Source: Paludibacteraceae bacterium
Lineage (GTDB): Bacteria > Bacteroidota > Bacteroidia > Bacteroidales > Paludibacteraceae
Length of the DNA: 64,000 nt
Assembly (NCBI GenBank): GCA_017509715.1
Contig: JAFWOU010000011.1
Span: forward strand, 62,001-126,000
Direction: 5' to 3'
The notes below the pieces were generated by a model. It was given only the letters and a program-made list of their open reading frames with translations. It did no database searches and was not told the origin of the DNA. Shown here in pieces: positions 1-64,000 of the stretch. Both the position numbers and the translations under genes were made by a program. Positions within the stretch are counted from its first letter, which is position 1. Each line of letters starts with the position of its first letter.

Positions 1-774
1 CAACAACCCGATCCTATTTCCGACGGAGTAGGGGCCGTTATTCAGGTGGCCGGCGAGGTGCGTACGCCCGCCGATAGCGTTGCGGATACCAACGGCCAAC
101 AGCTAACGACTAACGACCAAATCCCTGTCTGGAAACAGAAGTTCTACTACGCTTACAACTTCGACATCTACTGGCACCACGATTCCAAGACCAATACCAA
201 GGAGAACGGCTGGTCGATCACGCTGGAGCCGGAGATCGGTTGGAAACTCAAAGAGCGTGTCTATCTGGGTCTGCGTCTGGGCGGTTCGTTCCAGGATACG
301 TATTCCACGTATTCCTACCTCGATCCCACGACCGACAAGACCGTCTCCGAAGACCTGCGCGTCATGCAGGGCTCGTGGAACGTGACGCCCTATATGCGTT
401 ACCGACTCAAGACGCTCTTCAACGACAAACTCGGTATCTGGCTGGAGGCTCACCTTTTTGCCGGCATGGAGTTCCCGCGCGTGATAGACGGTAATGCCAC
501 GGGCACCGACTACGACGGGATACGCTATAGCGCCTCCTACGGTTGCCAGGTATCGCCGGTCATTACCTACCGCTTCAATCGCAAGTCCACCTTCCAGATC
601 TTCTTCTCCATCCTGAGCTTCGGCTATAGCGGCACGACGCGCTTCTATAATGGCAAGGACAACGAGTATAGCAACGATATCATCATCTTCTCGGGCAAAC
701 TGCGCAACCTGTTGGCTAACCAGTTTACGCCGGGCTTGTATGGTCTGAAATTCGGTGTGCAGAAGAATTTCTAA
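1..774 (+). CDS. outer-membrane beta-barrel protein, 5' end outside window
   Basis: The frame is open from base 1 to the stop at 772-774, so the gene starts upstream of the window; a GTG at 46 is in frame but need not be the start. The visible 257 residues alternate hydrophobic and polar positions, are rich in Tyr, Phe and Gly, and finish in GVQKNF with a terminal Phe, as expected for an outer-membrane barrel. I do not recognise a named family. Residues around LTTNDQ (bases 97-120) are encoded by a short 7-bp-period repeat, the same family found in the next gene at 2814-2857. The stop is followed immediately by the start of the TamB-Omp85 gene, so the two are probably co-transcribed and may both belong to outer-membrane assembly. 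Confidence 0.7.
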   Translation, partial: QQPDPISDGVGAVIQVAGEVRTPADSVADTNGQQLTTNDQIPVWKQKFYYAYNFDIYWHHDSKTNTKENGWSITLEPEIGWKLKERVYLGLRLGGSFQDTYSTYSYLDPTTDKTVSEDLRVMQGSWNVTPYMRYRLKTLFNDKLGIWLEAHLFAGMEFPRVIDGNATGTDYDGIRYSASYGCQVSPVITYRFNRKSTFQIFFSILSFGYSGTTRFYNGKDNEYSNDIIIFSGKLRNLLANQFTPGLYGLKFGVQKNF

Positions 775-3700
775 TTGAGACTGGCTCATCTGATATGGAT
801 CATTCCGCTTAAGCTCCTGAAGGCGGTAGCGGGTGTCATCATCTTGCTGCTCATTGCGGTAGCATGCCTGCTGTATGTCCCCTCGCTGCATAGGGTTATC
901 CTCACCGAGGGCGTACGCATTGCCAACGAGCAGACCGACTATGATATCGACCTTGGGCGTATCTACCTCTCGCCCTTCCATCATTCGCCGGCGCTGCTAT
1001 ACCGCGCCTATCGGGGCGAGGTCGACCTGCCGCTGCGCGTCGAGATCGACAGCCTCTTCATCGGTCACCGCGGCGTAGACACGCTTGCCTATATCCACTC
1101 CCTCCGCCTGCAAGCCACCTATCTTACAGCGCAGCGGTCCTACAGCGATAGCGGTCCTACAGCGAAGCGGTCTTACAGCGCCAGCGATCTTACATCTATT
1201 CCTATTGCAGTCGACACGTTAGTGCTCGACCGCACTACTTTCCATTCCGACAGCCTCATCGCCTCGGTGGGCGTGGATGTTATCTTGGGGCGTCTGGCGG
1301 TTGCCAGTCCCCGGCTCTCTATTGCCGAGGGCAGTTATCCCTTGCATGGCTTGCACTTGGACGATGCCGATGTAGGTATCGATCTGCGCGAGACGCCACC
1401 CGACACCACGGCCCAGGACACCACGCCGCTCCGCTTGGCCTTCCATGTGCCGGACGGCGAGATGCGTCGTCTCCATTTCCGACTCACACCGCTCAACCTG
1501 GATATCCGCACCGATCGTTTGGCCACCAATGCTATGATCGACGTCGGGGCCAATCGCTACGACGTGCGTCGCGTGGATATCGGCCGTCTGCGTTTCGGAA
1601 TGGCTGCGTTCAGCCTACCGGTGGATACCATCTATGGCGATGCCTGTGTGGACTTGCCGCAGAATCTGATCACCAGCAACGGCCTGCATGTGCGGGCCGA
1701 CTCACTGGGTGCTACGGCCGACCTGCAGGCTACCACGATGAACCTCGAGTCGATGCGGGTGGACGTAGCGGGTGACGTAGCTTACCGGGGTTCTCAAGCC
1801 CGCATCCGGGGCTACTATGATATCGACGATGCGGCCTACGATCTCCGAGCCGATATCAGCCGCGTCAATGCTCATGCCTTCAAACCCGACCTGCCACGTA
1901 TCGTGCTGGCCGGTACGGCCCGGGCACAAGGGCAGGGTATAGACCCCAAGTCGCCCGACATGACTTCTCATGTACAACTGGCGCTCACCGATGCCATCTA
2001 CGACTATATCGATGTCTCCGGTCTCCGCTTGGATGCCTCGCTGGCTCATCAGACAGTTCAGGGTACGCTGCATCTGCCCGTCAATATGGCCAACCGCGAT
2101 ATGCAGGTTCGGGCGCAGACGGATCACCGGTTCCGCGTAGCCCGTTTCCTGACGCCTGAGCAGATGGATGTGGACTACCACGGTCGGATGCATGGCGTTC
2201 ATGCGCACGTGGCCGGTAAGCAGATTGACGTAGATACCCTCCGGCTGGATGCCACGATGGCCGATCAAACGGTACAAGGAACGCTCCATTTGCCTTTCTC
2301 GTTGGCCGATCAGGATCTACAGGTTAGGGCGCGCACGGATCATGAGTTCCGTGTCGCCCGTTTCCTAACACCCTGCCGCATGGCCATTGACTACCATACC
2401 ACGATGCAGGACATCCATGCCCTGGTGGCCGATGAGCATTTCGATGCACGGACGCTGCGGATCGATTTCCTGACCGATACGGCGACCTCGCTGCAGTTGG
2501 CCTCCGACGGCTTGGACGTGCAGGCCAAGACACCCATGCATGCCTTGCGTTTTGTGGACCGCCTCCAGCCCCTGCTGCGTGCCGTGGGCGATTCGACGAT
2601 CATGAAACCTCTCACCTCGCTCTCGGACCTCACGATGCTTGATACGCTTCGGCGTCTCGTGCCCGCACTGCAGGCCGATGTGGAGTTGCGTCGAGGTAGT
2701 CCCGTGCAACATATTATCGAGCGTATGGGGCTCGATCTGCGGCAGGTCAACCTGTCGATGGCCTCCGATGCCGACCGTACCGATCTTGACCTCACCGCCT
2801 CCATCCCCGATATTGACCAACGACTAACGACCAACGACCAACGACCAACGACTAATCCACTCCGCCTCCCGGCGGTGGATGCCCGGCTCCATGTCCGCAT
2901 GACGGAGGGCAAGACCCGTGCTTCGCTGGCTGCCGATACGCGGCTCACGGATGGCGCCATGACGATCTACGACCTCTGCAGCGATGCCTCGCTCCGGCTT
3001 GATCTGGAGCGCACGGGACGCGAACTGTACGGTACGGGGCGGCTGATGCTGGATAGCATCTCGTACGGCAACCGCGACCTGGGAAGCCATGCTGTGGATA
3101 TGCAGATCTCGCCGTCTAAGGCCTATGCGCATGCCCTGCGTGCCGATGTGCAGTTGGACGATATACCTTTGGCGCTCGCAGAGACCTTCGTCACGCTGCC
3201 CGACATCGATATCCGGGGTGCGGTACGTGCGTCCGCTTCGGTGGACGGCTTGCCCGCCCGTACCGATATCTCGGCCGAGGTGCAACCGCTGGGCGTTGCG
3301 GCTGAATACAAACCCTATAAGATAGGTGTCAGCCTGGGCGAGACACCGATCATCATGCGCCACAACCACGTGGACCTCAACGGTCTGCCCATCTATGGTG
3401 CTGACAGCACCTACCTGGCCCTCTCCGGCGGACTGGACCTGAATACGATGCGTATGGATATCACCCTGGAGGCCGATAGCTTTGCGCCGGCTAAGTTGCC
3501 CAAGGGGGGACCGCTGCCCGTATATGGCGAACTGGCTACCGACATCCGCGGAAGTGTCACGGGTTCGCTAGACCGCATCGTGGCCGATGTGGATGTGACG
3601 CTCCTGCCGGTGACCGACATCACGTATCCGATTGATAAGAAGAACCTGGCGCAGGTGAAGCCGCATGGTACGGTCAACCTACGTTACGGCGTAGCGGACG

Positions 3701-5850
3701 GCGATCTGGCCATGCATGGCCGGATAAACGTGGATGACGGCTTCGTTCGTTATTCGCCCAAGATATACCCCGTCATGCCTTTCCATGTGGACTCGGGTAG
3801 CCACGTGGCGTTCAATGGTCCGCTGGGTCGCACGCGTCTTAACGTGTCGGCATCCCAGCACGTGAAGGCCGACGTGGAGTCGGAGGACGAGGAGACGCGC
3901 CGCGTGGACTTTATTACGGGTGTGCGAGTGAAAGGCGTGCTCGACTCGATCGGACTGCAGAGTATCGACTTCTTCCTGGAAGCCCCCGACGATGAGGACG
4001 TCACGCGTGAGTTGGCCTCGCTGGACGAGGAGACCCGCGAGGGACTGGCCGCTACGCTGCTGGCTACCGGTATGTACGTGGGCGAGAGCAACGTGGCCGC
4101 CCAGCGCGATGGCTATGCCCTCTCGTCGATCATCAATAGTCGTATCAATGCCGCGCTGGCCAACTCGAAGGTGGGTAAGTTTATCGACGTGGATGTCAGC
4201 AGCGGCCAAAGCACTCATGCCGCGGGCAAGACCAACGATATGAATATATCGATCAGCAAATCCTTCTTCAAGGACAAACTGCGCCTCACGCTGGGTTCTA
4301 CGCTGACGGACAATCCCGAGGTGAACACCGGCAGCGGCCTCTTCACCAATTTCAGTGCCGACTATAAGTTGACTAAGGACGGTAACGTCCTGCTGCGGCT
4401 CTATTCGCAGCGCGACTACAACAATATCCTGGAGGGTGAACTCTACAAGTCGGGCATCGGCGTACAGGCCAACAAGGACTGGCGCCGTCAGCAGCTCTTC
4501 CGGGGCGACTCGATCTGGCGCACCTACAGCCTCTCGGCCGATGCCGGCGTGGCCTACCGCTCCAACAATAGTATTGGTCCCGACCTGACGCTCCGTTCCT
4601 CTGTCCGCAACGTGCTGGGGCACGGCGAGAGCTTTACGCTCAAGGGCAACGGTGCCTACTACTGGGCGCTGCGCAACCGCCATCCGGGGGATCCCAAGAA
4701 GACCGATACCTACAAGCTCGGCCTCAACGCCTCGCTCGTGTTCCCCTACCTGCATTGGACGGGCGACAACAACCCCGAGGGCGATACCCGCTACATGCTC
4801 GGCTACCAGTACGAGAATATCGCCGGTGGCTACGGTGTGCATAAGGTGTCGGGTTCGCTCACCTATTTCATCCATTCGGCCCGCTCGCCTTATATCACGC
4901 ATGCCTTCACGCCCTTCTCGCTCTCCGTGGTGCTCATGAAGGCCGAGACCGACAGCCTGCTCAACAAGGCGGCTGAGTACCCGCAACTGATCAAGGTCAT
5001 TGCCGGCGATGAGTTTGTGCCCGCTATCGGTTACAACTTCATCTACGATGACTATCGTGCCACGCGGGCCGTGAATACCTACCTCAACCTGGGCGTCAAG
5101 GAGTCGGGCAACCTGCTCAACGCGCTCTACTGCCTCGGTGGTCGCAAGTGGAATGATGTGGATAAACCGATGGGCAAGATCACGTTCAACCAGTTTGTCA
5201 AGCTCACGGCCGAACTGCGCAACCGCTTCAATTTCCCCCACCAGGTCAGCATCGCTACGCGCCTATATGCCGGCGCCAACATACCGCTGGGTAACTCCCT
5301 GTTCTCGCCCCTCTCCGAGGCGTTCTACACCGGCGGTCCGAATAGCCTGCGTGCCTCCTCGCCCTATGCTTACGGTCCGGGTAATTTCTACTCGGCCAAG
5401 TACAACCAGAATTTCTTCCATTCCGGTGACGTCAAGCTTGAGGCCAACCTGGAGCTCCGCTTCCCCATCGTATGGAAACTGTACGGTGCAGCCTTCGTGG
5501 ATGCCGGTAATGTGTGGAACTGGTACTCGGTGGTTGATCTCTTCAAGGCGGCCGGCTACGACGACTACCTCACCCGCCTCCAGATACCCGAGACGCTCCG
5601 CGACGGCATCCTCAACAATCCCGACTTTGCCCGCCAGATAGCCCTCGGTACGGGTGCCGGTCTGCGTCTCGATATGGACGGCCTCGTTATCCGTCTCGAC
5701 CTGGGCGTAGGTATCCATGCGCCCTACCAGACCTTCCGCTACGACAAGGAGGGCAAGCCCGACACCTCGCAACCCATCACCACCTATTTCAATATGCCTT
5801 CTGCCCTGGATGCTATCCGCGTCAACTTCGGCATAGGCTACCCCTTCTGA
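775..5850 (+). CDS. TamB-like translocation module fused to an Omp85/TamA-type barrel
   Basis: This 1691-residue protein has one N-terminal membrane helix (about residues 10-32), then a long AsmA/TamB-type beta region. The TamB C-terminal domain ends near residue 1245; its signature (FFLEAPDDEDV followed by ATGMYVG) lies at about 1062-1095. The last 440 residues look like an Omp85 barrel: FYTGGPNSLRA near 1518-1528, then YGPGNFY, then FVDAGNVWNW near 1572, and a final Phe. TamB normally spans the periplasm from the inner membrane and works with a separate Omp85 protein (TamA, or TamL in Bacteroidetes) in outer-membrane protein assembly. Here both appear in one chain and no POTRA domains are visible before the barrel. 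The start is TTG directly after the previous stop; no ATG is better placed. Two repeat tracts (1121-1195 and 2814-2857) sit in frame. The domain calls are by motif and layout, not by search. Confidence 0.8.
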   Translation: MRLAHLIWIIPLKLLKAVAGVIILLLIAVACLLYVPSLHRVILTEGVRIANEQTDYDIDLGRIYLSPFHHSPALLYRAYRGEVDLPLRVEIDSLFIGHRGVDTLAYIHSLRLQATYLTAQRSYSDSGPTAKRSYSASDLTSIPIAVDTLVLDRTTFHSDSLIASVGVDVILGRLAVASPRLSIAEGSYPLHGLHLDDADVGIDLRETPPDTTAQDTTPLRLAFHVPDGEMRRLHFRLTPLNLDIRTDRLATNAMIDVGANRYDVRRVDIGRLRFGMAAFSLPVDTIYGDACVDLPQNLITSNGLHVRADSLGATADLQATTMNLESMRVDVAGDVAYRGSQARIRGYYDIDDAAYDLRADISRVNAHAFKPDLPRIVLAGTARAQGQGIDPKSPDMTSHVQLALTDAIYDYIDVSGLRLDASLAHQTVQGTLHLPVNMANRDMQVRAQTDHRFRVARFLTPEQMDVDYHGRMHGVHAHVAGKQIDVDTLRLDATMADQTVQGTLHLPFSLADQDLQVRARTDHEFRVARFLTPCRMAIDYHTTMQDIHALVADEHFDARTLRIDFLTDTATSLQLASDGLDVQAKTPMHALRFVDRLQPLLRAVGDSTIMKPLTSLSDLTMLDTLRRLVPALQADVELRRGSPVQHIIERMGLDLRQVNLSMASDADRTDLDLTASIPDIDQRLTTNDQRPTTNPLRLPAVDARLHVRMTEGKTRASLAADTRLTDGAMTIYDLCSDASLRLDLERTGRELYGTGRLMLDSISYGNRDLGSHAVDMQISPSKAYAHALRADVQLDDIPLALAETFVTLPDIDIRGAVRASASVDGLPARTDISAEVQPLGVAAEYKPYKIGVSLGETPIIMRHNHVDLNGLPIYGADSTYLALSGGLDLNTMRMDITLEADSFAPAKLPKGGPLPVYGELATDIRGSVTGSLDRIVADVDVTLLPVTDITYPIDKKNLAQVKPHGTVNLRYGVADGDLAMHGRINVDDGFVRYSPKIYPVMPFHVDSGSHVAFNGPLGRTRLNVSASQHVKADVESEDEETRRVDFITGVRVKGVLDSIGLQSIDFFLEAPDDEDVTRELASLDEETREGLAATLLATGMYVGESNVAAQRDGYALSSIINSRINAALANSKVGKFIDVDVSSGQSTHAAGKTNDMNISISKSFFKDKLRLTLGSTLTDNPEVNTGSGLFTNFSADYKLTKDGNVLLRLYSQRDYNNILEGELYKSGIGVQANKDWRRQQLFRGDSIWRTYSLSADAGVAYRSNNSIGPDLTLRSSVRNVLGHGESFTLKGNGAYYWALRNRHPGDPKKTDTYKLGLNASLVFPYLHWTGDNNPEGDTRYMLGYQYENIAGGYGVHKVSGSLTYFIHSARSPYITHAFTPFSLSVVLMKAETDSLLNKAAEYPQLIKVIAGDEFVPAIGYNFIYDDYRATRAVNTYLNLGVKESGNLLNALYCLGGRKWNDVDKPMGKITFNQFVKLTAELRNRFNFPHQVSIATRLYAGANIPLGNSLFSPLSEAFYTGGPNSLRASSPYAYGPGNFYSAKYNQNFFHSGDVKLEANLELRFPIVWKLYGAAFVDAGNVWNWYSVVDLFKAAGYDDYLTRLQIPETLRDGILNNPDFARQIALGTGAGLRLDMDGLVIRLDLGVGIHAPYQTFRYDKEGKPDTSQPITTYFNMPSALDAIRVNFGIGYPF
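1121..1195 (+). repeat. in-frame repeat of the TCYTACAG family
   Basis: Four imperfect copies of a unit beginning TCCTACAG or TCTTACAG, 16-17 bp apart and joined by CGAAGCGG-like linkers, lie inside the TamB part of the coding region. The same unit recurs at 18971-19050 inside another gene. The stretch keeps the reading frame and adds about 25 polar residues. Confidence 0.7.
2814..2857 (+). repeat. in-frame heptamer tract, unit GACCAAC
   Basis: Six consecutive 7-bp units (GACCAAC or GACTAAC/T) lie in the coding region of the TamB-Omp85 protein and encode a run of Asp, Gln, Arg, Thr and Asn. The same unit occurs at 97-120 and a related one at 23566-23600. Confidence 0.8.
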
Positions 5851-5892
5851 TAGTAACCCGTAACCCGTAACCCATAACCCCTAACCCATAAT
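5851..5892 (+). repeat. intergenic heptamer tract, unit TAACCCG/A
   Basis: Five or more 7-bp units (TAACCCG, TAACCCA, TAACCCC) fill the whole gap between the TamB-Omp85 stop and the umuD start. No promoter box is visible in the gap. Confidence 0.85.
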
Positions 5893-6327
5893 ATGAGTAA
5901 ACTGATAGACATAACGGATTCCGAACAGGCCGAACTGGCGCTGGAGTTTGCGGAATCGATACATGCCGGATTTCCCTCTCCGGCAGCGGACCATGCAGGC
6001 GAACGTATCAACTTGGCACGCGAGATGACGCCGCATCCCGAGACGACCTTCTATGCCCACGTGGAAGGCGACTCGATGCGTGATGCCGGCATTCTGGACG
6101 GCGATATTGTCGTAGTAGATCGTAGTCTGAACCCGAAGAACGGCGACTTCATCGTGGCCTATATCGATGGCGAATATACGCTCAAGGAGTTTCGGATGGA
6201 CGAGCGCGAGCAATGCGCTTGGCTCATACCCCACAACCCCGATTTTCAGCCCATCCGCGTAGATCAGCACAACAATTTCTCGGTATGGGGCGTCGTGACC
6301 TACGCGATTCACAAAACTCGGATATAA
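5893..6327 (+). CDS. umuD: UmuD-type S24 autoprotease subunit of DNA polymerase V
   Basis: UmuD is cleaved during the SOS response; the shortened form joins UmuC to make translesion polymerase V. The 144-residue length matches the family. The self-cleavage site HAG-FPSPAAD is present (Ala25-Gly26), the catalytic serine is Ser61 in GDSM, and the catalytic lysine is Lys98 in YTLKEF, nearly the same numbers as in the Escherichia coli protein. umuC follows 61 bp downstream, separated only by a heptamer repeat, which supports an operon. No LexA-type operator was identified in front; the upstream gap is entirely TAACCC repeat. Confidence 0.93.
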   Translation: MSKLIDITDSEQAELALEFAESIHAGFPSPAADHAGERINLAREMTPHPETTFYAHVEGDSMRDAGILDGDIVVVDRSLNPKNGDFIVAYIDGEYTLKEFRMDEREQCAWLIPHNPDFQPIRVDQHNNFSVWGVVTYAIHKTRI

Positions 6328-6388
6328 ATTGTACATCGTACATTGTAAATCGTACATCGTACATCGTACACTGTAAAATCGTACATCC
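6328..6388 (+). repeat. intergenic heptamer tract, unit TCGTACA
   Basis: About eight imperfect 7-bp units (TCGTACA, with TTGTAAA and CTGTAAA variants) occupy the gap between umuD and umuC. A short piece of the same family is found in frame at about 18768-18782. Confidence 0.85.
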
Positions 6389-7651
6389 ATGTATGCCTTA
6401 GCGGACTGCAATAATTTCTTCGTCTCGTGCGAACGCGTGTTCCGTCCTGACCTGGAGGGACGGCCTGTGGTAGTGCTGTCGGGCAACGACGGCTGCGTGG
6501 TCAGCCGCTCCAACGAAGCCAAGGCGCTCGGCATCCCCATGGGCGTACCGCTCTACCAGATCCGTCCGCTCGTGGACCGAGAGGGCGTGGTCTGCTTCTC
6601 GTCCAATTTCTCGCTATACGGCGACCTGTCCGACCGTGTGATGTCACTCATCCGTCGGCATACGCCCCGCTTTGAGCAGTACTCCATCGACGAGTGCTTC
6701 TTCAGCATCGATCATATCCCGGCCGAGCAGCAGAAAGCCTACTGCGAGCAACTGGTACGCGACATCCGCCAGGGCGTGGGTATTCCCGTCTCCATTGGCA
6801 TCGCGTCCTCGAAGACGCTCGCTAAGGTGGCCAGCAAGTACGCCAAGAAATACCCCGGCTATCGCGGCGTATGCGAGATACGCACCGACGAGCAACGCCG
6901 GAAAGCCCTCTGTGCCTTTGAGATAGGCGACGTATGGGGGATCGGCCGCAAGGCGAGAGCCAAACTGGAACGTGCCGGCATCCGTACGGCTTTGGATTTT
7001 GCCGAACGATCCAGTACCTTCGCCCGCAACCTGCTGCACAAGCCCGGACTGCTCACCTGGCAGGAACTGCAAGGACAGGACGTGATCGACATCCGCGACC
7101 TGCCGATGAAGCAGACCATCACCACCTCGCGCACCTTTGCCTCGGCTATCACGGATAGGCAACTGCTGGAGGAGCAGATCGCCAATTTCTGCGCCCGCTG
7201 TGCCCGCCAACTCAGGATGCAGAAGTCGGTGGCTAAGCAACTGTATGTCTATGCCCATACCTCGTCGTTCCGTACCGACATAGAGCAGCACTACCTGCAG
7301 GAACTGGTAACCCTACCCGTAGCCACCGCCAACAACCGGGAGCTGATCGCCTATGCGCTCGGCGCACTCCGCCGCGCCTACCGACCCGGCGCGCAGTATA
7401 AGAAAGCCGGCGTAGTGCTGATGAAGATCATGCCCGAGGCAGCAGTCGTCCCCGACATGTTCGATACCCATGACCGCGAACGCGACCGCCGACTGCAACG
7501 TGCGCTGGACCATATAGAAGACCGGCACGGCAAACGGGCAATCGTTCTGGGTGCACAGACCGGCAGCGAAACGACGGTCTATAAGACCGAACACAAGAGC
7601 CGCCTCTATACGACCGACCTCAGAGATATAATAACGGTGAAGAGCCGCTAA
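6389..7651 (+). CDS. umuC: UmuC-type Y-family DNA polymerase
   Basis: Catalytic subunit of the error-prone polymerase V that copies past DNA lesions together with processed UmuD. The 420-residue length is normal. The metal-binding acidic residues are in place: Asp6 in LADCNNF and Asp101-Glu102 in YSIDECF. The steric-gate region (FFVSCERVF), the helix-hairpin-helix region ([15 protein letters not shown]) and the little-finger region are all present, and the C-terminus is intact. The ATG at 6389 lies just after the heptamer tract. It most likely shares a transcript with umuD. Confidence 0.93.
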
Positions 7652-7685
7652 TCGAGAGGTACTTCCGAGCACCCCGGTAAAAAGC

Positions 7686-7720
7686 CGAATGCTGAATACT
7701 GAAAGCTGAATGCTGAAAGC
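7686..7720 (+). repeat. intergenic heptamer tract, unit GCTGAAT/A
   Basis: Five 7-bp units (GCTGAAT, ACTGAAA, GCTGAAA) sit between umuC and the stem-loop promoter. A related tract lies at 49108-49138, again directly in front of a stem-loop promoter. Confidence 0.8.
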
Positions 7721-7723
7721 CAC

Positions 7724-7773
7724 AAAAAAATCGCACATAAATTTGCATATGTGCGATTTTTTTTGTACCTTTG
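7724..7773 (+). promoter_or_regulatory. stem-loop terminator merged with a promoter
   Basis: Arms AATCGCACATA and TATGTGCGATT pair around the loop AATTTGCA and are followed by eight Ts, which fits a factor-independent terminator for umuC. The loop holds the -33 element TTTG (7742-7745). Exactly 20 bp later, right after the T tract, comes the -7 element TACCTTTG (7766-7773). The next start codon is at 7793. The same layout recurs at 25706, 33513, 49142 and 53161. Confidence 0.8.
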
Positions 7774-7792
7774 CACGCAAAATCGTGCAAAT

Positions 7793-9223
7793 ATGAAACA
7801 CATAGTGAAAAATCTATTCTTTTTGTTGACGTTCTCGCTGATGGGTGCGGGAACGATGTATGCCGCAACGGCTGCCAAGGGTGTGTTTACGGTAAATTCA
7901 TCCGGTAAGATCGTACAGTTTGCGAATGCCAACAGCATTTATCGCGATACCGCTTTGATTCAATGGGCCAATTTGGGAGCAGCGACCGATGCCGGTTGGG
8001 ATGTGCTGACAAGTGAAGAATGGACGTATCTATTAGTAACACGTGATGGAGAAGGAACTTCAAAGAATAACTTGGGAAAGGTGAACGGCAAAAAAGGATT
8101 GGTCATCTTGCCTGACGAATGGGTACAACCGGAAGGTACAGCGTACGCAGCTACACCTCTAGAATACGAAACTAATCAGTATACGACTGAGCAGTGGGCA
8201 AAGATGGCAGAGGCCGGTGCAGTATTTCTGCCATGCGCCGGATACGGACATAATCCCGGAACGGGATATATAGAGGAAAATACAGACGACCACGGAGCCT
8301 ATTGGGCAAAAGATGAGTATAATAGCGCCAATGCTTATTGTATGAAGTTCAATCCGGTCGGTCTGGGAGGAAGCATTCATGATGTTACAAATGGCCCCAA
8401 GACCAATTACTACAGCGTCATTCTGGTGCGGGACGTGACGGTTACGGTGTTGGACGAAGAGGATGATGCAACGGCTTATAATACGCATTGGAGCGCAGCG
8501 AAAGGCAAGTATTTCGCGTATGTGAATCGTACGCTGAAGAAGGACGGTACGCTATACACCTTGTGTCTGCCGTTCGACGTGCCGAACATCGACAACTCGC
8601 CTTTGGCGGGTGCGGAAGTGTTTACCTTCAATGGCGGAACGGTGGGCGGAAGCACGGGAAGCGAGGTGCTGCATCTCAGCCTGAGCCGGTTGACGGGCAA
8701 ACGGTTGACGCAAGGCGTGCCGTATCTGCTGCGCTGGGAAAATACGGGTGAGACATTAACCAAGCCTCTATATTTCGAGAACGTGGAGAACTGGGACGAC
8801 GATACGAATGCCGCTACCGACCCGGGTAACGCGACCGTGAAAATGCACGGTGTGTATCCGAAAGCCCATATTGATGGATATACCAGCGATTTGGTGGCGC
8901 ATTACAATTTCTTCTTGGGCGCAAACAATACGCTCTATTGGCCGGACGATTCCGGCAATGAAGGAGAGTGGGCTTCGCATATGATGAAGGGTTTCCGGGC
9001 GTATTTCTATATCGTTCACGAAGATCCTGATCCCGATCCAGCGCCGCGTTACCGCAATATGCCGACCGTATGGGAAATAGAAGGCGCGCTTGGCAGTACG
9101 ACAAGTGTAGAGGGCATTCAGCCGTCGGCAGTCAGCATTCAGAAGGAGCTGCGCGAGGGACAGATCATCCTCATCATTGATGGAGAAATGTATGACCTCA
9201 TGGGACGAAAGATTAAAGATTAG
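7793..9223 (+). CDS. secreted protein of a Bacteroidales surface family, C-terminal sorting-like motif
   Basis: The start at 7793 is chosen because the -7 box ends at 7773 and the upstream in-frame ATG at 7751 lies inside the promoter stem-loop. The 476-residue product begins with a signal peptide (MKHIVKNLFFLLTFSLMG, cleavage near MYA). Residues about 25-220 match the N-terminal half of the protein at 38369-40840 (both contain a Trp-rich block with LTxxE then LVILPDEW or LIILPDGW, and an AGAVFLP or AGALFLP block). Residues 245-420 match its C-terminal half (TLCLPFDVP versus TICLPFSLD; GFRAYF in both). It ends in a motif with IILIIDGEMYDLMGRKIKD, shared in form with three other secreted proteins here. 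Function unknown; probably exported to the cell surface. Confidence 0.8.
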   Translation: MKHIVKNLFFLLTFSLMGAGTMYAATAAKGVFTVNSSGKIVQFANANSIYRDTALIQWANLGAATDAGWDVLTSEEWTYLLVTRDGEGTSKNNLGKVNGKKGLVILPDEWVQPEGTAYAATPLEYETNQYTTEQWAKMAEAGAVFLPCAGYGHNPGTGYIEENTDDHGAYWAKDEYNSANAYCMKFNPVGLGGSIHDVTNGPKTNYYSVILVRDVTVTVLDEEDDATAYNTHWSAAKGKYFAYVNRTLKKDGTLYTLCLPFDVPNIDNSPLAGAEVFTFNGGTVGGSTGSEVLHLSLSRLTGKRLTQGVPYLLRWENTGETLTKPLYFENVENWDDDTNAATDPGNATVKMHGVYPKAHIDGYTSDLVAHYNFFLGANNTLYWPDDSGNEGEWASHMMKGFRAYFYIVHEDPDPDPAPRYRNMPTVWEIEGALGSTTSVEGIQPSAVSIQKELREGQIILIIDGEMYDLMGRKIKD

Positions 9224-9243
9224 AGATTAAAGATTAGAGAATA
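9211..9243 (+). repeat. heptamer tract GATTAAA/GATTAGA across the stop codon
   Basis: Four 7-bp units run through the last codons and the stop of the preceding gene. The last residues KIKD and the TAG stop are themselves part of the repeat, so the repeat sets the C-terminus. Confidence 0.75.
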
Positions 9244-9246
9244 TCT

Positions 9247-12200
9247 ATGAAACGATTTCTGTATGTAGTCGCACTATGCCTACTGGCAGCAGCGACGAGT
9301 GTGCAGGCGAATGACTACCTGGAGCAGGAGCGACATTACACCGTGATGAGTATGGGTAATGGTGTGCTGCGGTTCTACGTGCCGATCTGGGTATACGGTC
9401 GTGCCAACGACTACTACCTGGAGGGACACAATGACTTCAGCAGTACGGAAGACTCGTACATCTGGTACTCCACGAGTCCGAACGCGAGCCGCGGTAGCAG
9501 CTCCGTGCATCGTATTGCCTCGGTATCGGCCGTACGCTATGGCAAGAACGACCAGGACGGCAGTGAGGGTCAGGGATATATCTATATCCACGAGGGAAGT
9601 GCCATCATCCAGAGTACGTTCAACGGCGAGCCTATCGTGCTGCAGGCGGGCGACGACACCTACTGGGCGGGCTGGCAACGCCAGATGTCGCTCAAGCGCA
9701 AGGAGGACGATGACCACAAGCGCATCACCTACTTCATCTTTGACTGGTACCCACCCACGTCGTTGCAGAACACGGATTTCTACTGGGGCGTGAGTGCGAA
9801 TATATACAAGAAATCGAGCGGCGAGAGCAGCTACAAGCACTGGTGGGCCAAGCCCGATAAGTTCCGCGGTAACAAGACCCCGCAGACGCCGGAGCTGTTC
9901 CAGCCCTATTTCTACGCCATGGACGAGGGCGGTGCGACGGGTTACGGATGCGCCGGGGTGCAGTTTACGGTGTATCAGGAGCCGGTGAGCTACCATACCT
10001 CGCTCAACAGCCAGGAGGTGCTACTCAACGAGCGTGCGAGTACGATCGTCGTGCCGACTAAGGACACGGTGCAGCGTTTCTTCTCGGGATCGTTCACCGT
10101 CAAGGTGGATGACGGCGGCAACACGCAGACGCTGAAATCCAACGAGGTGCATATCCCGGCTTACCACCGCGTGTATGACCTGAGCGGACAGGAGGTGCTG
10201 GACGAGAAGAAGACCGTGACGGGCGACGTGCAGCTGAGTTGGCAGATCCATAACCCGAGTGCGCAGGACCTGATAGAGGGCGACGTGTTTGAGGTGCAGC
10301 GTGCGACGCAGGCCGACTTCTCGGACGCAGAGACGATAGAGACCGTGCCGTACCGACGCGATTCGGCCAACTACCACGTGAAGGACAACCCGCTGCTGGC
10401 CCTGGGTGCCGACACGTCGGAGCTGGATCAGAAGGAGCAGAGCATGTACGTGACGCGCAAAGTGGTGAGCAAGGATGCGGCCGGCAAGCCGTACGCCGAG
10501 TATGAGGTAAGGCTGAGCAGCGAGAAAGTGAAGTTCCCGGGCCGCAGTATCTACTACCGTGTGCGCCGTGCTTCCGCCTCGATATGGGGATGGGACCATG
10601 AGTTTGCGAAGACGGCCAAAGTGGTGAGTCAGGACTACCTGGCGCCGCTGGCCGAGACGCAAGAGGCCTATACCAAGGATCCGGACTTCGCGACCAACCG
10701 CAAGGTGCATTTCCACCTCCGTCTGGACAACAGCACCGTAACGCCCGTGACAGAGCCGGAGACCCAATGCCGCTACACGGCCAAGGTGTCGAAGATGGTG
10801 ATCGACTCGTTCCCGGTACGCGTACAGGCGATACGCGATATGAACAATATGGGTGCCTACACGCCGGCGGACTATGAGTTCGTGCTGGAGATCACGAAGG
10901 GCAACCTGGTGGAGGAAAAGCCGCTGAAGATTACGAAATACTACAGCTACTGCAGCAGCTCGTATCCGGCCGATGCGGAGCGGGTACGACTGGTGGTACG
11001 CGAGCGGACGAGTGGCCGACGCGTGATGGGTACCAACACGGCCGCGATAGGCGTGCCGTACGTGAAGACGGTGATCCTCAAGTTCGGTCAGGGCGACTAT
11101 GCGAAAGCCGAGTTTGACTACGACGGGAATGTCTATCGTCAGTTGAAAGACTCGCTGGAGAATGCGCATCCGCTGAAGCATGACAGCATGCGTCATGAGC
11201 TCTACCTGGAGCTGCAGCAGAAGATAGCCAGCGTAGGTGCGGAGGGCAACCCGCGCTGCACGTGGGACAAAAACGCGCTGCTCTACCTGCGCCGCACGCT
11301 CACGGAGACAGGCGAGACAATAGAGTATGTGGTGCCGCAAGACAGCATCGTGCGCAATGCGGACGGTACGTGGGGCGCCCATATGGTAGTGGAGGCCGAC
11401 CGTGCATGCGTGCATTATCAGTATAGCGTACGCATCGACCAGAGCAACTCGATGGTGAAGGTGATCAATCCCGATCAGCTGCTACCCAAGACGATCCAGG
11501 GTCCGGACCTGTTCTACAACGAGGTGGCCAGCATTGCCCGCTTCCATGCAACGGACGGCGACGATCGCTACAGCGTGCTGCTGAACTGGGAACCGACGCC
11601 GGGCGGACTGGACGTGTATGAGCTGCGTCGCCGCGAAGCCGGCAGTACGGCCGCTTATGACTCGCTGACGACGACCACGGAGACCGACTATCGCGACAGC
11701 GATGTGGAGCCGGGTAAGCAGTATGAGTACCAGCTCACGGCACGCTATACCTGCAACAGCACCACGACCACCAGTACGGCCACCACGACCGGCCGTCGCT
11801 CGCCCTACGGACGTATCTCCGGCCGGATCCATTATGCCGACGGTACGGGATGCCCGGGCGTGAAAGTGACGCTGACGGCCACTGGAGCTGCCGACGCACG
11901 GACCACCGTGACGGACGAGCAGGGTATATACGTATTCGACAGCCTGCTCTATGGTGCTGGCAAGACCTATGCCATCGTGCCGACATCGACCACAGCCGAG
12001 TTCCGATTCAACAACACGACGGCCACGACGGCCTTTGTGGGCCTGAGTGCCGACAACCCCGTAGCCGATGCGATCCAGTTTGAGAATATATCATCGGTAC
12101 GCCTCTCGGGTCGCGTGCTCTACGCCAAGTCGAGCATACCGGTGCGCGAGGCTAACATACTGATCAACGACCGCGTGGTGAAGACCGCAGGCGGTGAACT

Positions 12201-15200
12201 GAAGACCGACATCTCCGGTAACTTTGAGCTATGCGTACCGCGTGGTGCAGGCTTCACGCTGCGGGTGACGAAGCCGGGCCACACCTTCGAGGGCGACGGT
12301 TACGTACGGATGAACAATAGCACCACTTTGGCGCTCACCGAGCCGCAGGACGGCGTGCGCGTATGGGACCAGACCAAGGTACGCCTGGCAGGCCGCGTAG
12401 TAGGCGGACGGGTGCAGGCCGAGAAGCCGCTGGGCTTCAGCTTGAGCCAGAACAACCTGGGCGACGACCTGCAACTGGTGCTGGAGCTGGAGGGCGATAA
12501 TATCTCCCACATCGTACGCGATGAGAACGACCTGACGCGTGACACCATGGAATACACCGTACAGCACGAGGTGTCGGGCGAGACACAGGTACACTACCTG
12601 CGCAAGCGCATCGTCATCAATCCCGATCCTCAGACGGGCGAGTTTTTTGCCGACCTGTTCCCCGTTCGCTACAAGATCACCCAGGCCACGGCCAGCGGCT
12701 ACGCCACGCTCTTTGCGGAAGGTAAGACCTCCGAGACCCTGGAGCTGAGCGATGCGGCCCGTATGATGGATAGCGTGGTATATGGCGACGACACTATTCG
12801 TTTTAATGCACGCTACGACATTACCTACCGCTCGCCGATCTCGATCTCTTGTATCCAGCTCCGCTACGGCATGCCGCTGGACTTCTACGGCGAGCAGAGT
12901 ATGGTGCGCCAGAATATCCAGAACGAGGAGATCGAGGTGCCGCTCGTGATGCGCGACACCTTAGGCGATCTGCATTACCTCTTCGGTGCCCCGGTATTCG
13001 GCATGGGCAAGTACCGCTTCCGCATCACGGCGCATGAGGACTACTATTACAACAACGAGCAGAACGGCCGCCACGAGGAGGTACGTCTGCAGGGCGGTAA
13101 ACTGAAGGTATATAACGGCTTGTATGATGCGGTCAGCACCCAGATACTGACCGAGTCGCTTGACCGGAACGGCCAGGCCGACGTGACGCTGCCGGTGGAC
13201 TATGTATCGTTCCTCAAGACGGGCGAGCAGGCCCTGCGTGTGCTGGACCTGTCGGTAGAGAGCGACGGCCAGTACGTAGAGCAGACCGCCTTACGCGCCT
13301 ACGTGACGGGCAACAAGGCCAAGGAACGCAACTTCCTGACCACGGCCAACGCCGGCGTGACGCTGCTTGACATCCTGCGCGACCCGCCGGGATCGTCCAG
13401 CTATGCATATATCGAGAAAGGAACGACCTATAAATACAACTACACATGGAGCTTCACGGGTAAGTTCGGCGTGGAGATAGGTGCTAAATACGGTACGGGC
13501 AACTCGATCAACATGGGTTCGTACTTAGGTACCCCGGGTGGTATATTCAGCGGCTACAATATCAATACCTCGGTAGCCAACACCTTTGCGCTGCCCATAT
13601 CCTCGCAGGTGGACTACAAGCGATCCAGCTCCTATACCTTCACCACTTCGGAACGGATAGAGACGGGCAACGACACCTGGTTCGTAGGTTCGCGCGGCGA
13701 TGTATATATCGGTGCTACGCAGACGGCCTATTTCGGTCTGACCGATGCGGTGAAACCGCTCGACTCGTTGACCTATGTGTCGCTCGCAGCACGCCTGGAA
13801 GGCAATGCAGGTGCGTCCGCCTCGATGCATACCGTAGCCGAGGGACGTGACCTGAAGGGCAATAAGTACTACCTGGTGATCGGCGAAGAGACCGAGGCCG
13901 GCGCTGCTGTGACCGGTACGTTTGCCTACACCCAGGACTATATCCTGAATACGATGCTCCCGAAGCTGATCCGCGAGCGTAATGCCTTGCTCGTGACGGG
14001 CGACAGTATGACGGTACAGCAGATAGCCAACGTACGCAAAGACGTGGTCTACTGGTCCAAGGTGCCGGCCGATGCCGATGAGTATGCACTGACCAGCTAC
14101 GTCAAGCTCTACCCGAACGGCAAGAATACCAACTGGATCGATATCGACGAGGTGGCATCCTACAACAAGCAGATCCTGAACTGGATCAACCTCATCAAGC
14201 AGAATGAGCGCGAGAAACTGACGCTCATGAGCGGCGTGAATGCCGACTCGGTAGGTACCTATTCGGTCAGCTCGGGCGTGAAGCTATCGCACAGCGAGAC
14301 CTACGACTACAGCTCGACCATCGCCTACCGTTGGGACTTCCCGGGTGGCAACCTGTCGGGTACCTTTGCCACCAAGTTTGCCAGCGCACTCTCGGGAGTA
14401 AGCGAGAATATCACGCGTATGATCACCAACTTCGTCAATTTGGTTCCGAACAATGACAACCATCGTATCGAACGTACCGGCGTGGATCCTTTGGAGCTGG
14501 ACGGTACGGTGCCGGGAGCGAAATGGTCGTTTACCATCAAGCCGATACTGGATGTCAACTTCGACCGCGACCCGAGCGAGGTGAAGGAACATAAGAAGTC
14601 GGCCGGCTTTGTGCTGCAGAGCGATTCCTACTCGTCGATGAATGTGAGCGTGCTGCGTCTGCGCGAACCGCAGAACGAGTTCAACCAGGATTCGCAAAAC
14701 GAGCGTGAGTTTATCGACAACGGCAACGACTACGACGGTACGAGCTATCAGTACGGTTCGTTCATATATGTGCTGAACGGTGGTGCTACCAAGTGCCCGT
14801 GGGAGGGACCGGAAGAGTCGGTATTCTACGAGATAGGCGGTCAGCCCGCCATCATCTCTCGCGGTACGGCCAAGCTGGAGAACCCGAAGATCGACCTCAC
14901 CGTTCACGAGCGCAGCGACGTGCCGCACGACAAAGCTGCTATCTTCAACCTGCGTCTATCCAACGAGGTGGAGGATGATATCAGCGGCAATGCCGGCTTC
15001 GTGATCTTCAAGTTGCGCGTAGAAGACGCTTCGAACCCCAAGGGCGCCAAGATCCTGATGGACGGTATGCCGCTGATAGGCCAAGCACGGGATATTAAGA
15101 TCAACCCGGGGCAGGTGATCAACAAGACCCTCGAGGTCTATGCCGGCGAGGACTACGACTACGAAGATATCACCCTCACCCTCTTCTCCACCTGCGATGT

Positions 15201-18200
15201 GCTGACCTACGACAAGGCTTCCTTCACCGTCCACTACATGCCCGTGAGCTGCCCCGTTAGCATCTCGGCGCCGCACGACAAGTGGGTGATGAATACCCTC
15301 TCGCCCCGCGACTCGGCCGGCTACTACATGCCGATCGTCATCGACGGATTTGACGTCAACTACAACAACTTCGACCATATTGAGTTCCAGTACAAACTCA
15401 CCAAACAGTCGGACGATGCATGGGTCAACCTCTGTTCCTACTATGCCGACAGCACGCTCTACCGGGCGGCCTCCGGCTCCAAGGACATGATCCGCGGCGG
15501 ACGTATCGACAATATCCGCTTCTACGGCGAGCGCGACCCCATGGAGCAGCAGTACGACCTGCGGGCCGTCTCGTTCTGCCGCCACGGCAGCTCGTTTATC
15601 ACCCGCACCTCGCCCGTGCTGACCGGCGTCAAGGACACCCGTCCGCCTGTCGTATTCGGCGAACCCGAACCTGCCAACTCCATACTGGGCGTGGGTGACC
15701 ACCTCAAGCTGCGCTTCAACGAGGCCATTGCCGGCAACTACCTGGACGAGGACAACAACTTCCAGATCACCGGCATCACCAACGCTACCGGCCTATCATC
15801 GGCTACGGCACTCCATTTCAACGGACATTCTTCTGCCACTACCAAGGCCAAACGTGACCTGACCGACAAGTCGTTTACCGTCGACATGATGATCCGTCCT
15901 ACCGAGGCTGGCAGCCGCGCCGCAGACATGATCCTCTTCGAGACCGGTGACGGTCAAAGTACCAAGCAACTGATACTCACCCGCGACAACCGCCTGCGTA
16001 TGATTCAGACCGTAGGCAAGAACAGCCTGGGCAAGACGTCCAACGTGCTGGATCCGATTCTTTCCTTCCAGCGCGTGCTGGTAGTATACGACAAGCCATC
16101 CAACCGTATCCTTTTCTATCATGGCAACAAGGACGTCACTTCCAACCTGATCGGCGAGACCAGTCATCAGGAGGATGCCCACGAGAGTAGCGCCTACTTT
16201 ACCTTCGGTTCTTCCTACCGGGGCGACATGCTCGAGACCCGCATCTGGACCAAGGCCCTGACTCCTGAAGAGATCAGCGCTACGGCCGGCCATACCCTCA
16301 CGGGTTACGAACGCGAACTGTTGGCTTACTACCGCATGGACGAGGGCAAGGGCGAGACCGTCAGCGACCATGCCCACGGCGCAACGCTCTACCTCAACGG
16401 CTGCTCGTGGAACAAGCGCAAGGGCTACTCGCTCCGCCTCGAGGATGACTCGGTTCGCTTGGACGGCAACCTGATGGGACGCTCCGCTGTATACGACGAG
16501 ACGCTCATGCTATGGTTCCGTGCCGAGACCAACGGTACGCTCTTCCGTGCCGACAACACCCGCATCGCCCTCAAGGACGGCCGTCTGGTGCTCCATAGCG
16601 GACAGACCGAGAAGACGGCCAACGCGCAGCTGGTCAACAACGAGTGGCACCACCTGGTGCTCACCATCAGCCGCACCTACAATAGCGCCGCTATCTTCGT
16701 GGACGGCAAGATCTACCAGACCTTCAGCGCATCGGACCTGCAGGGTATTACGGGCACGATGTACCTGGGCGGCACCGGCTTCCGAGGACTGATCGACGAG
16801 TTCTCGATCTTTGAGCAGGCACTGCCGCAACAGCTCGTCGAGCTATACGACGAGAATGACCTCACCGGCGACGAGATGGGGCTGATGGCCTATCTGCCCT
16901 TCGAGGAGCAATATACCAACCAGAACGGCATCATGGAGCAGCGCTTCTCCGTGAACGACCAGCGCGTGTTTAAGGATGGTAAGGGCAATGTGGTCAACAA
17001 GGTCGTACCGCTGCTCTTGGACAATGCACAAACCTCCACCGACAATGCGCCCGTCAAGTCGCACGGCGAACTCAAGAAACTGCATTTCAACTGGGCGTTC
17101 AACAACGATGAACTGCTCATCAATATCCTCAACCGCGACTACGAGGTCAACAAGCAGTCGATCTACGTCACCGTACGCGACGTCGAGGATCTCAACGGCA
17201 ACCCGATGACCTCGCCCGTGACCTGGACCGCCTTTGTGGATCGCAATAGCCTCAAGTGGTCGGCTAAGCAGCTGATCATGGAGAGCAACGACCACGAGCA
17301 GAGCGACCTCAGCTCCGTCGTACGTATCGTCAACCAGAGCGGTAAGCGCCATACCTATACCATCGAGTCGATGCCTTCGTGGCTCCGCGTAGACGCCGCC
17401 TACGGTGCTATCGATCCGATGGGCGAGCAGACCGTTCGCCTGACCTTCACAAGCCAGACACCTGTGGGCGAATACAGCGACTTTATCTACCTCACCGACG
17501 AGGACGGCCTCAGCGAACCGCTCCAGGTAGTTTATCGGGTAAAGGCTATGCCGCCTTACGAGAATATGGACGAGGGTAAGTACCCGCTCAATATGTCGAT
17601 CTGCGCCCGGGTGGAGATCACCACCGACGACGGCTTCTTCTTCGACAACGACGAGCGTGACATCGTCTATGCCCTCTATCGCAACGAGTGCGTAGGCCAG
17701 GCCAACGTGACGGTCAATGCCGCCAGCAACACCGCCGATGTCTACCTCACCGTACTCGGACAAGACGAGATGAACCGCAAGCAGATCCAGTTCCAACTCT
17801 GGCAGGCTTCTACCGGTAAGGTCTACGACCTCACGGCCAACCGGAACGTACTGTTCTCCCACGGCTTTGTATATGGCTGCGACGGCGAGCCGCTCGTGCT
17901 GACCACCAGCGGTAGCGAACGCCAACAGATCCAGCTCTACGCAGGCTGGAACTGGTCGTCCGTCAACCTCGACCTCCATGCTACCGGCGGCCGCTTGGAG
18001 ACTTGCATGTCGGCCGCACAACCCTGGACCGAGGGCGACCTGATCAAGAACCCTGCTACCCGTCAGTTTAGCACCTACAACGAGGCTAACAATGCCTTTG
18101 TCGGTACGCTCCTGTCTCTGCACCATAAGCAGATGTACATGATCTATACAGCCAAGGGCAACACCATGCGCATCTCGGGCGAACTGCTGCCGAGCGACTC

Positions 18201-18966
18201 GATGACCATCTCCGTACGCGGCGACGGCCAGTGGAGCCCGATGCCGTGCCTGCTCGATCAGCGCACCTCGGTCACCGAAGCCCTGGCCGACTACTACCAG
18301 AAAGCCGGCACGGGCGATATGATCAAGGCCCACAACCGCTTTGCTACCTTCTCGGCCGACAAGCGATGGGTAGGTGACCTCCAGGCACTCGTGCCGGGCG
18401 AGGGCTACCTGTTCCGCCGCATGGCCCCGGGTACGGTCGAGATCGCCTTCCATCGCAAAGAACAGGCTCAGAGTACTCAGAATAATCGGAATAATCTGAT
18501 TACTCAGACTGCGCCGACTGCCTTCTCCAACCCGCAGGCCGCGACCAACATGACCATGATCGCCCGCGTGGAGGGCAATCCGCCATGCATGACGGATGCT
18601 ACCATCCGCGTCTACGTCGGCGACGAACTGGCTTGCGTAGCAACCCCGGTAACCGGTAACCCATCACCCGTAACCGAGAACCTCTATTTCCTCACGATCC
18701 AGAGCGATCGGGTAGGCGAACTCCGATTCGAACTTGACGGCCAAACCTTGGTTCCTTCGTCCATCAATCGTACATCGTACATCTGTCCTTCGTCCATAGA
18801 GTATATCCCCGACGCCCACTATGGTTCGTTGGACGAACCGCTCGTGCTGGTTCCGGTAACCGGTAACCCCTCACCCGTAACCGCTCCTTACAAGATTATC
18901 GAAAACGACCATATAGTAATAATTCGAAACAATGAAAAATATGATGTTACAGGTAAAAAACTCTAA
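9247..18966 (+). CDS. 3239-residue secreted multidomain surface protein with LamG and Ig-type modules
   Basis: Begins with a signal peptide (MKRFLYVVALCLLAAATS, cleavage after VQA). Rough order: a fibronectin-III-like unit (771-850), two or three carboxypeptidase-regulatory-like beta sandwiches (855-940, 950-1020, about 1045), a large Gly/Ser/Tyr-rich central region (1360-1800), an Ig-like unit near 2130, two LamG/concanavalin-like domains (2181-2350 and 2390-2540; ends GLIDEFSIFEQAL), another Ig-like unit (2610-2660), a BACON-like segment with PSWLRVD (2694-2775), a domain starting GWNWSSVNL (2900-3060) and the C-terminal motif with IIENDHIVIIRN. Such modules bind carbohydrate or protein at the surface; the ligand is unknown. 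Repeat-coded insertions occur near 18466-18510, 18641-18676 and 18853-18881. The last 35 bases overlap the next gene. No protease or hydrolase active site was seen. Confidence 0.85.
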   Translation: MKRFLYVVALCLLAAATSVQANDYLEQERHYTVMSMGNGVLRFYVPIWVYGRANDYYLEGHNDFSSTEDSYIWYSTSPNASRGSSSVHRIASVSAVRYGKNDQDGSEGQGYIYIHEGSAIIQSTFNGEPIVLQAGDDTYWAGWQRQMSLKRKEDDDHKRITYFIFDWYPPTSLQNTDFYWGVSANIYKKSSGESSYKHWWAKPDKFRGNKTPQTPELFQPYFYAMDEGGATGYGCAGVQFTVYQEPVSYHTSLNSQEVLLNERASTIVVPTKDTVQRFFSGSFTVKVDDGGNTQTLKSNEVHIPAYHRVYDLSGQEVLDEKKTVTGDVQLSWQIHNPSAQDLIEGDVFEVQRATQADFSDAETIETVPYRRDSANYHVKDNPLLALGADTSELDQKEQSMYVTRKVVSKDAAGKPYAEYEVRLSSEKVKFPGRSIYYRVRRASASIWGWDHEFAKTAKVVSQDYLAPLAETQEAYTKDPDFATNRKVHFHLRLDNSTVTPVTEPETQCRYTAKVSKMVIDSFPVRVQAIRDMNNMGAYTPADYEFVLEITKGNLVEEKPLKITKYYSYCSSSYPADAERVRLVVRERTSGRRVMGTNTAAIGVPYVKTVILKFGQGDYAKAEFDYDGNVYRQLKDSLENAHPLKHDSMRHELYLELQQKIASVGAEGNPRCTWDKNALLYLRRTLTETGETIEYVVPQDSIVRNADGTWGAHMVVEADRACVHYQYSVRIDQSNSMVKVINPDQLLPKTIQGPDLFYNEVASIARFHATDGDDRYSVLLNWEPTPGGLDVYELRRREAGSTAAYDSLTTTTETDYRDSDVEPGKQYEYQLTARYTCNSTTTTSTATTTGRRSPYGRISGRIHYADGTGCPGVKVTLTATGAADARTTVTDEQGIYVFDSLLYGAGKTYAIVPTSTTAEFRFNNTTATTAFVGLSADNPVADAIQFENISSVRLSGRVLYAKSSIPVREANILINDRVVKTAGGELKTDISGNFELCVPRGAGFTLRVTKPGHTFEGDGYVRMNNSTTLALTEPQDGVRVWDQTKVRLAGRVVGGRVQAEKPLGFSLSQNNLGDDLQLVLELEGDNISHIVRDENDLTRDTMEYTVQHEVSGETQVHYLRKRIVINPDPQTGEFFADLFPVRYKITQATASGYATLFAEGKTSETLELSDAARMMDSVVYGDDTIRFNARYDITYRSPISISCIQLRYGMPLDFYGEQSMVRQNIQNEEIEVPLVMRDTLGDLHYLFGAPVFGMGKYRFRITAHEDYYYNNEQNGRHEEVRLQGGKLKVYNGLYDAVSTQILTESLDRNGQADVTLPVDYVSFLKTGEQALRVLDLSVESDGQYVEQTALRAYVTGNKAKERNFLTTANAGVTLLDILRDPPGSSSYAYIEKGTTYKYNYTWSFTGKFGVEIGAKYGTGNSINMGSYLGTPGGIFSGYNINTSVANTFALPISSQVDYKRSSSYTFTTSERIETGNDTWFVGSRGDVYIGATQTAYFGLTDAVKPLDSLTYVSLAARLEGNAGASASMHTVAEGRDLKGNKYYLVIGEETEAGAAVTGTFAYTQDYILNTMLPKLIRERNALLVTGDSMTVQQIANVRKDVVYWSKVPADADEYALTSYVKLYPNGKNTNWIDIDEVASYNKQILNWINLIKQNEREKLTLMSGVNADSVGTYSVSSGVKLSHSETYDYSSTIAYRWDFPGGNLSGTFATKFASALSGVSENITRMITNFVNLVPNNDNHRIERTGVDPLELDGTVPGAKWSFTIKPILDVNFDRDPSEVKEHKKSAGFVLQSDSYSSMNVSVLRLREPQNEFNQDSQNEREFIDNGNDYDGTSYQYGSFIYVLNGGATKCPWEGPEESVFYEIGGQPAIISRGTAKLENPKIDLTVHERSDVPHDKAAIFNLRLSNEVEDDISGNAGFVIFKLRVEDASNPKGAKILMDGMPLIGQARDIKINPGQVINKTLEVYAGEDYDYEDITLTLFSTCDVLTYDKASFTVHYMPVSCPVSISAPHDKWVMNTLSPRDSAGYYMPIVIDGFDVNYNNFDHIEFQYKLTKQSDDAWVNLCSYYADSTLYRAASGSKDMIRGGRIDNIRFYGERDPMEQQYDLRAVSFCRHGSSFITRTSPVLTGVKDTRPPVVFGEPEPANSILGVGDHLKLRFNEAIAGNYLDEDNNFQITGITNATGLSSATALHFNGHSSATTKAKRDLTDKSFTVDMMIRPTEAGSRAADMILFETGDGQSTKQLILTRDNRLRMIQTVGKNSLGKTSNVLDPILSFQRVLVVYDKPSNRILFYHGNKDVTSNLIGETSHQEDAHESSAYFTFGSSYRGDMLETRIWTKALTPEEISATAGHTLTGYERELLAYYRMDEGKGETVSDHAHGATLYLNGCSWNKRKGYSLRLEDDSVRLDGNLMGRSAVYDETLMLWFRAETNGTLFRADNTRIALKDGRLVLHSGQTEKTANAQLVNNEWHHLVLTISRTYNSAAIFVDGKIYQTFSASDLQGITGTMYLGGTGFRGLIDEFSIFEQALPQQLVELYDENDLTGDEMGLMAYLPFEEQYTNQNGIMEQRFSVNDQRVFKDGKGNVVNKVVPLLLDNAQTSTDNAPVKSHGELKKLHFNWAFNNDELLINILNRDYEVNKQSIYVTVRDVEDLNGNPMTSPVTWTAFVDRNSLKWSAKQLIMESNDHEQSDLSSVVRIVNQSGKRHTYTIESMPSWLRVDAAYGAIDPMGEQTVRLTFTSQTPVGEYSDFIYLTDEDGLSEPLQVVYRVKAMPPYENMDEGKYPLNMSICARVEITTDDGFFFDNDERDIVYALYRNECVGQANVTVNAASNTADVYLTVLGQDEMNRKQIQFQLWQASTGKVYDLTANRNVLFSHGFVYGCDGEPLVLTTSGSERQQIQLYAGWNWSSVNLDLHATGGRLETCMSAAQPWTEGDLIKNPATRQFSTYNEANNAFVGTLLSLHHKQMYMIYTAKGNTMRISGELLPSDSMTISVRGDGQWSPMPCLLDQRTSVTEALADYYQKAGTGDMIKAHNRFATFSADKRWVGDLQALVPGEGYLFRRMAPGTVEIAFHRKEQAQSTQNNRNNLITQTAPTAFSNPQAATNMTMIARVEGNPPCMTDATIRVYVGDELACVATPVTGNPSPVTENLYFLTIQSDRVGELRFELDGQTLVPSSINRTSYICPSSIEYIPDAHYGSLDEPLVLVPVTGNPSPVTAPYKIIENDHIVIIRNNEKYDVTGKKL
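18466..18881 (+). repeat. cluster of in-frame repeat tracts near the end of the giant gene
   Basis: Three repeat families lie within 420 bp of coding sequence: ACTCAGA/AATCGGA units at 18466-18510, TAACCGG/TAACCCA units at 18641-18676 and again at 18853-18881 (both translated as PVTGNPSPVT), and TCGTACA units at about 18768-18782. All keep the frame. Confidence 0.7.
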
Positions 18967-19480
18967 CGAGTCTATCAGCCCAAAGGGCGGTCTAACAGCG
19001 AAGCGTTCTAACAGATGGCTTGCCATCGGTCTTACAGTGCTTTGCACGGTCTTATTAGCCGGCTGCAAGAGCCAACCCGATGCCCTCATCGGCGGAATCG
19101 AAAAACCCGCATGGACTGCTACGTCCGACTACGACCTCTCGTCGTCGATGACGGCCGTTGTTCGGGTCGACCTCTCCGGCAGCTTTACCGCCGAAGAACT
19201 CAGTGCGGTTAAGTATGCGCCCTCTGCCAACGACGAACTGGCAGCCTTTGCCGGTACGACCTGCCTGGGTGTAGGTACGTGGAACGCCGAGTATGACGCT
19301 TACTGGCTATATATCACGGCCCCGACGGAGGGCGAGGAACTGGTGCTGCGCTACTATTCGGCTGCGCTCAAGCAGATCTTCATCGCCACCACTACGCTGC
19401 CGTACCACAACGATACGCAGGTAGGTAACGCCGCTGCGCCCTATACGCCCAAGTGGATAGTGACCCCAGACCGCGAATAA
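18932..19480 (+). CDS. lipoprotein related to the C-terminal module of the giant protein
   Basis: The start overlaps the end of the giant gene by 35 bases in another frame; no later start would keep the signal peptide. After about 32 polar residues (largely encoded by the TCTAACAG repeat) comes a hydrophobic stretch and the lipobox VLLAGC, so the mature part should be an anchored lipoprotein. The 135-residue mature region resembles residues about 3100-3215 of the giant protein: both have MT followed by a V/I-rich strand ending ARV or VRV, a DEL block, a LYFLTI or YWLYIT strand and a final Y-P block. I infer that the two proteins act together at the outer membrane. Exact function unknown. Confidence 0.7.
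   Translation: MKNMMLQVKNSNESISPKGGLTAKRSNRWLAIGLTVLCTVLLAGCKSQPDALIGGIEKPAWTATSDYDLSSSMTAVVRVDLSGSFTAEELSAVKYAPSANDELAAFAGTTCLGVGTWNAEYDAYWLYITAPTEGEELVLRYYSAALKQIFIATTTLPYHNDTQVGNAAAPYTPKWIVTPDRE
18971..19050 (+). repeat. TCTWACAG repeat with small palindromes between units
   Basis: Four units TCTATCAG, TCTAACAG, TCTAACAG and TCTTACAG are each followed by a small palindrome: CCCAAAGGG, CGAAGC, ATGGCTTGCCAT and TGCTTTGCA. The tract encodes the N-terminal part of the lipoprotein at 18932 and is related to 1121-1195. Confidence 0.65.
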
Positions 19481-19497
19481 ACAAGAAGCAATTTGAT

Positions 19498-20292
19498 ATG
19501 AATAGCAAGGGGATAGGACAATTCATACAATCTAAGTGGCAAGCCTTTCGAGCATGGCAGGAGAATCCGATACGCTATCGGATGGACCTCACTGAACATG
19601 TCTGCAACTGCTGCGGACACCGCTTCGTAGGCAATTATTGCCCCGTCTGCTCCCAGCCGACCGGTCAAGGCCGCATCACATGGTCATCTATATGGCAGGG
19701 AATAGGTCAGCTATGGGGTGTAGAGTCCAAATCGGCTATCTATACCCTGTGGCAACTGCTCTGGCGTCCCGGCTACCTGGTGCGTGACTTCATCAGCGGC
19801 AAACGCCAGGTCAGTTATCCGCCCGTCAAACTGCTCGTCATATTGGCGGCTTTGTTCGCCCTGGTCCACTATTTCTTCCCCGTCCCGGACCCCGCACCCT
19901 CGGATTCCGGTGTGCGCTATGTTGACCTGGTCTTCGATTGGATGAATCGTCATCAGAATATCGGCGAACTGCTGACCGGCTGCTTCTTTATCCTGCCTAC
20001 GTGGTGGCTGTTCCGCCGCGCCCCGCGCTACCCCGACCATACCATCCCCGAGGGATTTTTCCTGCAGGTATATATCGCCATTTTGGCCTATATCACCCAG
20101 GCACCCTTTGCCGCGTCCCATCCGCTCCCGATCCTGTTGTCGACGGCCTATAGCTATGCTACCTACAAGCAGCTCTTCGGTTACGGCTATTGGCAGACCC
20201 TCTGGCGATGGACCCTATGCTCCGTGCTGAGTCTTGTCGCCCTATTGACCGTAGTCCTTGTGGCGGTGCTCATCGGAATGTTGTATCAATAG
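19498..20292 (+). CDS. DUF3667 family membrane protein with zinc ribbon
   Basis: A CNCCG...YCPVCSQ double Cys pair near residues 34-55 makes a probable zinc ribbon. It is followed by the DUF3667 block with LLWRPGYLVRDFISGKRQ and then several hydrophobic segments (about residues 105-125, 155-175, 190-210 and 235-262). An in-frame ATG at 19453 would overlap the lipoprotein gene; 19498 fits the family's N-terminus better. The family has no established biochemical role that I can name. The gene follows the lipoprotein stop by 17 bp and may be read from the same transcript. Confidence 0.82.
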   Translation: MNSKGIGQFIQSKWQAFRAWQENPIRYRMDLTEHVCNCCGHRFVGNYCPVCSQPTGQGRITWSSIWQGIGQLWGVESKSAIYTLWQLLWRPGYLVRDFISGKRQVSYPPVKLLVILAALFALVHYFFPVPDPAPSDSGVRYVDLVFDWMNRHQNIGELLTGCFFILPTWWLFRRAPRYPDHTIPEGFFLQVYIAILAYITQAPFAASHPLPILLSTAYSYATYKQLFGYGYWQTLWRWTLCSVLSLVALLTVVLVAVLIGMLYQ

Positions 20293-20316
20293 TTGTCCTG
20301 GTAGTAGTTGAGACGT

Positions 20317-21198
20317 ATGAACGCGATATTTATTGTACTGCCGATACTTACCGTCCTGATGTTCGACTTGGGGCTCACGCTCCGGCCGCAGGACTTCCGG
20401 CTCATTGCGCAACGCCCTGTACCGGTGCTGGTGGGCCTGATCGGCCAGATCATTCTACTACCTTTGATAGCCTGGGGTATTATACACCTCTTACCTTTCT
20501 CCCCCTTCGAGAGGGGGGCGGGGGGTGTCCCTCTCTTCATCATCGGAATCATGCTGGTAGCTTGTAGTCCCGGTGGCAGTTCGAGCAATGTGTTCTCCAT
20601 GTTGGCGAAAGGAGACGTGGCGCTATCCGTGACCCTCACCGCATGCAGTAGTCTCATTACCCTGTTTACCCTCCCGCTTATCATGGCATGGGTGACGGCA
20701 AGTGTCGGCGAAGCAGCCGATATCCATCTGCCGATAGGCAACCTGCTCGTGCAGAATCTCGTGCTCATGGTGCTGCCCATCGCCATCGGCTTTGTGCTGA
20801 ATATCTACCGCTCCCATGCGGCTGCCCGGATTCACAACGTACTCCGTCGTATCGCTATGCCGGCGCTCGTCTTGCTGGTGGCTATCTTCTTCGTTCAGCA
20901 CCGTCAGACCATCCTAACCGAGTTCGCCTCCTTAGGACTTACTATGACCGTGCTCATCCTGGCTACTACCGGCTGCGGAGCTTTGCTCGCATGGCTCCTG
21001 CGCCTTACTACGAGAGAACGCCGCACGCTCGTCATCGAGATCGGTATGCAGAATGCCGCACAGGCCATTACGATAGCATGCAGTCCGCTCATCTTCAATA
21101 ACGAGATCATTGCCATCCCTGCCATCATCTATGCCCTGATGATGAACCTCATCCTGCTGGCATATGTAGCAATAACCAAGATAACTACTAAACAGTAA
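20317..21198 (+). CDS. bile acid:sodium symporter (BASS) family transporter
   Basis: The 293-residue protein has about nine or ten hydrophobic helices. The BASS hallmarks are present: VACSPGGSSSNVFSMLAKGD near residues 85-105 and EIGMQNAAQA near 245-255. Family members move organic anions with sodium; the substrate here is unknown (bile acids, pantoate and similar acids are all possible). The ATG at 20317 was preferred over a TTG at 20308. An unusual loop, SPFERGAGGV, is encoded by a C- and G-rich palindromic stretch at 20497-20533, which looks like an in-frame insertion of a small repeat. Confidence 0.85.
   Translation: MNAIFIVLPILTVLMFDLGLTLRPQDFRLIAQRPVPVLVGLIGQIILLPLIAWGIIHLLPFSPFERGAGGVPLFIIGIMLVACSPGGSSSNVFSMLAKGDVALSVTLTACSSLITLFTLPLIMAWVTASVGEAADIHLPIGNLLVQNLVLMVLPIAIGFVLNIYRSHAAARIHNVLRRIAMPALVLLVAIFFVQHRQTILTEFASLGLTMTVLILATTGCGALLAWLLRLTTRERRTLVIEIGMQNAAQAITIACSPLIFNNEIIAIPAIIYALMMNLILLAYVAITKITTKQ
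20497..20533 (+). repeat. in-frame CCCCC/GGGGG palindromic insertion
   Basis: A stem CTCCCCC with GAGAGGGGG around TTCG, followed by further G runs, sits in the loop between two membrane helices of the transporter and does not break the frame. Its composition differs sharply from its surroundings. Confidence 0.5.
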
Positions 21199-21207
21199 CT
21201 TTGTAAT

Positions 21208-21579
21208 ATGAACGAGATTAAATCCACCGAACTCATCCGTACCTCCCGGACCTGGGACGGAGCGCTGTTGCCTGATTTTCCGAAGGGCACACCCGAGTTA
21301 ACCGTTTTGCGTATGACCTTCCCCCTGGGAGCCGTTACCGCCTGGCACCACCATACGGCTGTCAACTACGGCATCGTAGAGCAGGGCGAACTGACCATCG
21401 TCTGCCAAGATGGCAACGAACGTACCTTCCATGAGGGCGAACCCCTGATCGAGGTAGTCGGCACGATCCATCGCGGCGAGAACCGTGGTACCAAACCCGT
21501 CATCCTCGATATGTTCTACTTCGCCGAACCCGGACAAGAACTCACCATCCAACATCCGGAGATCTCCCCTAACCCATAA
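21208..21579 (+). CDS. small cupin-domain protein
   Basis: A 123-residue single cupin barrel. Motif 1 is WHHHTAVNYGIVEQGELTI (about residues 47-65) with three consecutive His; motif 2 lies around GEPLIEVVGTIHRGENRG (about 76-93). The histidines suggest metal binding. Cupins range from sugar isomerases to sensors, and nothing here decides between them. It lies 9 bp after the transporter and 6 bp before the beta-glucosidase, so these three genes are probably one operon. Confidence 0.8.
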   Translation: MNEIKSTELIRTSRTWDGALLPDFPKGTPELTVLRMTFPLGAVTAWHHHTAVNYGIVEQGELTIVCQDGNERTFHEGEPLIEVVGTIHRGENRGTKPVILDMFYFAEPGQELTIQHPEISPNP

Positions 21580-21585
21580 CCCAAT

Positions 21586-23925
21586 ATGAAACTCAGAACA
21601 CTCAGACTAATCGGATTATTCGGATTAATCCTTATCCTCGGATCCTGTTCCTCGCGTAGCGACAAAGACGCCGAGATGGACCGCTTTATTGATCAACTCA
21701 TGGCGCAGATGACGCTCGAGGAAAAACTCGGACAACTCAACCTGCCCGTTACCGGCGACATTGTCACCGGCGCTGCCCGCGAGAGCAACGTCGCCGAGGA
21801 TATCCGGCAGGGCCGGGTAGGCGGATTGTTTAACCTCAAGGGCGCGCAGTCTATCCGCGAGGTGCAACGCATCGCCGTCGAGGAGAGCCGTCTGGGTATT
21901 CCTTTGATCTTCGGTATGGATGTCATCCACGGCTATGAGACCGTTTTCCCTATCCCCTTGGCTTTGTCCTGCTCGTGGGATATGGAGGCCATCGAGCGCT
22001 CGGCTCAAATTGCAGCAGCCGAAGCTACGGCCGACGGTATATGCTGGACCTTCTCGCCCATGGTCGATATATGCCACGACGGCCGTTGGGGACGTATCTC
22101 CGAGGGTAGCGGCGAGGATCCCTATCTCGGCAGCCGTATAGCCGAGGCCATGGTGCGCGGCTACCAGGGTACCGACCTTTCCGACCCCGCTACCATGATG
22201 GCCTGCGTCAAGCATTTCGCCCTCTACGGAGCTGTGGAAGCCGGACGTGAGTACAACAACGTCTATCCCGACGATTTCCATATGTTCAACGAGTACCTGC
22301 AGCCCTACAAGGCGGCTGTCGATGCCGGCGCCGGTTCTGTCATGGCGGCCTTCAATACCGTCCACGGTGTGCCCGCTACCGGCAATAAGTGGCTCTTGAC
22401 CGACCTGCTGCGCGACCAGTGGGGCTTCCGTGGCTTCGTCGTGTCCGACTACTGCGGCCTGGAGCAACTCTGCGACCACGGCGTCTGCGCCACCAAGGAG
22501 GAGGCAGCTATCCAGTGCCTCGAAGCCGGCCTGGATATGGATATGGTTTCTGCCGGACTGGTCTCTCTTGCCGATGCGGTACGCGACGGACGCTGCAGCC
22601 AGGACGTCGTAGATGCTGCTTGCCGCCGCATGCTCGAGGCTAAATACAAACTCGGTCTGTTCGACGACCCCTATCGCTATTGCGATACAACCCGTCGTGC
22701 CCAGGTCGTTCTCTCGCCCGAGCACCGCGCCGAAGCCCGCCGTATAGCCGGCGAGAGTATGGTGCTACTCAAGAACGACAACCACTTGCTCCCGCTGCGC
22801 AAACAGGGCACGATAGCTCTCATCGGTCCCTTGGCCGACACTCGTCCGAATATGTCGGGTACATGGGCAGTCGCTGCGGTGCCCGATCGCTATAAGACCG
22901 TCCGAGAAGGACTCCAAGACGCCCTCGAGGGTACAGGCGCCAAGTTGCTCTATGCCAAGGGCGCCAACGTCCTCTACGACCCGCAGGCCGAGGCGATTGC
23001 TACCATGTTCGGTCGCGAGATGCGCGACGAGCGTAGTGCGGAAGAGATGCGTGCCGAGGCACTTCGTATCGCCCGCCAGGCCGATATCATCGTGGCCGCT
23101 ATGGGCGAAGCCAGCGAGATGAGCGGCGAGTGCTCCTCGCGCGTCAATATCGAGATGCCCGATGCGCAGCACGACCTCTTGGTCGAACTTGCCAAACTCG
23201 GCAAACCTATCGTGCTCGTCCATTTCGCAGGTCGTCCTACGGTCCTCAACTGGGAGACCGACCATCTGCCGGCTATCCTCGAGGCCTGGTTCTCGGGTAG
23301 CGAGACAGCCGATGCGCTCGCCGATATCCTCTTCGGTGAGGTCAATCCGTCCGGTCGTCTTACCGTCCAACTGCCGCGTCATGTGGGCCAGTACCCCTTC
23401 TCGTATCGCCAGATGCGTACCTCGCGTATCAACCCCTCCGGCGAGTTCGCCAAGTTCATCACCTGCTATTCCGACGTCAGCAACTGGCCGCTCTATCCCT
23501 TCGGCTACGGTCTGAGCTACACCACCTTCTCTTATGGCCCGCTCACCCTGAGCGATAGTGTCCTGGTAATGACCAACGACAAACGACCAATGACCAACAA
23601 CCATTCTGTGACGGCCAGCGTCACGGTCACCAACACCGGCAAGCTGAAAGGAACCGAAGTGGTGCAACTCTATATCGGCGACCGCGTAGCGAAAGGTGTA
23701 CGTCCGTACAAAGAGTTGCGCGGCTTTGAGCGCATCACCCTCGCCCCCGGCGAGAGCCGCGAAGTGACCTTTACCATCGATGCCGACCGCCTGGGCTACT
23801 ATGCTCCCGTAACCGGTAACCCCTCATCCGTAACTCCTCAATGGACCCTCGAACCCGGTGAGGTGGAAATCATGATCGGACGTAACGCCCGAGAGACCGA
23901 CATGCGCCTGCTGACTGTTCAGTAG
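21586..23925 (+). CDS. bglX: GH3 beta-glucosidase, BglX-like lipoprotein
   Basis: Glycoside hydrolase family 3 enzymes release glucose or xylose from the non-reducing ends of beta-linked oligosaccharides. The 779 residues hold the (beta/alpha)8 domain with GSGEDPYLGSR and KHFALYGA, the catalytic nucleophile Asp288 in VVSDYCGL, the alpha/beta sandwich domain, and a C-terminal fibronectin-III-like domain. The N-terminus has a lipobox LILGSC, so the enzyme is probably anchored in a membrane rather than free in the periplasm. The signal peptide itself is encoded by the AATCGGATTA repeat family. Two more repeat insertions lie in frame at 23566-23600 and 23806-23833. Confidence 0.92.
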   Translation: MKLRTLRLIGLFGLILILGSCSSRSDKDAEMDRFIDQLMAQMTLEEKLGQLNLPVTGDIVTGAARESNVAEDIRQGRVGGLFNLKGAQSIREVQRIAVEESRLGIPLIFGMDVIHGYETVFPIPLALSCSWDMEAIERSAQIAAAEATADGICWTFSPMVDICHDGRWGRISEGSGEDPYLGSRIAEAMVRGYQGTDLSDPATMMACVKHFALYGAVEAGREYNNVYPDDFHMFNEYLQPYKAAVDAGAGSVMAAFNTVHGVPATGNKWLLTDLLRDQWGFRGFVVSDYCGLEQLCDHGVCATKEEAAIQCLEAGLDMDMVSAGLVSLADAVRDGRCSQDVVDAACRRMLEAKYKLGLFDDPYRYCDTTRRAQVVLSPEHRAEARRIAGESMVLLKNDNHLLPLRKQGTIALIGPLADTRPNMSGTWAVAAVPDRYKTVREGLQDALEGTGAKLLYAKGANVLYDPQAEAIATMFGREMRDERSAEEMRAEALRIARQADIIVAAMGEASEMSGECSSRVNIEMPDAQHDLLVELAKLGKPIVLVHFAGRPTVLNWETDHLPAILEAWFSGSETADALADILFGEVNPSGRLTVQLPRHVGQYPFSYRQMRTSRINPSGEFAKFITCYSDVSNWPLYPFGYGLSYTTFSYGPLTLSDSVLVMTNDKRPMTNNHSVTASVTVTNTGKLKGTEVVQLYIGDRVAKGVRPYKELRGFERITLAPGESREVTFTIDADRLGYYAPVTGNPSSVTPQWTLEPGEVEIMIGRNARETDMRLLTVQ
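21590..21640 (+). repeat. CTCAGA/AATCGGATTA repeat encoding the BglX signal peptide
   Basis: Units CTCAGAA, CTCAGAC, AATCGGATTA, TTCGGATTAA alternate through the hydrophobic core of the signal peptide. The same family appears at 18466-18510 and in diverged form at 61531-61578. Confidence 0.6.
23566..23833 (+). repeat. two in-frame heptamer tracts in bglX
   Basis: GACCAAC-type units at 23566-23600 encode an Asn/Asp/Thr-rich linker before the C-terminal domain. TAACCGG/TAACCCC units at 23806-23833 encode PVTGNPSSVT, nearly the same decapeptide that the family encodes twice in the giant protein. Confidence 0.75.
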
Positions 23926-23971
23926 GTTTGTGCCCCAAATGACGCAAATATGAGAAAGAGATTATAGACCG

Positions 23972-24586
23972 ATGTATACAACTATTACCGAACATATTTC
24001 GCTCGATCGCGAGCAACGCAGCGTACGCAAGGACGGACAGGCGGTGCACCTGACCGGACTGGAATACGGCCTGTTGGACTTCCTCTCGGCGCACCCGAAT
24101 CGCATCTGCACGCGCCAGATCTTGCTCGACCACGTATGGGGCGACCGCTTCCAGTACGACACCGGTACGATCGATGTGCATCTCAATGCGCTCCGGCGCA
24201 AGTTAGGGTGGACCAACAAGGAACCGATAGAGACGATTCGTGGCGTAGGATTTGTGTTTCATATTGAGCAGAAAGCCACGCACTATACCATCGATCTACA
24301 GGCGTTTCTGGCAGATTGGCTGCGTAGCCGGGAGACGGAGATTCATGCCAAAGGTCTCGTTGCTCAGATTCACTTGACACCCTTTGTGAACGAAATTACC
24401 ATCGAACCCAACGCATTGCGACAACTCTTAGACAGCGTGCTGACAGCCCTGTTACCTTCCGCTCAACCGGGTACCTTGCGGTTGAGCTCCAAACTGACTA
24501 TGCAGCATTTCATCCTCTCGCTGGACCTGAACGGTACCGTCAATGAGTTGCGCATCCCAATTTATGGGGATTTTGCTATTTCTTAA
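23972..24586 (+). CDS. receiver-less OmpR/PhoB-type winged-helix regulator with kinase-like tail
   Basis: Residues 8-95 are a complete OmpR-type winged helix (LTGLEYGLLDFL, the recognition-helix region with TGTIDVHLNALRRKLG, and the wing with IETIRGVGFVF). There is no receiver domain before it. Residues 107-200 resemble the end of a histidine-kinase dimerisation helix followed by the start of a HATPase domain (EPNALRQLLDSVLTALL, then GTLRLSSKL), but the ATP-binding G boxes are absent. I infer an unphosphorylated or partner-controlled regulator. Its stop codon lies inside the first of three 11-bp direct repeats that precede the next gene, which are the kind of site such a domain binds. A TAGGTTTG box at 23923-23930 may be its own -7 element. 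Confidence 0.72.
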   Translation: MYTTITEHISLDREQRSVRKDGQAVHLTGLEYGLLDFLSAHPNRICTRQILLDHVWGDRFQYDTGTIDVHLNALRRKLGWTNKEPIETIRGVGFVFHIEQKATHYTIDLQAFLADWLRSRETEIHAKGLVAQIHLTPFVNEITIEPNALRQLLDSVLTALLPSAQPGTLRLSSKLTMQHFILSLDLNGTVNELRIPIYGDFAIS

Positions 24587-24627
24587 GAAAATCTTAAGCA
24601 AGGTTTAAGAAAATTATAGTATCTTTG
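24556..24627 (+). promoter_or_regulatory. activator-type promoter with three 11-bp direct repeats
   Basis: CTTAAGAAAAT (24582), CTTAAGCAAGG (24593) and TTTAAGAAAAT (24604) are spaced exactly 11 bp apart. Five bases later comes the -7 box TATCTTTG (24620-24627). The expected -33 TTG is missing and is replaced by the repeats. A near-palindrome CCCAATTTATGGGG lies at 24556-24569. The same arrangement, with identical spacing, is at 50281-50352. Confidence 0.75.
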
Positions 24628-24647
24628 CACGCAAATTTGAAAATTAG

Positions 24648-25298
24648 ATGCGAGTAAAGATACTTTTTTGTTGTTTGTTGTTGTCCTGCGGGCTATTTGC
24701 GCAGGTGTCGGAAGGCATCGAGAAAAACCGTGTTTACCAGGGCTTCTCGGGCGGCATGATGCTCCACACCGGCTATCTGTTCGGTCAGGATAGTCATGCG
24801 CCCAAGACGGCCGACGGACGCCTGTGCAGCCCGCAGGGTGCGTTGTTCGGTATAGGCGGCGCCTTGCGCGTGCATCTATGGAAACACCTGCGTACAGGTT
24901 TCGAGGGCTTCGTAAGCACCATGCCGAGAACTACTACCGATTGTCATGACGTACTCAAAGACGGCAGTTACGTGCGTGTAGGCTGTGGCGGTGTGCTGGC
25001 CGACTGCTGCTGGCGAATGGACAAAGCCTGGCCGTATATCGGTGGCGTGATAGGTGGAGGTTCGATGAAAGGGCTGTATATCCTGGATGGCGACCAGAAC
25101 AGTTGGGAGCCGGACAAGAACAGCACCTTCCATAAGCAATCCTTCTTCTACGTCACGCCCTACGTCGGCTGCGACTATTGCCTGACGCGCAAGGTGCACC
25201 TCACCTTCCGGCTCGACTGGATGCTGGCCTTCCACCAGCGCGAACTATGCATGCCTACCGGTCCACGTCTCTACTTTGGCTTCATGTTCTGCCACTAA
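24648..25298 (+). CDS. probable outer-membrane protein, target of the 11-bp repeat promoter
   Basis: A 216-residue protein with a signal peptide (MRVKILFCCLLLSCGLFAQ). The mature part alternates short beta strands with Gly/Tyr/Trp-rich turns and ends in FGFMFCH, which is compatible with a small outer-membrane barrel. It has an unusual number of cysteines (CGGVLADCCW, CDYC). I recognise no named family. It begins 20 bases after the -7 box of the repeat-type promoter, so it is the first candidate target of the regulator encoded just upstream. Confidence 0.65.
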   Translation: MRVKILFCCLLLSCGLFAQVSEGIEKNRVYQGFSGGMMLHTGYLFGQDSHAPKTADGRLCSPQGALFGIGGALRVHLWKHLRTGFEGFVSTMPRTTTDCHDVLKDGSYVRVGCGGVLADCCWRMDKAWPYIGGVIGGGSMKGLYILDGDQNSWEPDKNSTFHKQSFFYVTPYVGCDYCLTRKVHLTFRLDWMLAFHQRELCMPTGPRLYFGFMFCH

Positions 25299-25395
25299 CC
25301 CATAACCCGTAACCCGTAACCCGTAACCCGTAACCCGTAACCCGTAACCCATAACCCATAACCCATAACCCGTAACCCGTAACCCATAACCCATT
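25299..25395 (+). repeat. long intergenic heptamer tract, unit TAACCCG/A
   Basis: About thirteen head-to-tail 7-bp units, TAACCCG or TAACCCA, fill the whole space between two genes. It is the longest and purest tract in the window. No hairpin or promoter box lies within it. Confidence 0.95.
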
Positions 25396-25689
25396 ATGAA
25401 TTACGAAGGAATTCTTCTTGGCGCAGGTGCATTCTTGTGTATCGGACTTTTTCACCCGCTGGTCATCAAGGCCGAGTACTATTTCGGTGTCCGTTCTTGG
25501 TGGGCATTTCTCATCGTTGGTCTATTGGCGGCAGGCGGCTCGTTGTTTGTGGAAAATACATATATCTCCATCTTCTTGGGGATCTTTGCCTTCTCATCTT
25601 TATGGGGAATCGGCGAGGTCTTCAAGCAGCGTGAACGTGTCCGCAAGGGTTGGTTCCCGATGAATCCTAAACGCAAAAATGCGTACTGA
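25396..25689 (+). CDS. DUF4491 family small membrane protein
   Basis: The 97-residue product has three hydrophobic segments (about residues 5-22, 35-52 and 56-72) and the family signatures GLFHPLVIKAEYYFG and GWFPMNPKRK. DUF4491 proteins are short inner-membrane proteins without a known role. The start codon directly follows the TAACCC tract; no promoter is visible, so it may depend on the upstream gene. Confidence 0.85.
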   Translation: MNYEGILLGAGAFLCIGLFHPLVIKAEYYFGVRSWWAFLIVGLLAAGGSLFVENTYISIFLGIFAFSSLWGIGEVFKQRERVRKGWFPMNPKRKNAY

Positions 25690-25705
25690 TTTAGCAGTAA
25701 AGTCA

Positions 25706-25744
25706 CAAAAATCTTGCGTATGTAAGATTTTTTTTGTACTTTTG
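25706..25744 (+). promoter_or_regulatory. stem-loop terminator merged with a promoter
   Basis: Arms AAAAATCTTGC and GTAAGATTTTT close a short loop and run into eight Ts. TTG at 25714-25716 and TACTTTTG at 25737-25744 are 20 bp apart. The element ends the DUF4491 transcript and starts that of the TonB receptor at 25778. Confidence 0.75.
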
Positions 25745-25777
25745 CAGCCGATTTTGACGCAATTTAGCAAGAAAAGT

Positions 25778-28066
25778 ATGATAAAAAACAGTAAGGTATT
25801 AGTCTTGGCGCTGCTATGCGCTGTGCCGTTATGGGCACAGGAAGAGTATGATGCGCACCTGGTCGGACACGTGCTGGATGAGAAAACGGGAGAGCATTTG
25901 CCCTACGTCAATGTACAGGTAAAAGGTACCAACATAGGCACCGTTACCGATGAGTCCGGCCACTATTTTCTGAAGAATTTGCCTATCGGTAGGCAGACGA
26001 TTGTTTTCTCCTACGTAGGATACGAGACCGAGGAGTTGCCCGTGAACATATCGGAGCACACGACGACGGAGTTGAAGGCCGTGATCCATGAGGTACCGCA
26101 ACAACTCAATACGGTCGTAGTGACAGCCAACCGCTATGCTACCAAACGGCAAGAGGCGGCAACGATTGTCAATGTGTTATCGCCGACGATGTTCGAAACA
26201 ACAGCGGTCACTTGTGCGGCGGATGTGCTTAGCTTCCAGCCGGGTTTGCGGGTAGAGAACACGTGTTCCAACTGCGGAAAGACAGAACTGCGTATCAATG
26301 GTCTGCAAGGTCAGTACACCCAGATCCTGATGGACAGCCGTCCTGTATTCTCTTCTATGGCTGCGGTTTATGGCCTGGAGCAAGTGCCTTCGGCAATGAT
26401 CGACCGTATAGAGGTCGTACGCGGAGGCGGTTCGGCCATGTACGGCGCGAATGCCATTGCCGGCGTGGTGAATGTCATCACCAAAGAACCGGTTCGTAAC
26501 TTCGTGAACCTCTCCAATACGAGCCATGTGAACGAACATGCCGGCTATGATATACATACCGACCTCAACGCATCGGTGATGAGTGAGAACCGTAAGATAG
26601 GTGCTTACCTATTCGCCACCCATCGCACTCGTAGCGAATACGATCGGGACCGCGACGGATTCAGCGAACTACCCAAACTGCGTGCCACGACAGCCGGTGC
26701 ACGGGCGTTTTTCAAGACCAGCGCGTATAGTAAGATAACCCTCGAGTACCACCATACTACGGATTTCCGCCGCGGAGGAAACCGCTTGGATCTCGAACCC
26801 CATCAAGCGGATATCGCCGAACAACTGCGCCATAACATCGATGCCGGTTCGGTGGCGTTCGATTGGTTCTCGGTGGATAACAAGCATTTCGTTTCGGCCT
26901 ATTCCGCTTTGCAGCATATCGGACGCGAGAGCTATTTCGGTACCGGCAAGGATACCGCGGCGTATGGCCGCAGTACCGATCTGACTTCCATCACCGGTCT
27001 GCAATACCGCTTTTCCTATCCCTGCGGACGAGCCAAGGGCGATCTGAGTGTCGGCGCGGAATATACCTATAATGGTATGCACGATAGGATGATCGGCTAT
27101 AATCGGGACCTGAAACAAGATGTACATCTGGTAGGTGCGTATGCGCAGAACGAATGGAAAGGCGAGCAGTGGAGTGTGCTCATCGGTGCACGACTGGAGA
27201 AGCATAATTTCCTGACCAAACCGGTTTGTACACCTCGTGCTACCTTCCGATATACGCCTATCGACGGCTTGGTACTGCGTGCCGGTTATAGCAGCGGTTA
27301 CCGTGCGCCGCAGGCATACGACGAGGACCTGCACGTGGCGGCTGTAGGAGGACAAGTGTCGCTTATCACGCTTGATCCAAACCTGCGTCCCGAGTACTCG
27401 CATAGCGCTACGCTGAGTGCCGATTGGTATCGTCAGTTCGGTCGATGGGAACTCAACCTGACGGCAGAAGGCTTCTATACCTATCTCCAAGATATCTTTA
27501 TGCTCCGTGAGAACGGCAAGGATGCGATGGGTAATCTGCTCTTCATCCGTACCAACGCAAAAGCCGCATGGGTCGGAGGACTCAATATAGAAGGCAAACT
27601 CTCCTTTAGCCGTTCGCCCTTCGCCTTTAGCCTCTCCGCCGGCTATACGTATCAGCAGAGCCGTTATACAGAAGCCCAACAGTGGAGCCCGTCCGTGGCG
27701 GCGAATACGCGTATACTGCGTACGCCGGATCACTACGGCTATGTGCTCATAGACATCAAGCCCATCAAGGACTTCACCATCTCCATCAACGGCAAGGCCA
27801 CCGGTTCTATGCTCGTGCCCCATCTCGCAGGATACATTCCCCAGGACGAAGAATCGCTGGCGCCGAGTTTCTGGGACTTGGGAATCCGCTTGGCGTACGA
27901 TGTCCACCTGTACAAGCATTACTGCCTGGAGATCAGCTGCGGCGTAAAGAACGTCCTCGACCAGTACCAACGCGATATCGACAAGGGAGAGTTCCGCGAT
28001 GCCAGTTATATCTACGGCCCCTCTATGCCTCGCACCTATTTTGCGGGTTTGATCCTGAAGATTTAA
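25778..28066 (+). CDS. TonB-dependent outer-membrane receptor with carboxypeptidase-like extension
   Basis: The start at 25778 follows the promoter; an earlier in-frame ATG (25679) lies before it. The 762 residues are a signal peptide (ALLCAVPLWAQ), a carboxypeptidase-regulatory-like domain (about 28-105; GHVLDEKTGEHLPYVNVQVKG), a plug (about 115-235) with IEVVRGGGSAMYGANAIAGV, and a 22-strand-type barrel ending LILKI. The plug contains the pair CSNCG followed by ELRINGLQGQYTQIL, a subgroup sometimes annotated as vitamin B12 or metal receptors; the substrate cannot be decided from sequence. A CCTTTAG/CCCTTCG heptamer tract at 27605-27640 encodes an extracellular or strand segment. Its stop overlaps the convergent AraC gene by 4 bp. 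Confidence 0.9.
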   Translation: MIKNSKVLVLALLCAVPLWAQEEYDAHLVGHVLDEKTGEHLPYVNVQVKGTNIGTVTDESGHYFLKNLPIGRQTIVFSYVGYETEELPVNISEHTTTELKAVIHEVPQQLNTVVVTANRYATKRQEAATIVNVLSPTMFETTAVTCAADVLSFQPGLRVENTCSNCGKTELRINGLQGQYTQILMDSRPVFSSMAAVYGLEQVPSAMIDRIEVVRGGGSAMYGANAIAGVVNVITKEPVRNFVNLSNTSHVNEHAGYDIHTDLNASVMSENRKIGAYLFATHRTRSEYDRDRDGFSELPKLRATTAGARAFFKTSAYSKITLEYHHTTDFRRGGNRLDLEPHQADIAEQLRHNIDAGSVAFDWFSVDNKHFVSAYSALQHIGRESYFGTGKDTAAYGRSTDLTSITGLQYRFSYPCGRAKGDLSVGAEYTYNGMHDRMIGYNRDLKQDVHLVGAYAQNEWKGEQWSVLIGARLEKHNFLTKPVCTPRATFRYTPIDGLVLRAGYSSGYRAPQAYDEDLHVAAVGGQVSLITLDPNLRPEYSHSATLSADWYRQFGRWELNLTAEGFYTYLQDIFMLRENGKDAMGNLLFIRTNAKAAWVGGLNIEGKLSFSRSPFAFSLSAGYTYQQSRYTEAQQWSPSVAANTRILRTPDHYGYVLIDIKPIKDFTISINGKATGSMLVPHLAGYIPQDEESLAPSFWDLGIRLAYDVHLYKHYCLEISCGVKNVLDQYQRDIDKGEFRDASYIYGPSMPRTYFAGLILKI
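27605..27640 (+). repeat. in-frame heptamer tract, units CCTTTAG and CCCTTCG
   Basis: Five 7-bp units (CCTTTAG, CCGTTCG, CCCTTCG, CCTTTAG, CCTCTCC) lie in the barrel part of the TonB receptor. They encode a short Ser/Phe/Arg run without disturbing the frame. The reverse complement resembles the tract at 54951-54985. Confidence 0.65.
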
Positions 28067-28935
28067 TATCGAATGTGTGACCGGAACTCGTTCGGCGTGA
28101 TGCCGGTATGACGCTTGAAGAAACGGCAGAAGGACGGCGAATCAGCATAGCCGAGATGGTAACTGATCTGCTGCACCGATAAATCCGGGCGGGTGGAAAG
28201 CAGATTCTTGGCCTGCGTAGCCAAATACTGCTCGATATAATCGCTGGCGGAGATCCCTATCATGTCTTTGATAATCACCGAGAAATGGCGCGTCGTAAGA
28301 TGCGCCTTTTCGGCATAAAATGCTACCTCGTGCTGCTCCCTATAGTTCGCTGCGAGCAGGTTGCAGAATGTATTGAATATAGAACGATTTCGGTTGTTAG
28401 CCCTTTCTTCTTCGTCTATCTCACGTCTGCAAGCATCCAGCATTTCTACCATTATATCGGTCTGCGCCATAAGCATATCATGACGATGCGGATAACGGGA
28501 AACAGACGTATTGCTGATAAGATCCAACATATCTACCGCTTTCATATATTGCGCCATTTCTTCCTCCGTTAACAAGCATGCAGGTGTTTCGTGAAATTTA
28601 TTACGGTCATGTGTCATCCTCCTTTGGGTCATTTCTTGTTCAAAAGCCAACGAGTGCATAATAACCGTTATGGTATAATCCGGACTGCTTTCAATAGGAT
28701 GGATAATATGGTTAGGAAGAATCATTGCTACCTCATTTTCTCGAAAGCGGATCTCCTGCATATCATACAATGCCCGGGATGAACCGGCATGACAGATAAA
28801 AATCATCAGGTATGGCGAGATGATATCCTGCCCGTAAACAGGAAAACTATGAATGTCTCGCAGCACAATCATTTCTGACTTTTCAATCATGCGTAGCGCT
28901 TCTTCAAATTTCTGCTTTGTTTCCATAATCATCAT
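28063..28935 (-). CDS. AraC-family transcriptional regulator
   Basis: The 290-residue protein has an N-terminal cupin-like sensor region and a C-terminal pair of helix-turn-helix units (about the last 100 residues) ending with the AraC signature ISYHLGYADSPSFCRFFKRHTGITPNEFR. The start is set by a promoter at 28944-28974; of the clustered ATGs, 28935 is taken, though 28926 is equally possible and would leave a leader of about ten bases. It is convergent with the TonB receptor and faces away from the VTC operon, so its target is not obvious. Likely a regulator of uptake or efflux of a small ligand. Confidence 0.87.
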   Translation of the reverse strand: MMIMETKQKFEEALRMIEKSEMIVLRDIHSFPVYGQDIISPYLMIFICHAGSSRALYDMQEIRFRENEVAMILPNHIIHPIESSPDYTITVIMHSLAFEQEMTQRRMTHDRNKFHETPACLLTEEEMAQYMKAVDMLDLISNTSVSRYPHRHDMLMAQTDIMVEMLDACRREIDEEERANNRNRSIFNTFCNLLAANYREQHEVAFYAEKAHLTTRHFSVIIKDMIGISASDYIEQYLATQAKNLLSTRPDLSVQQISYHLGYADSPSFCRFFKRHTGITPNEFRSHIRY

Positions 28936-28943
28936 TTTGGGCA

Positions 28944-28974
28944 CAAAATTACAATAAAAAAATGACATATACAA
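28944..28974 (-). promoter_or_regulatory. promoter of the AraC gene
   Basis: Read on the minus strand: TTG at 28974-28972, 20 bp, then TAATTTTG at 28951-28944. This is the standard spacing seen throughout the window and rules out the upstream in-frame ATG at 28986. Confidence 0.75.
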
Positions 28975-29013
28975 GCGTTTTTTCACAAAAATCGTACTTT
29001 TGGCTAATAACTA

Positions 29014-29058
29014 CCCATAAATAGGTAATGCGTGTATGCGCGAAAAGCAGTAATTTTG
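29014..29058 (+). promoter_or_regulatory. promoter of the VTC operon with a CCCATAAATAGG element
   Basis: The -7 box TAATTTTG lies at 29051-29058, 17 bp before the ATG. The -33 position reads ATG rather than TTG. Immediately upstream, CCCATAAATAGG (29014-29025) is the reverse complement of the near-palindrome found at 50281 and in a similar form at 24556. This suggests a regulated promoter. Confidence 0.5.
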
Positions 29059-29074
29059 CAGCGAGAATTTATAT

Positions 29075-29884
29075 ATGCAGAAGATAGCCCACATATTGAA
29101 ATCCTTTGAGCCGATTAGTCTGGCGCAGATGGAGAGCGTGAAACTCATGAACCGTATCGACACTAAATACGCGGTGCCGAGGTCGGTGCTGCCGCTCATT
29201 CTGGAGGCTGCCAAAGTGGATTACTATATACAGGAGATAGACGGCAAACGGATTGCGACGTACGACACGATGTACTACGACACCGACACGCTCGATATGT
29301 ACGTTCGCCATCACGACCGCCAACTCGTGCGTCAGAAGATACGCGTACGCCAGTATGTGGATAGCAACCTGACATTCTTGGAGATCAAGCGCAAAAACAA
29401 CAAAGGGCGTACGAGCAAGAAACGTATCGTGGTGCCGGGCTTCAATATCACCGCCGACACGCCGAGTGTGCTCAAGCATAAGCGCAAGGAGGACGAAGCC
29501 GTAACCGTAGCGGGTTTTATCGATGCCAAGAGTCGGTACGAATGGAGTGAGATCACGCCGCACCTTTGGACCAAGTTTCGCCGTATCACGCTGGTCAACC
29601 GCGCCAAGACCGAACGGCTGACTATCGACATGGACCTCGTTTGGGACAATGTGGTGAGTGGCGAGAAAAAGACGTTCAGTGACCTTGTTATTATTGAGTT
29701 GAAGCGCGACGGCAATGTGCCTTCCAGGATGACGCATATCATGCTCGACCACCGTATCCACCCTCTCAAGATCAGTAAGTACTGCATCGGCACGGCCCTC
29801 ACCACGCCGGATATAAAGAAAAACCGGTTTAAATCCAAAATTCGTAAAATTGAAAAAATGTTACATAGTTATGACCCAAGTTGA
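29075..29884 (+). CDS. VTC-domain polyphosphate polymerase family protein
   Basis: A 269-residue stand-alone VTC domain (a triphosphate-tunnel fold): RIDTKYAVP near the N-terminus, basic strand pairs such as RQKIRVRQYV and FLEIKRKNNKGRTSKKR, and an acidic strand with LVIIELKRDG. Yeast Vtc4 with this fold makes polyphosphate from nucleotide; bacterial stand-alone members sit beside DUF4956 and CotH or carbohydrate-binding genes and their product is not settled. It starts a tight operon of five or six genes (29075-33347): the next gene overlaps it by 14 bases. Confidence 0.85.
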   Translation: MQKIAHILKSFEPISLAQMESVKLMNRIDTKYAVPRSVLPLILEAAKVDYYIQEIDGKRIATYDTMYYDTDTLDMYVRHHDRQLVRQKIRVRQYVDSNLTFLEIKRKNNKGRTSKKRIVVPGFNITADTPSVLKHKRKEDEAVTVAGFIDAKSRYEWSEITPHLWTKFRRITLVNRAKTERLTIDMDLVWDNVVSGEKKTFSDLVIIELKRDGNVPSRMTHIMLDHRIHPLKISKYCIGTALTTPDIKKNRFKSKIRKIEKMLHSYDPS

Positions 29885-30623
29885 TTTAGCCAACCCCACA
29901 TTGGAGTTCCTTGAGAACGACCCGGACATCGCTGCCCGTTTCGGGACGAGCGACAGTATCTCGTATCTGATGCACTCAATAGCCGATTTTTTTGGTGTGA
30001 GTGAGAACCTGATCACGATGCCACTAATGTTCCTCTTCAACCTGCTGGTGTCCTGGACGCTCATCTATTGCATCTACTATCGCTATAGCCGTCGTCGCGA
30101 CTACTACGTGCAGTTTATGCTCTTCTCCAGCGGTATGTTCCTGCTGCTGTGGCTGATGCAGATACTCGACATCCAGACGGGTTTCGTGCTCGGCCTGTTT
30201 GCCATCTTCGGTATGATTCGTTATCGTACGGAGACGGTGCCTATCCGCGAGATGAACTATATGTTCCTCATCATCGCTGTTTCGGTCATCAACTCCCTGA
30301 GCCTGAAAGCCGACGGCCTGGCATGGTATCTGTTGCTTTTTGCCAACATCCTGCTATTGGCTTTGGCATGGGGATTTGAATGGTGGAACGGCCGTAAACG
30401 TCAATCGACCAAGATCATCCTCTACGAGAAGATAGAGAACATCCGGCCGGAGAACCGTGCAGCCCTCATCGCCGACCTCGAAGAGCGCACAGGACTGCAG
30501 GTGCTCGACATCGAAATCGGACATATCGACTTCCTCCGCGACGTAGCGTATATCAAGATGACGTACCCGCTGGAGAAAGGCAAAATTACCAATAGTATCG
30601 ACCAAATAACGAAGTTTAAATAA
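29871..30623 (+). CDS. DUF4956 family membrane protein
   Basis: The 250-residue product has four hydrophobic helices between residues about 50 and 170 and a cytoplasmic C-terminal domain with IENIRPENRAALIADLEERTG. DUF4956 is the usual neighbour of VTC-domain proteins. The ATG at 29871 is used instead of a TTG at 29850; both overlap the VTC gene. The stop codon overlaps the next ATG by one base, a typical translational coupling. Confidence 0.82.
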   Translation: MTQVDLANPTLEFLENDPDIAARFGTSDSISYLMHSIADFFGVSENLITMPLMFLFNLLVSWTLIYCIYYRYSRRRDYYVQFMLFSSGMFLLLWLMQILDIQTGFVLGLFAIFGMIRYRTETVPIREMNYMFLIIAVSVINSLSLKADGLAWYLLLFANILLLALAWGFEWWNGRKRQSTKIILYEKIENIRPENRAALIADLEERTGLQVLDIEIGHIDFLRDVAYIKMTYPLEKGKITNSIDQITKFK

Positions 30624-30703
30624 TGAAAGTCGAAAGTCAAAAGTCGAAAGTCGAAAGACTTATTATCGGTCTGTGCTCTGTACTCTGTATTCTGTACTCT
30701 CCA
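30623..30703 (+). repeat. two heptamer families encoding a signal peptide
   Basis: GAAAGTC-type units (30628-30657) are followed within 15 bp by CTGTACT-type units (30671-30700). Each family has four units. The first recurs in frame at 43349-43372 and 56548-56580 and the second at 32932-32966, where it again encodes a signal peptide. Confidence 0.85.
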
Positions 30704-31483
30704 AAAGCACACGCCACCACCTACAACTCGGCGGGAGCTACCACCGAGCAGGAGGTGCAACTGCGCGTTGCCGCCGAGTTCACCAAGAAATGGAGACCGG
30801 GTGTGCAACTCTCGCTTTCCGAAGAACTCCGCTTCAACCTGTACGACCTGCAGACCGGCACCACCGCCAAAGGTGCCACCGTCAATAGCAACCTGGGCGC
30901 ATCGTTCAGCAAGTCCTATACCACGCTCTCTCTGGCCTACGCCCATCCTGAGTTCAAATACATCAAGGTGGATGCCGGCTATACCTTGCGCCTGCTGGGC
31001 AACAAGGGCTGGAGCGACCCCAACGAGTTCCTGCGCCACCGCGTTTTCTTCGGTATCAGGGGCTCATACTCGGGCCAGATTGCTAAGATATACCTGCGCG
31101 AACGTGTACTCTGCGACATGCGGACGGATAGCGTCAACCTGCTAGAGAAGAATCAGTACAACTGGTTGCTTCGCAGTCGTATCGGTTCGGAGTTCACCGT
31201 GCCCGGCAAACCCGTAAAGCCCTACCTCTGGTTGGAATTGGAGAATACGCTCAACGTACCCGTGTACCAGCGCAAGAACGGAATGCAGTACCTCAGTCAT
31301 GTGCGTACACAGGTGGGTGTAAAGTGGCGTTTGACCAAACTCAGCAGTCTGGATTTCTTCTACCGATTCCAGTACGGCTACGACCGTGACATCAATATCA
31401 CCAAGACGAAAGGCTATATCCAACTGACCGAAGAGACAACATATGTCCATGCAATCGGTGTGGCCTATGACCTTGATTTTTAA
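30623..31483 (+). CDS. DUF2490-like outer-membrane protein
   Basis: The 286-residue protein has beta-strand periodicity with Tyr/Arg-rich strands (YLRERVLCDM, FFYRFQYGYDRD) and ends in YDLDF, as outer-membrane barrels do; DUF2490 is the closest family I can name. Its signal peptide is unusual: both the basic N-region (MKVESQKSKVE) and the hydrophobic core (LCSVLCILYS) are direct translations of two different heptamer repeats. The gene is coupled to DUF4956 by a 1-base overlap, suggesting it provides the outer-membrane part of the VTC system. Confidence 0.7.
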   Translation: MKVESQKSKVERLIIGLCSVLCILYSPKAHATTYNSAGATTEQEVQLRVAAEFTKKWRPGVQLSLSEELRFNLYDLQTGTTAKGATVNSNLGASFSKSYTTLSLAYAHPEFKYIKVDAGYTLRLLGNKGWSDPNEFLRHRVFFGIRGSYSGQIAKIYLRERVLCDMRTDSVNLLEKNQYNWLLRSRIGSEFTVPGKPVKPYLWLELENTLNVPVYQRKNGMQYLSHVRTQVGVKWRLTKLSSLDFFYRFQYGYDRDINITKTKGYIQLTEETTYVHAIGVAYDLDF

Positions 31484-31495
31484 TTCGTAACGATT

Positions 31496-32878
31496 ATGAA
31501 AAAGAAACTCTTTTATCTTTTGATGATAAGCTGTGTGGCTTGCCTCCAAGTAGGGTGCAACTACAATGAAGATGTGGTGCTGAATAACGCCACCTCCGGT
31601 ACGTCTGTCGGTGATGATGAAGGCGATCTGGTCGAGAATCAATCGTGGACCTCGTCGCTGGATATCGTCTGGAACGGCAGTTCGGCTACCGTCTCCGGCT
31701 CGGTGGATGGTGTGGCTGTGACCAATAGCAACGGGTATGTTACCGTCACCTCCACCGTGGACGGCGTGGTATATAACCTTAGCGGTTCGGGTTCGGGACA
31801 ACTCTGCATCTACAGCGATTATGCGTTCCAACTGGCATTGCAAGGTCTGACCCTCAGCTGCACGAACGGACCCGCTATCAACAACCAGAGCAATAAGACC
31901 TGCTACGTTGTTGTCAGCAGTACCAACACGCTCAGCGACGGCAGTTCGTATGCCTCTTCTTCCGAAGACCGCAAGGCGGCTTTCTTCAGCGAAGGACAGA
32001 TCTGCTTCTCCGGCACGGGTACGCTGAACATCACCGGCAACTACCAGCATGCGCTTGCTTCCGACGATTATATCCGCCTGTGTACCGGCATGACCGCAAC
32101 CCTCAACCTCACCGCCAAGGTGAATGACGGCATGCATGCCAACGATGGTATCCTCATCGAAGCCGGCACACTCACCGTTAACGCAAAAGATGAATGTATC
32201 CGTACAGACGAAGAAGGTGCGATTCAAATCACCGGCGGTACCATCACGGCCATCAGTCAGAGCGAGGCCATCGAGAGCAAGGGCACGCTGACCATCTCGG
32301 GCGGACAGGTCTATGCGCAAGGTAGCGACGATGCCATCAACTCCGGTGGCGACCTGACTATCAGCGGCGGTTGCGTCATGGCATATTCCACCGGAAACGA
32401 CGGTATCGATGCCAACGGAAACTGTTATATCCAGGGTGGTCTGGTCTATGCCATCGGTGCCAATTCGCCCGAGCTAGCCATCGATGCCAATAGCGAGCAG
32501 CAGAAGCAACTCTATGTTACTGGCGGCACATTGGTAGCTATCGGCGGTCTCGAATCGGGTGCCAGCCTCTCGCAGACCTGCTACTCGGCTTCCTCTTGGA
32601 GCAAGAGTACCTGGTATGCGTTGACGGTAGGCAGCGATGTATTCGCTTTCCGTACACCGAGCAGCGGTGGTTCAACCCTTGTGGTGTCCGGTGCCTCTAC
32701 ACCCACACTTGCTTCTGGCGTCACTGCTTCCGGTACGGCCATATTCAACGGCATGGGATATTATCCTGCTTCTGTCAGCGGCGGCTCGTCTGTCACGCTC
32801 TCTACCTATAGCGGCGGTAATAGCGGTGGCGGCCCTGGTGGCGGTGGCAATCCCGGTGGCGGTGGACCGGGACATTAA
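31496..32878 (+). CDS. carbohydrate-binding beta-helix lipoprotein (DUF4353/Cthe_2159-like)
   Basis: The 460-residue product has a signal sequence ending in a loose lipobox (CLQVGC) and long right-handed parallel beta-helix repeats with phrases such as TLTISGGQVYAQGSDDAIN, DLTISGGCVMAY and AIESKG. The characterised relative Cthe_2159 binds cellulose and acidic sugars. The C-terminus is a Gly/Pro-rich tail (GGGPGGGGNPGGGGPG). It lies 13 bp after the barrel gene in the VTC operon. The CotH kinase-like protein that often joins these families is not present in the window. Confidence 0.82.
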   Translation: MKKKLFYLLMISCVACLQVGCNYNEDVVLNNATSGTSVGDDEGDLVENQSWTSSLDIVWNGSSATVSGSVDGVAVTNSNGYVTVTSTVDGVVYNLSGSGSGQLCIYSDYAFQLALQGLTLSCTNGPAINNQSNKTCYVVVSSTNTLSDGSSYASSSEDRKAAFFSEGQICFSGTGTLNITGNYQHALASDDYIRLCTGMTATLNLTAKVNDGMHANDGILIEAGTLTVNAKDECIRTDEEGAIQITGGTITAISQSEAIESKGTLTISGGQVYAQGSDDAINSGGDLTISGGCVMAYSTGNDGIDANGNCYIQGGLVYAIGANSPELAIDANSEQQKQLYVTGGTLVAIGGLESGASLSQTCYSASSWSKSTWYALTVGSDVFAFRTPSSGGSTLVVSGASTPTLASGVTASGTAIFNGMGYYPASVSGGSSVTLSTYSGGNSGGGPGGGGNPGGGGPGH

Positions 32879-32909
32879 GAAAGGTTTAATAATTTAAAGT
32901 GATTAGTTT

Positions 32910-33347
32910 ATGAAACGCTTATTTAGTATATCAGTCTGTACTCTGTTCGCTGTTCTCTGTATTCCAATGATGGCGCAGAGCATGCTCACTCCTGAGCAAC
33001 TGGCCAAACGGGAGCGCCACAAAAACCTTACGGTCAAGGAGTGGAATACCGACAGCAAGACCAAAACGCGTTGGCTGGACCACGTCAAAGTATATGACAA
33101 ACAAGGACGTTGCATCGAGGAGATCGAGTACGCCTCCTACGGTCAGAAGAGTCGAGTGACCTACAAGTATGATGATGTCACCGGTAAGGTCAGCGAAGAG
33201 GTAGAGTACAACGACCGAAACCGTGTCACGCGCATCAAGAAGTACGAATGGAACGCCGACGGCACCAAAGCCAAACAATATAACTACCTACCGAACGGTA
33301 AACTTTTTTCCGTCAAGGTGTACGAATACATCTTCTCGGATAAATAA
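32910..33347 (+). CDS. small secreted protein of the VTC operon, unknown
   Basis: 145 residues: a signal peptide (MKRLFSISVCTLFAVLCIPMMAQ, its core encoded by CTGTACT heptamers), then a charged mature part made of repeating strands such as VTYKYDDVTGKVSEEVEYN and RIKKYEWNADGTKAKQYNY. These resemble the short beta-hairpin repeats of MORN/YD-type proteins, but I recognise no named family. It follows the beta-helix protein by 31 bp and probably ends the operon. Confidence 0.65.
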   Translation: MKRLFSISVCTLFAVLCIPMMAQSMLTPEQLAKRERHKNLTVKEWNTDSKTKTRWLDHVKVYDKQGRCIEEIEYASYGQKSRVTYKYDDVTGKVSEEVEYNDRNRVTRIKKYEWNADGTKAKQYNYLPNGKLFSVKVYEYIFSDK

Positions 33348-33496
33348 TGATGGATATCTCCGCCTTGTCCGTCACAGACATGACGCTGCGTGTGCAAGAC
33401 AACAGCCTGTCGGTAACCAACGCCGGCGGCACAGTCACCGGCGGCACGAATGTCACGCTCTCCAACTATTCCTCCGGCGGAGGTATGGGATGGTAA
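33347..33496 (+). pseudogene. C-terminal fragment of a second carbohydrate-binding protein
   Basis: An open frame of 49 codons starts in the stop of the previous gene. Its second half (GGTVTGGTNVTLSNYSSGGGMGW in pieces: GGTVTGGT, VTLSNYSSGGG) resembles the tail of the 31496 protein (SVSGGSSVTLSTYSGG). It has no signal peptide and no beta-helix. I read it as the remnant of a duplicated copy; it could still be translated by coupling. Confidence 0.5.
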
Positions 33497-33512
33497 ATCG
33501 CTGTTTTTTACT

Positions 33513-33560
33513 AAAAATCCCGCATGTGCTTGCATATGTGGGATTTTTTTTGTACTTTTG
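33513..33560 (+). promoter_or_regulatory. stem-loop terminator merged with a promoter
   Basis: Arms AAAAATCCCGCATGTG and CATATGTGGGATTTTT pair with two G-T wobbles. TTG at 33530-33532 is in the loop; after 20 bp, past the T tract, comes TACTTTTG (33553-33560). No clear gene follows before the second promoter at 33645-33675, so its start function may be unused or produce a leader RNA. Confidence 0.7.
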
Positions 33561-33644
33561 CGACGCTCAACGCAAACTTTCTCTTCATGTATCCGCTCTA
33601 TCTTGGCGTTTTTTGCCTTTTTCGTTCAAAAATGCACTTTTCTC

Positions 33645-33675
33645 TTGCGTATCTCAAAAAAAATCTGTAACTTTG
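33645..33675 (+). promoter_or_regulatory. promoter of the DUF3791-DUF3990 module
   Basis: TTG (33645-33647), 20 bp, TAACTTTG (33668-33675), then ATG at 33704. The core (TTGCGTATCTCAAAAAAA, then GTAAYTTTGCAGC) is nearly the same as the promoter at 61306-61336. Confidence 0.75.
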
Positions 33676-33703
33676 CAGCCAAAAGTTGCAAAGGTTATTG
33701 ATT

Positions 33704-33928
33704 ATGGCTCGTGAAGAGAGAAATATTATCGGTTATACCATCGCCCTTGTGAGTGAGTTTGCGAACCATTTCGGTGTGGAACCGCGTCAGGCGTACGCGT
33801 ACATGAAACGTTATAAAGGAATGGAACATTTGCAACAGCACTATGCTATTCTGCATACGCAATCATTCCCTGATACAGTCGAAGCGCTGGCACAAGTATG
33901 CGCACATAACGGAGGAGGTCTGAGATGA
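33704..33928 (+). CDS. DUF3791 family small protein, probable antitoxin-type partner
   Basis: The 74-residue product contains the DUF3791 pattern: a helix with FANHFGVEPRQAYAYMKRYKGMEHLQQHY and a conserved His (YAILHTQSF). The ATG at 33704 is used, because an earlier in-frame start would lie inside the promoter. It overlaps the DUF3990 gene by 4 bases (ATGA), a coupling typical of toxin-antitoxin pairs. That the pair is a toxin-antitoxin system is inferred from layout and family co-occurrence. Confidence 0.78.
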   Translation: MAREERNIIGYTIALVSEFANHFGVEPRQAYAYMKRYKGMEHLQQHYAILHTQSFPDTVEALAQVCAHNGGGLR

Positions 33929-34404
33929 AACTATACCATGGTTCCAATGTTCCGGTGAATGTACCCGACTTACAGCACTCAAAGCCGTATAAAGACTTTG
34001 GTAAAGGCTTCTATCTGTCTGCTGATCGCAAACAGGCTGTTGGAATGGGAGAGCAGAAACTTAGTCAGATAAAGCAAGGTAGCGTGTACGTCTCTACTTT
34101 CCTTTTTGATGAGTCGGTCATGACTTCCGGCGAATTGAAGGTAAAGATCTTCGATGATTATAGTGAGGAATGGGTGAACTTCATTCTTGCGAATCGCAGT
34201 TACGAGCACAAGCAACCTGTTCACGACTACGATATCGTCTATGGTCCGATAGCCGACGATGGCGTGACGTATCAGTTACGTCGGTACGAAGGAGGCGTGA
34301 TATCGTTAGAGAGACTGATAGCAGAATTACGTTATCCGAAAGGAATAACGTTCCAGTATTTCTTTGGAACCGAACGTGCTTTAAAATACTTAAAACGGAT
34401 CTAA
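33925..34404 (+). CDS. DUF3990 family ADP-ribosyltransferase-like protein
   Basis: The 159-residue protein starts LYHGSNVPV and continues with DFGKGFYLSADRKQA and DYDIVYGPIADDGV, the three conserved blocks of DUF3990. The His of YHGS and Tyr of GFYLS match the NAD-contacting positions of the ADP-ribosyltransferase fold; a Glu near the C-terminal third could complete the site but I cannot assign it. A role modifying a host target or acting as a toxin held by the neighbouring small proteins is an inference. Confidence 0.78.
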   Translation: MKLYHGSNVPVNVPDLQHSKPYKDFGKGFYLSADRKQAVGMGEQKLSQIKQGSVYVSTFLFDESVMTSGELKVKIFDDYSEEWVNFILANRSYEHKQPVHDYDIVYGPIADDGVTYQLRRYEGGVISLERLIAELRYPKGITFQYFFGTERALKYLKRI

Positions 34405-34405
34405 T

Positions 34406-34636
34406 ATGGCTTTGACGAAACAGCAAATACAACTCATGAAGGATGACCTCTGCACGGAATTAGCAGGGTATCTTGTGGACGATTACCATTATGATCCGCA
34501 ACAAGCAATAGATGTGCTTTATACGTCTGAGACATTTGAACGCCTGCAAGATAACGCTACAGGCTTGTACTACCAAAGTCCCGGCTACGTTTATTCCTTC
34601 CTTCAAAACGAACTTACCACCGCAAAGGTGATATAA
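34406..34636 (+). CDS. small third gene of the DUF3990 module
   Basis: The 76-residue protein starts one base after the DUF3990 stop. It has the helical block YDPQQAIDVLYTSETFERLQD followed by TGLYYQSPGYVYSFLQNEL. This pattern is a common partner of DUF3990 and is distantly like the DUF3791 protein upstream. It may be a second antitoxin-type partner; no DNA-binding motif was seen. Confidence 0.7.
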   Translation: MALTKQQIQLMKDDLCTELAGYLVDDYHYDPQQAIDVLYTSETFERLQDNATGLYYQSPGYVYSFLQNELTTAKVI

Positions 34637-34700
34637 TAACCGTCCCATCCCTGATTTTTTCGTACCTTCGACCAACTACCCTAAAGGGACCCTTCGAATC

Positions 34701-34731
34701 TTGTACATTTCAAATATTTGTTGTACCTTTG
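34701..34731 (+). promoter_or_regulatory. promoter of the 34736 gene with almost no leader
   Basis: TTG at 34701-34703, 20 bp, TACCTTTG at 34724-34731. The start ATG (34736) lies only 4 bases after the -7 box, so the transcript must be leaderless or nearly so, unless translation starts later. Confidence 0.7.
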
Positions 34732-34735
34732 CACC

Positions 34736-35854
34736 ATGAAACAATTATTATCAGATTATATATTCTCCGACCACCTCCGTTATGAGGCGCATCAGCTCAT
34801 CTATACGCCGGAAAGCGGAGAACCGATCGTCTTGGGTGGTATCCTGGGTGCCGCACTGCTATGTGCGCGTTTGCTGAATACCGAAGAGCAGAAAGAGCGA
34901 GGATTCTTCCTGAGCGAGGAACTCCATTACGAACCTTTTTTTGTGCAATATGATAACGAGGTTATCGCTGATGACTTGGGCTATATCCATGCAGAACTGG
35001 AGCAACTGGATAGCGCGTATATAGAGCTGCTTTCCAACGAAGAGGTATTCATCGATACTTTCTGCCCGAACAAACGCCAGCGGAGCATTGCGCTGGATGT
35101 GGTCGGGACCTACATGCGCCGTATAGCTACAGAACACTATGGGGAGCATATCTTTGAGTTTGTACCATGGACCACACCTTTCGCACAATGGCTTTTCAAC
35201 GCAGCCCAAGCCGAACCGCAACGCCAGCGCTTTCTCCAGATCGACTGGACCGACCCGGTACAGGTGCGTGAGTTGGCATGCTATATGGAAAAGGGTGAAC
35301 CCGACGAACCACTCTTTGTCTTTGACGGCGAAGAGGCTGCCGATATCATGGCGCGCTATTGGGATTGGCTATGGAAGACGGCCCAAAAAGAGGCGGCGCT
35401 CTACCCGGATGCAAATGTCGTCATGGCGGATTATAAGCAACTCATCCTGCGTGAGGAGACCGATTACGACTATCTCAAACCCGAGATGAAGAGCTTCTCA
35501 CCCGAAGCGCACAACCTCTTCCATAAATGGATGGTACAGTGGACGGAGTTTGTACAAGCGAAACTGCAACCTGCTGCATCGAAGCGTCCGAAAAAAGAAG
35601 AGGGACAACTATTTTTCCCCGATAATGTGCTGAAATGTCCGACCGACGACATGCAGGAGAAATACGCCGCCACACGCGAGTATATCAAGGCACGCTGTCA
35701 GTATGATAATAAATTTAAGTTTTTTAAAAAAGAATCAAAATTCGCAGAATTCTGCCGCCAACTGACGATGCTTTTCGGCTGGTATGTCGATCCTAACTCG
35801 CTCAGAAAGAGCATGAATCGCAAGCCTAAGCGAAAAACAAAAAAATATGTATAA
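34736..35854 (+). CDS. unknown cytoplasmic protein
   Basis: A 372-residue acidic protein with no signal peptide or membrane helix and a strongly basic tail (RKSMNRKPKRKTKKYV). Visible blocks include ARLLNTEEQKE, FQTLDV-like Trp/Tyr-rich stretches in the centre, and FDGEEAADIMARYWDWLW. The tail could bind nucleic acid. I recognise no family. It lies between the DUF3990 module and the DUF3987 gene, has its own promoter and is closed by a strong terminator, so it is probably a single-gene unit. Confidence 0.6.
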   Translation: MKQLLSDYIFSDHLRYEAHQLIYTPESGEPIVLGGILGAALLCARLLNTEEQKERGFFLSEELHYEPFFVQYDNEVIADDLGYIHAELEQLDSAYIELLSNEEVFIDTFCPNKRQRSIALDVVGTYMRRIATEHYGEHIFEFVPWTTPFAQWLFNAAQAEPQRQRFLQIDWTDPVQVRELACYMEKGEPDEPLFVFDGEEAADIMARYWDWLWKTAQKEAALYPDANVVMADYKQLILREETDYDYLKPEMKSFSPEAHNLFHKWMVQWTEFVQAKLQPAASKRPKKEEGQLFFPDNVLKCPTDDMQEKYAATREYIKARCQYDNKFKFFKKESKFAEFCRQLTMLFGWYVDPNSLRKSMNRKPKRKTKKYV

Positions 35855-35866
35855 ACTGCAGTTTTG

Positions 35867-35892
35867 AGGACGTCCGGGGACGTCCTTTTTTT
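35867..35892 (+). terminator. factor-independent terminator
   Basis: Perfect arms AGGACGTCC and GGACGTCCT separated by two Gs, followed by seven Ts, 12 bp after the stop of the 34736 gene. Confidence 0.85.
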
Positions 35893-35902
35893 ATATCCGC
35901 CC

Positions 35903-35933
35903 TTGAAAAAGGGCTATTTTTGTTGTATCTTTG
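35903..35933 (+). promoter_or_regulatory. promoter of the DUF3987 gene
   Basis: TTG (35903-35905), 20 bp, TATCTTTG (35926-35933). The TTG sits in the loop of a small hairpin (CCCTTGAAAAAGGG), a weaker version of the stem-loop promoters. The leader to the ATG at 36001 is about 60 bases. Confidence 0.7.
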
Positions 35934-36000
35934 CAGTCGATTTTAACAAACTCACGTCGCGCAAGCGATTATGTTTAACTTTTTTAAACCTTAATTTATT

Positions 36001-37233
36001 ATGATTGAAAATCTTAATTCTTTGGAGGAGCAGGCTAACCTCCGCATCGTGGAAAACATGGATGTACAGAACCTGCCTCAACTGATGCAAAAGGTGCTTT
36101 CTTTGGCGAAAACGCCTGCTGAGAAAGACATGTTGCTCCTTTCCTCGCTCGTGGCGTGCGGAAGTGTGATGCCGAACCTATATGTAAGGTATGGCATCGC
36201 AGCAAAGCGCTACTATCCGAACTTGCAACTATTTATTGTCGGTTCGGCCGCCTGCGGAAAGGGTATTGCTAACTTGGCCCTGGAACTCGTCAAGCCCATT
36301 CACGAGAAGATGCCGCTCATCATCCCGGGTGATGCCACCTATCCGGCTTTCTACCAGACCCTCGCTCGTCAGCATGGTCGTGGCTATATCCACGAATCCG
36401 AAGGTTCGGTTATCACCGACATCTGGCGCTCCAGTACGGCTAATTACAATACCGCCCTGCGTAAGGCTGCGGAACACGAGACCATCTCCCGTGCCCGTTG
36501 TCGCGAAGCGTCCGTCATCGAGAATCCGCAACTCTCCATGGTCCTCACCGGTACATTCTCCCAGTACCATGCCCTCGTGCCCAGTATCGAAAACGGTTAC
36601 TTCTCCCGTCTCCTCACCCTCATCATTGATGAGCACCAGGCTTTCAATAGCCGCTACGTGCAGCCCTCCGAGAACTCCGGTGATACTATCCGGGCTGCGG
36701 CCGAACAGCTTTACCGGCTCTACGAGTCCTTACTATTTGCGCACCCGCGCGAGTTTACCCTCACACCGGAGCAGCAATCGCGCTTGGGCAACCACCTGGA
36801 GACCGCTTATCCTACCCTCATCCGCATGCTCGGCGAAGACTTCCACTCCGTCGTCCTCCGTATGGCTGTCCAAATCGAACGTATCGCCATGATCCTCTCC
36901 ACGCTCCGTGGAAACATGGAGGTCTGCTCCGATGAAGATTATCAGACTGCGGAGATGATCGGGAATAAACTAATACTGCATATGGCCCAAGCGTATCAGT
37001 TGGTAAAAGGAACGGAGAAAAAAGAGCTTCCGCAAGTGAAGCCTCTGGATCAAAAGCAGATACTGCTGAGTTTGCTGCCGGAGGAGTTTGAAAGTAAGAC
37101 GTTGGTAGATGAGGCTCAGAGCCAAGGTATCAGTCGTCGTACAGCCTTTAATTGGAGCGAAGAATGGCAGGAACATGGCGTGATACTAAAAATCCGACAT
37201 GGTGTATTTAAGAAGCAACCCGCTATTGCATAG
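36001..37233 (+). CDS. DUF3987 domain protein, P-loop ATPase of mobile-element type
   Basis: The 410-residue protein has a P-loop-like GSAACGKG at residues 81-88 and an acidic strand with IHESEGSVITD. This is the DUF3987 core, usually found C-terminal to a VirE-like or primase domain in Bacteroides mobile elements. Here it stands alone, without that N-terminal part. The last 90 residues include a helix-turn-helix-like segment (GISRRTAFNWSEEW). A role in replication or plasmid/phage DNA handling is likely, but no integrase, relaxase or att site was found nearby. Confidence 0.8.
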   Translation: MIENLNSLEEQANLRIVENMDVQNLPQLMQKVLSLAKTPAEKDMLLLSSLVACGSVMPNLYVRYGIAAKRYYPNLQLFIVGSAACGKGIANLALELVKPIHEKMPLIIPGDATYPAFYQTLARQHGRGYIHESEGSVITDIWRSSTANYNTALRKAAEHETISRARCREASVIENPQLSMVLTGTFSQYHALVPSIENGYFSRLLTLIIDEHQAFNSRYVQPSENSGDTIRAAAEQLYRLYESLLFAHPREFTLTPEQQSRLGNHLETAYPTLIRMLGEDFHSVVLRMAVQIERIAMILSTLRGNMEVCSDEDYQTAEMIGNKLILHMAQAYQLVKGTEKKELPQVKPLDQKQILLSLLPEEFESKTLVDEAQSQGISRRTAFNWSEEWQEHGVILKIRHGVFKKQPAIA

Positions 37234-37376
37234 GCTTTGGGTATGTGATGGGTATGGTAATGACCAACGAATAGTCAACTTATCATCAACTTATCACTAA
37301 CGAATGGAAGGAGAATGGTTGCTTCAAGTATGAAGCAAAAATGAAAAATGATACAAATTTTAATAAAAAAATCGCT

Positions 37377-37438
37377 CTGCACTATTTGCACTATTTGCAC
37401 TTTGAGGGTCGAAAGTGCAGAAAGTGCAGAAAGTGCAA
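37377..37438 (+). repeat. opposed TGCACTATT / AGTGCAGAA repeats
   Basis: Three copies of TGCACT (about 10 bp apart) are followed, after GAGGGTCG, by three copies of AGTGCA (10 bp apart) in the opposite orientation. Together they can fold into one long hairpin, and in DNA they make a symmetrical iteron-like array between the DUF3987 gene and its small neighbour. Confidence 0.7.
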
Positions 37439-37456
37439 TGCAAAAATTTATATACT

Positions 37457-37837
37457 ATGGCAAAATTTCAAACAGAAGCCGGGATAGAAGGAATGACCGG
37501 CAAGTTAAGTAAACGTTCGCGTCTGGTGATGCGAAAGAAAGAATGGCATTATCCGGATGGCCGCGTGTTTGGAGAAGGTCCGAAGGAAGTATACGAACTG
37601 AGGGATCGCGACTATAAGCATAATCCGCGCTCGCAAGCGGAGCAGGTACAGTATGAACGCTGGAAGGCCGTTTGTCGGGAGGCATCGCGCATCGCCAAGG
37701 ACCCTACGCATCCGCGGTATCAGGAGATGGTCGAACGGCATATGGCGCAGCTAAAAGGCAAACCCGATCCCGCCCTCGGCAAGAAACAGATCTGCCAGTT
37801 CGGCAATTTCGTACGAGCCGTCCTCTGCCACGAATAA
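37457..37837 (+). CDS. small conserved protein next to the DUF3987 gene
   Basis: The 126-residue basic protein contains FQTEAGIEGMTGKLSKRSRL, WHYPDGRVFGEG and HPRYQEMVERHMAQLKGKPDP. I have the impression of a conserved Bacteroidales family without a name, but cannot prove it. An in-frame ATG at 37415 would lie in the repeat array, so 37457 is preferred. The high Arg/Lys content suggests binding to DNA or RNA; placement suggests it belongs with the DUF3987 protein. Confidence 0.6.
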   Translation: MAKFQTEAGIEGMTGKLSKRSRLVMRKKEWHYPDGRVFGEGPKEVYELRDRDYKHNPRSQAEQVQYERWKAVCREASRIAKDPTHPRYQEMVERHMAQLKGKPDPALGKKQICQFGNFVRAVLCHE

Positions 37838-37914
37838 TTTACCCCCAATATACAACACTCGGAACGTAATATGCACAAAATTAGGCAAAAAATCGCAAAA
37901 AATTACCAAAATAT

Positions 37915-38055
37915 TTGCATATATCAATTATTTGTAGTAATTTTGCAGCGCAAAGTGATTTGCAGCTCTTGCCGAGAGCGTAATCTTCGGCACGTCGGAT
38001 CTTAGACGTTAAATGGGATGACATATTGAAAAAAAGCGTCTTACGCGCTTTGTTT
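37915..38055 (+). ncRNA. candidate small RNA with own promoter and terminator
   Basis: A full promoter (TTG 37915-37917, 20 bp, TAATTTTG 37938-37945) has no open frame downstream. The roughly 100-base product would fold a stem TGCCGA with TCGGCA (about 37973-37994) and end in a hairpin AAAGCG/CGCTTT (38033-38051) followed by GTTTT. I cannot match it to a known family; 6S RNA is one possibility to test. Confidence 0.45.
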
Positions 38056-38089
38056 TGGCTCATCTGAATCTCGCAAATTCACATAAATT

Positions 38090-38275
38090 CCAAAACATAG
38101 CGACACAGACGCCCATAGTGTGTATATTTTGTACACGCGCATCTGCGTATAGGTACATTATAGATATATACATACGGCGTGGGCTCAGTGTTGTTTGTTC
38201 GGAATTGAAGGCAATGCGAGAGCCTAGATGAGCGGAACAACAGCAATGTGGTCCCGCTTTTTTGTTGTATATATG
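38090..38275 (+). ncRNA. candidate structured leader RNA with a possible pseudoknot
   Basis: GGCTC (38182-38186) can pair with GAGCC (38220-38224), while TTGTTC (38195-38200), inside that loop, can pair with GAACAA (38235-38240) downstream: an interleaved, pseudoknot-like arrangement. Upstream, GTGTA/TACAC and CGTAT/ATACG hairpins are possible. A T run after GTGGTCCCGC (38249-38262) could end transcription before the gene at 38369. No known riboswitch was recognised. Confidence 0.4.
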
Positions 38276-38287
38276 CCTCTGGTATTT

Positions 38288-38320
38288 CTAGGAAATCTAG
38301 GATATCTAGGACGACTATAA
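38288..38320 (+). repeat. three TCTAGGA units with 9-bp spacing
   Basis: TCTAGGA is repeated three times at 9-bp intervals in the leader of the gene at 38369. This differs from the 7-bp period of most other tracts in the window. Confidence 0.7.
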
Positions 38321-38368
38321 GTGCTAACTAGTTAACCCAAATATTAACCAACTAAATTTTCAGAGATT

Positions 38369-40840
38369 ATGAGAAAATTTCATCTCTTATTAACCCTCGT
38401 GGCGCTTTTCCTCGCCACAACATCGCTCTGGGCAAAACCAGCCGTCGCCGACGCCAACGGCAAACTGCCTGGCGCTTTTTCGGTAGCGTGTGGCAGACAA
38501 GTCTATTTCTCACATGGAAATTTGCAATATCAGGCATCATCTAACACTTGGCGTTTTGCAGAAAACCAGTACGATGCGATTGGCGGTTCAGGTGCAGGCG
38601 CAATGGCACCATATAAGAACAGTTCTTCAGGAAACCAAACATCTTCCGGTCGTGACACACAGTCAAATTGGATAGACCTTTTTCAATGGGGAACAGGAAA
38701 TAACCCAACATTAGCGACAAATGATAAAACCTTTTCATTTACCGACTGGGGTGGTAATACAATTCATAGTGGTGAAGATGTAGTTAGTACTGGATGGCGT
38801 ACTCTTACTAATGACGAGATAACATACCTACTTGCGAGTCGACATGATGCCACAAACTTACGTGGCTTAGCAACTATTTGGAATGCAGACAGCTCTGCAG
38901 TGATAGGTGTCGGCTTAATTATACTTCCCGATGGTTGGATCCAACCTAATGGATGTGCATTTGTTGGTACAATTGAAAACTTTGAAATAAATAATTATAA
39001 GTTTAATGGTGGATGGGAAAGGATGGAACAAGCGGGAGCTCTCTTCCTTCCTGCTGCAGGTAATCGTCAGGGTACACAGTATGATATGCTGGTGAATTAT
39101 CCAGGGACTTATGGAAGTTATTGGACTTCAACCAGACGTGGTGGTTCTAGTGAAGCATACAGAATGACATTTGGAGGTGCTCGTTATAGTTCGTCATATA
39201 CAGGAGAGTTAGAATACAATGTATATAGAAGCTCAGAGTATGCGTACGCTGTTCGCCTAGTTCAGGATGTAGACCCTGCAGATGTACCGGAGACACCGCA
39301 AGCATATGTAACATCTGATCCTGTCGGCAAAACCAATATGACATATACAGGAAGTAGCCAAACACTCCTCAGTAATACAGCAAGCGGAGCAACCGGCGGT
39401 ACAGTAAAGTATAGAGTAGGTACATCCGGAAGTTGGGGAACCGCTACATCTTATTATTCCGCTACCAACGCTGGCGACTATATCGTTCAATGGTTTGTGG
39501 ATCACACAGGCAATAGTCAATGTTATGTTAGTTCAGACGTACAAGAGATCCACGTTACCATCAAAAGAAGAGCAACTTCTGCTCCGAGTCCTAAACCTAC
39601 CATCGCGGCTGCTTCATCTTTAACCTATAATGGCTCTGCACAAGATTTAGTAACTACAACTGGTTCGATTCAGTCGGGCTATACAGCAGTGTATTCGACT
39701 GATGGCGTCAACTGGAGCACGACTATCCCGCAAGAAACCAATGCCGGCGACTATACCGTATATTACAAATTCTATAAGGGTAACAACGAGGAATACGTAC
39801 CTTCACCGAATACAATCAATGCCTCTATCGCTCAAGCAGACCTTGACCTTTCAGGTGTAGCGCTTCCGGGAAGCACAAGTTCGATTCCTTATGACGGTAC
39901 AGAAAAGACATTATTAGAAATAGAAGATATTCCTGATTGTACGGTATGGTACAAATTAGGAGACGGCGAATGGACTACCACGCCTCCTACGGAAACAGAT
40001 GCCAATGCTTATAGTGTACAGTATAAGATTGTGCCTAGCGATCCTAACTATAAAACATATGGCCCGAATACAGTAACTGTTACCATTATGGACTATCCGA
40101 CCGTTTCCGACCATTCGGACGCAACGACGATCGCCACTGTCCTCAACAATCTTGCCGATCCTTGGACATTGAAAGTGGCTCGTACCATCTATGCTAACGA
40201 TGAGTACAATACCATCTGTCTGCCGTTCTCGCTTGATGCAAGCGCTTTGGCAGCAAGCCCGCTGGCAGGCTTCAACCGCCTGAAGACCTTACGCGGCGCT
40301 AAGGTAACGGGTATCGCTCCGGACCTCTCTATCGATATCCTCGTAGAAGATGCTACGACCATCGAAGCCGGTATCCCGTACCTCATCAGTTATCCGAGCG
40401 CACATGCCGACATCGTTAATCCGGTATTCGAAAATGTTACCGAGACCACGACCACGCCGAGCGCTACCTCTGCCGATGGCGTCACCTTCCAGGGTATGTT
40501 TGCACAAGTGCACATCGATCCGTACGCATCCGAGCGCGACGAAGACTACCTCTTCCTCGGCGCTAACAGCCAGCTGATGTGGCCTGCATCCTCTCAGACT
40601 GACTCGTCAATCAAGATGCGTGGCTTCCGTGCTTACTTCATCATCGATCGTTCGGTCATCACCCCGGCTCTGGCACCCAAGGGCACCCGTGCACGCATCG
40701 TGGACGCTCCGAAGACCGCTACCGGCATCGATGACGCATCCGCCAAGTTTGGCGAATCCCAAAAGATCCTGGAAAATGGCATCCTCTATATCATCCGTAA
40801 CGGCGTCCGCTATAACGCCCAAGGCCAGATCGTAAAATAA
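38369..40840 (+). CDS. secreted surface protein with MBG-like repeats and C-terminal sorting-like motif
   Basis: The 823-residue protein has a signal peptide (MRKFHLLLTLVALFLATTSLWA). It continues with a Bacteroidales N-domain (GAFSVACGRQVYFSHGNLQYQ, in parts; then WRFAENQYD and LIILPDGW; about 30-310). Three beta-sandwich repeats of MBG/Ig type follow (about 320-575; each with YTGSSQ/YNGSAQ/YDGTEK and AGDYTV-like ends). Next comes a C-terminal domain shared with the 7793 protein (TICLPFSLD to GFRAYF) and a final motif with ENGILYIIRNGVRYNAQG. Likely exported and surface-attached; ligand unknown. The long untranslated region before it and the tiny peptide gene after it appear to belong to the same unit. 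Confidence 0.82.
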   Translation: MRKFHLLLTLVALFLATTSLWAKPAVADANGKLPGAFSVACGRQVYFSHGNLQYQASSNTWRFAENQYDAIGGSGAGAMAPYKNSSSGNQTSSGRDTQSNWIDLFQWGTGNNPTLATNDKTFSFTDWGGNTIHSGEDVVSTGWRTLTNDEITYLLASRHDATNLRGLATIWNADSSAVIGVGLIILPDGWIQPNGCAFVGTIENFEINNYKFNGGWERMEQAGALFLPAAGNRQGTQYDMLVNYPGTYGSYWTSTRRGGSSEAYRMTFGGARYSSSYTGELEYNVYRSSEYAYAVRLVQDVDPADVPETPQAYVTSDPVGKTNMTYTGSSQTLLSNTASGATGGTVKYRVGTSGSWGTATSYYSATNAGDYIVQWFVDHTGNSQCYVSSDVQEIHVTIKRRATSAPSPKPTIAAASSLTYNGSAQDLVTTTGSIQSGYTAVYSTDGVNWSTTIPQETNAGDYTVYYKFYKGNNEEYVPSPNTINASIAQADLDLSGVALPGSTSSIPYDGTEKTLLEIEDIPDCTVWYKLGDGEWTTTPPTETDANAYSVQYKIVPSDPNYKTYGPNTVTVTIMDYPTVSDHSDATTIATVLNNLADPWTLKVARTIYANDEYNTICLPFSLDASALAASPLAGFNRLKTLRGAKVTGIAPDLSIDILVEDATTIEAGIPYLISYPSAHADIVNPVFENVTETTTTPSATSADGVTFQGMFAQVHIDPYASERDEDYLFLGANSQLMWPASSQTDSSIKMRGFRAYFIIDRSVITPALAPKGTRARIVDAPKTATGIDDASAKFGESQKILENGILYIIRNGVRYNAQGQIVK

Positions 40841-40890
40841 GCAACGTTAATTTCGTCGGAATAGCATTCCGACACCCAAAAAGTAATAAT

Positions 40891-41070
40891 ATGAAAAACG
40901 TAGTTAATCGTGCCTTTATGGCTAAGAAAAAGTCGTATATCTATCCTCAGACAGAGGTCCTGCCCGTCTTGGGCACGGCAGTTATGTTGGGCGCCAGCGG
41001 TGATGTCCATTCCGGAAACACCGAACAGGGCGACCAGACCCAGAACTATGCTCCGCGCAAGGTATTCTAA
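40891..41070 (+). CDS. 59-residue peptide following the surface protein
   Basis: A short frame starts 50 bp after the surface-protein gene: MKNVVNRAFMAKKKS, then a segment with YPQTEVLPVLGTAVMLGAS and a hydrophilic tail GDVHSGNTEQGDQTQ. The layout (basic start, PxxEVL, small residues, ASG, polar end) is reminiscent of small peptides I associate with Bacteroidales secreted-protein loci, whose role is unknown. No modification enzymes lie next to it. A strong terminator follows at 41121. Confidence 0.6.
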   Translation: MKNVVNRAFMAKKKSYIYPQTEVLPVLGTAVMLGASGDVHSGNTEQGDQTQNYAPRKVF

Positions 41071-41120
41071 TCTTGTGCCTATCGCCGATCGCTTTTAGCT
41101 TAGATCGGCAAAGTCTATAC

Positions 41121-41160
41121 GCAAAAACCGCCGGCCTCGTGTGAGGTCGGCGGTTTTTGC
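41121..41160 (+). terminator. strong two-way terminator
   Basis: Long arms AAAAACCGCCGGCCTC and GAGGTCGGCGGTTTTT around GTGT, with A and T runs on both sides. It can end the surface-protein transcript and the convergent DUF4143 ATPase transcript. Confidence 0.9.
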
Positions 41161-41183
41161 GTTGTAAAGACTTTTGTTTGTTT

Positions 41184-42533
41184 CTATAATAATCCTGTCA
41201 TATACAAGGGCAGATAGGTTATACCGTCTTTGATTTCCATGTCCTTCGTGTGCAGCACGATGGGGTTGGTAACGTACTGGTTGAACTTATCCATGCATTT
41301 GTTGAGCGAGGACAGAGAGTAACGCGGCGTTGATTTGACTTCAATCGGGCAGATGTTCTTGCGTGACGTGACGGTGGATTTACTGATAAGGAAGTCAATC
41401 TCCATCGTGTTAGCAGCGTTCTCATCGTCGTATTGATAGAAATAGTATAGTTTGCGCCCAGCTGCAACTAACATCTGTGCAACGATGTTCTCCATGACAT
41501 AGCCAAGGTTCACTTCCAGTTTACCGTGCAAGATCCGTTCGTATATTTCTGCCGGCATTTTGCCTTGCTCATCAAAGGCAAGGCTGAGAAATAGGCCTGT
41601 GTCTGCCATGTAACACTTAAGCTTTGTGCGTTCGGTGTTCATTCCGAGACCGATATTGGGTGCGAACGTGTTGTAACAGATATTGACGATCCGCGAGTCG
41701 CGTAGCCAGAAGAACGAACTCTCGTAGTTGACGTAGCGTGCGTTCTCGTTGAGATCGGATAACATAAAGCGTGTACCGTGTTTCTGCAGCTGCGATGGAA
41801 TGGCTTCAAACACTGCTGCTGCCTTGGCTTCTGCGCCTGTAGCGTACTTGCGGATATCGTCGCGATAGAGGGCAAGGATATTCTGCTTCACTGCTTCCGT
41901 CTGGCGGAAATCCTTGGTGTCAATATAGGTCTGGAGCACTTGCGGCATGCCGCCTAACAGCATATAGAGCCGGAACAAGTCCATAGCTTTGCGATGGATA
42001 GGTCCAAGCGGTTTCTTCTGCTCATAACAATCGCGGATGAAAGGCATCAACATCTCGTTACCCATCGCCCAAAGGAACTCCTCGAAGTCCATGGGGTACA
42101 TAGGCAGTTTCTGCTCTTCCGAAGGAATGACGATGCCTTTGACATTCTTGTGGATACTAATGAGTGAACCAGTCTCGATGTAGTCGTACCTACCATCTTG
42201 CACAAGGTATTTGATGAGCGCACGCGCTGGAGGATATTGCTGCACCTCGTCGAAGATGATCAACGATTTGCGCGGTTGAAGTTGTACGTTGAAATGTAAC
42301 GACAACATCTGAAACAGCATATCGAGGCGCGTAGAGTAGTTCTCGAAGAATGCAATCACTTCATTGGGTACATGGTTGAAGTCTATCAGTATGTAGCTCT
42401 CGTACTCGTTACGAGCGAACTCCTCCACGATGTAACTTTTACCTATACGGCGGGCTCCCTCAATGAGCAGAGCACTTTTGCCGTTGGATGATTTCTTCCA
42501 TTCGACCAGTTGGTCATATACTTTCCGTCTCAT
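41184..42533 (-). CDS. AAA-type ATPase with DUF4143 domain
   Basis: The 449-residue protein has Walker A GARRIGKS at residues 26-33, Walker B SLIIFDEVQQ near 89-98, and a C-terminal DUF4143 region with a nuclease-like core (MEIDFLIS, then CPIEVKS). Such proteins are common, scattered singletons in Bacteroidetes, linked to mobile or defence functions without a defined role. Its promoter lies far upstream at 42656-42686, leaving a leader of about 115 bases that contains four regularly spaced copies of a short motif. Confidence 0.85.
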   Translation of the reverse strand: MRRKVYDQLVEWKKSSNGKSALLIEGARRIGKSYIVEEFARNEYESYILIDFNHVPNEVIAFFENYSTRLDMLFQMLSLHFNVQLQPRKSLIIFDEVQQYPPARALIKYLVQDGRYDYIETGSLISIHKNVKGIVIPSEEQKLPMYPMDFEEFLWAMGNEMLMPFIRDCYEQKKPLGPIHRKAMDLFRLYMLLGGMPQVLQTYIDTKDFRQTEAVKQNILALYRDDIRKYATGAEAKAAAVFEAIPSQLQKHGTRFMLSDLNENARYVNYESSFFWLRDSRIVNICYNTFAPNIGLGMNTERTKLKCYMADTGLFLSLAFDEQGKMPAEIYERILHGKLEVNLGYVMENIVAQMLVAAGRKLYYFYQYDDENAANTMEIDFLISKSTVTSRKNICPIEVKSTPRYSLSSLNKCMDKFNQYVTNPIVLHTKDMEIKDGITYLPLYMTGLL

Positions 42534-42548
42534 AAAGTTATAATTTTC

Positions 42549-42654
42549 ACGTTTCCGGGCGTTAGATGTGCGTTACCGCATACGTTTCCTGGCTTAAGTG
42601 ATGCTTTTTAACGCTTCTGCGCCTTATTTTTTGTTGTTTTTAACGTTTCTGGCT
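42549..42654 (-). promoter_or_regulatory. four ACGTTTCYGGC-type motifs in the ATPase leader
   Basis: Plus-strand copies ACGTTTCCGGGC (42549), ACGTTTCCTGGC (42582), ACGCTTCTGCGC (42611) and ACGTTTCTGGCT (42643) are 33, 29 and 32 bp apart, about three helical turns. They occupy the transcribed leader of the ATPase gene and could be protein sites on DNA or RNA. Confidence 0.5.
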
Positions 42655-42655
42655 G

Positions 42656-42686
42656 CAAAGGTACGACAAATTATTGAAATGTGCAA
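42656..42686 (-). promoter_or_regulatory. promoter of the DUF4143 ATPase gene
   Basis: On the minus strand TTG (42686-42684), 20 bp, TACCTTTG (42663-42656). Confidence 0.75.
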
Positions 42687-42829
42687 GACTTTTGGCAGAA
42701 AAAAATGCAAATATGCTCGCATAAATTGATTTTTATGGCTAAAGGATTGATTGTTTAGAAATATTGTGTCATAATACATAACATTCTTTAAGATAAAATA
42801 TACGATTGTTAAGAAAATAAATATATCGC

Positions 42830-42906
42830 TTGCGACATTAAAATAGTTTTTGTAATTTTGCATCGTGAACGATATAAATCCCGTAACCGGTAACCCATAA
42901 CCCATT
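42830..42906 (+). promoter_or_regulatory. promoter and heptamer leader of the OhrR-type gene
   Basis: TTG (42830-42832), 20 bp, TAATTTTG (42853-42860). The leader from 42882 to the ATG is made of TAACCCG/TAACCGG/TAACCCA heptamers, so the untranslated region is nearly all repeat. The stretch 42687-42829 is A+T-rich with no feature that I can name. Confidence 0.75.
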
Positions 42907-43386
42907 ATGACTAATGAGCAACTAAAATTAGAGAACCAATTATGCTTCCGTTTGTACTCCGCGGCGCGGTTGACGATGGGAGCGTATCATCCCTATCTGG
43001 ATCCGCTTGGTATCACCTATCCGCAGTACTTGGTACTACTCGTACTATGGGAGCAGGACAAACAACCGGTATGCGATATCGGCAAACGCCTGATGCTTGA
43101 CACCAACACGATGACACCGTTGCTGCAGCGCATGGAGAAAGCCGGACTCATCACACGTACACGCGGTAAAGAGGATACGCGCCAGCGCATCGTCTCTCTT
43201 ACAAAGCAAGGCAAAGCACTCTACGAGCAGGCGCAAACCATACCGGAAAGCATGACCAAAGCGGTAATGGCATCAGAGGAGGAATTAAAGCAGATTCTGC
43301 AGATGATTCCGCTGCTCGACAAACTGATTGAAGAACTGAAGAAGTTAGTCGAAAGTCAAAAGTCTAAAGAAATTAATAAATATTAA
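42907..43386 (+). CDS. OhrR-type MarR-family peroxide-sensing repressor
   Basis: The 159-residue protein aligns by eye with OhrR: LENQLCFRLYSAARL has the single redox Cys (Cys13), followed by ITYPQYLVLLVLWE, a winged helix (MLDTNTMTPLLQRMEKAGLI) and DTRQRIVSLT. In the known family, oxidation of this Cys by organic peroxide releases DNA. No ohr gene follows; instead a ferritin-like protein and a glutathione peroxidase do. The C-terminus KLVESQKSKEINKY is extended by a GAAAGTC heptamer tract (43349-43372), the same peptide as in two other proteins here. Confidence 0.87.
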   Translation: MTNEQLKLENQLCFRLYSAARLTMGAYHPYLDPLGITYPQYLVLLVLWEQDKQPVCDIGKRLMLDTNTMTPLLQRMEKAGLITRTRGKEDTRQRIVSLTKQGKALYEQAQTIPESMTKAVMASEEELKQILQMIPLLDKLIEELKKLVESQKSKEINKY

Positions 43387-43405
43387 CCTTCAAAATTTTA
43401 CAATT

Positions 43406-43867
43406 ATGAACAAGCAAGAAGCATTAAAAGCATTCGCCTATATGGGCGCAGTATGGTTTGGTAACAGTAAGCAACACTTCGCATTCTCGGCATACTGCCG
43501 TCTGCAAGGCTGGAACAAGTTGGCTGACAAGTGGAAAGCCGAAGCTGAAGAAGAGTGGGATGAGGCTGAAGAAGTACTCAACCGTCTCGTTGAATTGGGT
43601 TGCAAACCGGCAGACCTCCAAGAGGCTATGAAGACCATCGAGTTCCCCTTCTACGACGATCCGAAGCAGCAGATCGAGTCGGATTATCAACCCACCGCTG
43701 TAGAGGAAATGAGCAAACTCGCACAGGCTTTTGCGGATGATTATCCTACGCAAAAACTCATCCTCAAATGGATCGACGGCGAGAAAGAGCACATGGAATG
43801 GGAAGCTCAGTACCTCAAACTCATCGACCGTCTCGGCTATGACAATTTCCTTATGGCGATGATGTAA
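43406..43867 (+). CDS. ferritin-like four-helix protein
   Basis: The 153-residue, acidic all-helical protein has clusters of possible metal ligands (HFAFSAY, KAEAEEEWDEAEEV, and GEKEHMEWEAQYL near the C-terminus), the pattern of a ferritin-like bundle. It is not clearly bacterioferritin or Dps. Its position between a peroxide sensor and a peroxidase suggests that it stores iron or disposes of peroxide. It starts 19 bp after the regulator gene and is followed by the peroxidase after one base. Confidence 0.65.
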   Translation: MNKQEALKAFAYMGAVWFGNSKQHFAFSAYCRLQGWNKLADKWKAEAEEEWDEAEEVLNRLVELGCKPADLQEAMKTIEFPFYDDPKQQIESDYQPTAVEEMSKLAQAFADDYPTQKLILKWIDGEKEHMEWEAQYLKLIDRLGYDNFLMAMM

Positions 43868-43868
43868 T

Positions 43869-44507
43869 ATGCGCATCATTCGCATCTTACGGTGTACGCT
43901 TTGGATAGCGTGCACCGCACTACTACTAAACTCATGTACAACCAAAACAAACGAAACTATGGCAACCATTTATGATTTTACTACCCTCAATAATAGGGGC
44001 AAAGAGGTGAACCTTGCAGACTACAAAGGACAAGTGATTCTTATCGTCAACACGGCTAGCAAATGCGGTTTTACCCCGCAGTATGACGGGCTGGAGGAGT
44101 TATACAAGAAGTACAAAGACCAAGGCTTCGTGATCCTTGGCTTCCCGTGCGACCAGTTTGCCAACCAAGAGCCGGGCAGCGACGAGCAGATTGAAGAGTT
44201 CTGCCGCCTGAACCACGGCGTTACCTTCCCGCTGATGGCAAAATCCGATGTCAACGGCGCGAACGCCAATCCCGTCTTCGAGTATCTCAAGACCCAAGCT
44301 CCGACCGAGGAGTATAAAGGTCTTAAGGGCAAAGCCGCACATGCTATGCTCAAGCGAATCAGCAAGAGCGTCGAGAAAGATAGCGATATCCTTTGGAACT
44401 TCACCAAGTTCCTCGTTTCCAAGGACGGCAAGACCATTCAACGCTTTGCGCCGGTAGCCGAACCCAAAGACTTCGAAGCTAACATCGTAGCTGAATTGGC
44501 CAAGTAA
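43869..44507 (+). CDS. glutathione peroxidase-family lipoprotein
   Basis: The 212-residue protein carries a lipobox (LLLNSC, Cys23) and a complete GPx domain from residue 31. The peroxidatic Cys66 is in NTASKCGFTPQY, the resolving-Cys region is FPCDQFANQEPG, and the active-site Trp lies in WNFTKFLV. Bacterial Cys-type members mostly use thioredoxin rather than glutathione. A lipid-anchored peroxidase would act outside the cytoplasm. An internal ATG at Met31 would give the usual cytoplasmic form; both are conceivable. Confidence 0.9.
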   Translation: MRIIRILRCTLWIACTALLLNSCTTKTNETMATIYDFTTLNNRGKEVNLADYKGQVILIVNTASKCGFTPQYDGLEELYKKYKDQGFVILGFPCDQFANQEPGSDEQIEEFCRLNHGVTFPLMAKSDVNGANANPVFEYLKTQAPTEEYKGLKGKAAHAMLKRISKSVEKDSDILWNFTKFLVSKDGKTIQRFAPVAEPKDFEANIVAELAK

Positions 44508-44525
44508 CATTAAATAACTAACATT

Positions 44526-44699
44526 ATGAAAGAGCAAGTATTGAAAGCGATGCGTGAGTTCGGTCAACCCGTTAACGCAGGCAAGATTGCGGAGATCACA
44601 GGTATCGACCGCAAGGAAGTGGACAAAGCGTTTGCAGAACTGAAGAAGGAAGGTGCCATCATCTCTCCGGTTCGTTGCAAGTGGGCTCCGGCTAACTAA
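44526..44699 (+). CDS. 57-residue winged-helix protein
   Basis: A short frame 18 bp after the peroxidase gene: MKEQVLKAMREFGQPV, then AGKIAEITGIDRKEVDKAF and LKKEGAIISPVRCKW. The layout is a minimal helix-turn-helix with a short wing, of the kind found in small DNA-binding partners. A single Cys near the end (VRCKW) could sense redox state. It directly precedes the radical SAM gene. Too short for many annotation cut-offs, but the codon pattern and motif are convincing. Confidence 0.75.
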   Translation: MKEQVLKAMREFGQPVNAGKIAEITGIDRKEVDKAFAELKKEGAIISPVRCKWAPAN

Positions 44700-44760
44700 G
44701 TAATCTCGGGAAGGGTCTCGGCTCTTCCCCTTATTTAATCCGGCATAAGAGATACTAATT

Positions 44761-45849
44761 ATGGATTTACAAGGATATATGAGCGGAGCCATCCGCCGTA
44801 TCATGGAAAAAGCCTACCGCAATGTGTTAGGCAACCCGCGCGAGGCAAAAACGGTCTTCCGCTTGCAGCAGATTTTCCTTAAATCGGAAAGTCGGCGTAA
44901 GAGCGTGGCAAAGGAAACGGGTATTGATGTTCCGCCTTTCCTCATTTGCAGCATCTCCACCGAATGTAATCTTTCCTGCAAAGGTTGCTATGCCCGTGCT
45001 AACGGTATAGCCGACGACCCCGGTAAAAGCCAACGTCCGACGCTCACGCCGGAACAATGGCGCGATATCTTCTCCGAAGCCGCATCGCTGGGTATCAACT
45101 TTGCCCTGCTGGCAGGAGGAGAACCGATGATGCGGAAAGATATCTTGGAGAAAGTAGCGGAAGTGGAGGACATGATTTTCCCGATCTTCACCAATGGTAC
45201 GCTCATCGGTCCGTCATATATCGCTTTCCTGAAAGAGCATCTCAATCTTATTCCTGTCATCAGCATCGAAGGTGCGGAACATGGTACGGATACACGGCGT
45301 GGAGCAGGAATCTACCGTCGCGCGATGATGTCCGTTGAGAGTTTGCACGCGGAGAAACTGTTCTTTGGTGTCAGCATCACCGTCACGACGGAAAATTTCG
45401 CGCTGGTCACATCCGACGAGTATGTGGATCACTTGCGCGACCTCGGTTGCAAACTCATTATCTATGTCGAGTATGTGCCTACCGAGCCGGGTACAGAATA
45501 TCTGGCTTTCGGCGATGCCGATTTGGAACAGATGGAAGCCGTGCAAGCGCATCAGCGTGAGCGTTATCACGATGTGATTATCATCTCCTTCCCGGGCGAC
45601 GAGAAGCATATGGGCGGTTGTCTGGCAGCAGGACGCGGATTCTTCCATATCGGTCCTGACGGTAGCGCCGAACCATGCCCGTTCTCGCCCTATAGCGATA
45701 GTAACGTGCTCTCGCTGGGTGTCAAAGGAGCCTTGCAATCGCCCCTTTTCCAGCGTCTGCGCGAGGTGCATCTGGTAGGCGGCGAACATTCCGGCGGTTG
45801 CGCATTGTGGGAGCACCGCGAAGAAGTAGAACAAATGTTAAATCAATAA
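44761..45849 (+). CDS. radical SAM protein with C-terminal Cys-rich domain
   Basis: The 362-residue protein has the [4Fe-4S] motif CNLSCKGC (Cys69, Cys73, Cys76), LAGGEPMMRKD, and a C-terminal stretch with further Cys (GGCLAAGRG, EPCPFSPYSD, SGGCALW) like a SPASM or twitch domain that binds extra clusters. Its substrate is unknown. No precursor peptide was recognised next to it, unless the 57-residue protein upstream serves that role, which its helix-turn-helix look argues against. The flavodoxin gene 4 bp downstream is a plausible electron donor. Confidence 0.85.
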   Translation: MDLQGYMSGAIRRIMEKAYRNVLGNPREAKTVFRLQQIFLKSESRRKSVAKETGIDVPPFLICSISTECNLSCKGCYARANGIADDPGKSQRPTLTPEQWRDIFSEAASLGINFALLAGGEPMMRKDILEKVAEVEDMIFPIFTNGTLIGPSYIAFLKEHLNLIPVISIEGAEHGTDTRRGAGIYRRAMMSVESLHAEKLFFGVSITVTTENFALVTSDEYVDHLRDLGCKLIIYVEYVPTEPGTEYLAFGDADLEQMEAVQAHQRERYHDVIIISFPGDEKHMGGCLAAGRGFFHIGPDGSAEPCPFSPYSDSNVLSLGVKGALQSPLFQRLREVHLVGGEHSGGCALWEHREEVEQMLNQ

Positions 45850-45853
45850 GTGT

Positions 45854-46264
45854 ATGAAATACGCAGTTCGTTATTTTAGTAAGTTCGGTCATTCCGAACA
45901 GATGGCAAAAGTAGTCGGCGAAGTGGTCAAGACCCAACCGGAGACGGTAGCGGTGCCTTTGTCCGAATCGGTGGATACGCTCTATCTCGGAGCCGGTGTC
46001 TTTCTTGGTAAAGTCAACGGAGCTATCGGTCAGTTCATCGATACGCTCAATCCGGAACTGGTGAAGAATGTAGTGTGCTTCGGTTCGTGTGCTATCATCG
46101 ACTCACCGGTACCGCAGATGCGTAAGATGCTGGAAGCGAAAGGTATCCGGTGCGACGAGCGTTCGTTCACCTGCAAAGGTTCGATGGGACCTGTCCATTC
46201 CGGTCATCCTGATCAGAAAGACCTTGCTGACTTACGGGCGTTTATTGAGAAAACGATAAAATGA
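45854..46264 (+). CDS. flavodoxin-family protein
   Basis: The 136-residue protein starts with a short strand and phosphate-binding loop (YFSKFGHSEQMA) and continues with LYLGAGVFLGKVNG and CFGSCAI, a flavodoxin-type FMN-binding layout. It likely passes electrons to the radical SAM enzyme 4 bp upstream. It overlaps the ZIP transporter gene by 4 bases. Confidence 0.82.
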   Translation: MKYAVRYFSKFGHSEQMAKVVGEVVKTQPETVAVPLSESVDTLYLGAGVFLGKVNGAIGQFIDTLNPELVKNVVCFGSCAIIDSPVPQMRKMLEAKGIRCDERSFTCKGSMGPVHSGHPDQKDLADLRAFIEKTIK

Positions 46265-47115
46265 CCACACTTCTAATCGGTCTTCTCATCCCTCTGTTGG
46301 GCACCATGCTCGGCGCCGCCTTTTCTTTCTTTATGAAGTCACCGATTGAGCGAGAGAAAAGTGATGCTCGCATCAACTCTTCCGAGCGTGAGGTGACTCG
46401 ACCGAAGGTCAAGCGCGACATGCCCGAGCGCCTGCAGAAGGCCTTACTCGGCTTTGCGTCGGGTGTGATGGTGGCAGCGTCCGTATGGTCGCTGCTCATC
46501 CCGTCTATCGACATGTCTCACGGCGAAGGTGCGATGCAAGTCGTACCGACGACTGTGGGCTTTTTGTTAGGCATGGGTTTCCTGCTGCTCATCGACGAAC
46601 TGACGCCGCACTTGCATGTCGGCAGTAACAAACCCGAAGGTCTCAAAGCCCGTCTCTCGCGCACGGCGATGCTGGCGCTGGCGGTCACCATTCACAACCT
46701 GCCCGAAGGTATGGCGGTCGGTGTCGTTTTTGCCGGTACACAAGACGGACAAGCGGACATCTCGCTTATGGGCGCACTGGCGATGTCCATCGGTATCGCT
46801 ATCCAAAACATCCCCGAAGGAGCCATCATCTCTATGCCCATGCGTGCGGCAGGAAACAGCCGTTGGCGCTCCTTCCTCATCGGCTCGTTGAGTGGCGTGG
46901 TCGAACCTGTCGGCGGTCTGCTGATCATCCTGCTGGCATCCCTCTTCCTGCCCGCCATGCCCTACCTACTGGCTTTTGCCGCAGGTGCGATGCTATACGT
47001 AGTGGTCGAGGAACTAATCCCCGAAGCCTCCAACGGCACGCACTCCAACCTCTCAACCATCGGCTTCGCGCTCGGCTTCGTGCTGATGATGGTTCTCGAT
47101 GTAGTAATGGGATAA
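46261..47115 (+). CDS. ZIP-family metal transporter
   Basis: The 284-residue protein has eight hydrophobic helices, the metal-binding helices HNLPEGMAVGV and IQNIPEGAIISMPM, and an acidic/His site (DELTPHLH). ZIP proteins bring zinc, iron or manganese into the cytoplasm. A cytoplasmic loop with basic residues follows the first helix. Overlap with the flavodoxin gene places it in the redox operon, where iron or manganese supply would make sense. Confidence 0.9.
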   Translation: MTTLLIGLLIPLLGTMLGAAFSFFMKSPIEREKSDARINSSEREVTRPKVKRDMPERLQKALLGFASGVMVAASVWSLLIPSIDMSHGEGAMQVVPTTVGFLLGMGFLLLIDELTPHLHVGSNKPEGLKARLSRTAMLALAVTIHNLPEGMAVGVVFAGTQDGQADISLMGALAMSIGIAIQNIPEGAIISMPMRAAGNSRWRSFLIGSLSGVVEPVGGLLIILLASLFLPAMPYLLAFAAGAMLYVVVEELIPEASNGTHSNLSTIGFALGFVLMMVLDVVMG

Positions 47116-47131
47116 AATTTGGTATTTCTGT

Positions 47132-48223
47132 ATGAAAAAAATAGGATGTATAGTATTGGCTCTGCTCCTGATAGGAGTTGGAGAAGTGTATGCGAAGAAA
47201 GCGAAAACGCAGACACAGGTGGAAGTGGAGGAATATGTGCTATTGTATCCATCTGTGGATCAGCATGGAGACTCGCTGCAGTTGTCAGGCAAAGTATGTG
47301 TGCCGAAAGACAAAAAACCGAAAGGAATCATCTTCATTCCTCACTACACGATTGCATCGAGCAGCGAAGCGCCGTCTATCAAGATGACCGGCGAGTCACG
47401 GGCGTTCAAAGACGAATACGTGTTGCTCATGCCGGACTTCATTGGCTTTGGTGTGACAGCCGATCGGATTCATCCTTACCTGCACGGCGAGTTGACCGCC
47501 CGCAATGGTGTCGATATGATCTTCGGTGCCCGACAGCTGTTGGACAGTCTCAACCTCGGTATCGCGCTTGACAGCATCTATATCATCGGCTACTCCCAGG
47601 GTGGGGCATCGGCAGTATGGACGCTTAAGTTGATCGAAGAGCAGTACGCCGACCGGATCCATGTTCGCGGCTGTTTTGCCGGCGATGGACCGTACGATGT
47701 GGCTGTCACACACGAGGAAACCTTACGTACCGGGCGCATCGCCATGCCTGCGTTGATCCCGATCTTGATTGCGGGAACCGATGCTGCCTATGATCTGGGG
47801 CTGAATTTTGAGGACTTCTTTACACCCGCGATGATGAAGGTGTATACGAAGTATATCGTGCCGAAGGAATGCGGCGTCGTTGAGTTGTTTTTTCGCACGC
47901 TGAACCATAACGTGAAACATTGGATGAAACCGGCGGCGCTGGACATGACGCAACCGCAGACTCGTCGTTTCTATGAAGGCTTGTTGCGCTCCAGTTTGGT
48001 GACGGACAGTATCTGCCCGTCGTGGGTACCTAAGGCGCCGCTCTACGTGTTCCATTCCACAAAAGATGAAGTGGTGACGATTCGCTGTGCCGAGCATCTG
48101 AAGAAATGCCTAGGCGAACATCCGAATATCACCTATGACTTCGGCAAATACGGAAACCATATGAAAGCATCGAAGACGTTCTTCCCGATCGTTCGGAGAA
48201 TGCTCAATGAGCAGAATCCTTAG
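47132..48223 (+). CDS. secreted alpha/beta hydrolase
   Basis: The 363-residue protein has a signal peptide (MKKIGCIVLALLLIGVGEVYA) and an alpha/beta hydrolase core: nucleophile Ser in GYSQGGAS, an oxyanion region around FIPHYTIAS, and a probable acid and His near the C-terminus (STKDEVVT and GNHMKAS). It resembles secreted lipase or peptidase-like members; substrate unknown. It follows the ZIP gene by 16 bp and may be the last gene of the operon; no terminator T run follows it. Confidence 0.78.
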   Translation: MKKIGCIVLALLLIGVGEVYAKKAKTQTQVEVEEYVLLYPSVDQHGDSLQLSGKVCVPKDKKPKGIIFIPHYTIASSSEAPSIKMTGESRAFKDEYVLLMPDFIGFGVTADRIHPYLHGELTARNGVDMIFGARQLLDSLNLGIALDSIYIIGYSQGGASAVWTLKLIEEQYADRIHVRGCFAGDGPYDVAVTHEETLRTGRIAMPALIPILIAGTDAAYDLGLNFEDFFTPAMMKVYTKYIVPKECGVVELFFRTLNHNVKHWMKPAALDMTQPQTRRFYEGLLRSSLVTDSICPSWVPKAPLYVFHSTKDEVVTIRCAEHLKKCLGEHPNITYDFGKYGNHMKASKTFFPIVRRMLNEQNP

Positions 48224-48263
48224 CGCAAAATAATATGAGTAGGTAAAGAAGATATGACAAAAA

Positions 48264-48300
48264 GAAAAAAGTCCCGCATATATTTGCATATGTGGTAAAA
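48264..48300 (+). promoter_or_regulatory. decayed copy of the stem-loop promoter
   Basis: GTCCCGCATATATTTGCATATGTGG keeps the arms and the TTTG loop (in pieces: CCCGCATA, TATTTGCA, TATGTGG), but the T tract and the -7 box are replaced by TAAAAACAC. It precedes the SDR gene at 48311 and probably no longer acts as a promoter of the standard type. Confidence 0.5.
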
Positions 48301-48310
48301 ACACTATAAT

Positions 48311-49084
48311 ATGAAAGACATTTTTGATTTAAGTGGCCGTGTGGCATTGATCACCGGCTGTAGTGGAGGCCTGGGCGTACAGATGGCGAAAGCCCTGGCT
48401 GCACGGGGTGCCAATCTCGTAATCATCGCCCGTCGTTATGAGAAACTGATTGAGGTGAAAAACGCTATCGAAGCCGAGTATGGCGTACAAGTCCTGCCGC
48501 TCCAATGTGACATTACCAGTACCGATGGGGTAGATGAGATGGTGGATGAAGCCATGAAGTTTTTTGGACGTATTGACATCGTGGTCAACAACGCCGGTAC
48601 GGGCGCTGTAGCTCCGGCGGAGGACATCACCGACGCGCAGTTTGAGAACGAGATGCAAGTTGACCTGTTCGGAACGTTCCGCGTAGCACGTGCCGTAGCC
48701 AAGAAATCGATGATCCCCAACGGCTACGGTCGCGTCATCAACATCGCGTCGATGTACGGTCTGGTGGGCAATAAGATCGCGCCGGCATCGCCCTACCATG
48801 CAGCCAAGGGTGGCGTAGTCAACCTCACCCGTGCCCTGGCTGCCGAATGGGGCAAACATGGCATCACGGTCAACACCATCTGCCCGGGCTATTTCATCAC
48901 GCCGCTCACCAAGGAGACCCTCGAGTCCGACTATTTTGCCCAATACGCCAAGACCGTCATCCCGATGGAGCGCTACGGCCAAGAGGGCGAACTCGACTCT
49001 GCCGTAGTCTTCCTTGCTTCCGACGCTTCGACCTACGTCACCGGCGTGGCACTACCTGTAGATGGCGGTTACACCTGCGTGTAA
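48311..49084 (+). CDS. SDR oxidoreductase, gluconate 5-dehydrogenase-like
   Basis: The 257-residue short-chain dehydrogenase has TGCSGGLGVQMA (NAD(P)-binding), NNAGTG, the catalytic Ser (INIASMYG) and YHAAK (Tyr and Lys), and ends with LPVDGGYTC, typical of the gluconate 5-dehydrogenase and 3-oxoacyl reductase groups. Sugar acid or ketone reduction is the likely reaction. The neighbours do not settle the substrate. Confidence 0.87.
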   Translation: MKDIFDLSGRVALITGCSGGLGVQMAKALAARGANLVIIARRYEKLIEVKNAIEAEYGVQVLPLQCDITSTDGVDEMVDEAMKFFGRIDIVVNNAGTGAVAPAEDITDAQFENEMQVDLFGTFRVARAVAKKSMIPNGYGRVINIASMYGLVGNKIAPASPYHAAKGGVVNLTRALAAEWGKHGITVNTICPGYFITPLTKETLESDYFAQYAKTVIPMERYGQEGELDSAVVFLASDASTYVTGVALPVDGGYTCV

Positions 49085-49107
49085 GTATATTTTGTACCCG
49101 CTGTGGC

Positions 49108-49188
49108 AACTGATAACTGAATGCTGACGGCTGATAGCCCCAAAAATCGACATTTATTTGCAAGTGTCGATTTTTTTTTGTACCTTTG
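49108..49188 (+). promoter_or_regulatory. heptamer tract followed by a stem-loop promoter
   Basis: CTGATAA, CTGAATG, CTGACGG, CTGATAG units (49108-49138) directly precede a stem-loop: arms AAAAATCGACATTT and AAGTGTCGATTTTT with one wobble, nine Ts, TTTG in the loop (49157-49160), 20 bp, TACCTTTG (49181-49188). It ends the SDR transcript and starts the DUF4250 gene. Confidence 0.78.
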
Positions 49189-49206
49189 CACGCAAAAATG
49201 TGCAAT

Positions 49207-49410
49207 ATGGATTACCTACCGCAAAACCCAGCTATATTAGTATCGAGCATCAATATGCTGCTCCGCGACGAGGAGTTTGACTCGCTCGAATCATTGTGCT
49301 ATAACTTCAATACCGATCCGGAGAAGATCAAAGCCATCCTCCTCGAAGCCGGATACGTCTATAGCGAGGACCAAGAACAATTCCGACCGATTGGATTTGA
49401 TGAAGCTTGA
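49207..49410 (+). CDS. DUF4250 family small protein
   Basis: The 67-residue product shows the DUF4250 signature: LPQNPAILVSSINMLLRDEEFDSLESLCYNFN in order, then LLEAGYVYSEDQEQFR. The family has no known role. The ATG at 49207 follows the -7 box by 19 bases. It is followed 40 bp later by an SDR gene, possibly on the same transcript. Confidence 0.85.
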   Translation: MDYLPQNPAILVSSINMLLRDEEFDSLESLCYNFNTDPEKIKAILLEAGYVYSEDQEQFRPIGFDEA

Positions 49411-49450
49411 TTACCTGAGTACAGCAAACAAACAAGAATAGTAATATAAT

Positions 49451-50275
49451 ATGCAAAAAATCATTCTAGTCACAGGGGCCAGTAGCGGAATGGGCTACGA
49501 GACCGCACGGATTCTTGCCGAGCAGGGATATCGTGTATATGGTGCGGCACGACGCGTACAGAAGATAGAGGAACTGGCGGAGTATGGTGTGCAGGCACTC
49601 CCGTTAGATATCACCGACGAGGCGTCGATCATTGCCTGCGTGAAGGAGATTATTGACCGCGAAGGACGCATTGACGTGCTGATCAACAATGCCGGATACG
49701 GTTATTTTGGAGCCATCGAAGATGTACCGATGTCCGATGCCAAGCATCAGTTTGAAGTCAATATCTTCGGTCTGGCGCGCATAACGCAAGAAGTGTTGCC
49801 GTACATGCGAGCGCGACATAGCGGTCGTATCGTTAATTTGGCGAGTGTCGCCGGACACGTGACACTCGCTTTCGGTGCATGGTACAATGCGACCAAGTAT
49901 GCCCTCGAAGCCTTCTCCGATGCCCTGCGCATGGAAGTCAAACCGTTTGGTATTGATGTCGTTATCATCGAACCCGGAGCGATCCGTACCGATTGGGGTA
50001 TCATCGCTGCCGACCATCTGCGCGACTCGTCTAAAGGCGGAGCGTATGAGCAGACCGCTACCCGCATGGCGGAAGGGCTAAGGAAGTTGTATCTTTCCAA
50101 CATGCCAACAGACCCGAAAATCATCAGTCGTAAGATTGCCCGTGCTGCTGTTTGTCGCTGTCCTCGCACCCGTTATCGTACCGGACGCGGTGCCATACTG
50201 ATGGTCTTACTGCATACGATTCTTCCTGCTCGCTGGTGGGATTGGATGGTGGTAAAATCAATGGCTAACATGTAA
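49451..50275 (+). CDS. SDR oxidoreductase
   Basis: The 274-residue classical SDR has TGASSGMGYETA at the N-terminus, NNAGYGYFG, the catalytic Ser in NLASVAG, and YNATK as the Tyr/Lys pair. The C-terminal extension with ILMVLLHTILPARWWDW is hydrophobic and may lie on a membrane, as in retinol-dehydrogenase-type relatives. The substrate is unknown. Confidence 0.87.
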   Translation: MQKIILVTGASSGMGYETARILAEQGYRVYGAARRVQKIEELAEYGVQALPLDITDEASIIACVKEIIDREGRIDVLINNAGYGYFGAIEDVPMSDAKHQFEVNIFGLARITQEVLPYMRARHSGRIVNLASVAGHVTLAFGAWYNATKYALEAFSDALRMEVKPFGIDVVIIEPGAIRTDWGIIAADHLRDSSKGGAYEQTATRMAEGLRKLYLSNMPTDPKIISRKIARAAVCRCPRTRYRTGRGAILMVLLHTILPARWWDWMVVKSMANM

Positions 50276-50280
50276 CGTAT

Positions 50281-50352
50281 CCCTATTTATGGGGAATTTG
50301 ATGCTTCTTAAGAAAATCTTAAGCAAAGTTTAAGAAAATTACAGTACCTTTG
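50281..50352 (+). promoter_or_regulatory. second activator-type promoter with three 11-bp direct repeats
   Basis: CTTAAGAAAAT (50307), CTTAAGCAAAG (50318) and TTTAAGAAAAT (50329), then TACCTTTG at 50345-50352. The near-palindrome CCCTATTTATGGGG lies at 50281-50294, 51 bp from the -7 box, the same distance as at 24556. There is no -33 TTG. Everything matches the promoter of the 24648 gene, so both should answer to one regulator. Confidence 0.78.
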
Positions 50353-50385
50353 TCGCGGCTTGCGTTAAGGCTTGTGTGACTAATT

Positions 50386-52632
50386 ATGCGGATAAAGGTA
50401 CTGTTTATAATATGTCTGTTAGTTGTATCGATATATGGCGCTGAGATAGTGTCCGATACCGTCGTATTACCCGATATAGAAGTCTCTGTGTCGCGTATGG
50501 CAGTGCCTGTTTCCCAGCAGCAGTTACAGGTGAGCGTGTTGGACCGCAGGCTGATAGAGCAGGCACAAGTGAATACACCCAAAGAAGTAAGTAACCTCGT
50601 ACCGAATATCTACATGCCCGATTATGGCTCAGCGATGACCAGCAGTATATATATCCGAGGCATGGGAAGCCGAATCAACGAACCGGTAATGGGAATGGTG
50701 GTGGATGGTATACCGCTGTTGGACAAGAATATGTATGACCATGTGCTGCAAGACGTGAAGCGAATAGAGCTCCTTCGCGGTCCGCAAGGTAGTCTTTATG
50801 GACGAAACTCACCGGCAGGAGTCATGGAGATACGCACTATTCAACCTTTGGATCTACGTACACGCACTATACGCGCCCAAGCAACTTACGGTACAGCCAA
50901 TACCATACGGGCACAGGCTTCGTACTATGAACCGGTGAACGATAAGTTTGGTGTCGGTATTTCCAGTCGGTATGCCCGAACAGACGGATTCTATACCAAC
51001 ACGTTTGACAATAGCAAAATTGATTTCGGCCAGCAGGCAGGTGGACGCATTGTGTTGGATGGCAGGCCTTCCGATGAATGGCGGGTGACGGGAAATATCT
51101 TTGCCGATTGGGTACGACAAGGTGCATTCCCGTATGCGAATGTATCAACGGGTCAGATAGCGTACAATGCGCAGGGTAGTTATGAACGCTTGGCGTTTTT
51201 ACCTTCCATCCGTGCGGAGTATCTCCATGCCGGCTATCAGTTGCAATTGGCTGCAAGTTACCAGTTTATGCATGACGATATGCGAATGGACAATGATTAT
51301 ACTCCTGCAGATATCTTCACGCTGCAGCAAACCCAACGACAACATAATGCTACCTTGGATGCGCTGCTTCGTGCTCCCAAGCCTTGCTCGTGGTACGAAT
51401 GGACGGTGGGACTAAGCAGTTTTGCGAAAGCCAACACCATGCATGCCCCGGTAGTGTTTATGCGTGAAGGTATAGACGGGTTGATCTTGGGCAATGCCAA
51501 TCGGGGAATCCAGACGGTTTTTCCGGACGATTCCATCGAAATGACCAATCACCAATTACCAATCACCAATGACTTCGATCTCTTCAACGCCGGAGCAGCG
51601 GTGTACCATCAGAGCCATTTTCAGTTCGGCAACTGGCACCTCAACGCAGGCGTGCGTATTGATTATGAACATGCGCGCATGAACTATCGGAGTACTGCCG
51701 ATGTCAACTACCGCTTTACGATGATCATGGATGACTTTGCAGATGTGCATACCGAGATCAAAGGTAAACAAGCAGACCATTTCATTCAAGTGCTACCTAA
51801 ACTCGCTCTATCCTATGAGGGAACGTGGGGAACGGTCTATGGATATGCCGCAAAAGGCTATAAAGCAGGCGGATACAATCCGCAGATCTTCAGTACCATT
51901 ACCCAAAATCAAGTCATGACCGATCTGGCGGCAGATATTGGGTTGCACCTCAATATGGCTGATCCTCGTTTCATGGATGTAACTATCACGCGCTATCGAC
52001 CCGAAACCGATTGGACCTTCGAGATAGGCGGACATTTTACACCTGTAGAAGGACTGAAAATAGATGTCGATGCCTTTCATATTCAGTGTTTTGACCAGCA
52101 AGTGACCATTTTCCCGAACGGAAAGACCACCGGTCGCATGATGGCGAACGCTGCCCATTCACGGATTTGGGGCGCTGAGGCTGCACTCCGGTATCGTTGG
52201 AACAAAGGTGCATGGCAAGGTGTCCTCAATGCCTCGTATGGCTTTACCGATGCCCGCTTTATCACCTTCAACGACGGTATGGGCGATTATTCGGGGAACG
52301 TCATTCCTTATGCGCCGCAACACACGGCTCACCTCTTATGCTCGATAGATTATTGTGTTGGGCATAAATGGTTGGAACGTATAGGAATCACCCTCAAGGG
52401 GGATGGAATAGGTCGTATTTACTGGAATGAGCAAAACGATTGTTGGCAACCGTTTTATGGCCTGTTAGGTGCTACGCTGAATGTGGAATGGCAGTATGTC
52501 AAACTGCAACTATGGGGCAGAAACCTGACGGGCACGAAGTACGATGTATTCTATTTCCGATCGATGGGTAACGATTTTCTGCAACACGGCAAACCGCGAG
52601 AATTAGGAGCAACCGTATTATTTGAGATTTAA
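50386..52632 (+). CDS. TonB-dependent outer-membrane receptor, second
   Basis: The 748-residue receptor has a signal peptide (ICLLVVSIYGAE), a TonB-box-like stretch (DTVVLPDIEVSVSR), a plug with SIYIRGMGSRIN and IELLRGPQGSLYGRNSPAGV, and a barrel that ends GATVLFEI. There is no carboxypeptidase-like domain before the plug. This form is typical of siderophore or other iron-ligand receptors. A GACCAAT/CACCAAT heptamer tract at 51540-51572 encodes a loop (EMTNHQLPITND). The next gene, a small lipoprotein, begins 28 bp later. Confidence 0.88.
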   Translation: MRIKVLFIICLLVVSIYGAEIVSDTVVLPDIEVSVSRMAVPVSQQQLQVSVLDRRLIEQAQVNTPKEVSNLVPNIYMPDYGSAMTSSIYIRGMGSRINEPVMGMVVDGIPLLDKNMYDHVLQDVKRIELLRGPQGSLYGRNSPAGVMEIRTIQPLDLRTRTIRAQATYGTANTIRAQASYYEPVNDKFGVGISSRYARTDGFYTNTFDNSKIDFGQQAGGRIVLDGRPSDEWRVTGNIFADWVRQGAFPYANVSTGQIAYNAQGSYERLAFLPSIRAEYLHAGYQLQLAASYQFMHDDMRMDNDYTPADIFTLQQTQRQHNATLDALLRAPKPCSWYEWTVGLSSFAKANTMHAPVVFMREGIDGLILGNANRGIQTVFPDDSIEMTNHQLPITNDFDLFNAGAAVYHQSHFQFGNWHLNAGVRIDYEHARMNYRSTADVNYRFTMIMDDFADVHTEIKGKQADHFIQVLPKLALSYEGTWGTVYGYAAKGYKAGGYNPQIFSTITQNQVMTDLAADIGLHLNMADPRFMDVTITRYRPETDWTFEIGGHFTPVEGLKIDVDAFHIQCFDQQVTIFPNGKTTGRMMANAAHSRIWGAEAALRYRWNKGAWQGVLNASYGFTDARFITFNDGMGDYSGNVIPYAPQHTAHLLCSIDYCVGHKWLERIGITLKGDGIGRIYWNEQNDCWQPFYGLLGATLNVEWQYVKLQLWGRNLTGTKYDVFYFRSMGNDFLQHGKPRELGATVLFEI
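51540..51572 (+). repeat. in-frame heptamer tract, units GACCAAT/CACCAAT
   Basis: Four 7-bp units inside the TonB receptor encode an Asn/Thr/Gln-rich loop of the barrel. Confidence 0.75.
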
Positions 52633-52652
52633 AATTTAAAATTTAATATTTT
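52627..52652 (+). repeat. heptamer tract AAATTTA across the receptor stop codon
   Basis: Three AAATTTA units begin at the stop codon of the receptor gene and fill most of the gap to the lipoprotein start. Confidence 0.7.
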
Positions 52653-52659
52653 TAAGATT

Positions 52660-53157
52660 ATGAAAAAATTATTCTATGTATTGGCAGTCGCTATGATAGT
52701 AACGGCATGCAACTCGAAAGACAAAAACGAACCGGAAGATCAGACCAAAGTATCCTTTGCTAAGGCTACGTATTTTGAAGCCCTTGGGACCAACACCGTG
52801 CCAAATGTGGAAGGCGAGAACAAAGACATGCCTTTCTGTATGGATAGTGTGCGAGTGGAGGCGGTGATCGTAACCGATTCCACACTCGACATCAACCTCT
52901 ACGGCATTAATTTCTCCTCTAAAATGCCGGTTACCATTGACATGATTATCCCGGGTGCCAAGTACACCCGCACCGCTGAGAAGATCATTCTTTACGGTGA
53001 AGGCATCATCCCGACTATGGGTGGCAATCCGTTTGATCGTTATGTCATCAATGCGCTGGCAGGCTCCATCACAGCCGACTCGCTGGTCTTTACCAATAGT
53101 TACGGACAATACGCAGGATGTACCTACGCAGGTAAGATTACAAAAATGGCAGAATAG
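52660..53157 (+). CDS. small lipoprotein with calycin-like beta-barrel look
   Basis: The 165-residue lipoprotein has the lipobox VTAC. The mature part is beta-rich with NAL and YGQYAGCTYAGKITK at the end, reminiscent of the calycin-like domain proteins of Bacteroidales, though I cannot be sure. It is coupled to the TonB receptor and could be its surface partner. A stem-loop promoter right after its stop ends the transcript. Confidence 0.7.
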   Translation: MKKLFYVLAVAMIVTACNSKDKNEPEDQTKVSFAKATYFEALGTNTVPNVEGENKDMPFCMDSVRVEAVIVTDSTLDINLYGINFSSKMPVTIDMIIPGAKYTRTAEKIILYGEGIIPTMGGNPFDRYVINALAGSITADSLVFTNSYGQYAGCTYAGKITKMAE

Positions 53158-53160
53158 TAA

Positions 53161-53208
53161 AAAAATCCCACATATATTTGCGTATGTGGGATTTTTTTTG
53201 TACCTTTG
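53161..53208 (+). promoter_or_regulatory. stem-loop terminator merged with a promoter
   Basis: Arms AAAAATCCCACATA and TATGTGGGATTTTT around TATTTGCG, eight Ts, TTTG (53177-53180), 20 bp, TACCTTTG (53201-53208). It ends the receptor-lipoprotein transcript and starts msrA. Confidence 0.82.
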
Positions 53209-53242
53209 CACCCAAATAGCGCAAACAAACTCGTATATTGAT

Positions 53243-53752
53243 ATGACGCTTAAACATATATATTTGGCCGGAGGATGTTTCTGGGGAACGGAGCATTTCT
53301 TCAAACAGATTGACGGAGTTATAGAGACGGAAGTGGGTTTTGCGAACGGTCAGACGGACAAACCGACTTATGAACAAGTCTATACCGACACGACCGGCTA
53401 TGCCGAGACCGTGCATGTAGTTTACGATCCGAATAAAGTGAGTCTTGAGTTCCTGCTGCATATGTTTTTTGTGGCAATCGACCCGACGAGCCTTAACAAA
53501 CAAGGACACGACGAAGGCACTCGCTACCGCACAGGCATCTATTATACGGATGCAGAGGATCTGCCGACGATAGAGAAAGTCTATGCGGAGGAGCAAACTA
53601 AATATGATCAGCCTCTCGTAGTAGAGAAACTGCCTTTACAGAATTTCTATTCCGCCGATGAGTATCATCAGGACTATTTGGACAAGCATCCAGACGGATA
53701 TTGCCACCTGCCAAAGGCATTGTTTGACTTCGCACGAAAAGCAAAATTTTAG
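53243..53752 (+). CDS. msrA: peptide methionine sulfoxide reductase A
   Basis: MsrA reduces the S-epimer of methionine sulfoxide in proteins. The 169-residue product has the catalytic GCFWGTEHF (Cys12) and the family blocks VGFANGQTDKPTYEQV, YDPNKVS and GTRYRTGIYY, with YHQDYLDKHPDGYCH near the end (a resolving Cys). An upstream in-frame start would lie before the promoter, so 53243 is used. Confidence 0.93.
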   Translation: MTLKHIYLAGGCFWGTEHFFKQIDGVIETEVGFANGQTDKPTYEQVYTDTTGYAETVHVVYDPNKVSLEFLLHMFFVAIDPTSLNKQGHDEGTRYRTGIYYTDAEDLPTIEKVYAEEQTKYDQPLVVEKLPLQNFYSADEYHQDYLDKHPDGYCHLPKALFDFARKAKF

Positions 53753-53759
53753 CGCTCTT

Positions 53760-54617
53760 ATGAAACGAGATTATTCCAAATGGTGTAGCGTAGCACTGAT
53801 AACTGCCATATACACACTCGCAGGTGTAGCAGGCTGGCTGCTGTTTGAAGCACTGGCCTCTAATCCTCTAACCTTTAACCCGCTCATCCGTTTGTTTCTG
53901 GCCGATGTGCTGGCGACAATTGTCGTATGGGCATTCGGTTTGCTCTATGAGAACGTGTCTGTCTATGATCCGTACTGGTCGGTCTTTCCGCCGATAGCCT
54001 TCCTGCTGTGGGCATTCTATACCGGCGTATGGTCGGTACCGGTCATCCTGTTGCTTATTGCTTCGTGGTATTGGGGCTGGCGTCTTACGCGCAACTGGGC
54101 GATCACCTTCAAGGGTATCGCGCATGAAGATTGGCGTTATACGAAGTACCGCGACCGACATCCGTTAGTCTTCCATACCATCAATCTCTTTGGCCTCAAT
54201 ATGATGCCGACACTCGTGGTCTTTGCCGCCATGTTACCCGGACTGAAACTGTTTGAGACTATTGCTCAGGCAAACATTCTGACGTATTTCGGTTGCATCG
54301 TGTGCATCGCTTCGGCTACTATCCAACTGATTGCCGATAAGCAGAGCCATGATTTTCGTGCCGCTCATCCCGGTAAAGTATGTAATGTGGGTCTATGGAA
54401 ACACGGTCGTCATCCGAACTACTTCGGTGAGATTCAATTCTGGTGGGGAATATGGATTATGTATGCTTCGCTGCATGGCTTCGATATGTATATCGGTGGC
54501 GCAATCGCTATGACCGCACTTTTCCTCGGCATCTCGATCCCACTGATGGAGAAACGCCAACTGGCCAATAAACCCGACTATTCCGAATACCGCAAACAAA
54601 CAAGAATGTTGATATGA
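53760..54617 (+). CDS. DUF1295/steroid 5-alpha-reductase-like membrane protein
   Basis: The 285-residue protein has about seven hydrophobic helices and the C-terminal signature of DUF1295: GLWKHGRHPNYFGEIQFWWG followed by EKRQLANKPDYSEYRKQT. Family members resemble isoprenylcysteine methyltransferases and steroid reductases, which use NADPH or S-adenosylmethionine; the reaction here is unknown. The heptamer-like stretch CCTCTAACCTTTAACCC (53866-53882) lies in the loop NPLTFNP. It is 7 bp downstream of msrA and likely co-transcribed. Confidence 0.83.
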   Translation: MKRDYSKWCSVALITAIYTLAGVAGWLLFEALASNPLTFNPLIRLFLADVLATIVVWAFGLLYENVSVYDPYWSVFPPIAFLLWAFYTGVWSVPVILLLIASWYWGWRLTRNWAITFKGIAHEDWRYTKYRDRHPLVFHTINLFGLNMMPTLVVFAAMLPGLKLFETIAQANILTYFGCIVCIASATIQLIADKQSHDFRAAHPGKVCNVGLWKHGRHPNYFGEIQFWWGIWIMYASLHGFDMYIGGAIAMTALFLGISIPLMEKRQLANKPDYSEYRKQTRMLI

Positions 54618-54711
54618 AAATAGACACCGCAGGTAAGTCTGCACCGAAAATCATTCGGGAAGATACGTTAAATCAATTGATATAAACAAAACACGCCGAC
54701 GAGTTAGCGAA

Positions 54712-55440
54712 ATGAAACAGTACAAAGCTATCTTTCTCGATTGGGATGATACGATAGGCGATTGGACGACCGCGGAGCACAAGGCGCTGCAGGATATTTA
54801 TGCCGCGTATCATCTGAATCGGTTGTACCCGACGTTTGAGGACTACTTGAACGCATACAAGCCGTATAATCTGGAGTTATGGGGCATGTACGGTCGCGGC
54901 GAGGTAACCAAAGAATGGTTGCATCTGCAGCGGTTTTGGAGACCGCTCATAACGGCGAAAGGCGAAAGGCTAATAGCGAATGAGGAAGACTTGGCGCACG
55001 AGATGGGTGCGGAGTTCTTACGTTTGACTAACAAGTACTTCTGCTTACTGCCGGACGCAGAGAAGGTAGTGAAGTACCTGGCATCCAAATACCCGCTTAC
55101 CATCATCAGTAACGGATTCAAAGAGGTGCAGTACTATAAGTTTGAGCACTCCGGCTTGGCGAAATACTTCTCGCATACCATCATCAGCGAAGAGGTGGGG
55201 ATCAATAAGCCCCAACCGGAGATCTTCCGTATCGCTCTGGAGCGTAATGGTATCAGAGCCGAAGAAGCCCTGATGATCGGTGATAGTTATACCTCCGACA
55301 TCGCCGGTGCCAAAGCAGCAGGCATCGATCAGTTGTGGATTTATGACGGTGCAACGGACGAAACAGCTACCTATATCGTGCCGAAAATAACGGATATAAT
55401 GAATATTTTATTGTTGCCATCATCCCGTGTGGTGACCTGA
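54712..55440 (+). CDS. HAD-family phosphatase, YjjG-like nucleotidase
   Basis: The 242-residue haloacid-dehalogenase enzyme shows motif 1 FLDWDDTIGDW (nucleophile Asp10 and Asp12), motif 2 TIISNGF, Lys in INKPQPEIF, and motif 4 GDSYTSDIAGA. The cap is the helical type. YjjG-like members hydrolyse nucleoside monophosphates, including damaged bases. A GGCGAAA/GGCTAAT tract at 54951-54985 encodes the loop TAKGERLIANEED. The last 10 residues (LLLPSSRVVT) run past the usual end. The 94-bp gap before the gene holds nothing recognisable. Confidence 0.87.
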   Translation: MKQYKAIFLDWDDTIGDWTTAEHKALQDIYAAYHLNRLYPTFEDYLNAYKPYNLELWGMYGRGEVTKEWLHLQRFWRPLITAKGERLIANEEDLAHEMGAEFLRLTNKYFCLLPDAEKVVKYLASKYPLTIISNGFKEVQYYKFEHSGLAKYFSHTIISEEVGINKPQPEIFRIALERNGIRAEEALMIGDSYTSDIAGAKAAGIDQLWIYDGATDETATYIVPKITDIMNILLLPSSRVVT

Positions 55441-55468
55441 GCAAAGCGTATTATTAACATCGCGATAT

Positions 55469-55813
55469 ATGGTAATCGTTGATCTGTTAGAATATAACGA
55501 ACGGGCGCAACTGAGGGCGTGGTTCGAACGGAATGCAGCAACGCAAAAATGCTGTTGGGTCGCTATGTACCGTGGAAAAAAGAAACCCGAAGGGTTGTGT
55601 CTTCCGTACCTTGACGTAGTTGAGGAGTCTCTTTGTTTCGGATGGATCGACTCAACCCTCAAACGCCTGCCAGATGGTCGTTTGGCACAACGCCTCTCAC
55701 CGCGTCAGAAGCAGAGTCATTGGACCGAACTGAATAAACAACGCTGTGTCGACTTGGAAGCCCGTGGTCTGATGACCGACCTTGGACGTGCAGCACTACA
55801 AAGAGCAAAATGA
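55469..55813 (+). CDS. YdeI/OmpD-associated family protein, shortened
   Basis: The 114-residue protein has the family core LRAWFERNA, CWVAMYRGKKKPEGL, DVVEESLCFGWIDSTLK and RLSPRQKQSHWTELNK. Full-length members are usually nearly twice as long, with a C-terminal helical part missing here. The stop overlaps the start of an O-acetyltransferase remnant by 4 bases. The shortening may be real loss or a natural short form. Confidence 0.75.
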   Translation: MVIVDLLEYNERAQLRAWFERNAATQKCCWVAMYRGKKKPEGLCLPYLDVVEESLCFGWIDSTLKRLPDGRLAQRLSPRQKQSHWTELNKQRCVDLEARGLMTDLGRAALQRAK

Positions 55814-55911
55814 GAACAGAACGAGAAAAAATGTTGGCAAGTGAGTTGTACGATGCCTACGATGCAGACTAACTCAAAGATATGGATACGCGACTGACGA
55901 TATGCGAATGA
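55810..55911 (+). pseudogene. N-terminal remnant of a maltose/galactoside O-acetyltransferase gene
   Basis: The first 20 codons read MRTEREKMLASELYDAYDAD, the characteristic start of Maa-type acetyltransferases, then hit TAA. In the same frame the sequence continues LKDMDTRLTICE before another stop. The catalytic beta-helix is absent. An intact relative is present at 57479-58051. Confidence 0.6.
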
Positions 55912-56993
55912 AAGTTCTTCTAATCATATTGGGCATCATCTTGCTGCTTGTTGGATCAGGCTTGATAGTGTTGTCACATCCTGCGTTTGGGCTGTGGCGA
56001 CATGTGTCGAAAGAGCGGATACAAGCGTCACCGAACTACCGAGACGGGATGTTCCAGAATCAGGAACCGACGCCGCAGTTTACAGGAGCGGTCAATGACC
56101 GAGACAAAAATAGCCCATGGCGTACATTATGGCGTTTCCTTACGCACAGAGACACGCTTCGCGTGCCGCAAGCACCGCTTCCTGCCGTCAAGACCGATTT
56201 GAAGTCCCTGCCAACCGATAGCGATTGGCTCGTGTGGTTCGGGCACTCGTCTTATCTGTTCTGCTTGAACGGCACGCGGTACTTGGTGGACCCGGTGCTG
56301 AAGCCTGAGTGGCCTGCGACGCTGATGATGAAACCCTTTGCTGGCACAGACATTTACCGACCGGACGACCTGCCGGACATCGACGTGCTCATCATCACGC
56401 ACGAGCACTGGGATCACATGGAGTACGCGACCTTGCGTGACATCCGCAACCGTGTGAAACAGGTCATTTGTCCGCTCGGCATCGCCGACTACCTGCGCTA
56501 TTGGGACTATAAGGACGAGCAAATAACGGAAATGGATTGGTACGAAGTAGTCGAAAGTCAAAAGTCGAAAGTCGAAAGCAGAATTACTTGTCTGCCGAGC
56601 AGACATTTCTCAAATCGATTGTTAGGCAAGCGCAACCAGACGCTGTGGGCATCGTTCATGGTGGAAGCCGGAGGACGCAAAGTTTATATAGGCGGTGATG
56701 GAGGCTACGACAAGCGCTTTAGTGAGATACACGAACGCTTTGGATCGGTTGACTTGGCGCTCTTGGAAAACGGGCAGTACAATGCCAATTGGAAATATAT
56801 CCACACGACGCCCGAAGACCTCGAAAAGGTCATCTTGGATCTCCAAGCCAAACAGGTCTTCACCGTCCACCATAACAAGTTCGCTTTGTCCGTCCATCCA
56901 TGGTCAGAACCGTCCACCGTGGCACACAACATAGCAACCAAACATAGTATCCGTTTGTTGGATGCTCCGATAGGAACTGTAGTGAAATATTAA
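55902..56993 (+). CDS. metallo-beta-lactamase-fold hydrolase, NAPE-PLD-like, membrane-anchored
   Basis: The 363-residue protein has a hydrophobic N-terminal anchor (about residues 3-26), the metal site THEHWDHM near residues 165-172, and further ligands in SRHF, GGDGGYD and HHNKF. The layout matches N-acyl-phosphatidylethanolamine phospholipase D-like hydrolases. A GAAAGTC heptamer tract at 56548-56580 inserts VESQKSKVES between two strands of the fold, apparently without loss of any ligand. It starts 10 bases inside the O-acetyltransferase remnant. Confidence 0.85.
   Translation: MRMKVLLIILGIILLLVGSGLIVLSHPAFGLWRHVSKERIQASPNYRDGMFQNQEPTPQFTGAVNDRDKNSPWRTLWRFLTHRDTLRVPQAPLPAVKTDLKSLPTDSDWLVWFGHSSYLFCLNGTRYLVDPVLKPEWPATLMMKPFAGTDIYRPDDLPDIDVLIITHEHWDHMEYATLRDIRNRVKQVICPLGIADYLRYWDYKDEQITEMDWYEVVESQKSKVESRITCLPSRHFSNRLLGKRNQTLWASFMVEAGGRKVYIGGDGGYDKRFSEIHERFGSVDLALLENGQYNANWKYIHTTPEDLEKVILDLQAKQVFTVHHNKFALSVHPWSEPSTVAHNIATKHSIRLLDAPIGTVVKY
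56548..56586 (+). repeat. in-frame heptamer tract, unit GAAAGTC
   Basis: Four units within the hydrolase gene. The encoded peptide VESQKSKVES is the same as at the start of the 30623 protein and near the end of the OhrR-type protein. Confidence 0.85.
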
Positions 56994-57018
56994 TCATGAA
57001 TCAAAAATAGGCACTTAT

Positions 57019-57459
57019 ATGAATACCGACCGCATTCTTCCTGTGAATCGTGAGCATTTGCTGCTTATGCAAGTACTATGCTGGCTTGGACCCGGTATAA
57101 AGGTGTTAACTACCGGCATACAAGCCATGCTGTATGTCAATACTACTCATCCGGAACGAGTATGGTGGCTTATGCTCATAGCCATTGTGGTTACTATCAC
57201 TTTCTCGCTGATGTTCAATAACTTCATTAAGCGTTACACTGCCCGCATTCTCAATTTTCCTGAACGCAAGAAATCGCTCTTCGCGTTCTTTGATGCTCAT
57301 GGATACATCATGATCGCATTCTTTATGTGTTTGGGCATTGGCTTGAAATTCATCCCAGGTATGCCGGTTGAGTTTTTTGCAGGCTTCTATCCAGGACTGG
57401 GTACAGCGCTATCTATTGCGGGTATCCGCTATTTTATCAGTTGGTGTAAAGCAATATGA
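57019..57459 (+). CDS. unknown membrane protein with four helices
   Basis: The 146-residue protein has four hydrophobic segments (about 17-40, 47-66, 92-110 and 114-135) and conserved-looking turns [14 protein letters not shown] and [14 protein letters not shown]. It looks like a small conserved family, but I do not recognise a name. It is 25 bp downstream of the hydrolase and 19 bp before the acetyltransferase, so an operon of three is likely. Confidence 0.65.
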
Positions 57460-57478
57460 TGTAATATTACAAAAAAGG

Positions 57479-58051
57479 ATGAATATGACAATAGATCAGT
57501 TTCGTGAACGGATGGCATCGGACGAGCCGATAGTGGGTGGCTCGGACTTGCATAGGAAGTTCCATAAATTCTCGCAGGAAGCCCTGCGTATTACCGCCGA
57601 GATCAACGGCTCGTACCACACGCCGGAACAACTGCGACGGTTGTTGAGTGAGTTATGGGCGATAGATGTGCCGGAGTCGTTTGGTATGTTTCCGCCGTTC
57701 TATACCGATTGCGGCAAGAACACGCATGTCGGCGAACGGGTGTTCATCAACATGGGCTGTAAGTTCCAAGACCAAGGCGGTATCTTCATCGACGACGATG
57801 CCCTCATCGGTCATAACGCCACGCTCTGTACGCTCAATCATCTTCCTGACCCGGCGCAAAGGGCAGGTATGATTGCTAAGCCGATTCGTATCGGCAAGAA
57901 AGTGTGGCTCGGCGCCAATGTGACCATCCTGCAAGGAGTGACCATCGGTGACAATGCCATTGTTGCCGCCGGAGCGGTAGTCACCAAAGATGTCCCTGCC
58001 AATGCCATCGTTGGCGGTGTGCCGGCGAAAGTGATAAAGATGATTGACTGA
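57479..58051 (+). CDS. sugar O-acetyltransferase (left-handed beta-helix)
   Basis: The 190-residue protein has hexapeptide repeats of the left-handed beta-helix ([31 protein letters not shown] and, later, [30 protein letters not shown], in order) and ends GGVPAKVIK. It belongs to the maltose/galactoside acetyltransferase group that moves acetyl from acetyl-CoA to sugars. The His in LNHLPD is the likely catalytic base. A second ATG at 57485 may be used; earlier in-frame starts would run into the previous gene. Confidence 0.87.
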
Positions 58052-58094
58052 TTATATGGAATATATCAGATTATCAAACGGAGTGGGTAAGGTT

Positions 58095-58712
58095 ATGAAA
58101 AAGATTCATCTTAATCGTGCCCTTGCGGCTAAGAAGAAAATCTTCCTTTTTGTATATGTGGCGGTGGTGCTTGCTGCCTGTATGGCGAAGAAGCCAACTG
58201 AGGAGCAGGCTATCCGTTCGATGTGCGAGGAGATCGTGCAACGCTATCCCCAGGCTACGCTTCAGGATGTCTATAAGACTTGTTTTCAGGATTTCTTCGG
58301 GGCAGAGCATCTGCTGAGTGATACAGCCGCGGCACATCAATATCTGAAGGCGGAGATTGCGGCTACAGAGGCGCAAGATATGAGCGCTATGCCGGTGTAT
58401 GAGCCGACAGGTTTCCGGCACCGCTTTACGCGGGTGAATCTGTCTCTTGTTCATAGCGGCGAGATGAGCGAAGACGAACTCTTTGCGCGTTTTGTGGAGG
58501 CAGCAGGTACGAATAACGCGTTCTCCGACAAGTGGGCAGAGGAATGGAGCCGGATTGAGTCCATCGCGCTGGAGGTCCACCCGGCGTGGGCGGATACGGC
58601 GCTTCAGAGAGAATTGCAATATGCCGCCTCGGTTCAGAGCCCTGTAAGGCATAGCGAGACATTCAGACAAACGTATCATCCTCATTATAGAATTATTATT
58701 AATCCAAATTAA
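58095..58712 (+). CDS. conserved Bacteroidales lipoprotein
   Basis: The 205-residue protein has a basic start (MKKIHLNRALAAKKK), a hydrophobic stretch and the lipobox VLAAC. The mature part includes YPQATLQDVYKTCFQDFFGAEHLLSD in order, GFRHRFTRVNLSLVHSGEMSEDEL and, near the end, HSETFRQTYHPHYRII. I remember this as a conserved lipoprotein type in Bacteroides but know no function. The start at 58044 overlaps the acetyltransferase; 58095 is better placed for a signal peptide. Confidence 0.7.
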   Translation: MKKIHLNRALAAKKKIFLFVYVAVVLAACMAKKPTEEQAIRSMCEEIVQRYPQATLQDVYKTCFQDFFGAEHLLSDTAAAHQYLKAEIAATEAQDMSAMPVYEPTGFRHRFTRVNLSLVHSGEMSEDELFARFVEAAGTNNAFSDKWAEEWSRIESIALEVHPAWADTALQRELQYAASVQSPVRHSETFRQTYHPHYRIIINPN

Positions 58713-58721
58713 AATCTCATT

Positions 58722-59723
58722 ATGGAAAAGATTCTCTTATTTTGCGCCTGTGCAGCGCTGTTAGCGGGATGTTCATGCAAGCCCGCCGAGAACCAAACAC
58801 AACAAACGAATGACAAGCCGGTTGTGTACATGACCCGTGACATTTCACCGGAATCGCTGGTTCGTATCTACGAAGCACTTGGACGGAAGGCGGAGGGAAA
58901 GGTGGCTGTGAAGATTTCCACCGGCGAAGCGGGCGGGCATAACTACCTCAAGCCGGCTCTCATCGAACAATTAGTGAAAAAAGTGAATGGTACTATCGTG
59001 GAATGCAATACCGCTTATCCGGGCAAACGCAACACGTTCGAGGCACATTGGCAGACCATAAAGGATCATGGTTTTTTGGACATTGCGCCGGTTGATCTCA
59101 TGGACGAAGAGGGCAGCATGACCATTCCTGTACAAGACAGCACATGGATCAAATACGACATCGTCGGCAAACACCTCGCGAACTATGATTTCATGATCAA
59201 TCTGGCACATTTCAAAGGGCATGCCATGGGCGGTTTTGGAGGTGTGCTCAAGAATCAATCTATCGGAGTCGCTTCGGCTGCAGGAAAGGCGTATATCCAT
59301 TCTGCCGGCGTGACGGACGACGTGAATGAGTGTTGGAAACATACAGCGAACCAAGAAGGTTTCTTGGAGTCCATGGCTGCTGCGGCGCAAGCCGTGCATG
59401 ATTATTTCGGCCATGGCGAGCGTATTCTGTATATCAACGTAGCCAATAATCTTTCTGTAGATTGCGATTGCGACAGCCATCCGGCAGATCCGGAGATGAA
59501 TGATATCGGTATTCTCGCTTCACTCGACCCCGTGGCGCTTGATCAGGCCTGCGTCGATCTCGTTTTCCATTATCCATCGACAGAGGGAGATGATGCAGCA
59601 GCGCTTATCGAACGCATCAATTCCCGACACGGAATTCATATTCTCGAGCAGGCAGAAAAGATAGGTCTCGGTTCCCGCGAGTACCAATTGGTTTCTATTG
59701 ACGCAAGTACTCGCCCGGAGTGA
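58722..59723 (+). CDS. DUF362 domain lipoprotein
   Basis: The 333-residue protein carries the lipobox ALLAGC. The DUF362 core shows VAVKISTGEAGGHNYLKP, ECNTAYPGKRN, INLAHFKGHAMGGFGGVLKN and LDPVALDQACVDLVF. Relatives are often fused to ferredoxin domains and are suspected redox or metal proteins; here no ferredoxin Cys pattern follows, but SVDCDCDSHP may hold a cluster or metal. Its 3' end overlaps the convergent AraC gene by 29 bases. Confidence 0.85.
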   Translation: MEKILLFCACAALLAGCSCKPAENQTQQTNDKPVVYMTRDISPESLVRIYEALGRKAEGKVAVKISTGEAGGHNYLKPALIEQLVKKVNGTIVECNTAYPGKRNTFEAHWQTIKDHGFLDIAPVDLMDEEGSMTIPVQDSTWIKYDIVGKHLANYDFMINLAHFKGHAMGGFGGVLKNQSIGVASAAGKAYIHSAGVTDDVNECWKHTANQEGFLESMAAAAQAVHDYFGHGERILYINVANNLSVDCDCDSHPADPEMNDIGILASLDPVALDQACVDLVFHYPSTEGDDAAALIERINSRHGIHILEQAEKIGLGSREYQLVSIDASTRPE

Positions 59724-60591
59724 TGCCGGTTTTGTTCTTGAACATACGCGTGAAATGATGCGGGTAGTCGAAGCCAAGCATGTATGCCGTTTCGCTAATG
59801 CTGCGGCCGCTCATGAGTATATTTTTGGCTAAACGGATGATATACGACTGAATATATTCCTTGGCGGAAGAACCTGTCGCTTGTTTCACCAAGTCGCCGA
59901 AATACCCTGCTGAATACGCCATCTCCGAGGCACAATACGCTACTGTCGGCAAGCCCTTTTCGGCTTGCCGGCTTTCGTAATAATAGCGGTCCAGCAATGC
60001 ATGAAAACGCTTCAATATATCCGGTTCAGACGCAGTAATCCGGGCATTCTGCCGCCAATAGGCACGCTGACAGTAATCCAAAATCAGCCTAAGATAGCTG
60101 ACGATAATATTCCGTAGCGCCGAACTATCCTTATGGGCTTTCAGTTCTTCGCGTAAAGCGCTTATAAGCATTTCGATGGCATCCCATTCCTTCGGTTCCA
60201 ACGGCAGCGAATCCGTAAAGAAATATGAGAAGAAATTATACTCCGCGATGTGTGCCTCGAGGTCCGTTTTGCTCATCAACTCCGGCGACCACAACACAGC
60301 CCAGCCGTTCAGAAAGAGCGGATTACCGTCATCCTCTTTACCGCCTATCTGTCCGGGCGCAACGGCAATAACCGACCATTCGCTCACCTGTACAGGCCGC
60401 ACGCCGTACGACAAGTTCTGCGGAAATTCCCGCTGTATGAACAACCCATAGACCCCATAGCTGTTCATACTTGTCCTAACGCCTTTCTCCAGTTCATCGA
60501 AATGAACCACACTAATCAGCGGATGTAGTACTTCCGCCTCCAAATGCCGTGCGTAAACATTCGGCTCACGTATATTCAGAACTTTTTTCAT
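59695..60591 (-). CDS. AraC-family transcriptional regulator, divergent from the cyclophilin-like gene
   Basis: The 298-residue protein has an N-terminal sensor region and the AraC double helix-turn-helix at the end (ISETAYMLGFDYPHHFTRMFKNKTGITPGEYLRQ in parts). The start at 60591 fits the promoter at 60600-60630. Its own -33 box lies inside one copy of a 17-bp repeated site; a second copy is in front of the divergent gene at 60756 and a third in front of the lipoprotein gene at 63843. Self-control and control of both genes is therefore likely. Confidence 0.87.
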   Translation of the reverse strand: MKKVLNIREPNVYARHLEAEVLHPLISVVHFDELEKGVRTSMNSYGVYGLFIQREFPQNLSYGVRPVQVSEWSVIAVAPGQIGGKEDDGNPLFLNGWAVLWSPELMSKTDLEAHIAEYNFFSYFFTDSLPLEPKEWDAIEMLISALREELKAHKDSSALRNIIVSYLRLILDYCQRAYWRQNARITASEPDILKRFHALLDRYYYESRQAEKGLPTVAYCASEMAYSAGYFGDLVKQATGSSAKEYIQSYIIRLAKNILMSGRSISETAYMLGFDYPHHFTRMFKNKTGITPGEYLRQ

Positions 60592-60599
60592 AACGGCTG

Positions 60600-60731
60600 C
60601 AAATTTACAACTTTTTATCGAAATATGCAAAAATGGCAGCTAAAAAATGATGTTTTTCTGCAATTTCTGCAAAATTGGTAGTTATTTGGCAAATTTATGT
60701 TATTCTATATCCGCAAAATGCTATACCTTTG
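60600..60731. promoter_or_regulatory. divergent promoters with two 17-bp AraC-site candidates
   Basis: Minus-strand promoter: TTG 60630-60628, 20 bp, TAAATTTG 60607-60600. Plus-strand -7 box: TACCTTTG 60724-60731, with no TTG at -33. Repeats TGCAAAAATGGCAGCTA (60626-60642) and TGCAAAATTGGTAGTTA (60668-60684) are 42 bp apart, four helical turns. The second lies 56 bp before the -7 box, exactly as at 63725. Confidence 0.72.
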
Positions 60732-60755
60732 CACTCGAATTCAATAAGAGAGATT

Positions 60756-61289
60756 ATGAGACGTTTTGTAACACTTATTTTTGCGATAAGCACAATGACC
60801 CTTATGGCACAAACACCGATTAACATCATCATCGGCTCGAAGACCTTTACCGCCACACTCGCAGACTCCGAAACCGGCGAAGCCTTTGCAGCCTTATTAC
60901 CTCTAACGGTCACGATGAACGAACTGAACGGCAATGAGAAATACCATTACCTGTCCTCCTCTCTTCCCACCGCCGCATATCAGCCCGGCACAATCCACGC
61001 CGGCGATCTGATGCTCTATGGCAACAACTGCGTCGTCCTTTTCTACGAGACTTTCAATAGTTCGTATTCTTATACTCGCCTCGGCGCATTAGACAACCCT
61101 TCCGGCCTTGCCGCCGCTCTCGGTTCCGGTAACGTCTCCGTCCGTTTTGAGAAAGGGCAGACTACCGAAAACCTCACTCCGAATGTACAAAGTGACGATG
61201 TACAAAGTACAAAGGTCATTGAGAATGGCGTTCTCTACATAAGGTACAATGGATCAATGTATAATGTCCAAGGAGTGAAAGTAAAATAG
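60756..61289 (+). CDS. secreted cyclophilin-like fold protein with C-terminal sorting-like motif
   Basis: The 177-residue product has a signal peptide (MRRFVTLIFAISTMTLMAQ) and a cyclophilin-like domain (INIIIGSKTFTATLADSETG, LPLTVTMNELNGNEKYHYL, GDLMLYGNNCVVLFYE, YTRLGALDNPSGLAAALG, given in pieces). It ends in an ENGVLYIRYNGSMYNVQG motif like three other secreted proteins here. The linker before the motif is encoded by a GTACAAA heptamer tract (61184-61217). Cyclophilin-like proteins of this type lack proven isomerase activity. Probably controlled by the divergent AraC protein. Confidence 0.85.
   Translation: MRRFVTLIFAISTMTLMAQTPINIIIGSKTFTATLADSETGEAFAALLPLTVTMNELNGNEKYHYLSSSLPTAAYQPGTIHAGDLMLYGNNCVVLFYETFNSSYSYTRLGALDNPSGLAAALGSGNVSVRFEKGQTTENLTPNVQSDDVQSTKVIENGVLYIRYNGSMYNVQGVKVK
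61184..61217 (+). repeat. in-frame tract, unit GTACAAA
   Basis: Three GTACAAA units, one interrupted by GTGACGAT, encode the Gln/Ser/Asp-rich linker between the cyclophilin-like domain and the C-terminal motif. Confidence 0.65.
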
Positions 61290-61305
61290 TTTTTTTCCTT
61301 TGGAT

Positions 61306-61336
61306 TTGCGTATCTCAAAAAAATGTAGTAATTTTG
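61306..61336 (+). promoter_or_regulatory. promoter of the alcohol dehydrogenase gene
   Basis: TTG (61306-61308), 20 bp, TAATTTTG (61329-61336). The core resembles the promoter at 33645-33675. Confidence 0.75.
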
Positions 61337-61390
61337 CAGCAAAATTCAAATAATAAAGACTATAACGCATATTATAAAACAATAATAACT

Positions 61391-62605
61391 ATGCAAAACT
61401 TTGATTATCAGACACCGACACGCCTTATTTTTGGTGAAGGCGTAGTAGAGAAACTGCAGAAAGTAATGAGCGGTTTCGGCAAGAAAATACTCCTGACTTA
61501 CGGAGGAGGCAGTATTAAGAAAATTCCGGCTTTCAGAAATCAGAACTCAGCCATTAATAATCAGTATTCAGGTCTCAGCCTGTATGAGTATGTGCGGGAG
61601 ACGCTGAAGGATTTTGAGGTCGTTGAACTGAGCGGTATTCAGCCGAATCCGAAATATGATCCTTCGGTATTGGAAGGTGTGCGGTTGTGTAAGGAACATA
61701 AGGTAGATGTGATCCTTTCTGTTGGCGGCGGAAGTGTGCTGGATTGCTCGAAGGCGATTGCTGCGGGTGCTTGTTATGAGGGAGATCCGTGGGATTTGAT
61801 TTCCTACAAAGTGAAAGCGCAGGCAGCTCTGCCGATTGTGGATATTATCACGTTAGCGGCTACGGGAAGTGAGTACGACTGCGGCGGTGTGATTTCCCGC
61901 ACGGAGACGAACGACAAGATTGGTTATTTGGATCGTCATCTGTTCCCTGCCGTTTCGTTCTTGGACCCGACTTACACGTTCTCGGTCAGCCGGAAACAGA
62001 CTGCAGCCGGTATTGCGGACGCGATGAACCACACCATGGAACAGTATTTCGTGGAGGACGCAACGCTGCTGAATGACGGTTTCTGCGAGTCGATGTTACG
62101 CAGCCTCATGACCAACGGCCGTAAGTGCATCGAGAAACCGGAGGATTACAAGGCGCGTGCGGAGATGATGTTGGCTTGTACGTATGGCTGTAACGGTATT
62201 TTGGCGCTTGGTAACAGCGAGAGCGGATGGCCTTGCCACGGAATTGAGCACGCTCTGAGCGCTTATTACGATATTACGCACGGCGAGGGTTTGGCGATCA
62301 TTACGCCGCGTTGGATGAAGCATATTCTGAACGAGCGCACTTTGCCACGGTTTGTGAAATACGGCGTGAATGTGTTCGGTATTGACGCTTCGTTGGACGA
62401 GTGGACGATTGCGAACAAGGCGATTGAGGCGACATATGCGTTCTTTGAGTCAATCGGCATTCCGATGCACCTGCGCGAAGTGGGTATTGACGACATCCGC
62501 CTTGACGAAATGGCACATCATATCGCTGTGAATGAGGGACTTGAGAATGCTTATGCGGCTCTGACCGAGAAGGACATCAAAGAGATCCTGGTGGCAAGTT
62601 TGTAA
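61391..62605 (+). CDS. iron-containing alcohol dehydrogenase, YqhD/BDH-like
   Basis: The 404-residue protein is a family III metal-dependent alcohol dehydrogenase (butanol or aldehyde reductase type). It has GGGSVLDCSKAIAAG for NAD(P), and metal ligands in DAMNHTMEQ, CHGIEHALS and DITHGEGLA. Compared with relatives it carries about 18 extra residues (IPAFRNQNSAINNQYSGLS) between the first strand-loop (LLTYGGGSIKK) and its helix; these are encoded by the repeat tract at 61531-61578. The start at 61391 fits the family N-terminus (MQNFDYQTPTRLIFG). The flavin reductase gene follows 33 bp later. Confidence 0.9.
   Translation: MQNFDYQTPTRLIFGEGVVEKLQKVMSGFGKKILLTYGGGSIKKIPAFRNQNSAINNQYSGLSLYEYVRETLKDFEVVELSGIQPNPKYDPSVLEGVRLCKEHKVDVILSVGGGSVLDCSKAIAAGACYEGDPWDLISYKVKAQAALPIVDIITLAATGSEYDCGGVISRTETNDKIGYLDRHLFPAVSFLDPTYTFSVSRKQTAAGIADAMNHTMEQYFVEDATLLNDGFCESMLRSLMTNGRKCIEKPEDYKARAEMMLACTYGCNGILALGNSESGWPCHGIEHALSAYYDITHGEGLAIITPRWMKHILNERTLPRFVKYGVNVFGIDASLDEWTIANKAIEATYAFFESIGIPMHLREVGIDDIRLDEMAHHIAVNEGLENAYAALTEKDIKEILVASL
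61531..61578 (+). repeat. in-frame heptamer tract, units xTCAGnn
   Basis: Seven consecutive 7-bp units (TTCAGAA, ATCAGAA, CTCAGCC, ATTAATA, ATCAGTA, TTCAGGT, CTCAGCC) make up the insertion in the alcohol dehydrogenase. Confidence 0.75.
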
Positions 62606-62638
62606 GAACAAAACATCACACATCAAACATAATACATT

Positions 62639-63154
62639 ATGAACGTATTAATTCTTCAGGCTTCGCCGAGAGCGAAGGGTAACACCGCTTGGATGGCGGA
62701 CGAGTACAAGAACGCAGCTGAGGCTGCAGGTCATAACGTGACGCTCGTGAATGTGGCGCACAAACATATCGCTGGCTGTCTGGCGTGCGAGTACTGCCAC
62801 GGCAAGGGCAACGGCGCGTGTATCCAGAAAGACGACATGCAGGAACTCTATCCGCTGATGGCAGAGGCAGAAGTGCTGGTATTGGCTGCTCCGATCTATT
62901 ATTTCACGCTCTGCGCGCAGATCCAGGCGCCTATTCAGCGAATGTACTGCGTCAACGCGCCGGCTAAGGTAAAGAAGATGGCGTTGCTCTGTTCGTCCTA
63001 TTCGCCGGGTGTCTATGATGGTGCGACGGCTGAGTTCCGCGACATCTGCAACTACTGGCATGCTGAGAATATGGGCGTTGTAACCGCCAAAATCGACGAG
63101 CAGAAAACCGATGCCACGAAACAAAAGATCGTAGATCTGGTAGCGAAACTGTAA
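62639..63154 (+). CDS. NAD(P)H-dependent FMN reductase/flavodoxin-like protein
   Basis: The 171-residue flavodoxin-fold protein has the FMN-phosphate loop ASPRAKGNTAWMA, CLACEYCHGKGNGACIQKDDM (a Cys-rich loop common in iron-sulfur flavoproteins) and LAAPIYYFTLCAQIQAPIQR. These enzymes reduce quinones, azo or nitro compounds or pass electrons. It is probably in one transcript with the alcohol dehydrogenase. Confidence 0.87.
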   Translation: MNVLILQASPRAKGNTAWMADEYKNAAEAAGHNVTLVNVAHKHIAGCLACEYCHGKGNGACIQKDDMQELYPLMAEAEVLVLAAPIYYFTLCAQIQAPIQRMYCVNAPAKVKKMALLCSSYSPGVYDGATAEFRDICNYWHAENMGVVTAKIDEQKTDATKQKIVDLVAKL

Positions 63155-63163
63155 AAAATCACA

Positions 63164-63222
63164 AAAATCTGCATCAAAAGTGCAGATTTTTTTGTATATG
63201 TCAAACTTTTGTTATAATTTTG
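63164..63222 (+). promoter_or_regulatory. terminator whose T tract supplies a -33 box
   Basis: Arms AAAAATCTGCA and TGCAGATTTTT with seven Ts end the flavin reductase transcript. The end of the T tract, TTG (63192-63194), is 20 bp before TAATTTTG (63215-63222), the promoter of the zeta-toxin remnant. Confidence 0.7.
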
Positions 63223-63246
63223 CAGCGCAAAATCCAAACGACATAG

Positions 63247-63403
63247 ATGCAACATCCTAATTTGTATATTATAGCAGGTCCAAACGGTGATATGTGATAG
63301 TATGAGAACGCCTGCGCAACTAGTTGCAAGAAAGAAGACTCAAACGGGTGCTATCGATGTGATAGAATCAGAAATGTGGAAACAATTAATACAAAAGATA
63401 TGA
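63247..63403 (+). pseudogene. collapsed zeta-toxin-like kinase gene
   Basis: The first 14 codons read MQHPNLYIIAGPNG, the strand and start of the Walker A loop of zeta-type kinases, then D, M, stop. A second frame (63302-63403) ends AIDVIESEMWKQLIQKI, which resembles the C-terminal helix of the same family. The kinase core, about 150 residues, is missing between them. The promoter and the small downstream gene are still present. Confidence 0.55.
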
Positions 63404-63552
63404 GCGAAAGAGAATTAGAATCCAAAATCAACCAAGGATTGCAAATAACGCATCGTCGTATTGTTGAACAACATCGTCGTGACAACCAGCCGCTCATCTT
63501 TAGTGAGAACGGTGTAGTTAAGCAAGTCGATCCATTTACGGTAGCGATATAA
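63400..63552 (+). CDS. 50-residue companion protein of the zeta-type locus
   Basis: A short frame overlapping the remnant's end by 4 bases (ATGA). It reads MSERELESKINQGLQITHRR, then an acidic/basic helix and LIFSENGVVKQVDP. Small proteins of this shape (helix, then a short strand pair) are, as I recall, the usual partner of zeta-like kinases in Bacteroidales. It appears intact although the kinase is gone. Confidence 0.6.
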   Translation: MSERELESKINQGLQITHRRIVEQHRRDNQPLIFSENGVVKQVDPFTVAI

Positions 63553-63579
63553 ATACTCGCTGACCTTGACAGTGTTATT

Positions 63580-63660
63580 AATCGTCCCTCTCCGAGACGG
63601 TGCTTCCGAGCACTCCGGGGAAGGAGAAAGACAGGCGCAAAGCGTTGCGCAAAGGTTAGA
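63580..63660 (+). repeat. small palindromic elements
   Basis: Several short palindromes in a row: TCTCCGAGA, GTGCTTCCGAGCAC, TCCGGGGA and GCGCAAAGCGTTGCGC. The GGTGCTTCCGAGCACTCCGG part recurs as GGTACTTCCGAGCACCCCGG at 7659-7678 after umuC. No coding frame crosses the region. Confidence 0.55.
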
Positions 63661-63687
63661 GAGATGTTAGTATGATGCCAAAATCTT

Positions 63688-63718
63688 AAAAATCGTACAT
63701 TTCTTGTGCGATTTTTTT
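63688..63718 (+). terminator. stem-loop of the same family, without a promoter
   Basis: Arms AAAAATCGTACA and TGTGCGATTTTT with one G-T wobble and seven Ts. The sequence after the T tract (CTTTTCTGC) has no -7 box. Confidence 0.7.
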
Positions 63719-63724
63719 CTTTTC

Positions 63725-63788
63725 TGCAAAAATGGTAGATATTTAGCGAATTTGTGTTTGTTTATATCAAGAAAATGTAGTAACTTTG
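63725..63788 (+). promoter_or_regulatory. promoter of the last gene with AraC-site candidate
   Basis: TGCAAAAATGGTAGATA (63725-63741) lies 56 bp before TAACTTTG (63781-63788). Over 70 bp (63721-63790) this promoter lines up without gaps with 60664-60733. A TTG at 63758-63760 gives the usual 20-bp spacing. Confidence 0.7.
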
Positions 63789-63842
63789 CACCCGAAACGA
63801 AAAAAATGTTTTTTTTGTCTAATCATAAATATTAATACGAAA

Positions 63843-64000
63843 ATGAGTAACTGTAAAAATATTATATTCTTTTTGCTGGCAGCCCTAGCGTTAACTGCTT
63901 GCACAAATACAAATGAGTCTATGAAGAATTGTGAAAATGAAAAGTTAGAGCTCAGTTTTACGGCTGAGCAGGCAGCGTGGATGAGTGCTATCGCTTGCGA
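63843..64000 (+). CDS. lipoprotein, 3' end outside window
   Basis: Starts 54 bases after the -7 box. The signal sequence MSNCKNIIFFLLAALALTAC has a clear lipobox (LTAC). The visible mature part, TNTNESMKNCENEKLELSF, then TAEQAAWMSAIAC, is too short for a family call. Its promoter resembles that of the cyclophilin-like gene at 60756, so it may be co-regulated by the AraC protein. Confidence 0.7.
   Translation, partial: MSNCKNIIFFLLAALALTACTNTNESMKNCENEKLELSFTAEQAAWMSAIAC

Follow-up and report, generated by a model that had tools for sequence, protein, structure and literature searches.

The window, a stretch of 64,000 nucleotides, encodes a TamB protein and an Omp85 barrel in a single open reading frame of 1691 residues (positions 775–5850, plus strand), with no POTRA domain between them. 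We consider it fairly probable that the product works as a self-contained POTRA-free TAM, built from an inner-membrane anchor, a lipid groove, and a barrel that is entered by TamB's own strands. More tentatively, since this proposal seems to us somewhat more doubtful than probable, one chain in both membranes could form a whole hybrid-barrel TAM, permanently joined and lacking POTRAs, that spreads horizontally among gut Bacteroidales and, in its main genus, serves a dedicated outer-membrane protein encoded next to it. The reading frame starts with a TTG codon immediately past the stop of the upstream gene. The features are as follows:

1..774, plus strand: 3' part of a gene for a conserved outer-membrane protein of 277 residues with a secretion signal, which starts 60 bases before the window (adjacency, co-occurrence, alignment A4)
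775..5850, plus strand: TamB2–TamL2 fusion gene, 1691 residues (profile matches and homologue alignment)
784..876, plus strand: hydrophobic helix at the N-terminus, residues 4–34, probably a signal anchor for the inner membrane (AlphaFold helix with a low pLDDT of 52–63)
937..3960, plus strand: TamB/AsmA-like β-groove, residues ~55–1062 (continuous β-strands in the models)
3646..4416, plus strand: C-terminal match of Pfam TamB (PF04357), residues 958–1214 (7.6e-16)
4186..4491, plus strand: six C-terminal TamB β-strands, residues 1138–1239 (strands 264–365 of model md831500cd156)
4492..4515, plus strand: junction, a turn of 8 residues (1240–1247) where POTRAs would be (model and motif spacing)
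4516..5847, plus strand: TamL-type Omp85 barrel of 16 strands, with the C-terminal FGIGYPF (lipo_TamL match, model, and fold search)
5323..5355, plus strand: FYTGGPNSLRA, extracellular-loop motif conserved in Omp85 proteins (both G and the R are invariant in alignment A1)
5494..5523, plus strand: FVDAGNVWNW, strand motif conserved in Omp85 proteins (almost without variation in alignments A1 and A2)

An earlier note on this DNA had claimed that TamB and an Omp85 barrel share one chain, and the profile matches bear this out for both halves. The last ~440 residues are matched by NCBIfam lipo_TamL (residues 1250–1691, 2e-90) and by Pfam Omp85 (residues 1472–1688, 8.5e-14). The Pfam TamB match, for which the cut-off is 22.4 bits, scores 58.8 in a scan of the C-terminal 817 residues, and it is also found in a six-frame search of the genome. 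It is absent when longer pieces of the protein are scanned, which we take to be a filter effect of a long and repetitive protein. Within the groove, residues 421–731 give a weak YdbH-like match that stays below its cut-off (25.8 versus 26.3 bits). The lipo_TamL model is covered only from position 335 to 747 of 747 and, therefore, the barrel is present but the POTRA half is missing; the score of 304 bits is below the full-length cut-off of 400. No POTRA domain was found between the halves, either in the Pfam scan, in the unmatched lipo_TamL positions 1–334, or within the 26–43 residues that separate the flanking motifs. The profile scans and this short spacing rule out a hidden POTRA, and the same note had been right to see none there, the junction being a turn of 8 residues only. 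A conserved lipobox is also missing, with a cysteine within or after the N-terminal hydrophobic run in only 48 of the 96 homologues. A lipoprotein reading of the protein's own IAVAC motif was dropped because the cysteine is not conserved among homologues.

Searches of relatives revealed 98 complete fusion reading frames of 1374–1700 residues in other, independent assemblies, a count in which some species appear twice, once per genome collection. All 98 end in FGIGYPF. In 84 of 93 homologues, 34 residues separate the TamB end motif EGxLxKxG from the first barrel motif RSNNSxGP (range over all 93, 26–43), and the linker sequence itself differs among them. Mean column identity across the C-terminal 817 residues is 77%. 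The dN/dS values are between 0.04 and 0.22 on both sides of the junction, in the groove, the C-terminal domain, and the barrel, and purifying selection on the fusion gene is shown at the codon level. An assembly or frameshift artefact has next to no chance of being the explanation. It would be suggested by the source genomes, which are mostly MAGs, and by two homologues, L096 (962-5589) and L112 (3572-8442), in which the fusion is split by frame changes and which represent decaying copies or sequencing errors. The intact copies from independent assemblies, the constant junction spacing, and the dN/dS values rule it out. The frameshift or assembly join near base 4500 that the note had named as its own possible undoing is thus ruled out by the homologues.

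AlphaFold2 models were computed for two overlapping pieces of the protein. The model of residues 1–900 (mean pLDDT 78.5) starts with the N-terminal helix followed by continuous β-strands, in agreement with the helix and β repeats that had been read from the sequence. The model of residues 875–1691 (mean pLDDT 74, pTM 0.60) shows helices, six TamB strands (1138–1239) of the kind with which the TamB C-terminal domain imitates an outer-membrane protein, the turn of 8 residues, and 16 barrel strands, so that the TamB strands run into the barrel. A fold search with the C-terminal model retrieved TamA barrels as the best solved structures. The N-terminal groove gave only weak matches with low TM-scores (LPD-3, LptD), which were left out of the evidence. 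In the cryo-EM structure of Escherichia coli TamAB (PDB 9xdc), the TamB C-terminal domain consists of two helices and six strands, and the last strand pairs with β1 of TamA in about half of the particles (PMC12800296). The ends of this strand and of β1 meet on the periplasmic side (PMC12800296), the strand direction being our own reading of the loop contacts. A short turn into β1 would therefore be a natural fusion site. Judging from the strand order and the short turn, the last TamB strand of the fusion probably pairs with β1 of the barrel as well. Because the turn links just the two strands that pair in E. coli TamAB, the modelled protein resembles a hybrid barrel of 6+16 strands built as one covalent chain. 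In effect, the predicted TamB–β1 link took the place of the POTRA3–β1 link, and according to the model the covalent turn is the substitute for POTRA docking. The E. coli structure assigns essential contacts to the POTRAs, and deletion of POTRA2 in TamA was lethal in an E. coli assay (PMC12800296).

The fusion did not arise from the proteins that provide the main TAM of the cell. The genome of the window also encodes BamA (939 residues), a separate TamL (774 residues), and a separate TamB (1512 residues), and the separate TamB is kept in the other fusion-bearing genomes checked. The fusion is therefore an extra system and not a replacement of the cell's TAM. Of the reading given in the note, the single POTRA-free chain stands. 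That the essential TamB and TamL were fused is ruled out by these separate copies and by AU tests, which rejected grouping of the fusion with TamL in the barrel tree (p = 0.025) and with TamB in the TamB tree (p = 0.0018). In the barrel tree, the fusions and Bacteroidales TamL2 share one side of a branch (100/98), and in the TamB tree the fusions lie inside a clade of 33 rows together with Bacteroidales TamB2 (100/100). Nesting of the barrel in one TamL2 lineage (family f22) gave an AU p of 0.054. The fusions form a single clade in both trees, and a single origin is shown as far as gene trees go. Unfused tamB2 and tamL2 genes are located end to end in many other Bacteroidales and often overlap. 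The fusion barrel aligns with TamL2 only from TamL2 residue ~350–430 onward, so that the lipoprotein signal and all POTRAs have been lost. At the level of homology and gene order, derivation from the accessory tamB2–tamL2 operon with loss of the TamL2 lipoprotein signal and all POTRAs (~390 residues) is indicated. According to PMC12045153, such an operon occurs in 20 of 30 Bacteroidota surveyed, and in Flavobacterium johnsoniae it is dispensable, has no assigned function, and exists beside essential, unlinked TamB and TamL genes.

The genome of the window contains an Omp85 protein of 360 residues without POTRA, of the 'noNterm' kind (L004 997-2079, G000:C3), and the gene behind it resembles, by eye, a ribosome small-subunit GTPase (RsgA-like). 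Within the window, repeats of 7 bases (ACCAACG and CCCGTAA types) are interspersed at 88-120, 2816-2862, 5856-5899, 18645-18688, and 18852-18881. They are found both between genes and within coding regions, and the fusion protein owes stretches such as RLTTNDQRPTTN to them. By eye, a UmuD/LexA-like and a UmuC-like gene follow just downstream of the fusion (5893-7651); this pair is not conserved beside the fusion in the other loci examined. A reading frame of 3239 residues (9247-18966), likewise judged by eye, might encode a multi-domain secreted or surface protein.

The fusion was found in the genus of the window, in three more genera of its family, and in two other families, and thus in three families of the order. 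Apart from that of the window's own genome, no fusion was found among the matches listed for 396 phylum-wide genomes (E 1e-30), and no independent one among those listed for other sampled families, a search in which weak independent fusions could be missed. Where public records name the host, it is an uncultured Bacteroidales or a 'Paludibacteraceae' MAG, in many cases from ruminants. In the barrel tree, the fusions found in families f2 and f101 fall among those of the window's genus (95/98). Probably, the fusion moved between families by horizontal transfer, because the path from f2 to the genus amounts to ~0.5 changes per column for the barrel versus ~4 for TamB, yet barrel and TamB paths are about equal within the genus (0.9 each). 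The loci L183 5921-10726, L184 5909-10717, and L182 5840-10642 carry f2/f101 fusions nested in the window's genus, and the separate TamB proteins of these genomes are far apart.

In 74 of the 98 loci the upstream gene for the 277-residue protein is on the same strand, at -106 to +45 nucleotides from the fusion reading frame. The proteins of ~277 residues represent a new family without any Pfam match above cut-off, the window's protein matching OMP_b-brl_2 only weakly (16.4 bits versus a cut-off of 27). Among the genomes searched, the gene is present only in those with the fusion. In the window's genus, 26 of the 28 genomes that carry the fusion have this gene, as against none of the 16 that lack the fusion (Fisher p = 4e-10, kinship ignored). 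On a TamL tree the fusion label changes 9 times, with 7 or more changes on starred branches. In the 7 supported independent contrasts, the partner gene changes in the same direction in ~6.2 and in the opposite direction in none (sign-test p ~0.03). The gene persists unlinked in G007 and G021 and is ~9 kb off in G020. It was not found in the fusion genomes of genera g32 and g33 of family f1 or of families f2 and f101, and therefore not all fusions require it. By its co-occurrence, the outer-membrane protein is a candidate client or accessory of the fusion.

This co-occurrence also speaks for a dedicated insertase, in which the fusion would mainly assemble the upstream-encoded outer-membrane protein and the TamB part would hold the unfolded client and deliver it to the barrel gate. 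Adjacency, the agreement of the contrasts with none opposed, and the retention of the gene even where it is unlinked all favour this explanation. However, fusions of other genera and families do without the gene, so that insertion of this protein cannot be the only job. In addition, missing contigs may remove both genes together from draft genomes, although seven of the fusion-free genomes are 98–100% complete. Altogether, we regard the dedicated insertase as rather unlikely. It is less likely still that the chain is a polyprotein, cleaved close to the junction while in the periplasm to give an ordinary two-part TAM with a POTRA-less barrel. Such a cut would be a simple solution to the topology problem, and the variable linker sequence is consistent with it. 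However, the length of the junction is nearly fixed and the model carries the sheet on through it, and a freed barrel without POTRAs could hold TamB by strand pairing alone, there being no other known way. The patchy presence of the fusion, for which starred branches carry 7 or more changes, and the dispensability of TamB2 and TamL2 in F. johnsoniae could point to a mechanical tether or a decaying paralogue without transport function. Given the low dN/dS in groove, C-terminal domain, and barrel, and the identity of the C-terminal part, this seems to us quite improbable.

A self-contained TAM thus remains the explanation that we prefer. The N-terminal helix would stay in the inner membrane and the β-groove would cross the periplasm, and we infer that one molecule spans and tethers both membranes. 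BAM would insert the barrel, guided by the C-terminal aromatic signal, and the last C-terminal strand of TamB would continue via the short turn into β1 of the barrel. POTRA docking would then not be needed for carrying lipid, and perhaps also strands of the co-encoded outer-membrane protein, to the outer membrane. Because deletion of POTRA2 of TamA is lethal in E. coli, the loss of the POTRAs could have cost some TAM functions.

To our knowledge, no characterised natural protein has a helix for the inner membrane and a barrel for the outer membrane in one chain, and the fusion raises the question how such a chain gets made. It represents a natural experiment on the working of TAM, in which the strands paired in E. 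coli are joined and the POTRAs are absent. If the fusion is active, the hybrid barrel would be a working rather than a passing state and POTRAs would be dispensable for docking. The co-inherited outer-membrane protein is a ready candidate client, which has hitherto been missing for TamB2–TamL2. A TamB–Omp85 fusion is not mentioned in the sections covered of PMC12045153, PMC4494059, and PMC4104836, or in our literature searches, which covered open-access journal papers.

Among the closest known systems is the TamB2–TamL2 operon of Bacteroidota (Fjoh_1899–Fjoh_1900; PMC12045153), which agrees with the fusion in the homology of both halves, in the trees, and in gene order, and which is likewise accessory to an essential TamB and TamL. 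It consists, however, of two genes, and its TamL2 is a lipoprotein with three POTRAs, whereas the fusion is one gene with neither the signal nor a POTRA. POTRA-less Omp85 proteins ('noNterm', WD40-Omp85, and patatin-Omp85) similarly have a barrel without POTRA or with another N-terminal domain, but their N-terminus is WD40, patatin, or nothing, and the parts of PMC4104836 covered do not mention a TamB-to-barrel fusion. The hybrid-barrel state of E. coli TamA–TamB (PDB 9xdc; PMC12800296) shares with the modelled fusion protein the helix, the groove, six strands with the last one beside β1, and a barrel of 16 strands. There, two chains pair reversibly and three POTRAs make contacts, while in the fusion the strands are covalently joined. 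The essential TamB and TamL of the Bacteroidota have the same folds and are still encoded elsewhere in the fusion genome, but they are unlinked and unfused, and the AU tests place the fusion outside both clades. In chloroplasts, TIC236 and TOC75 also combine a TamB-like bridge and an Omp85 barrel across two membranes, but, unlike the fusion, they are two proteins and TOC75 retains its POTRAs.
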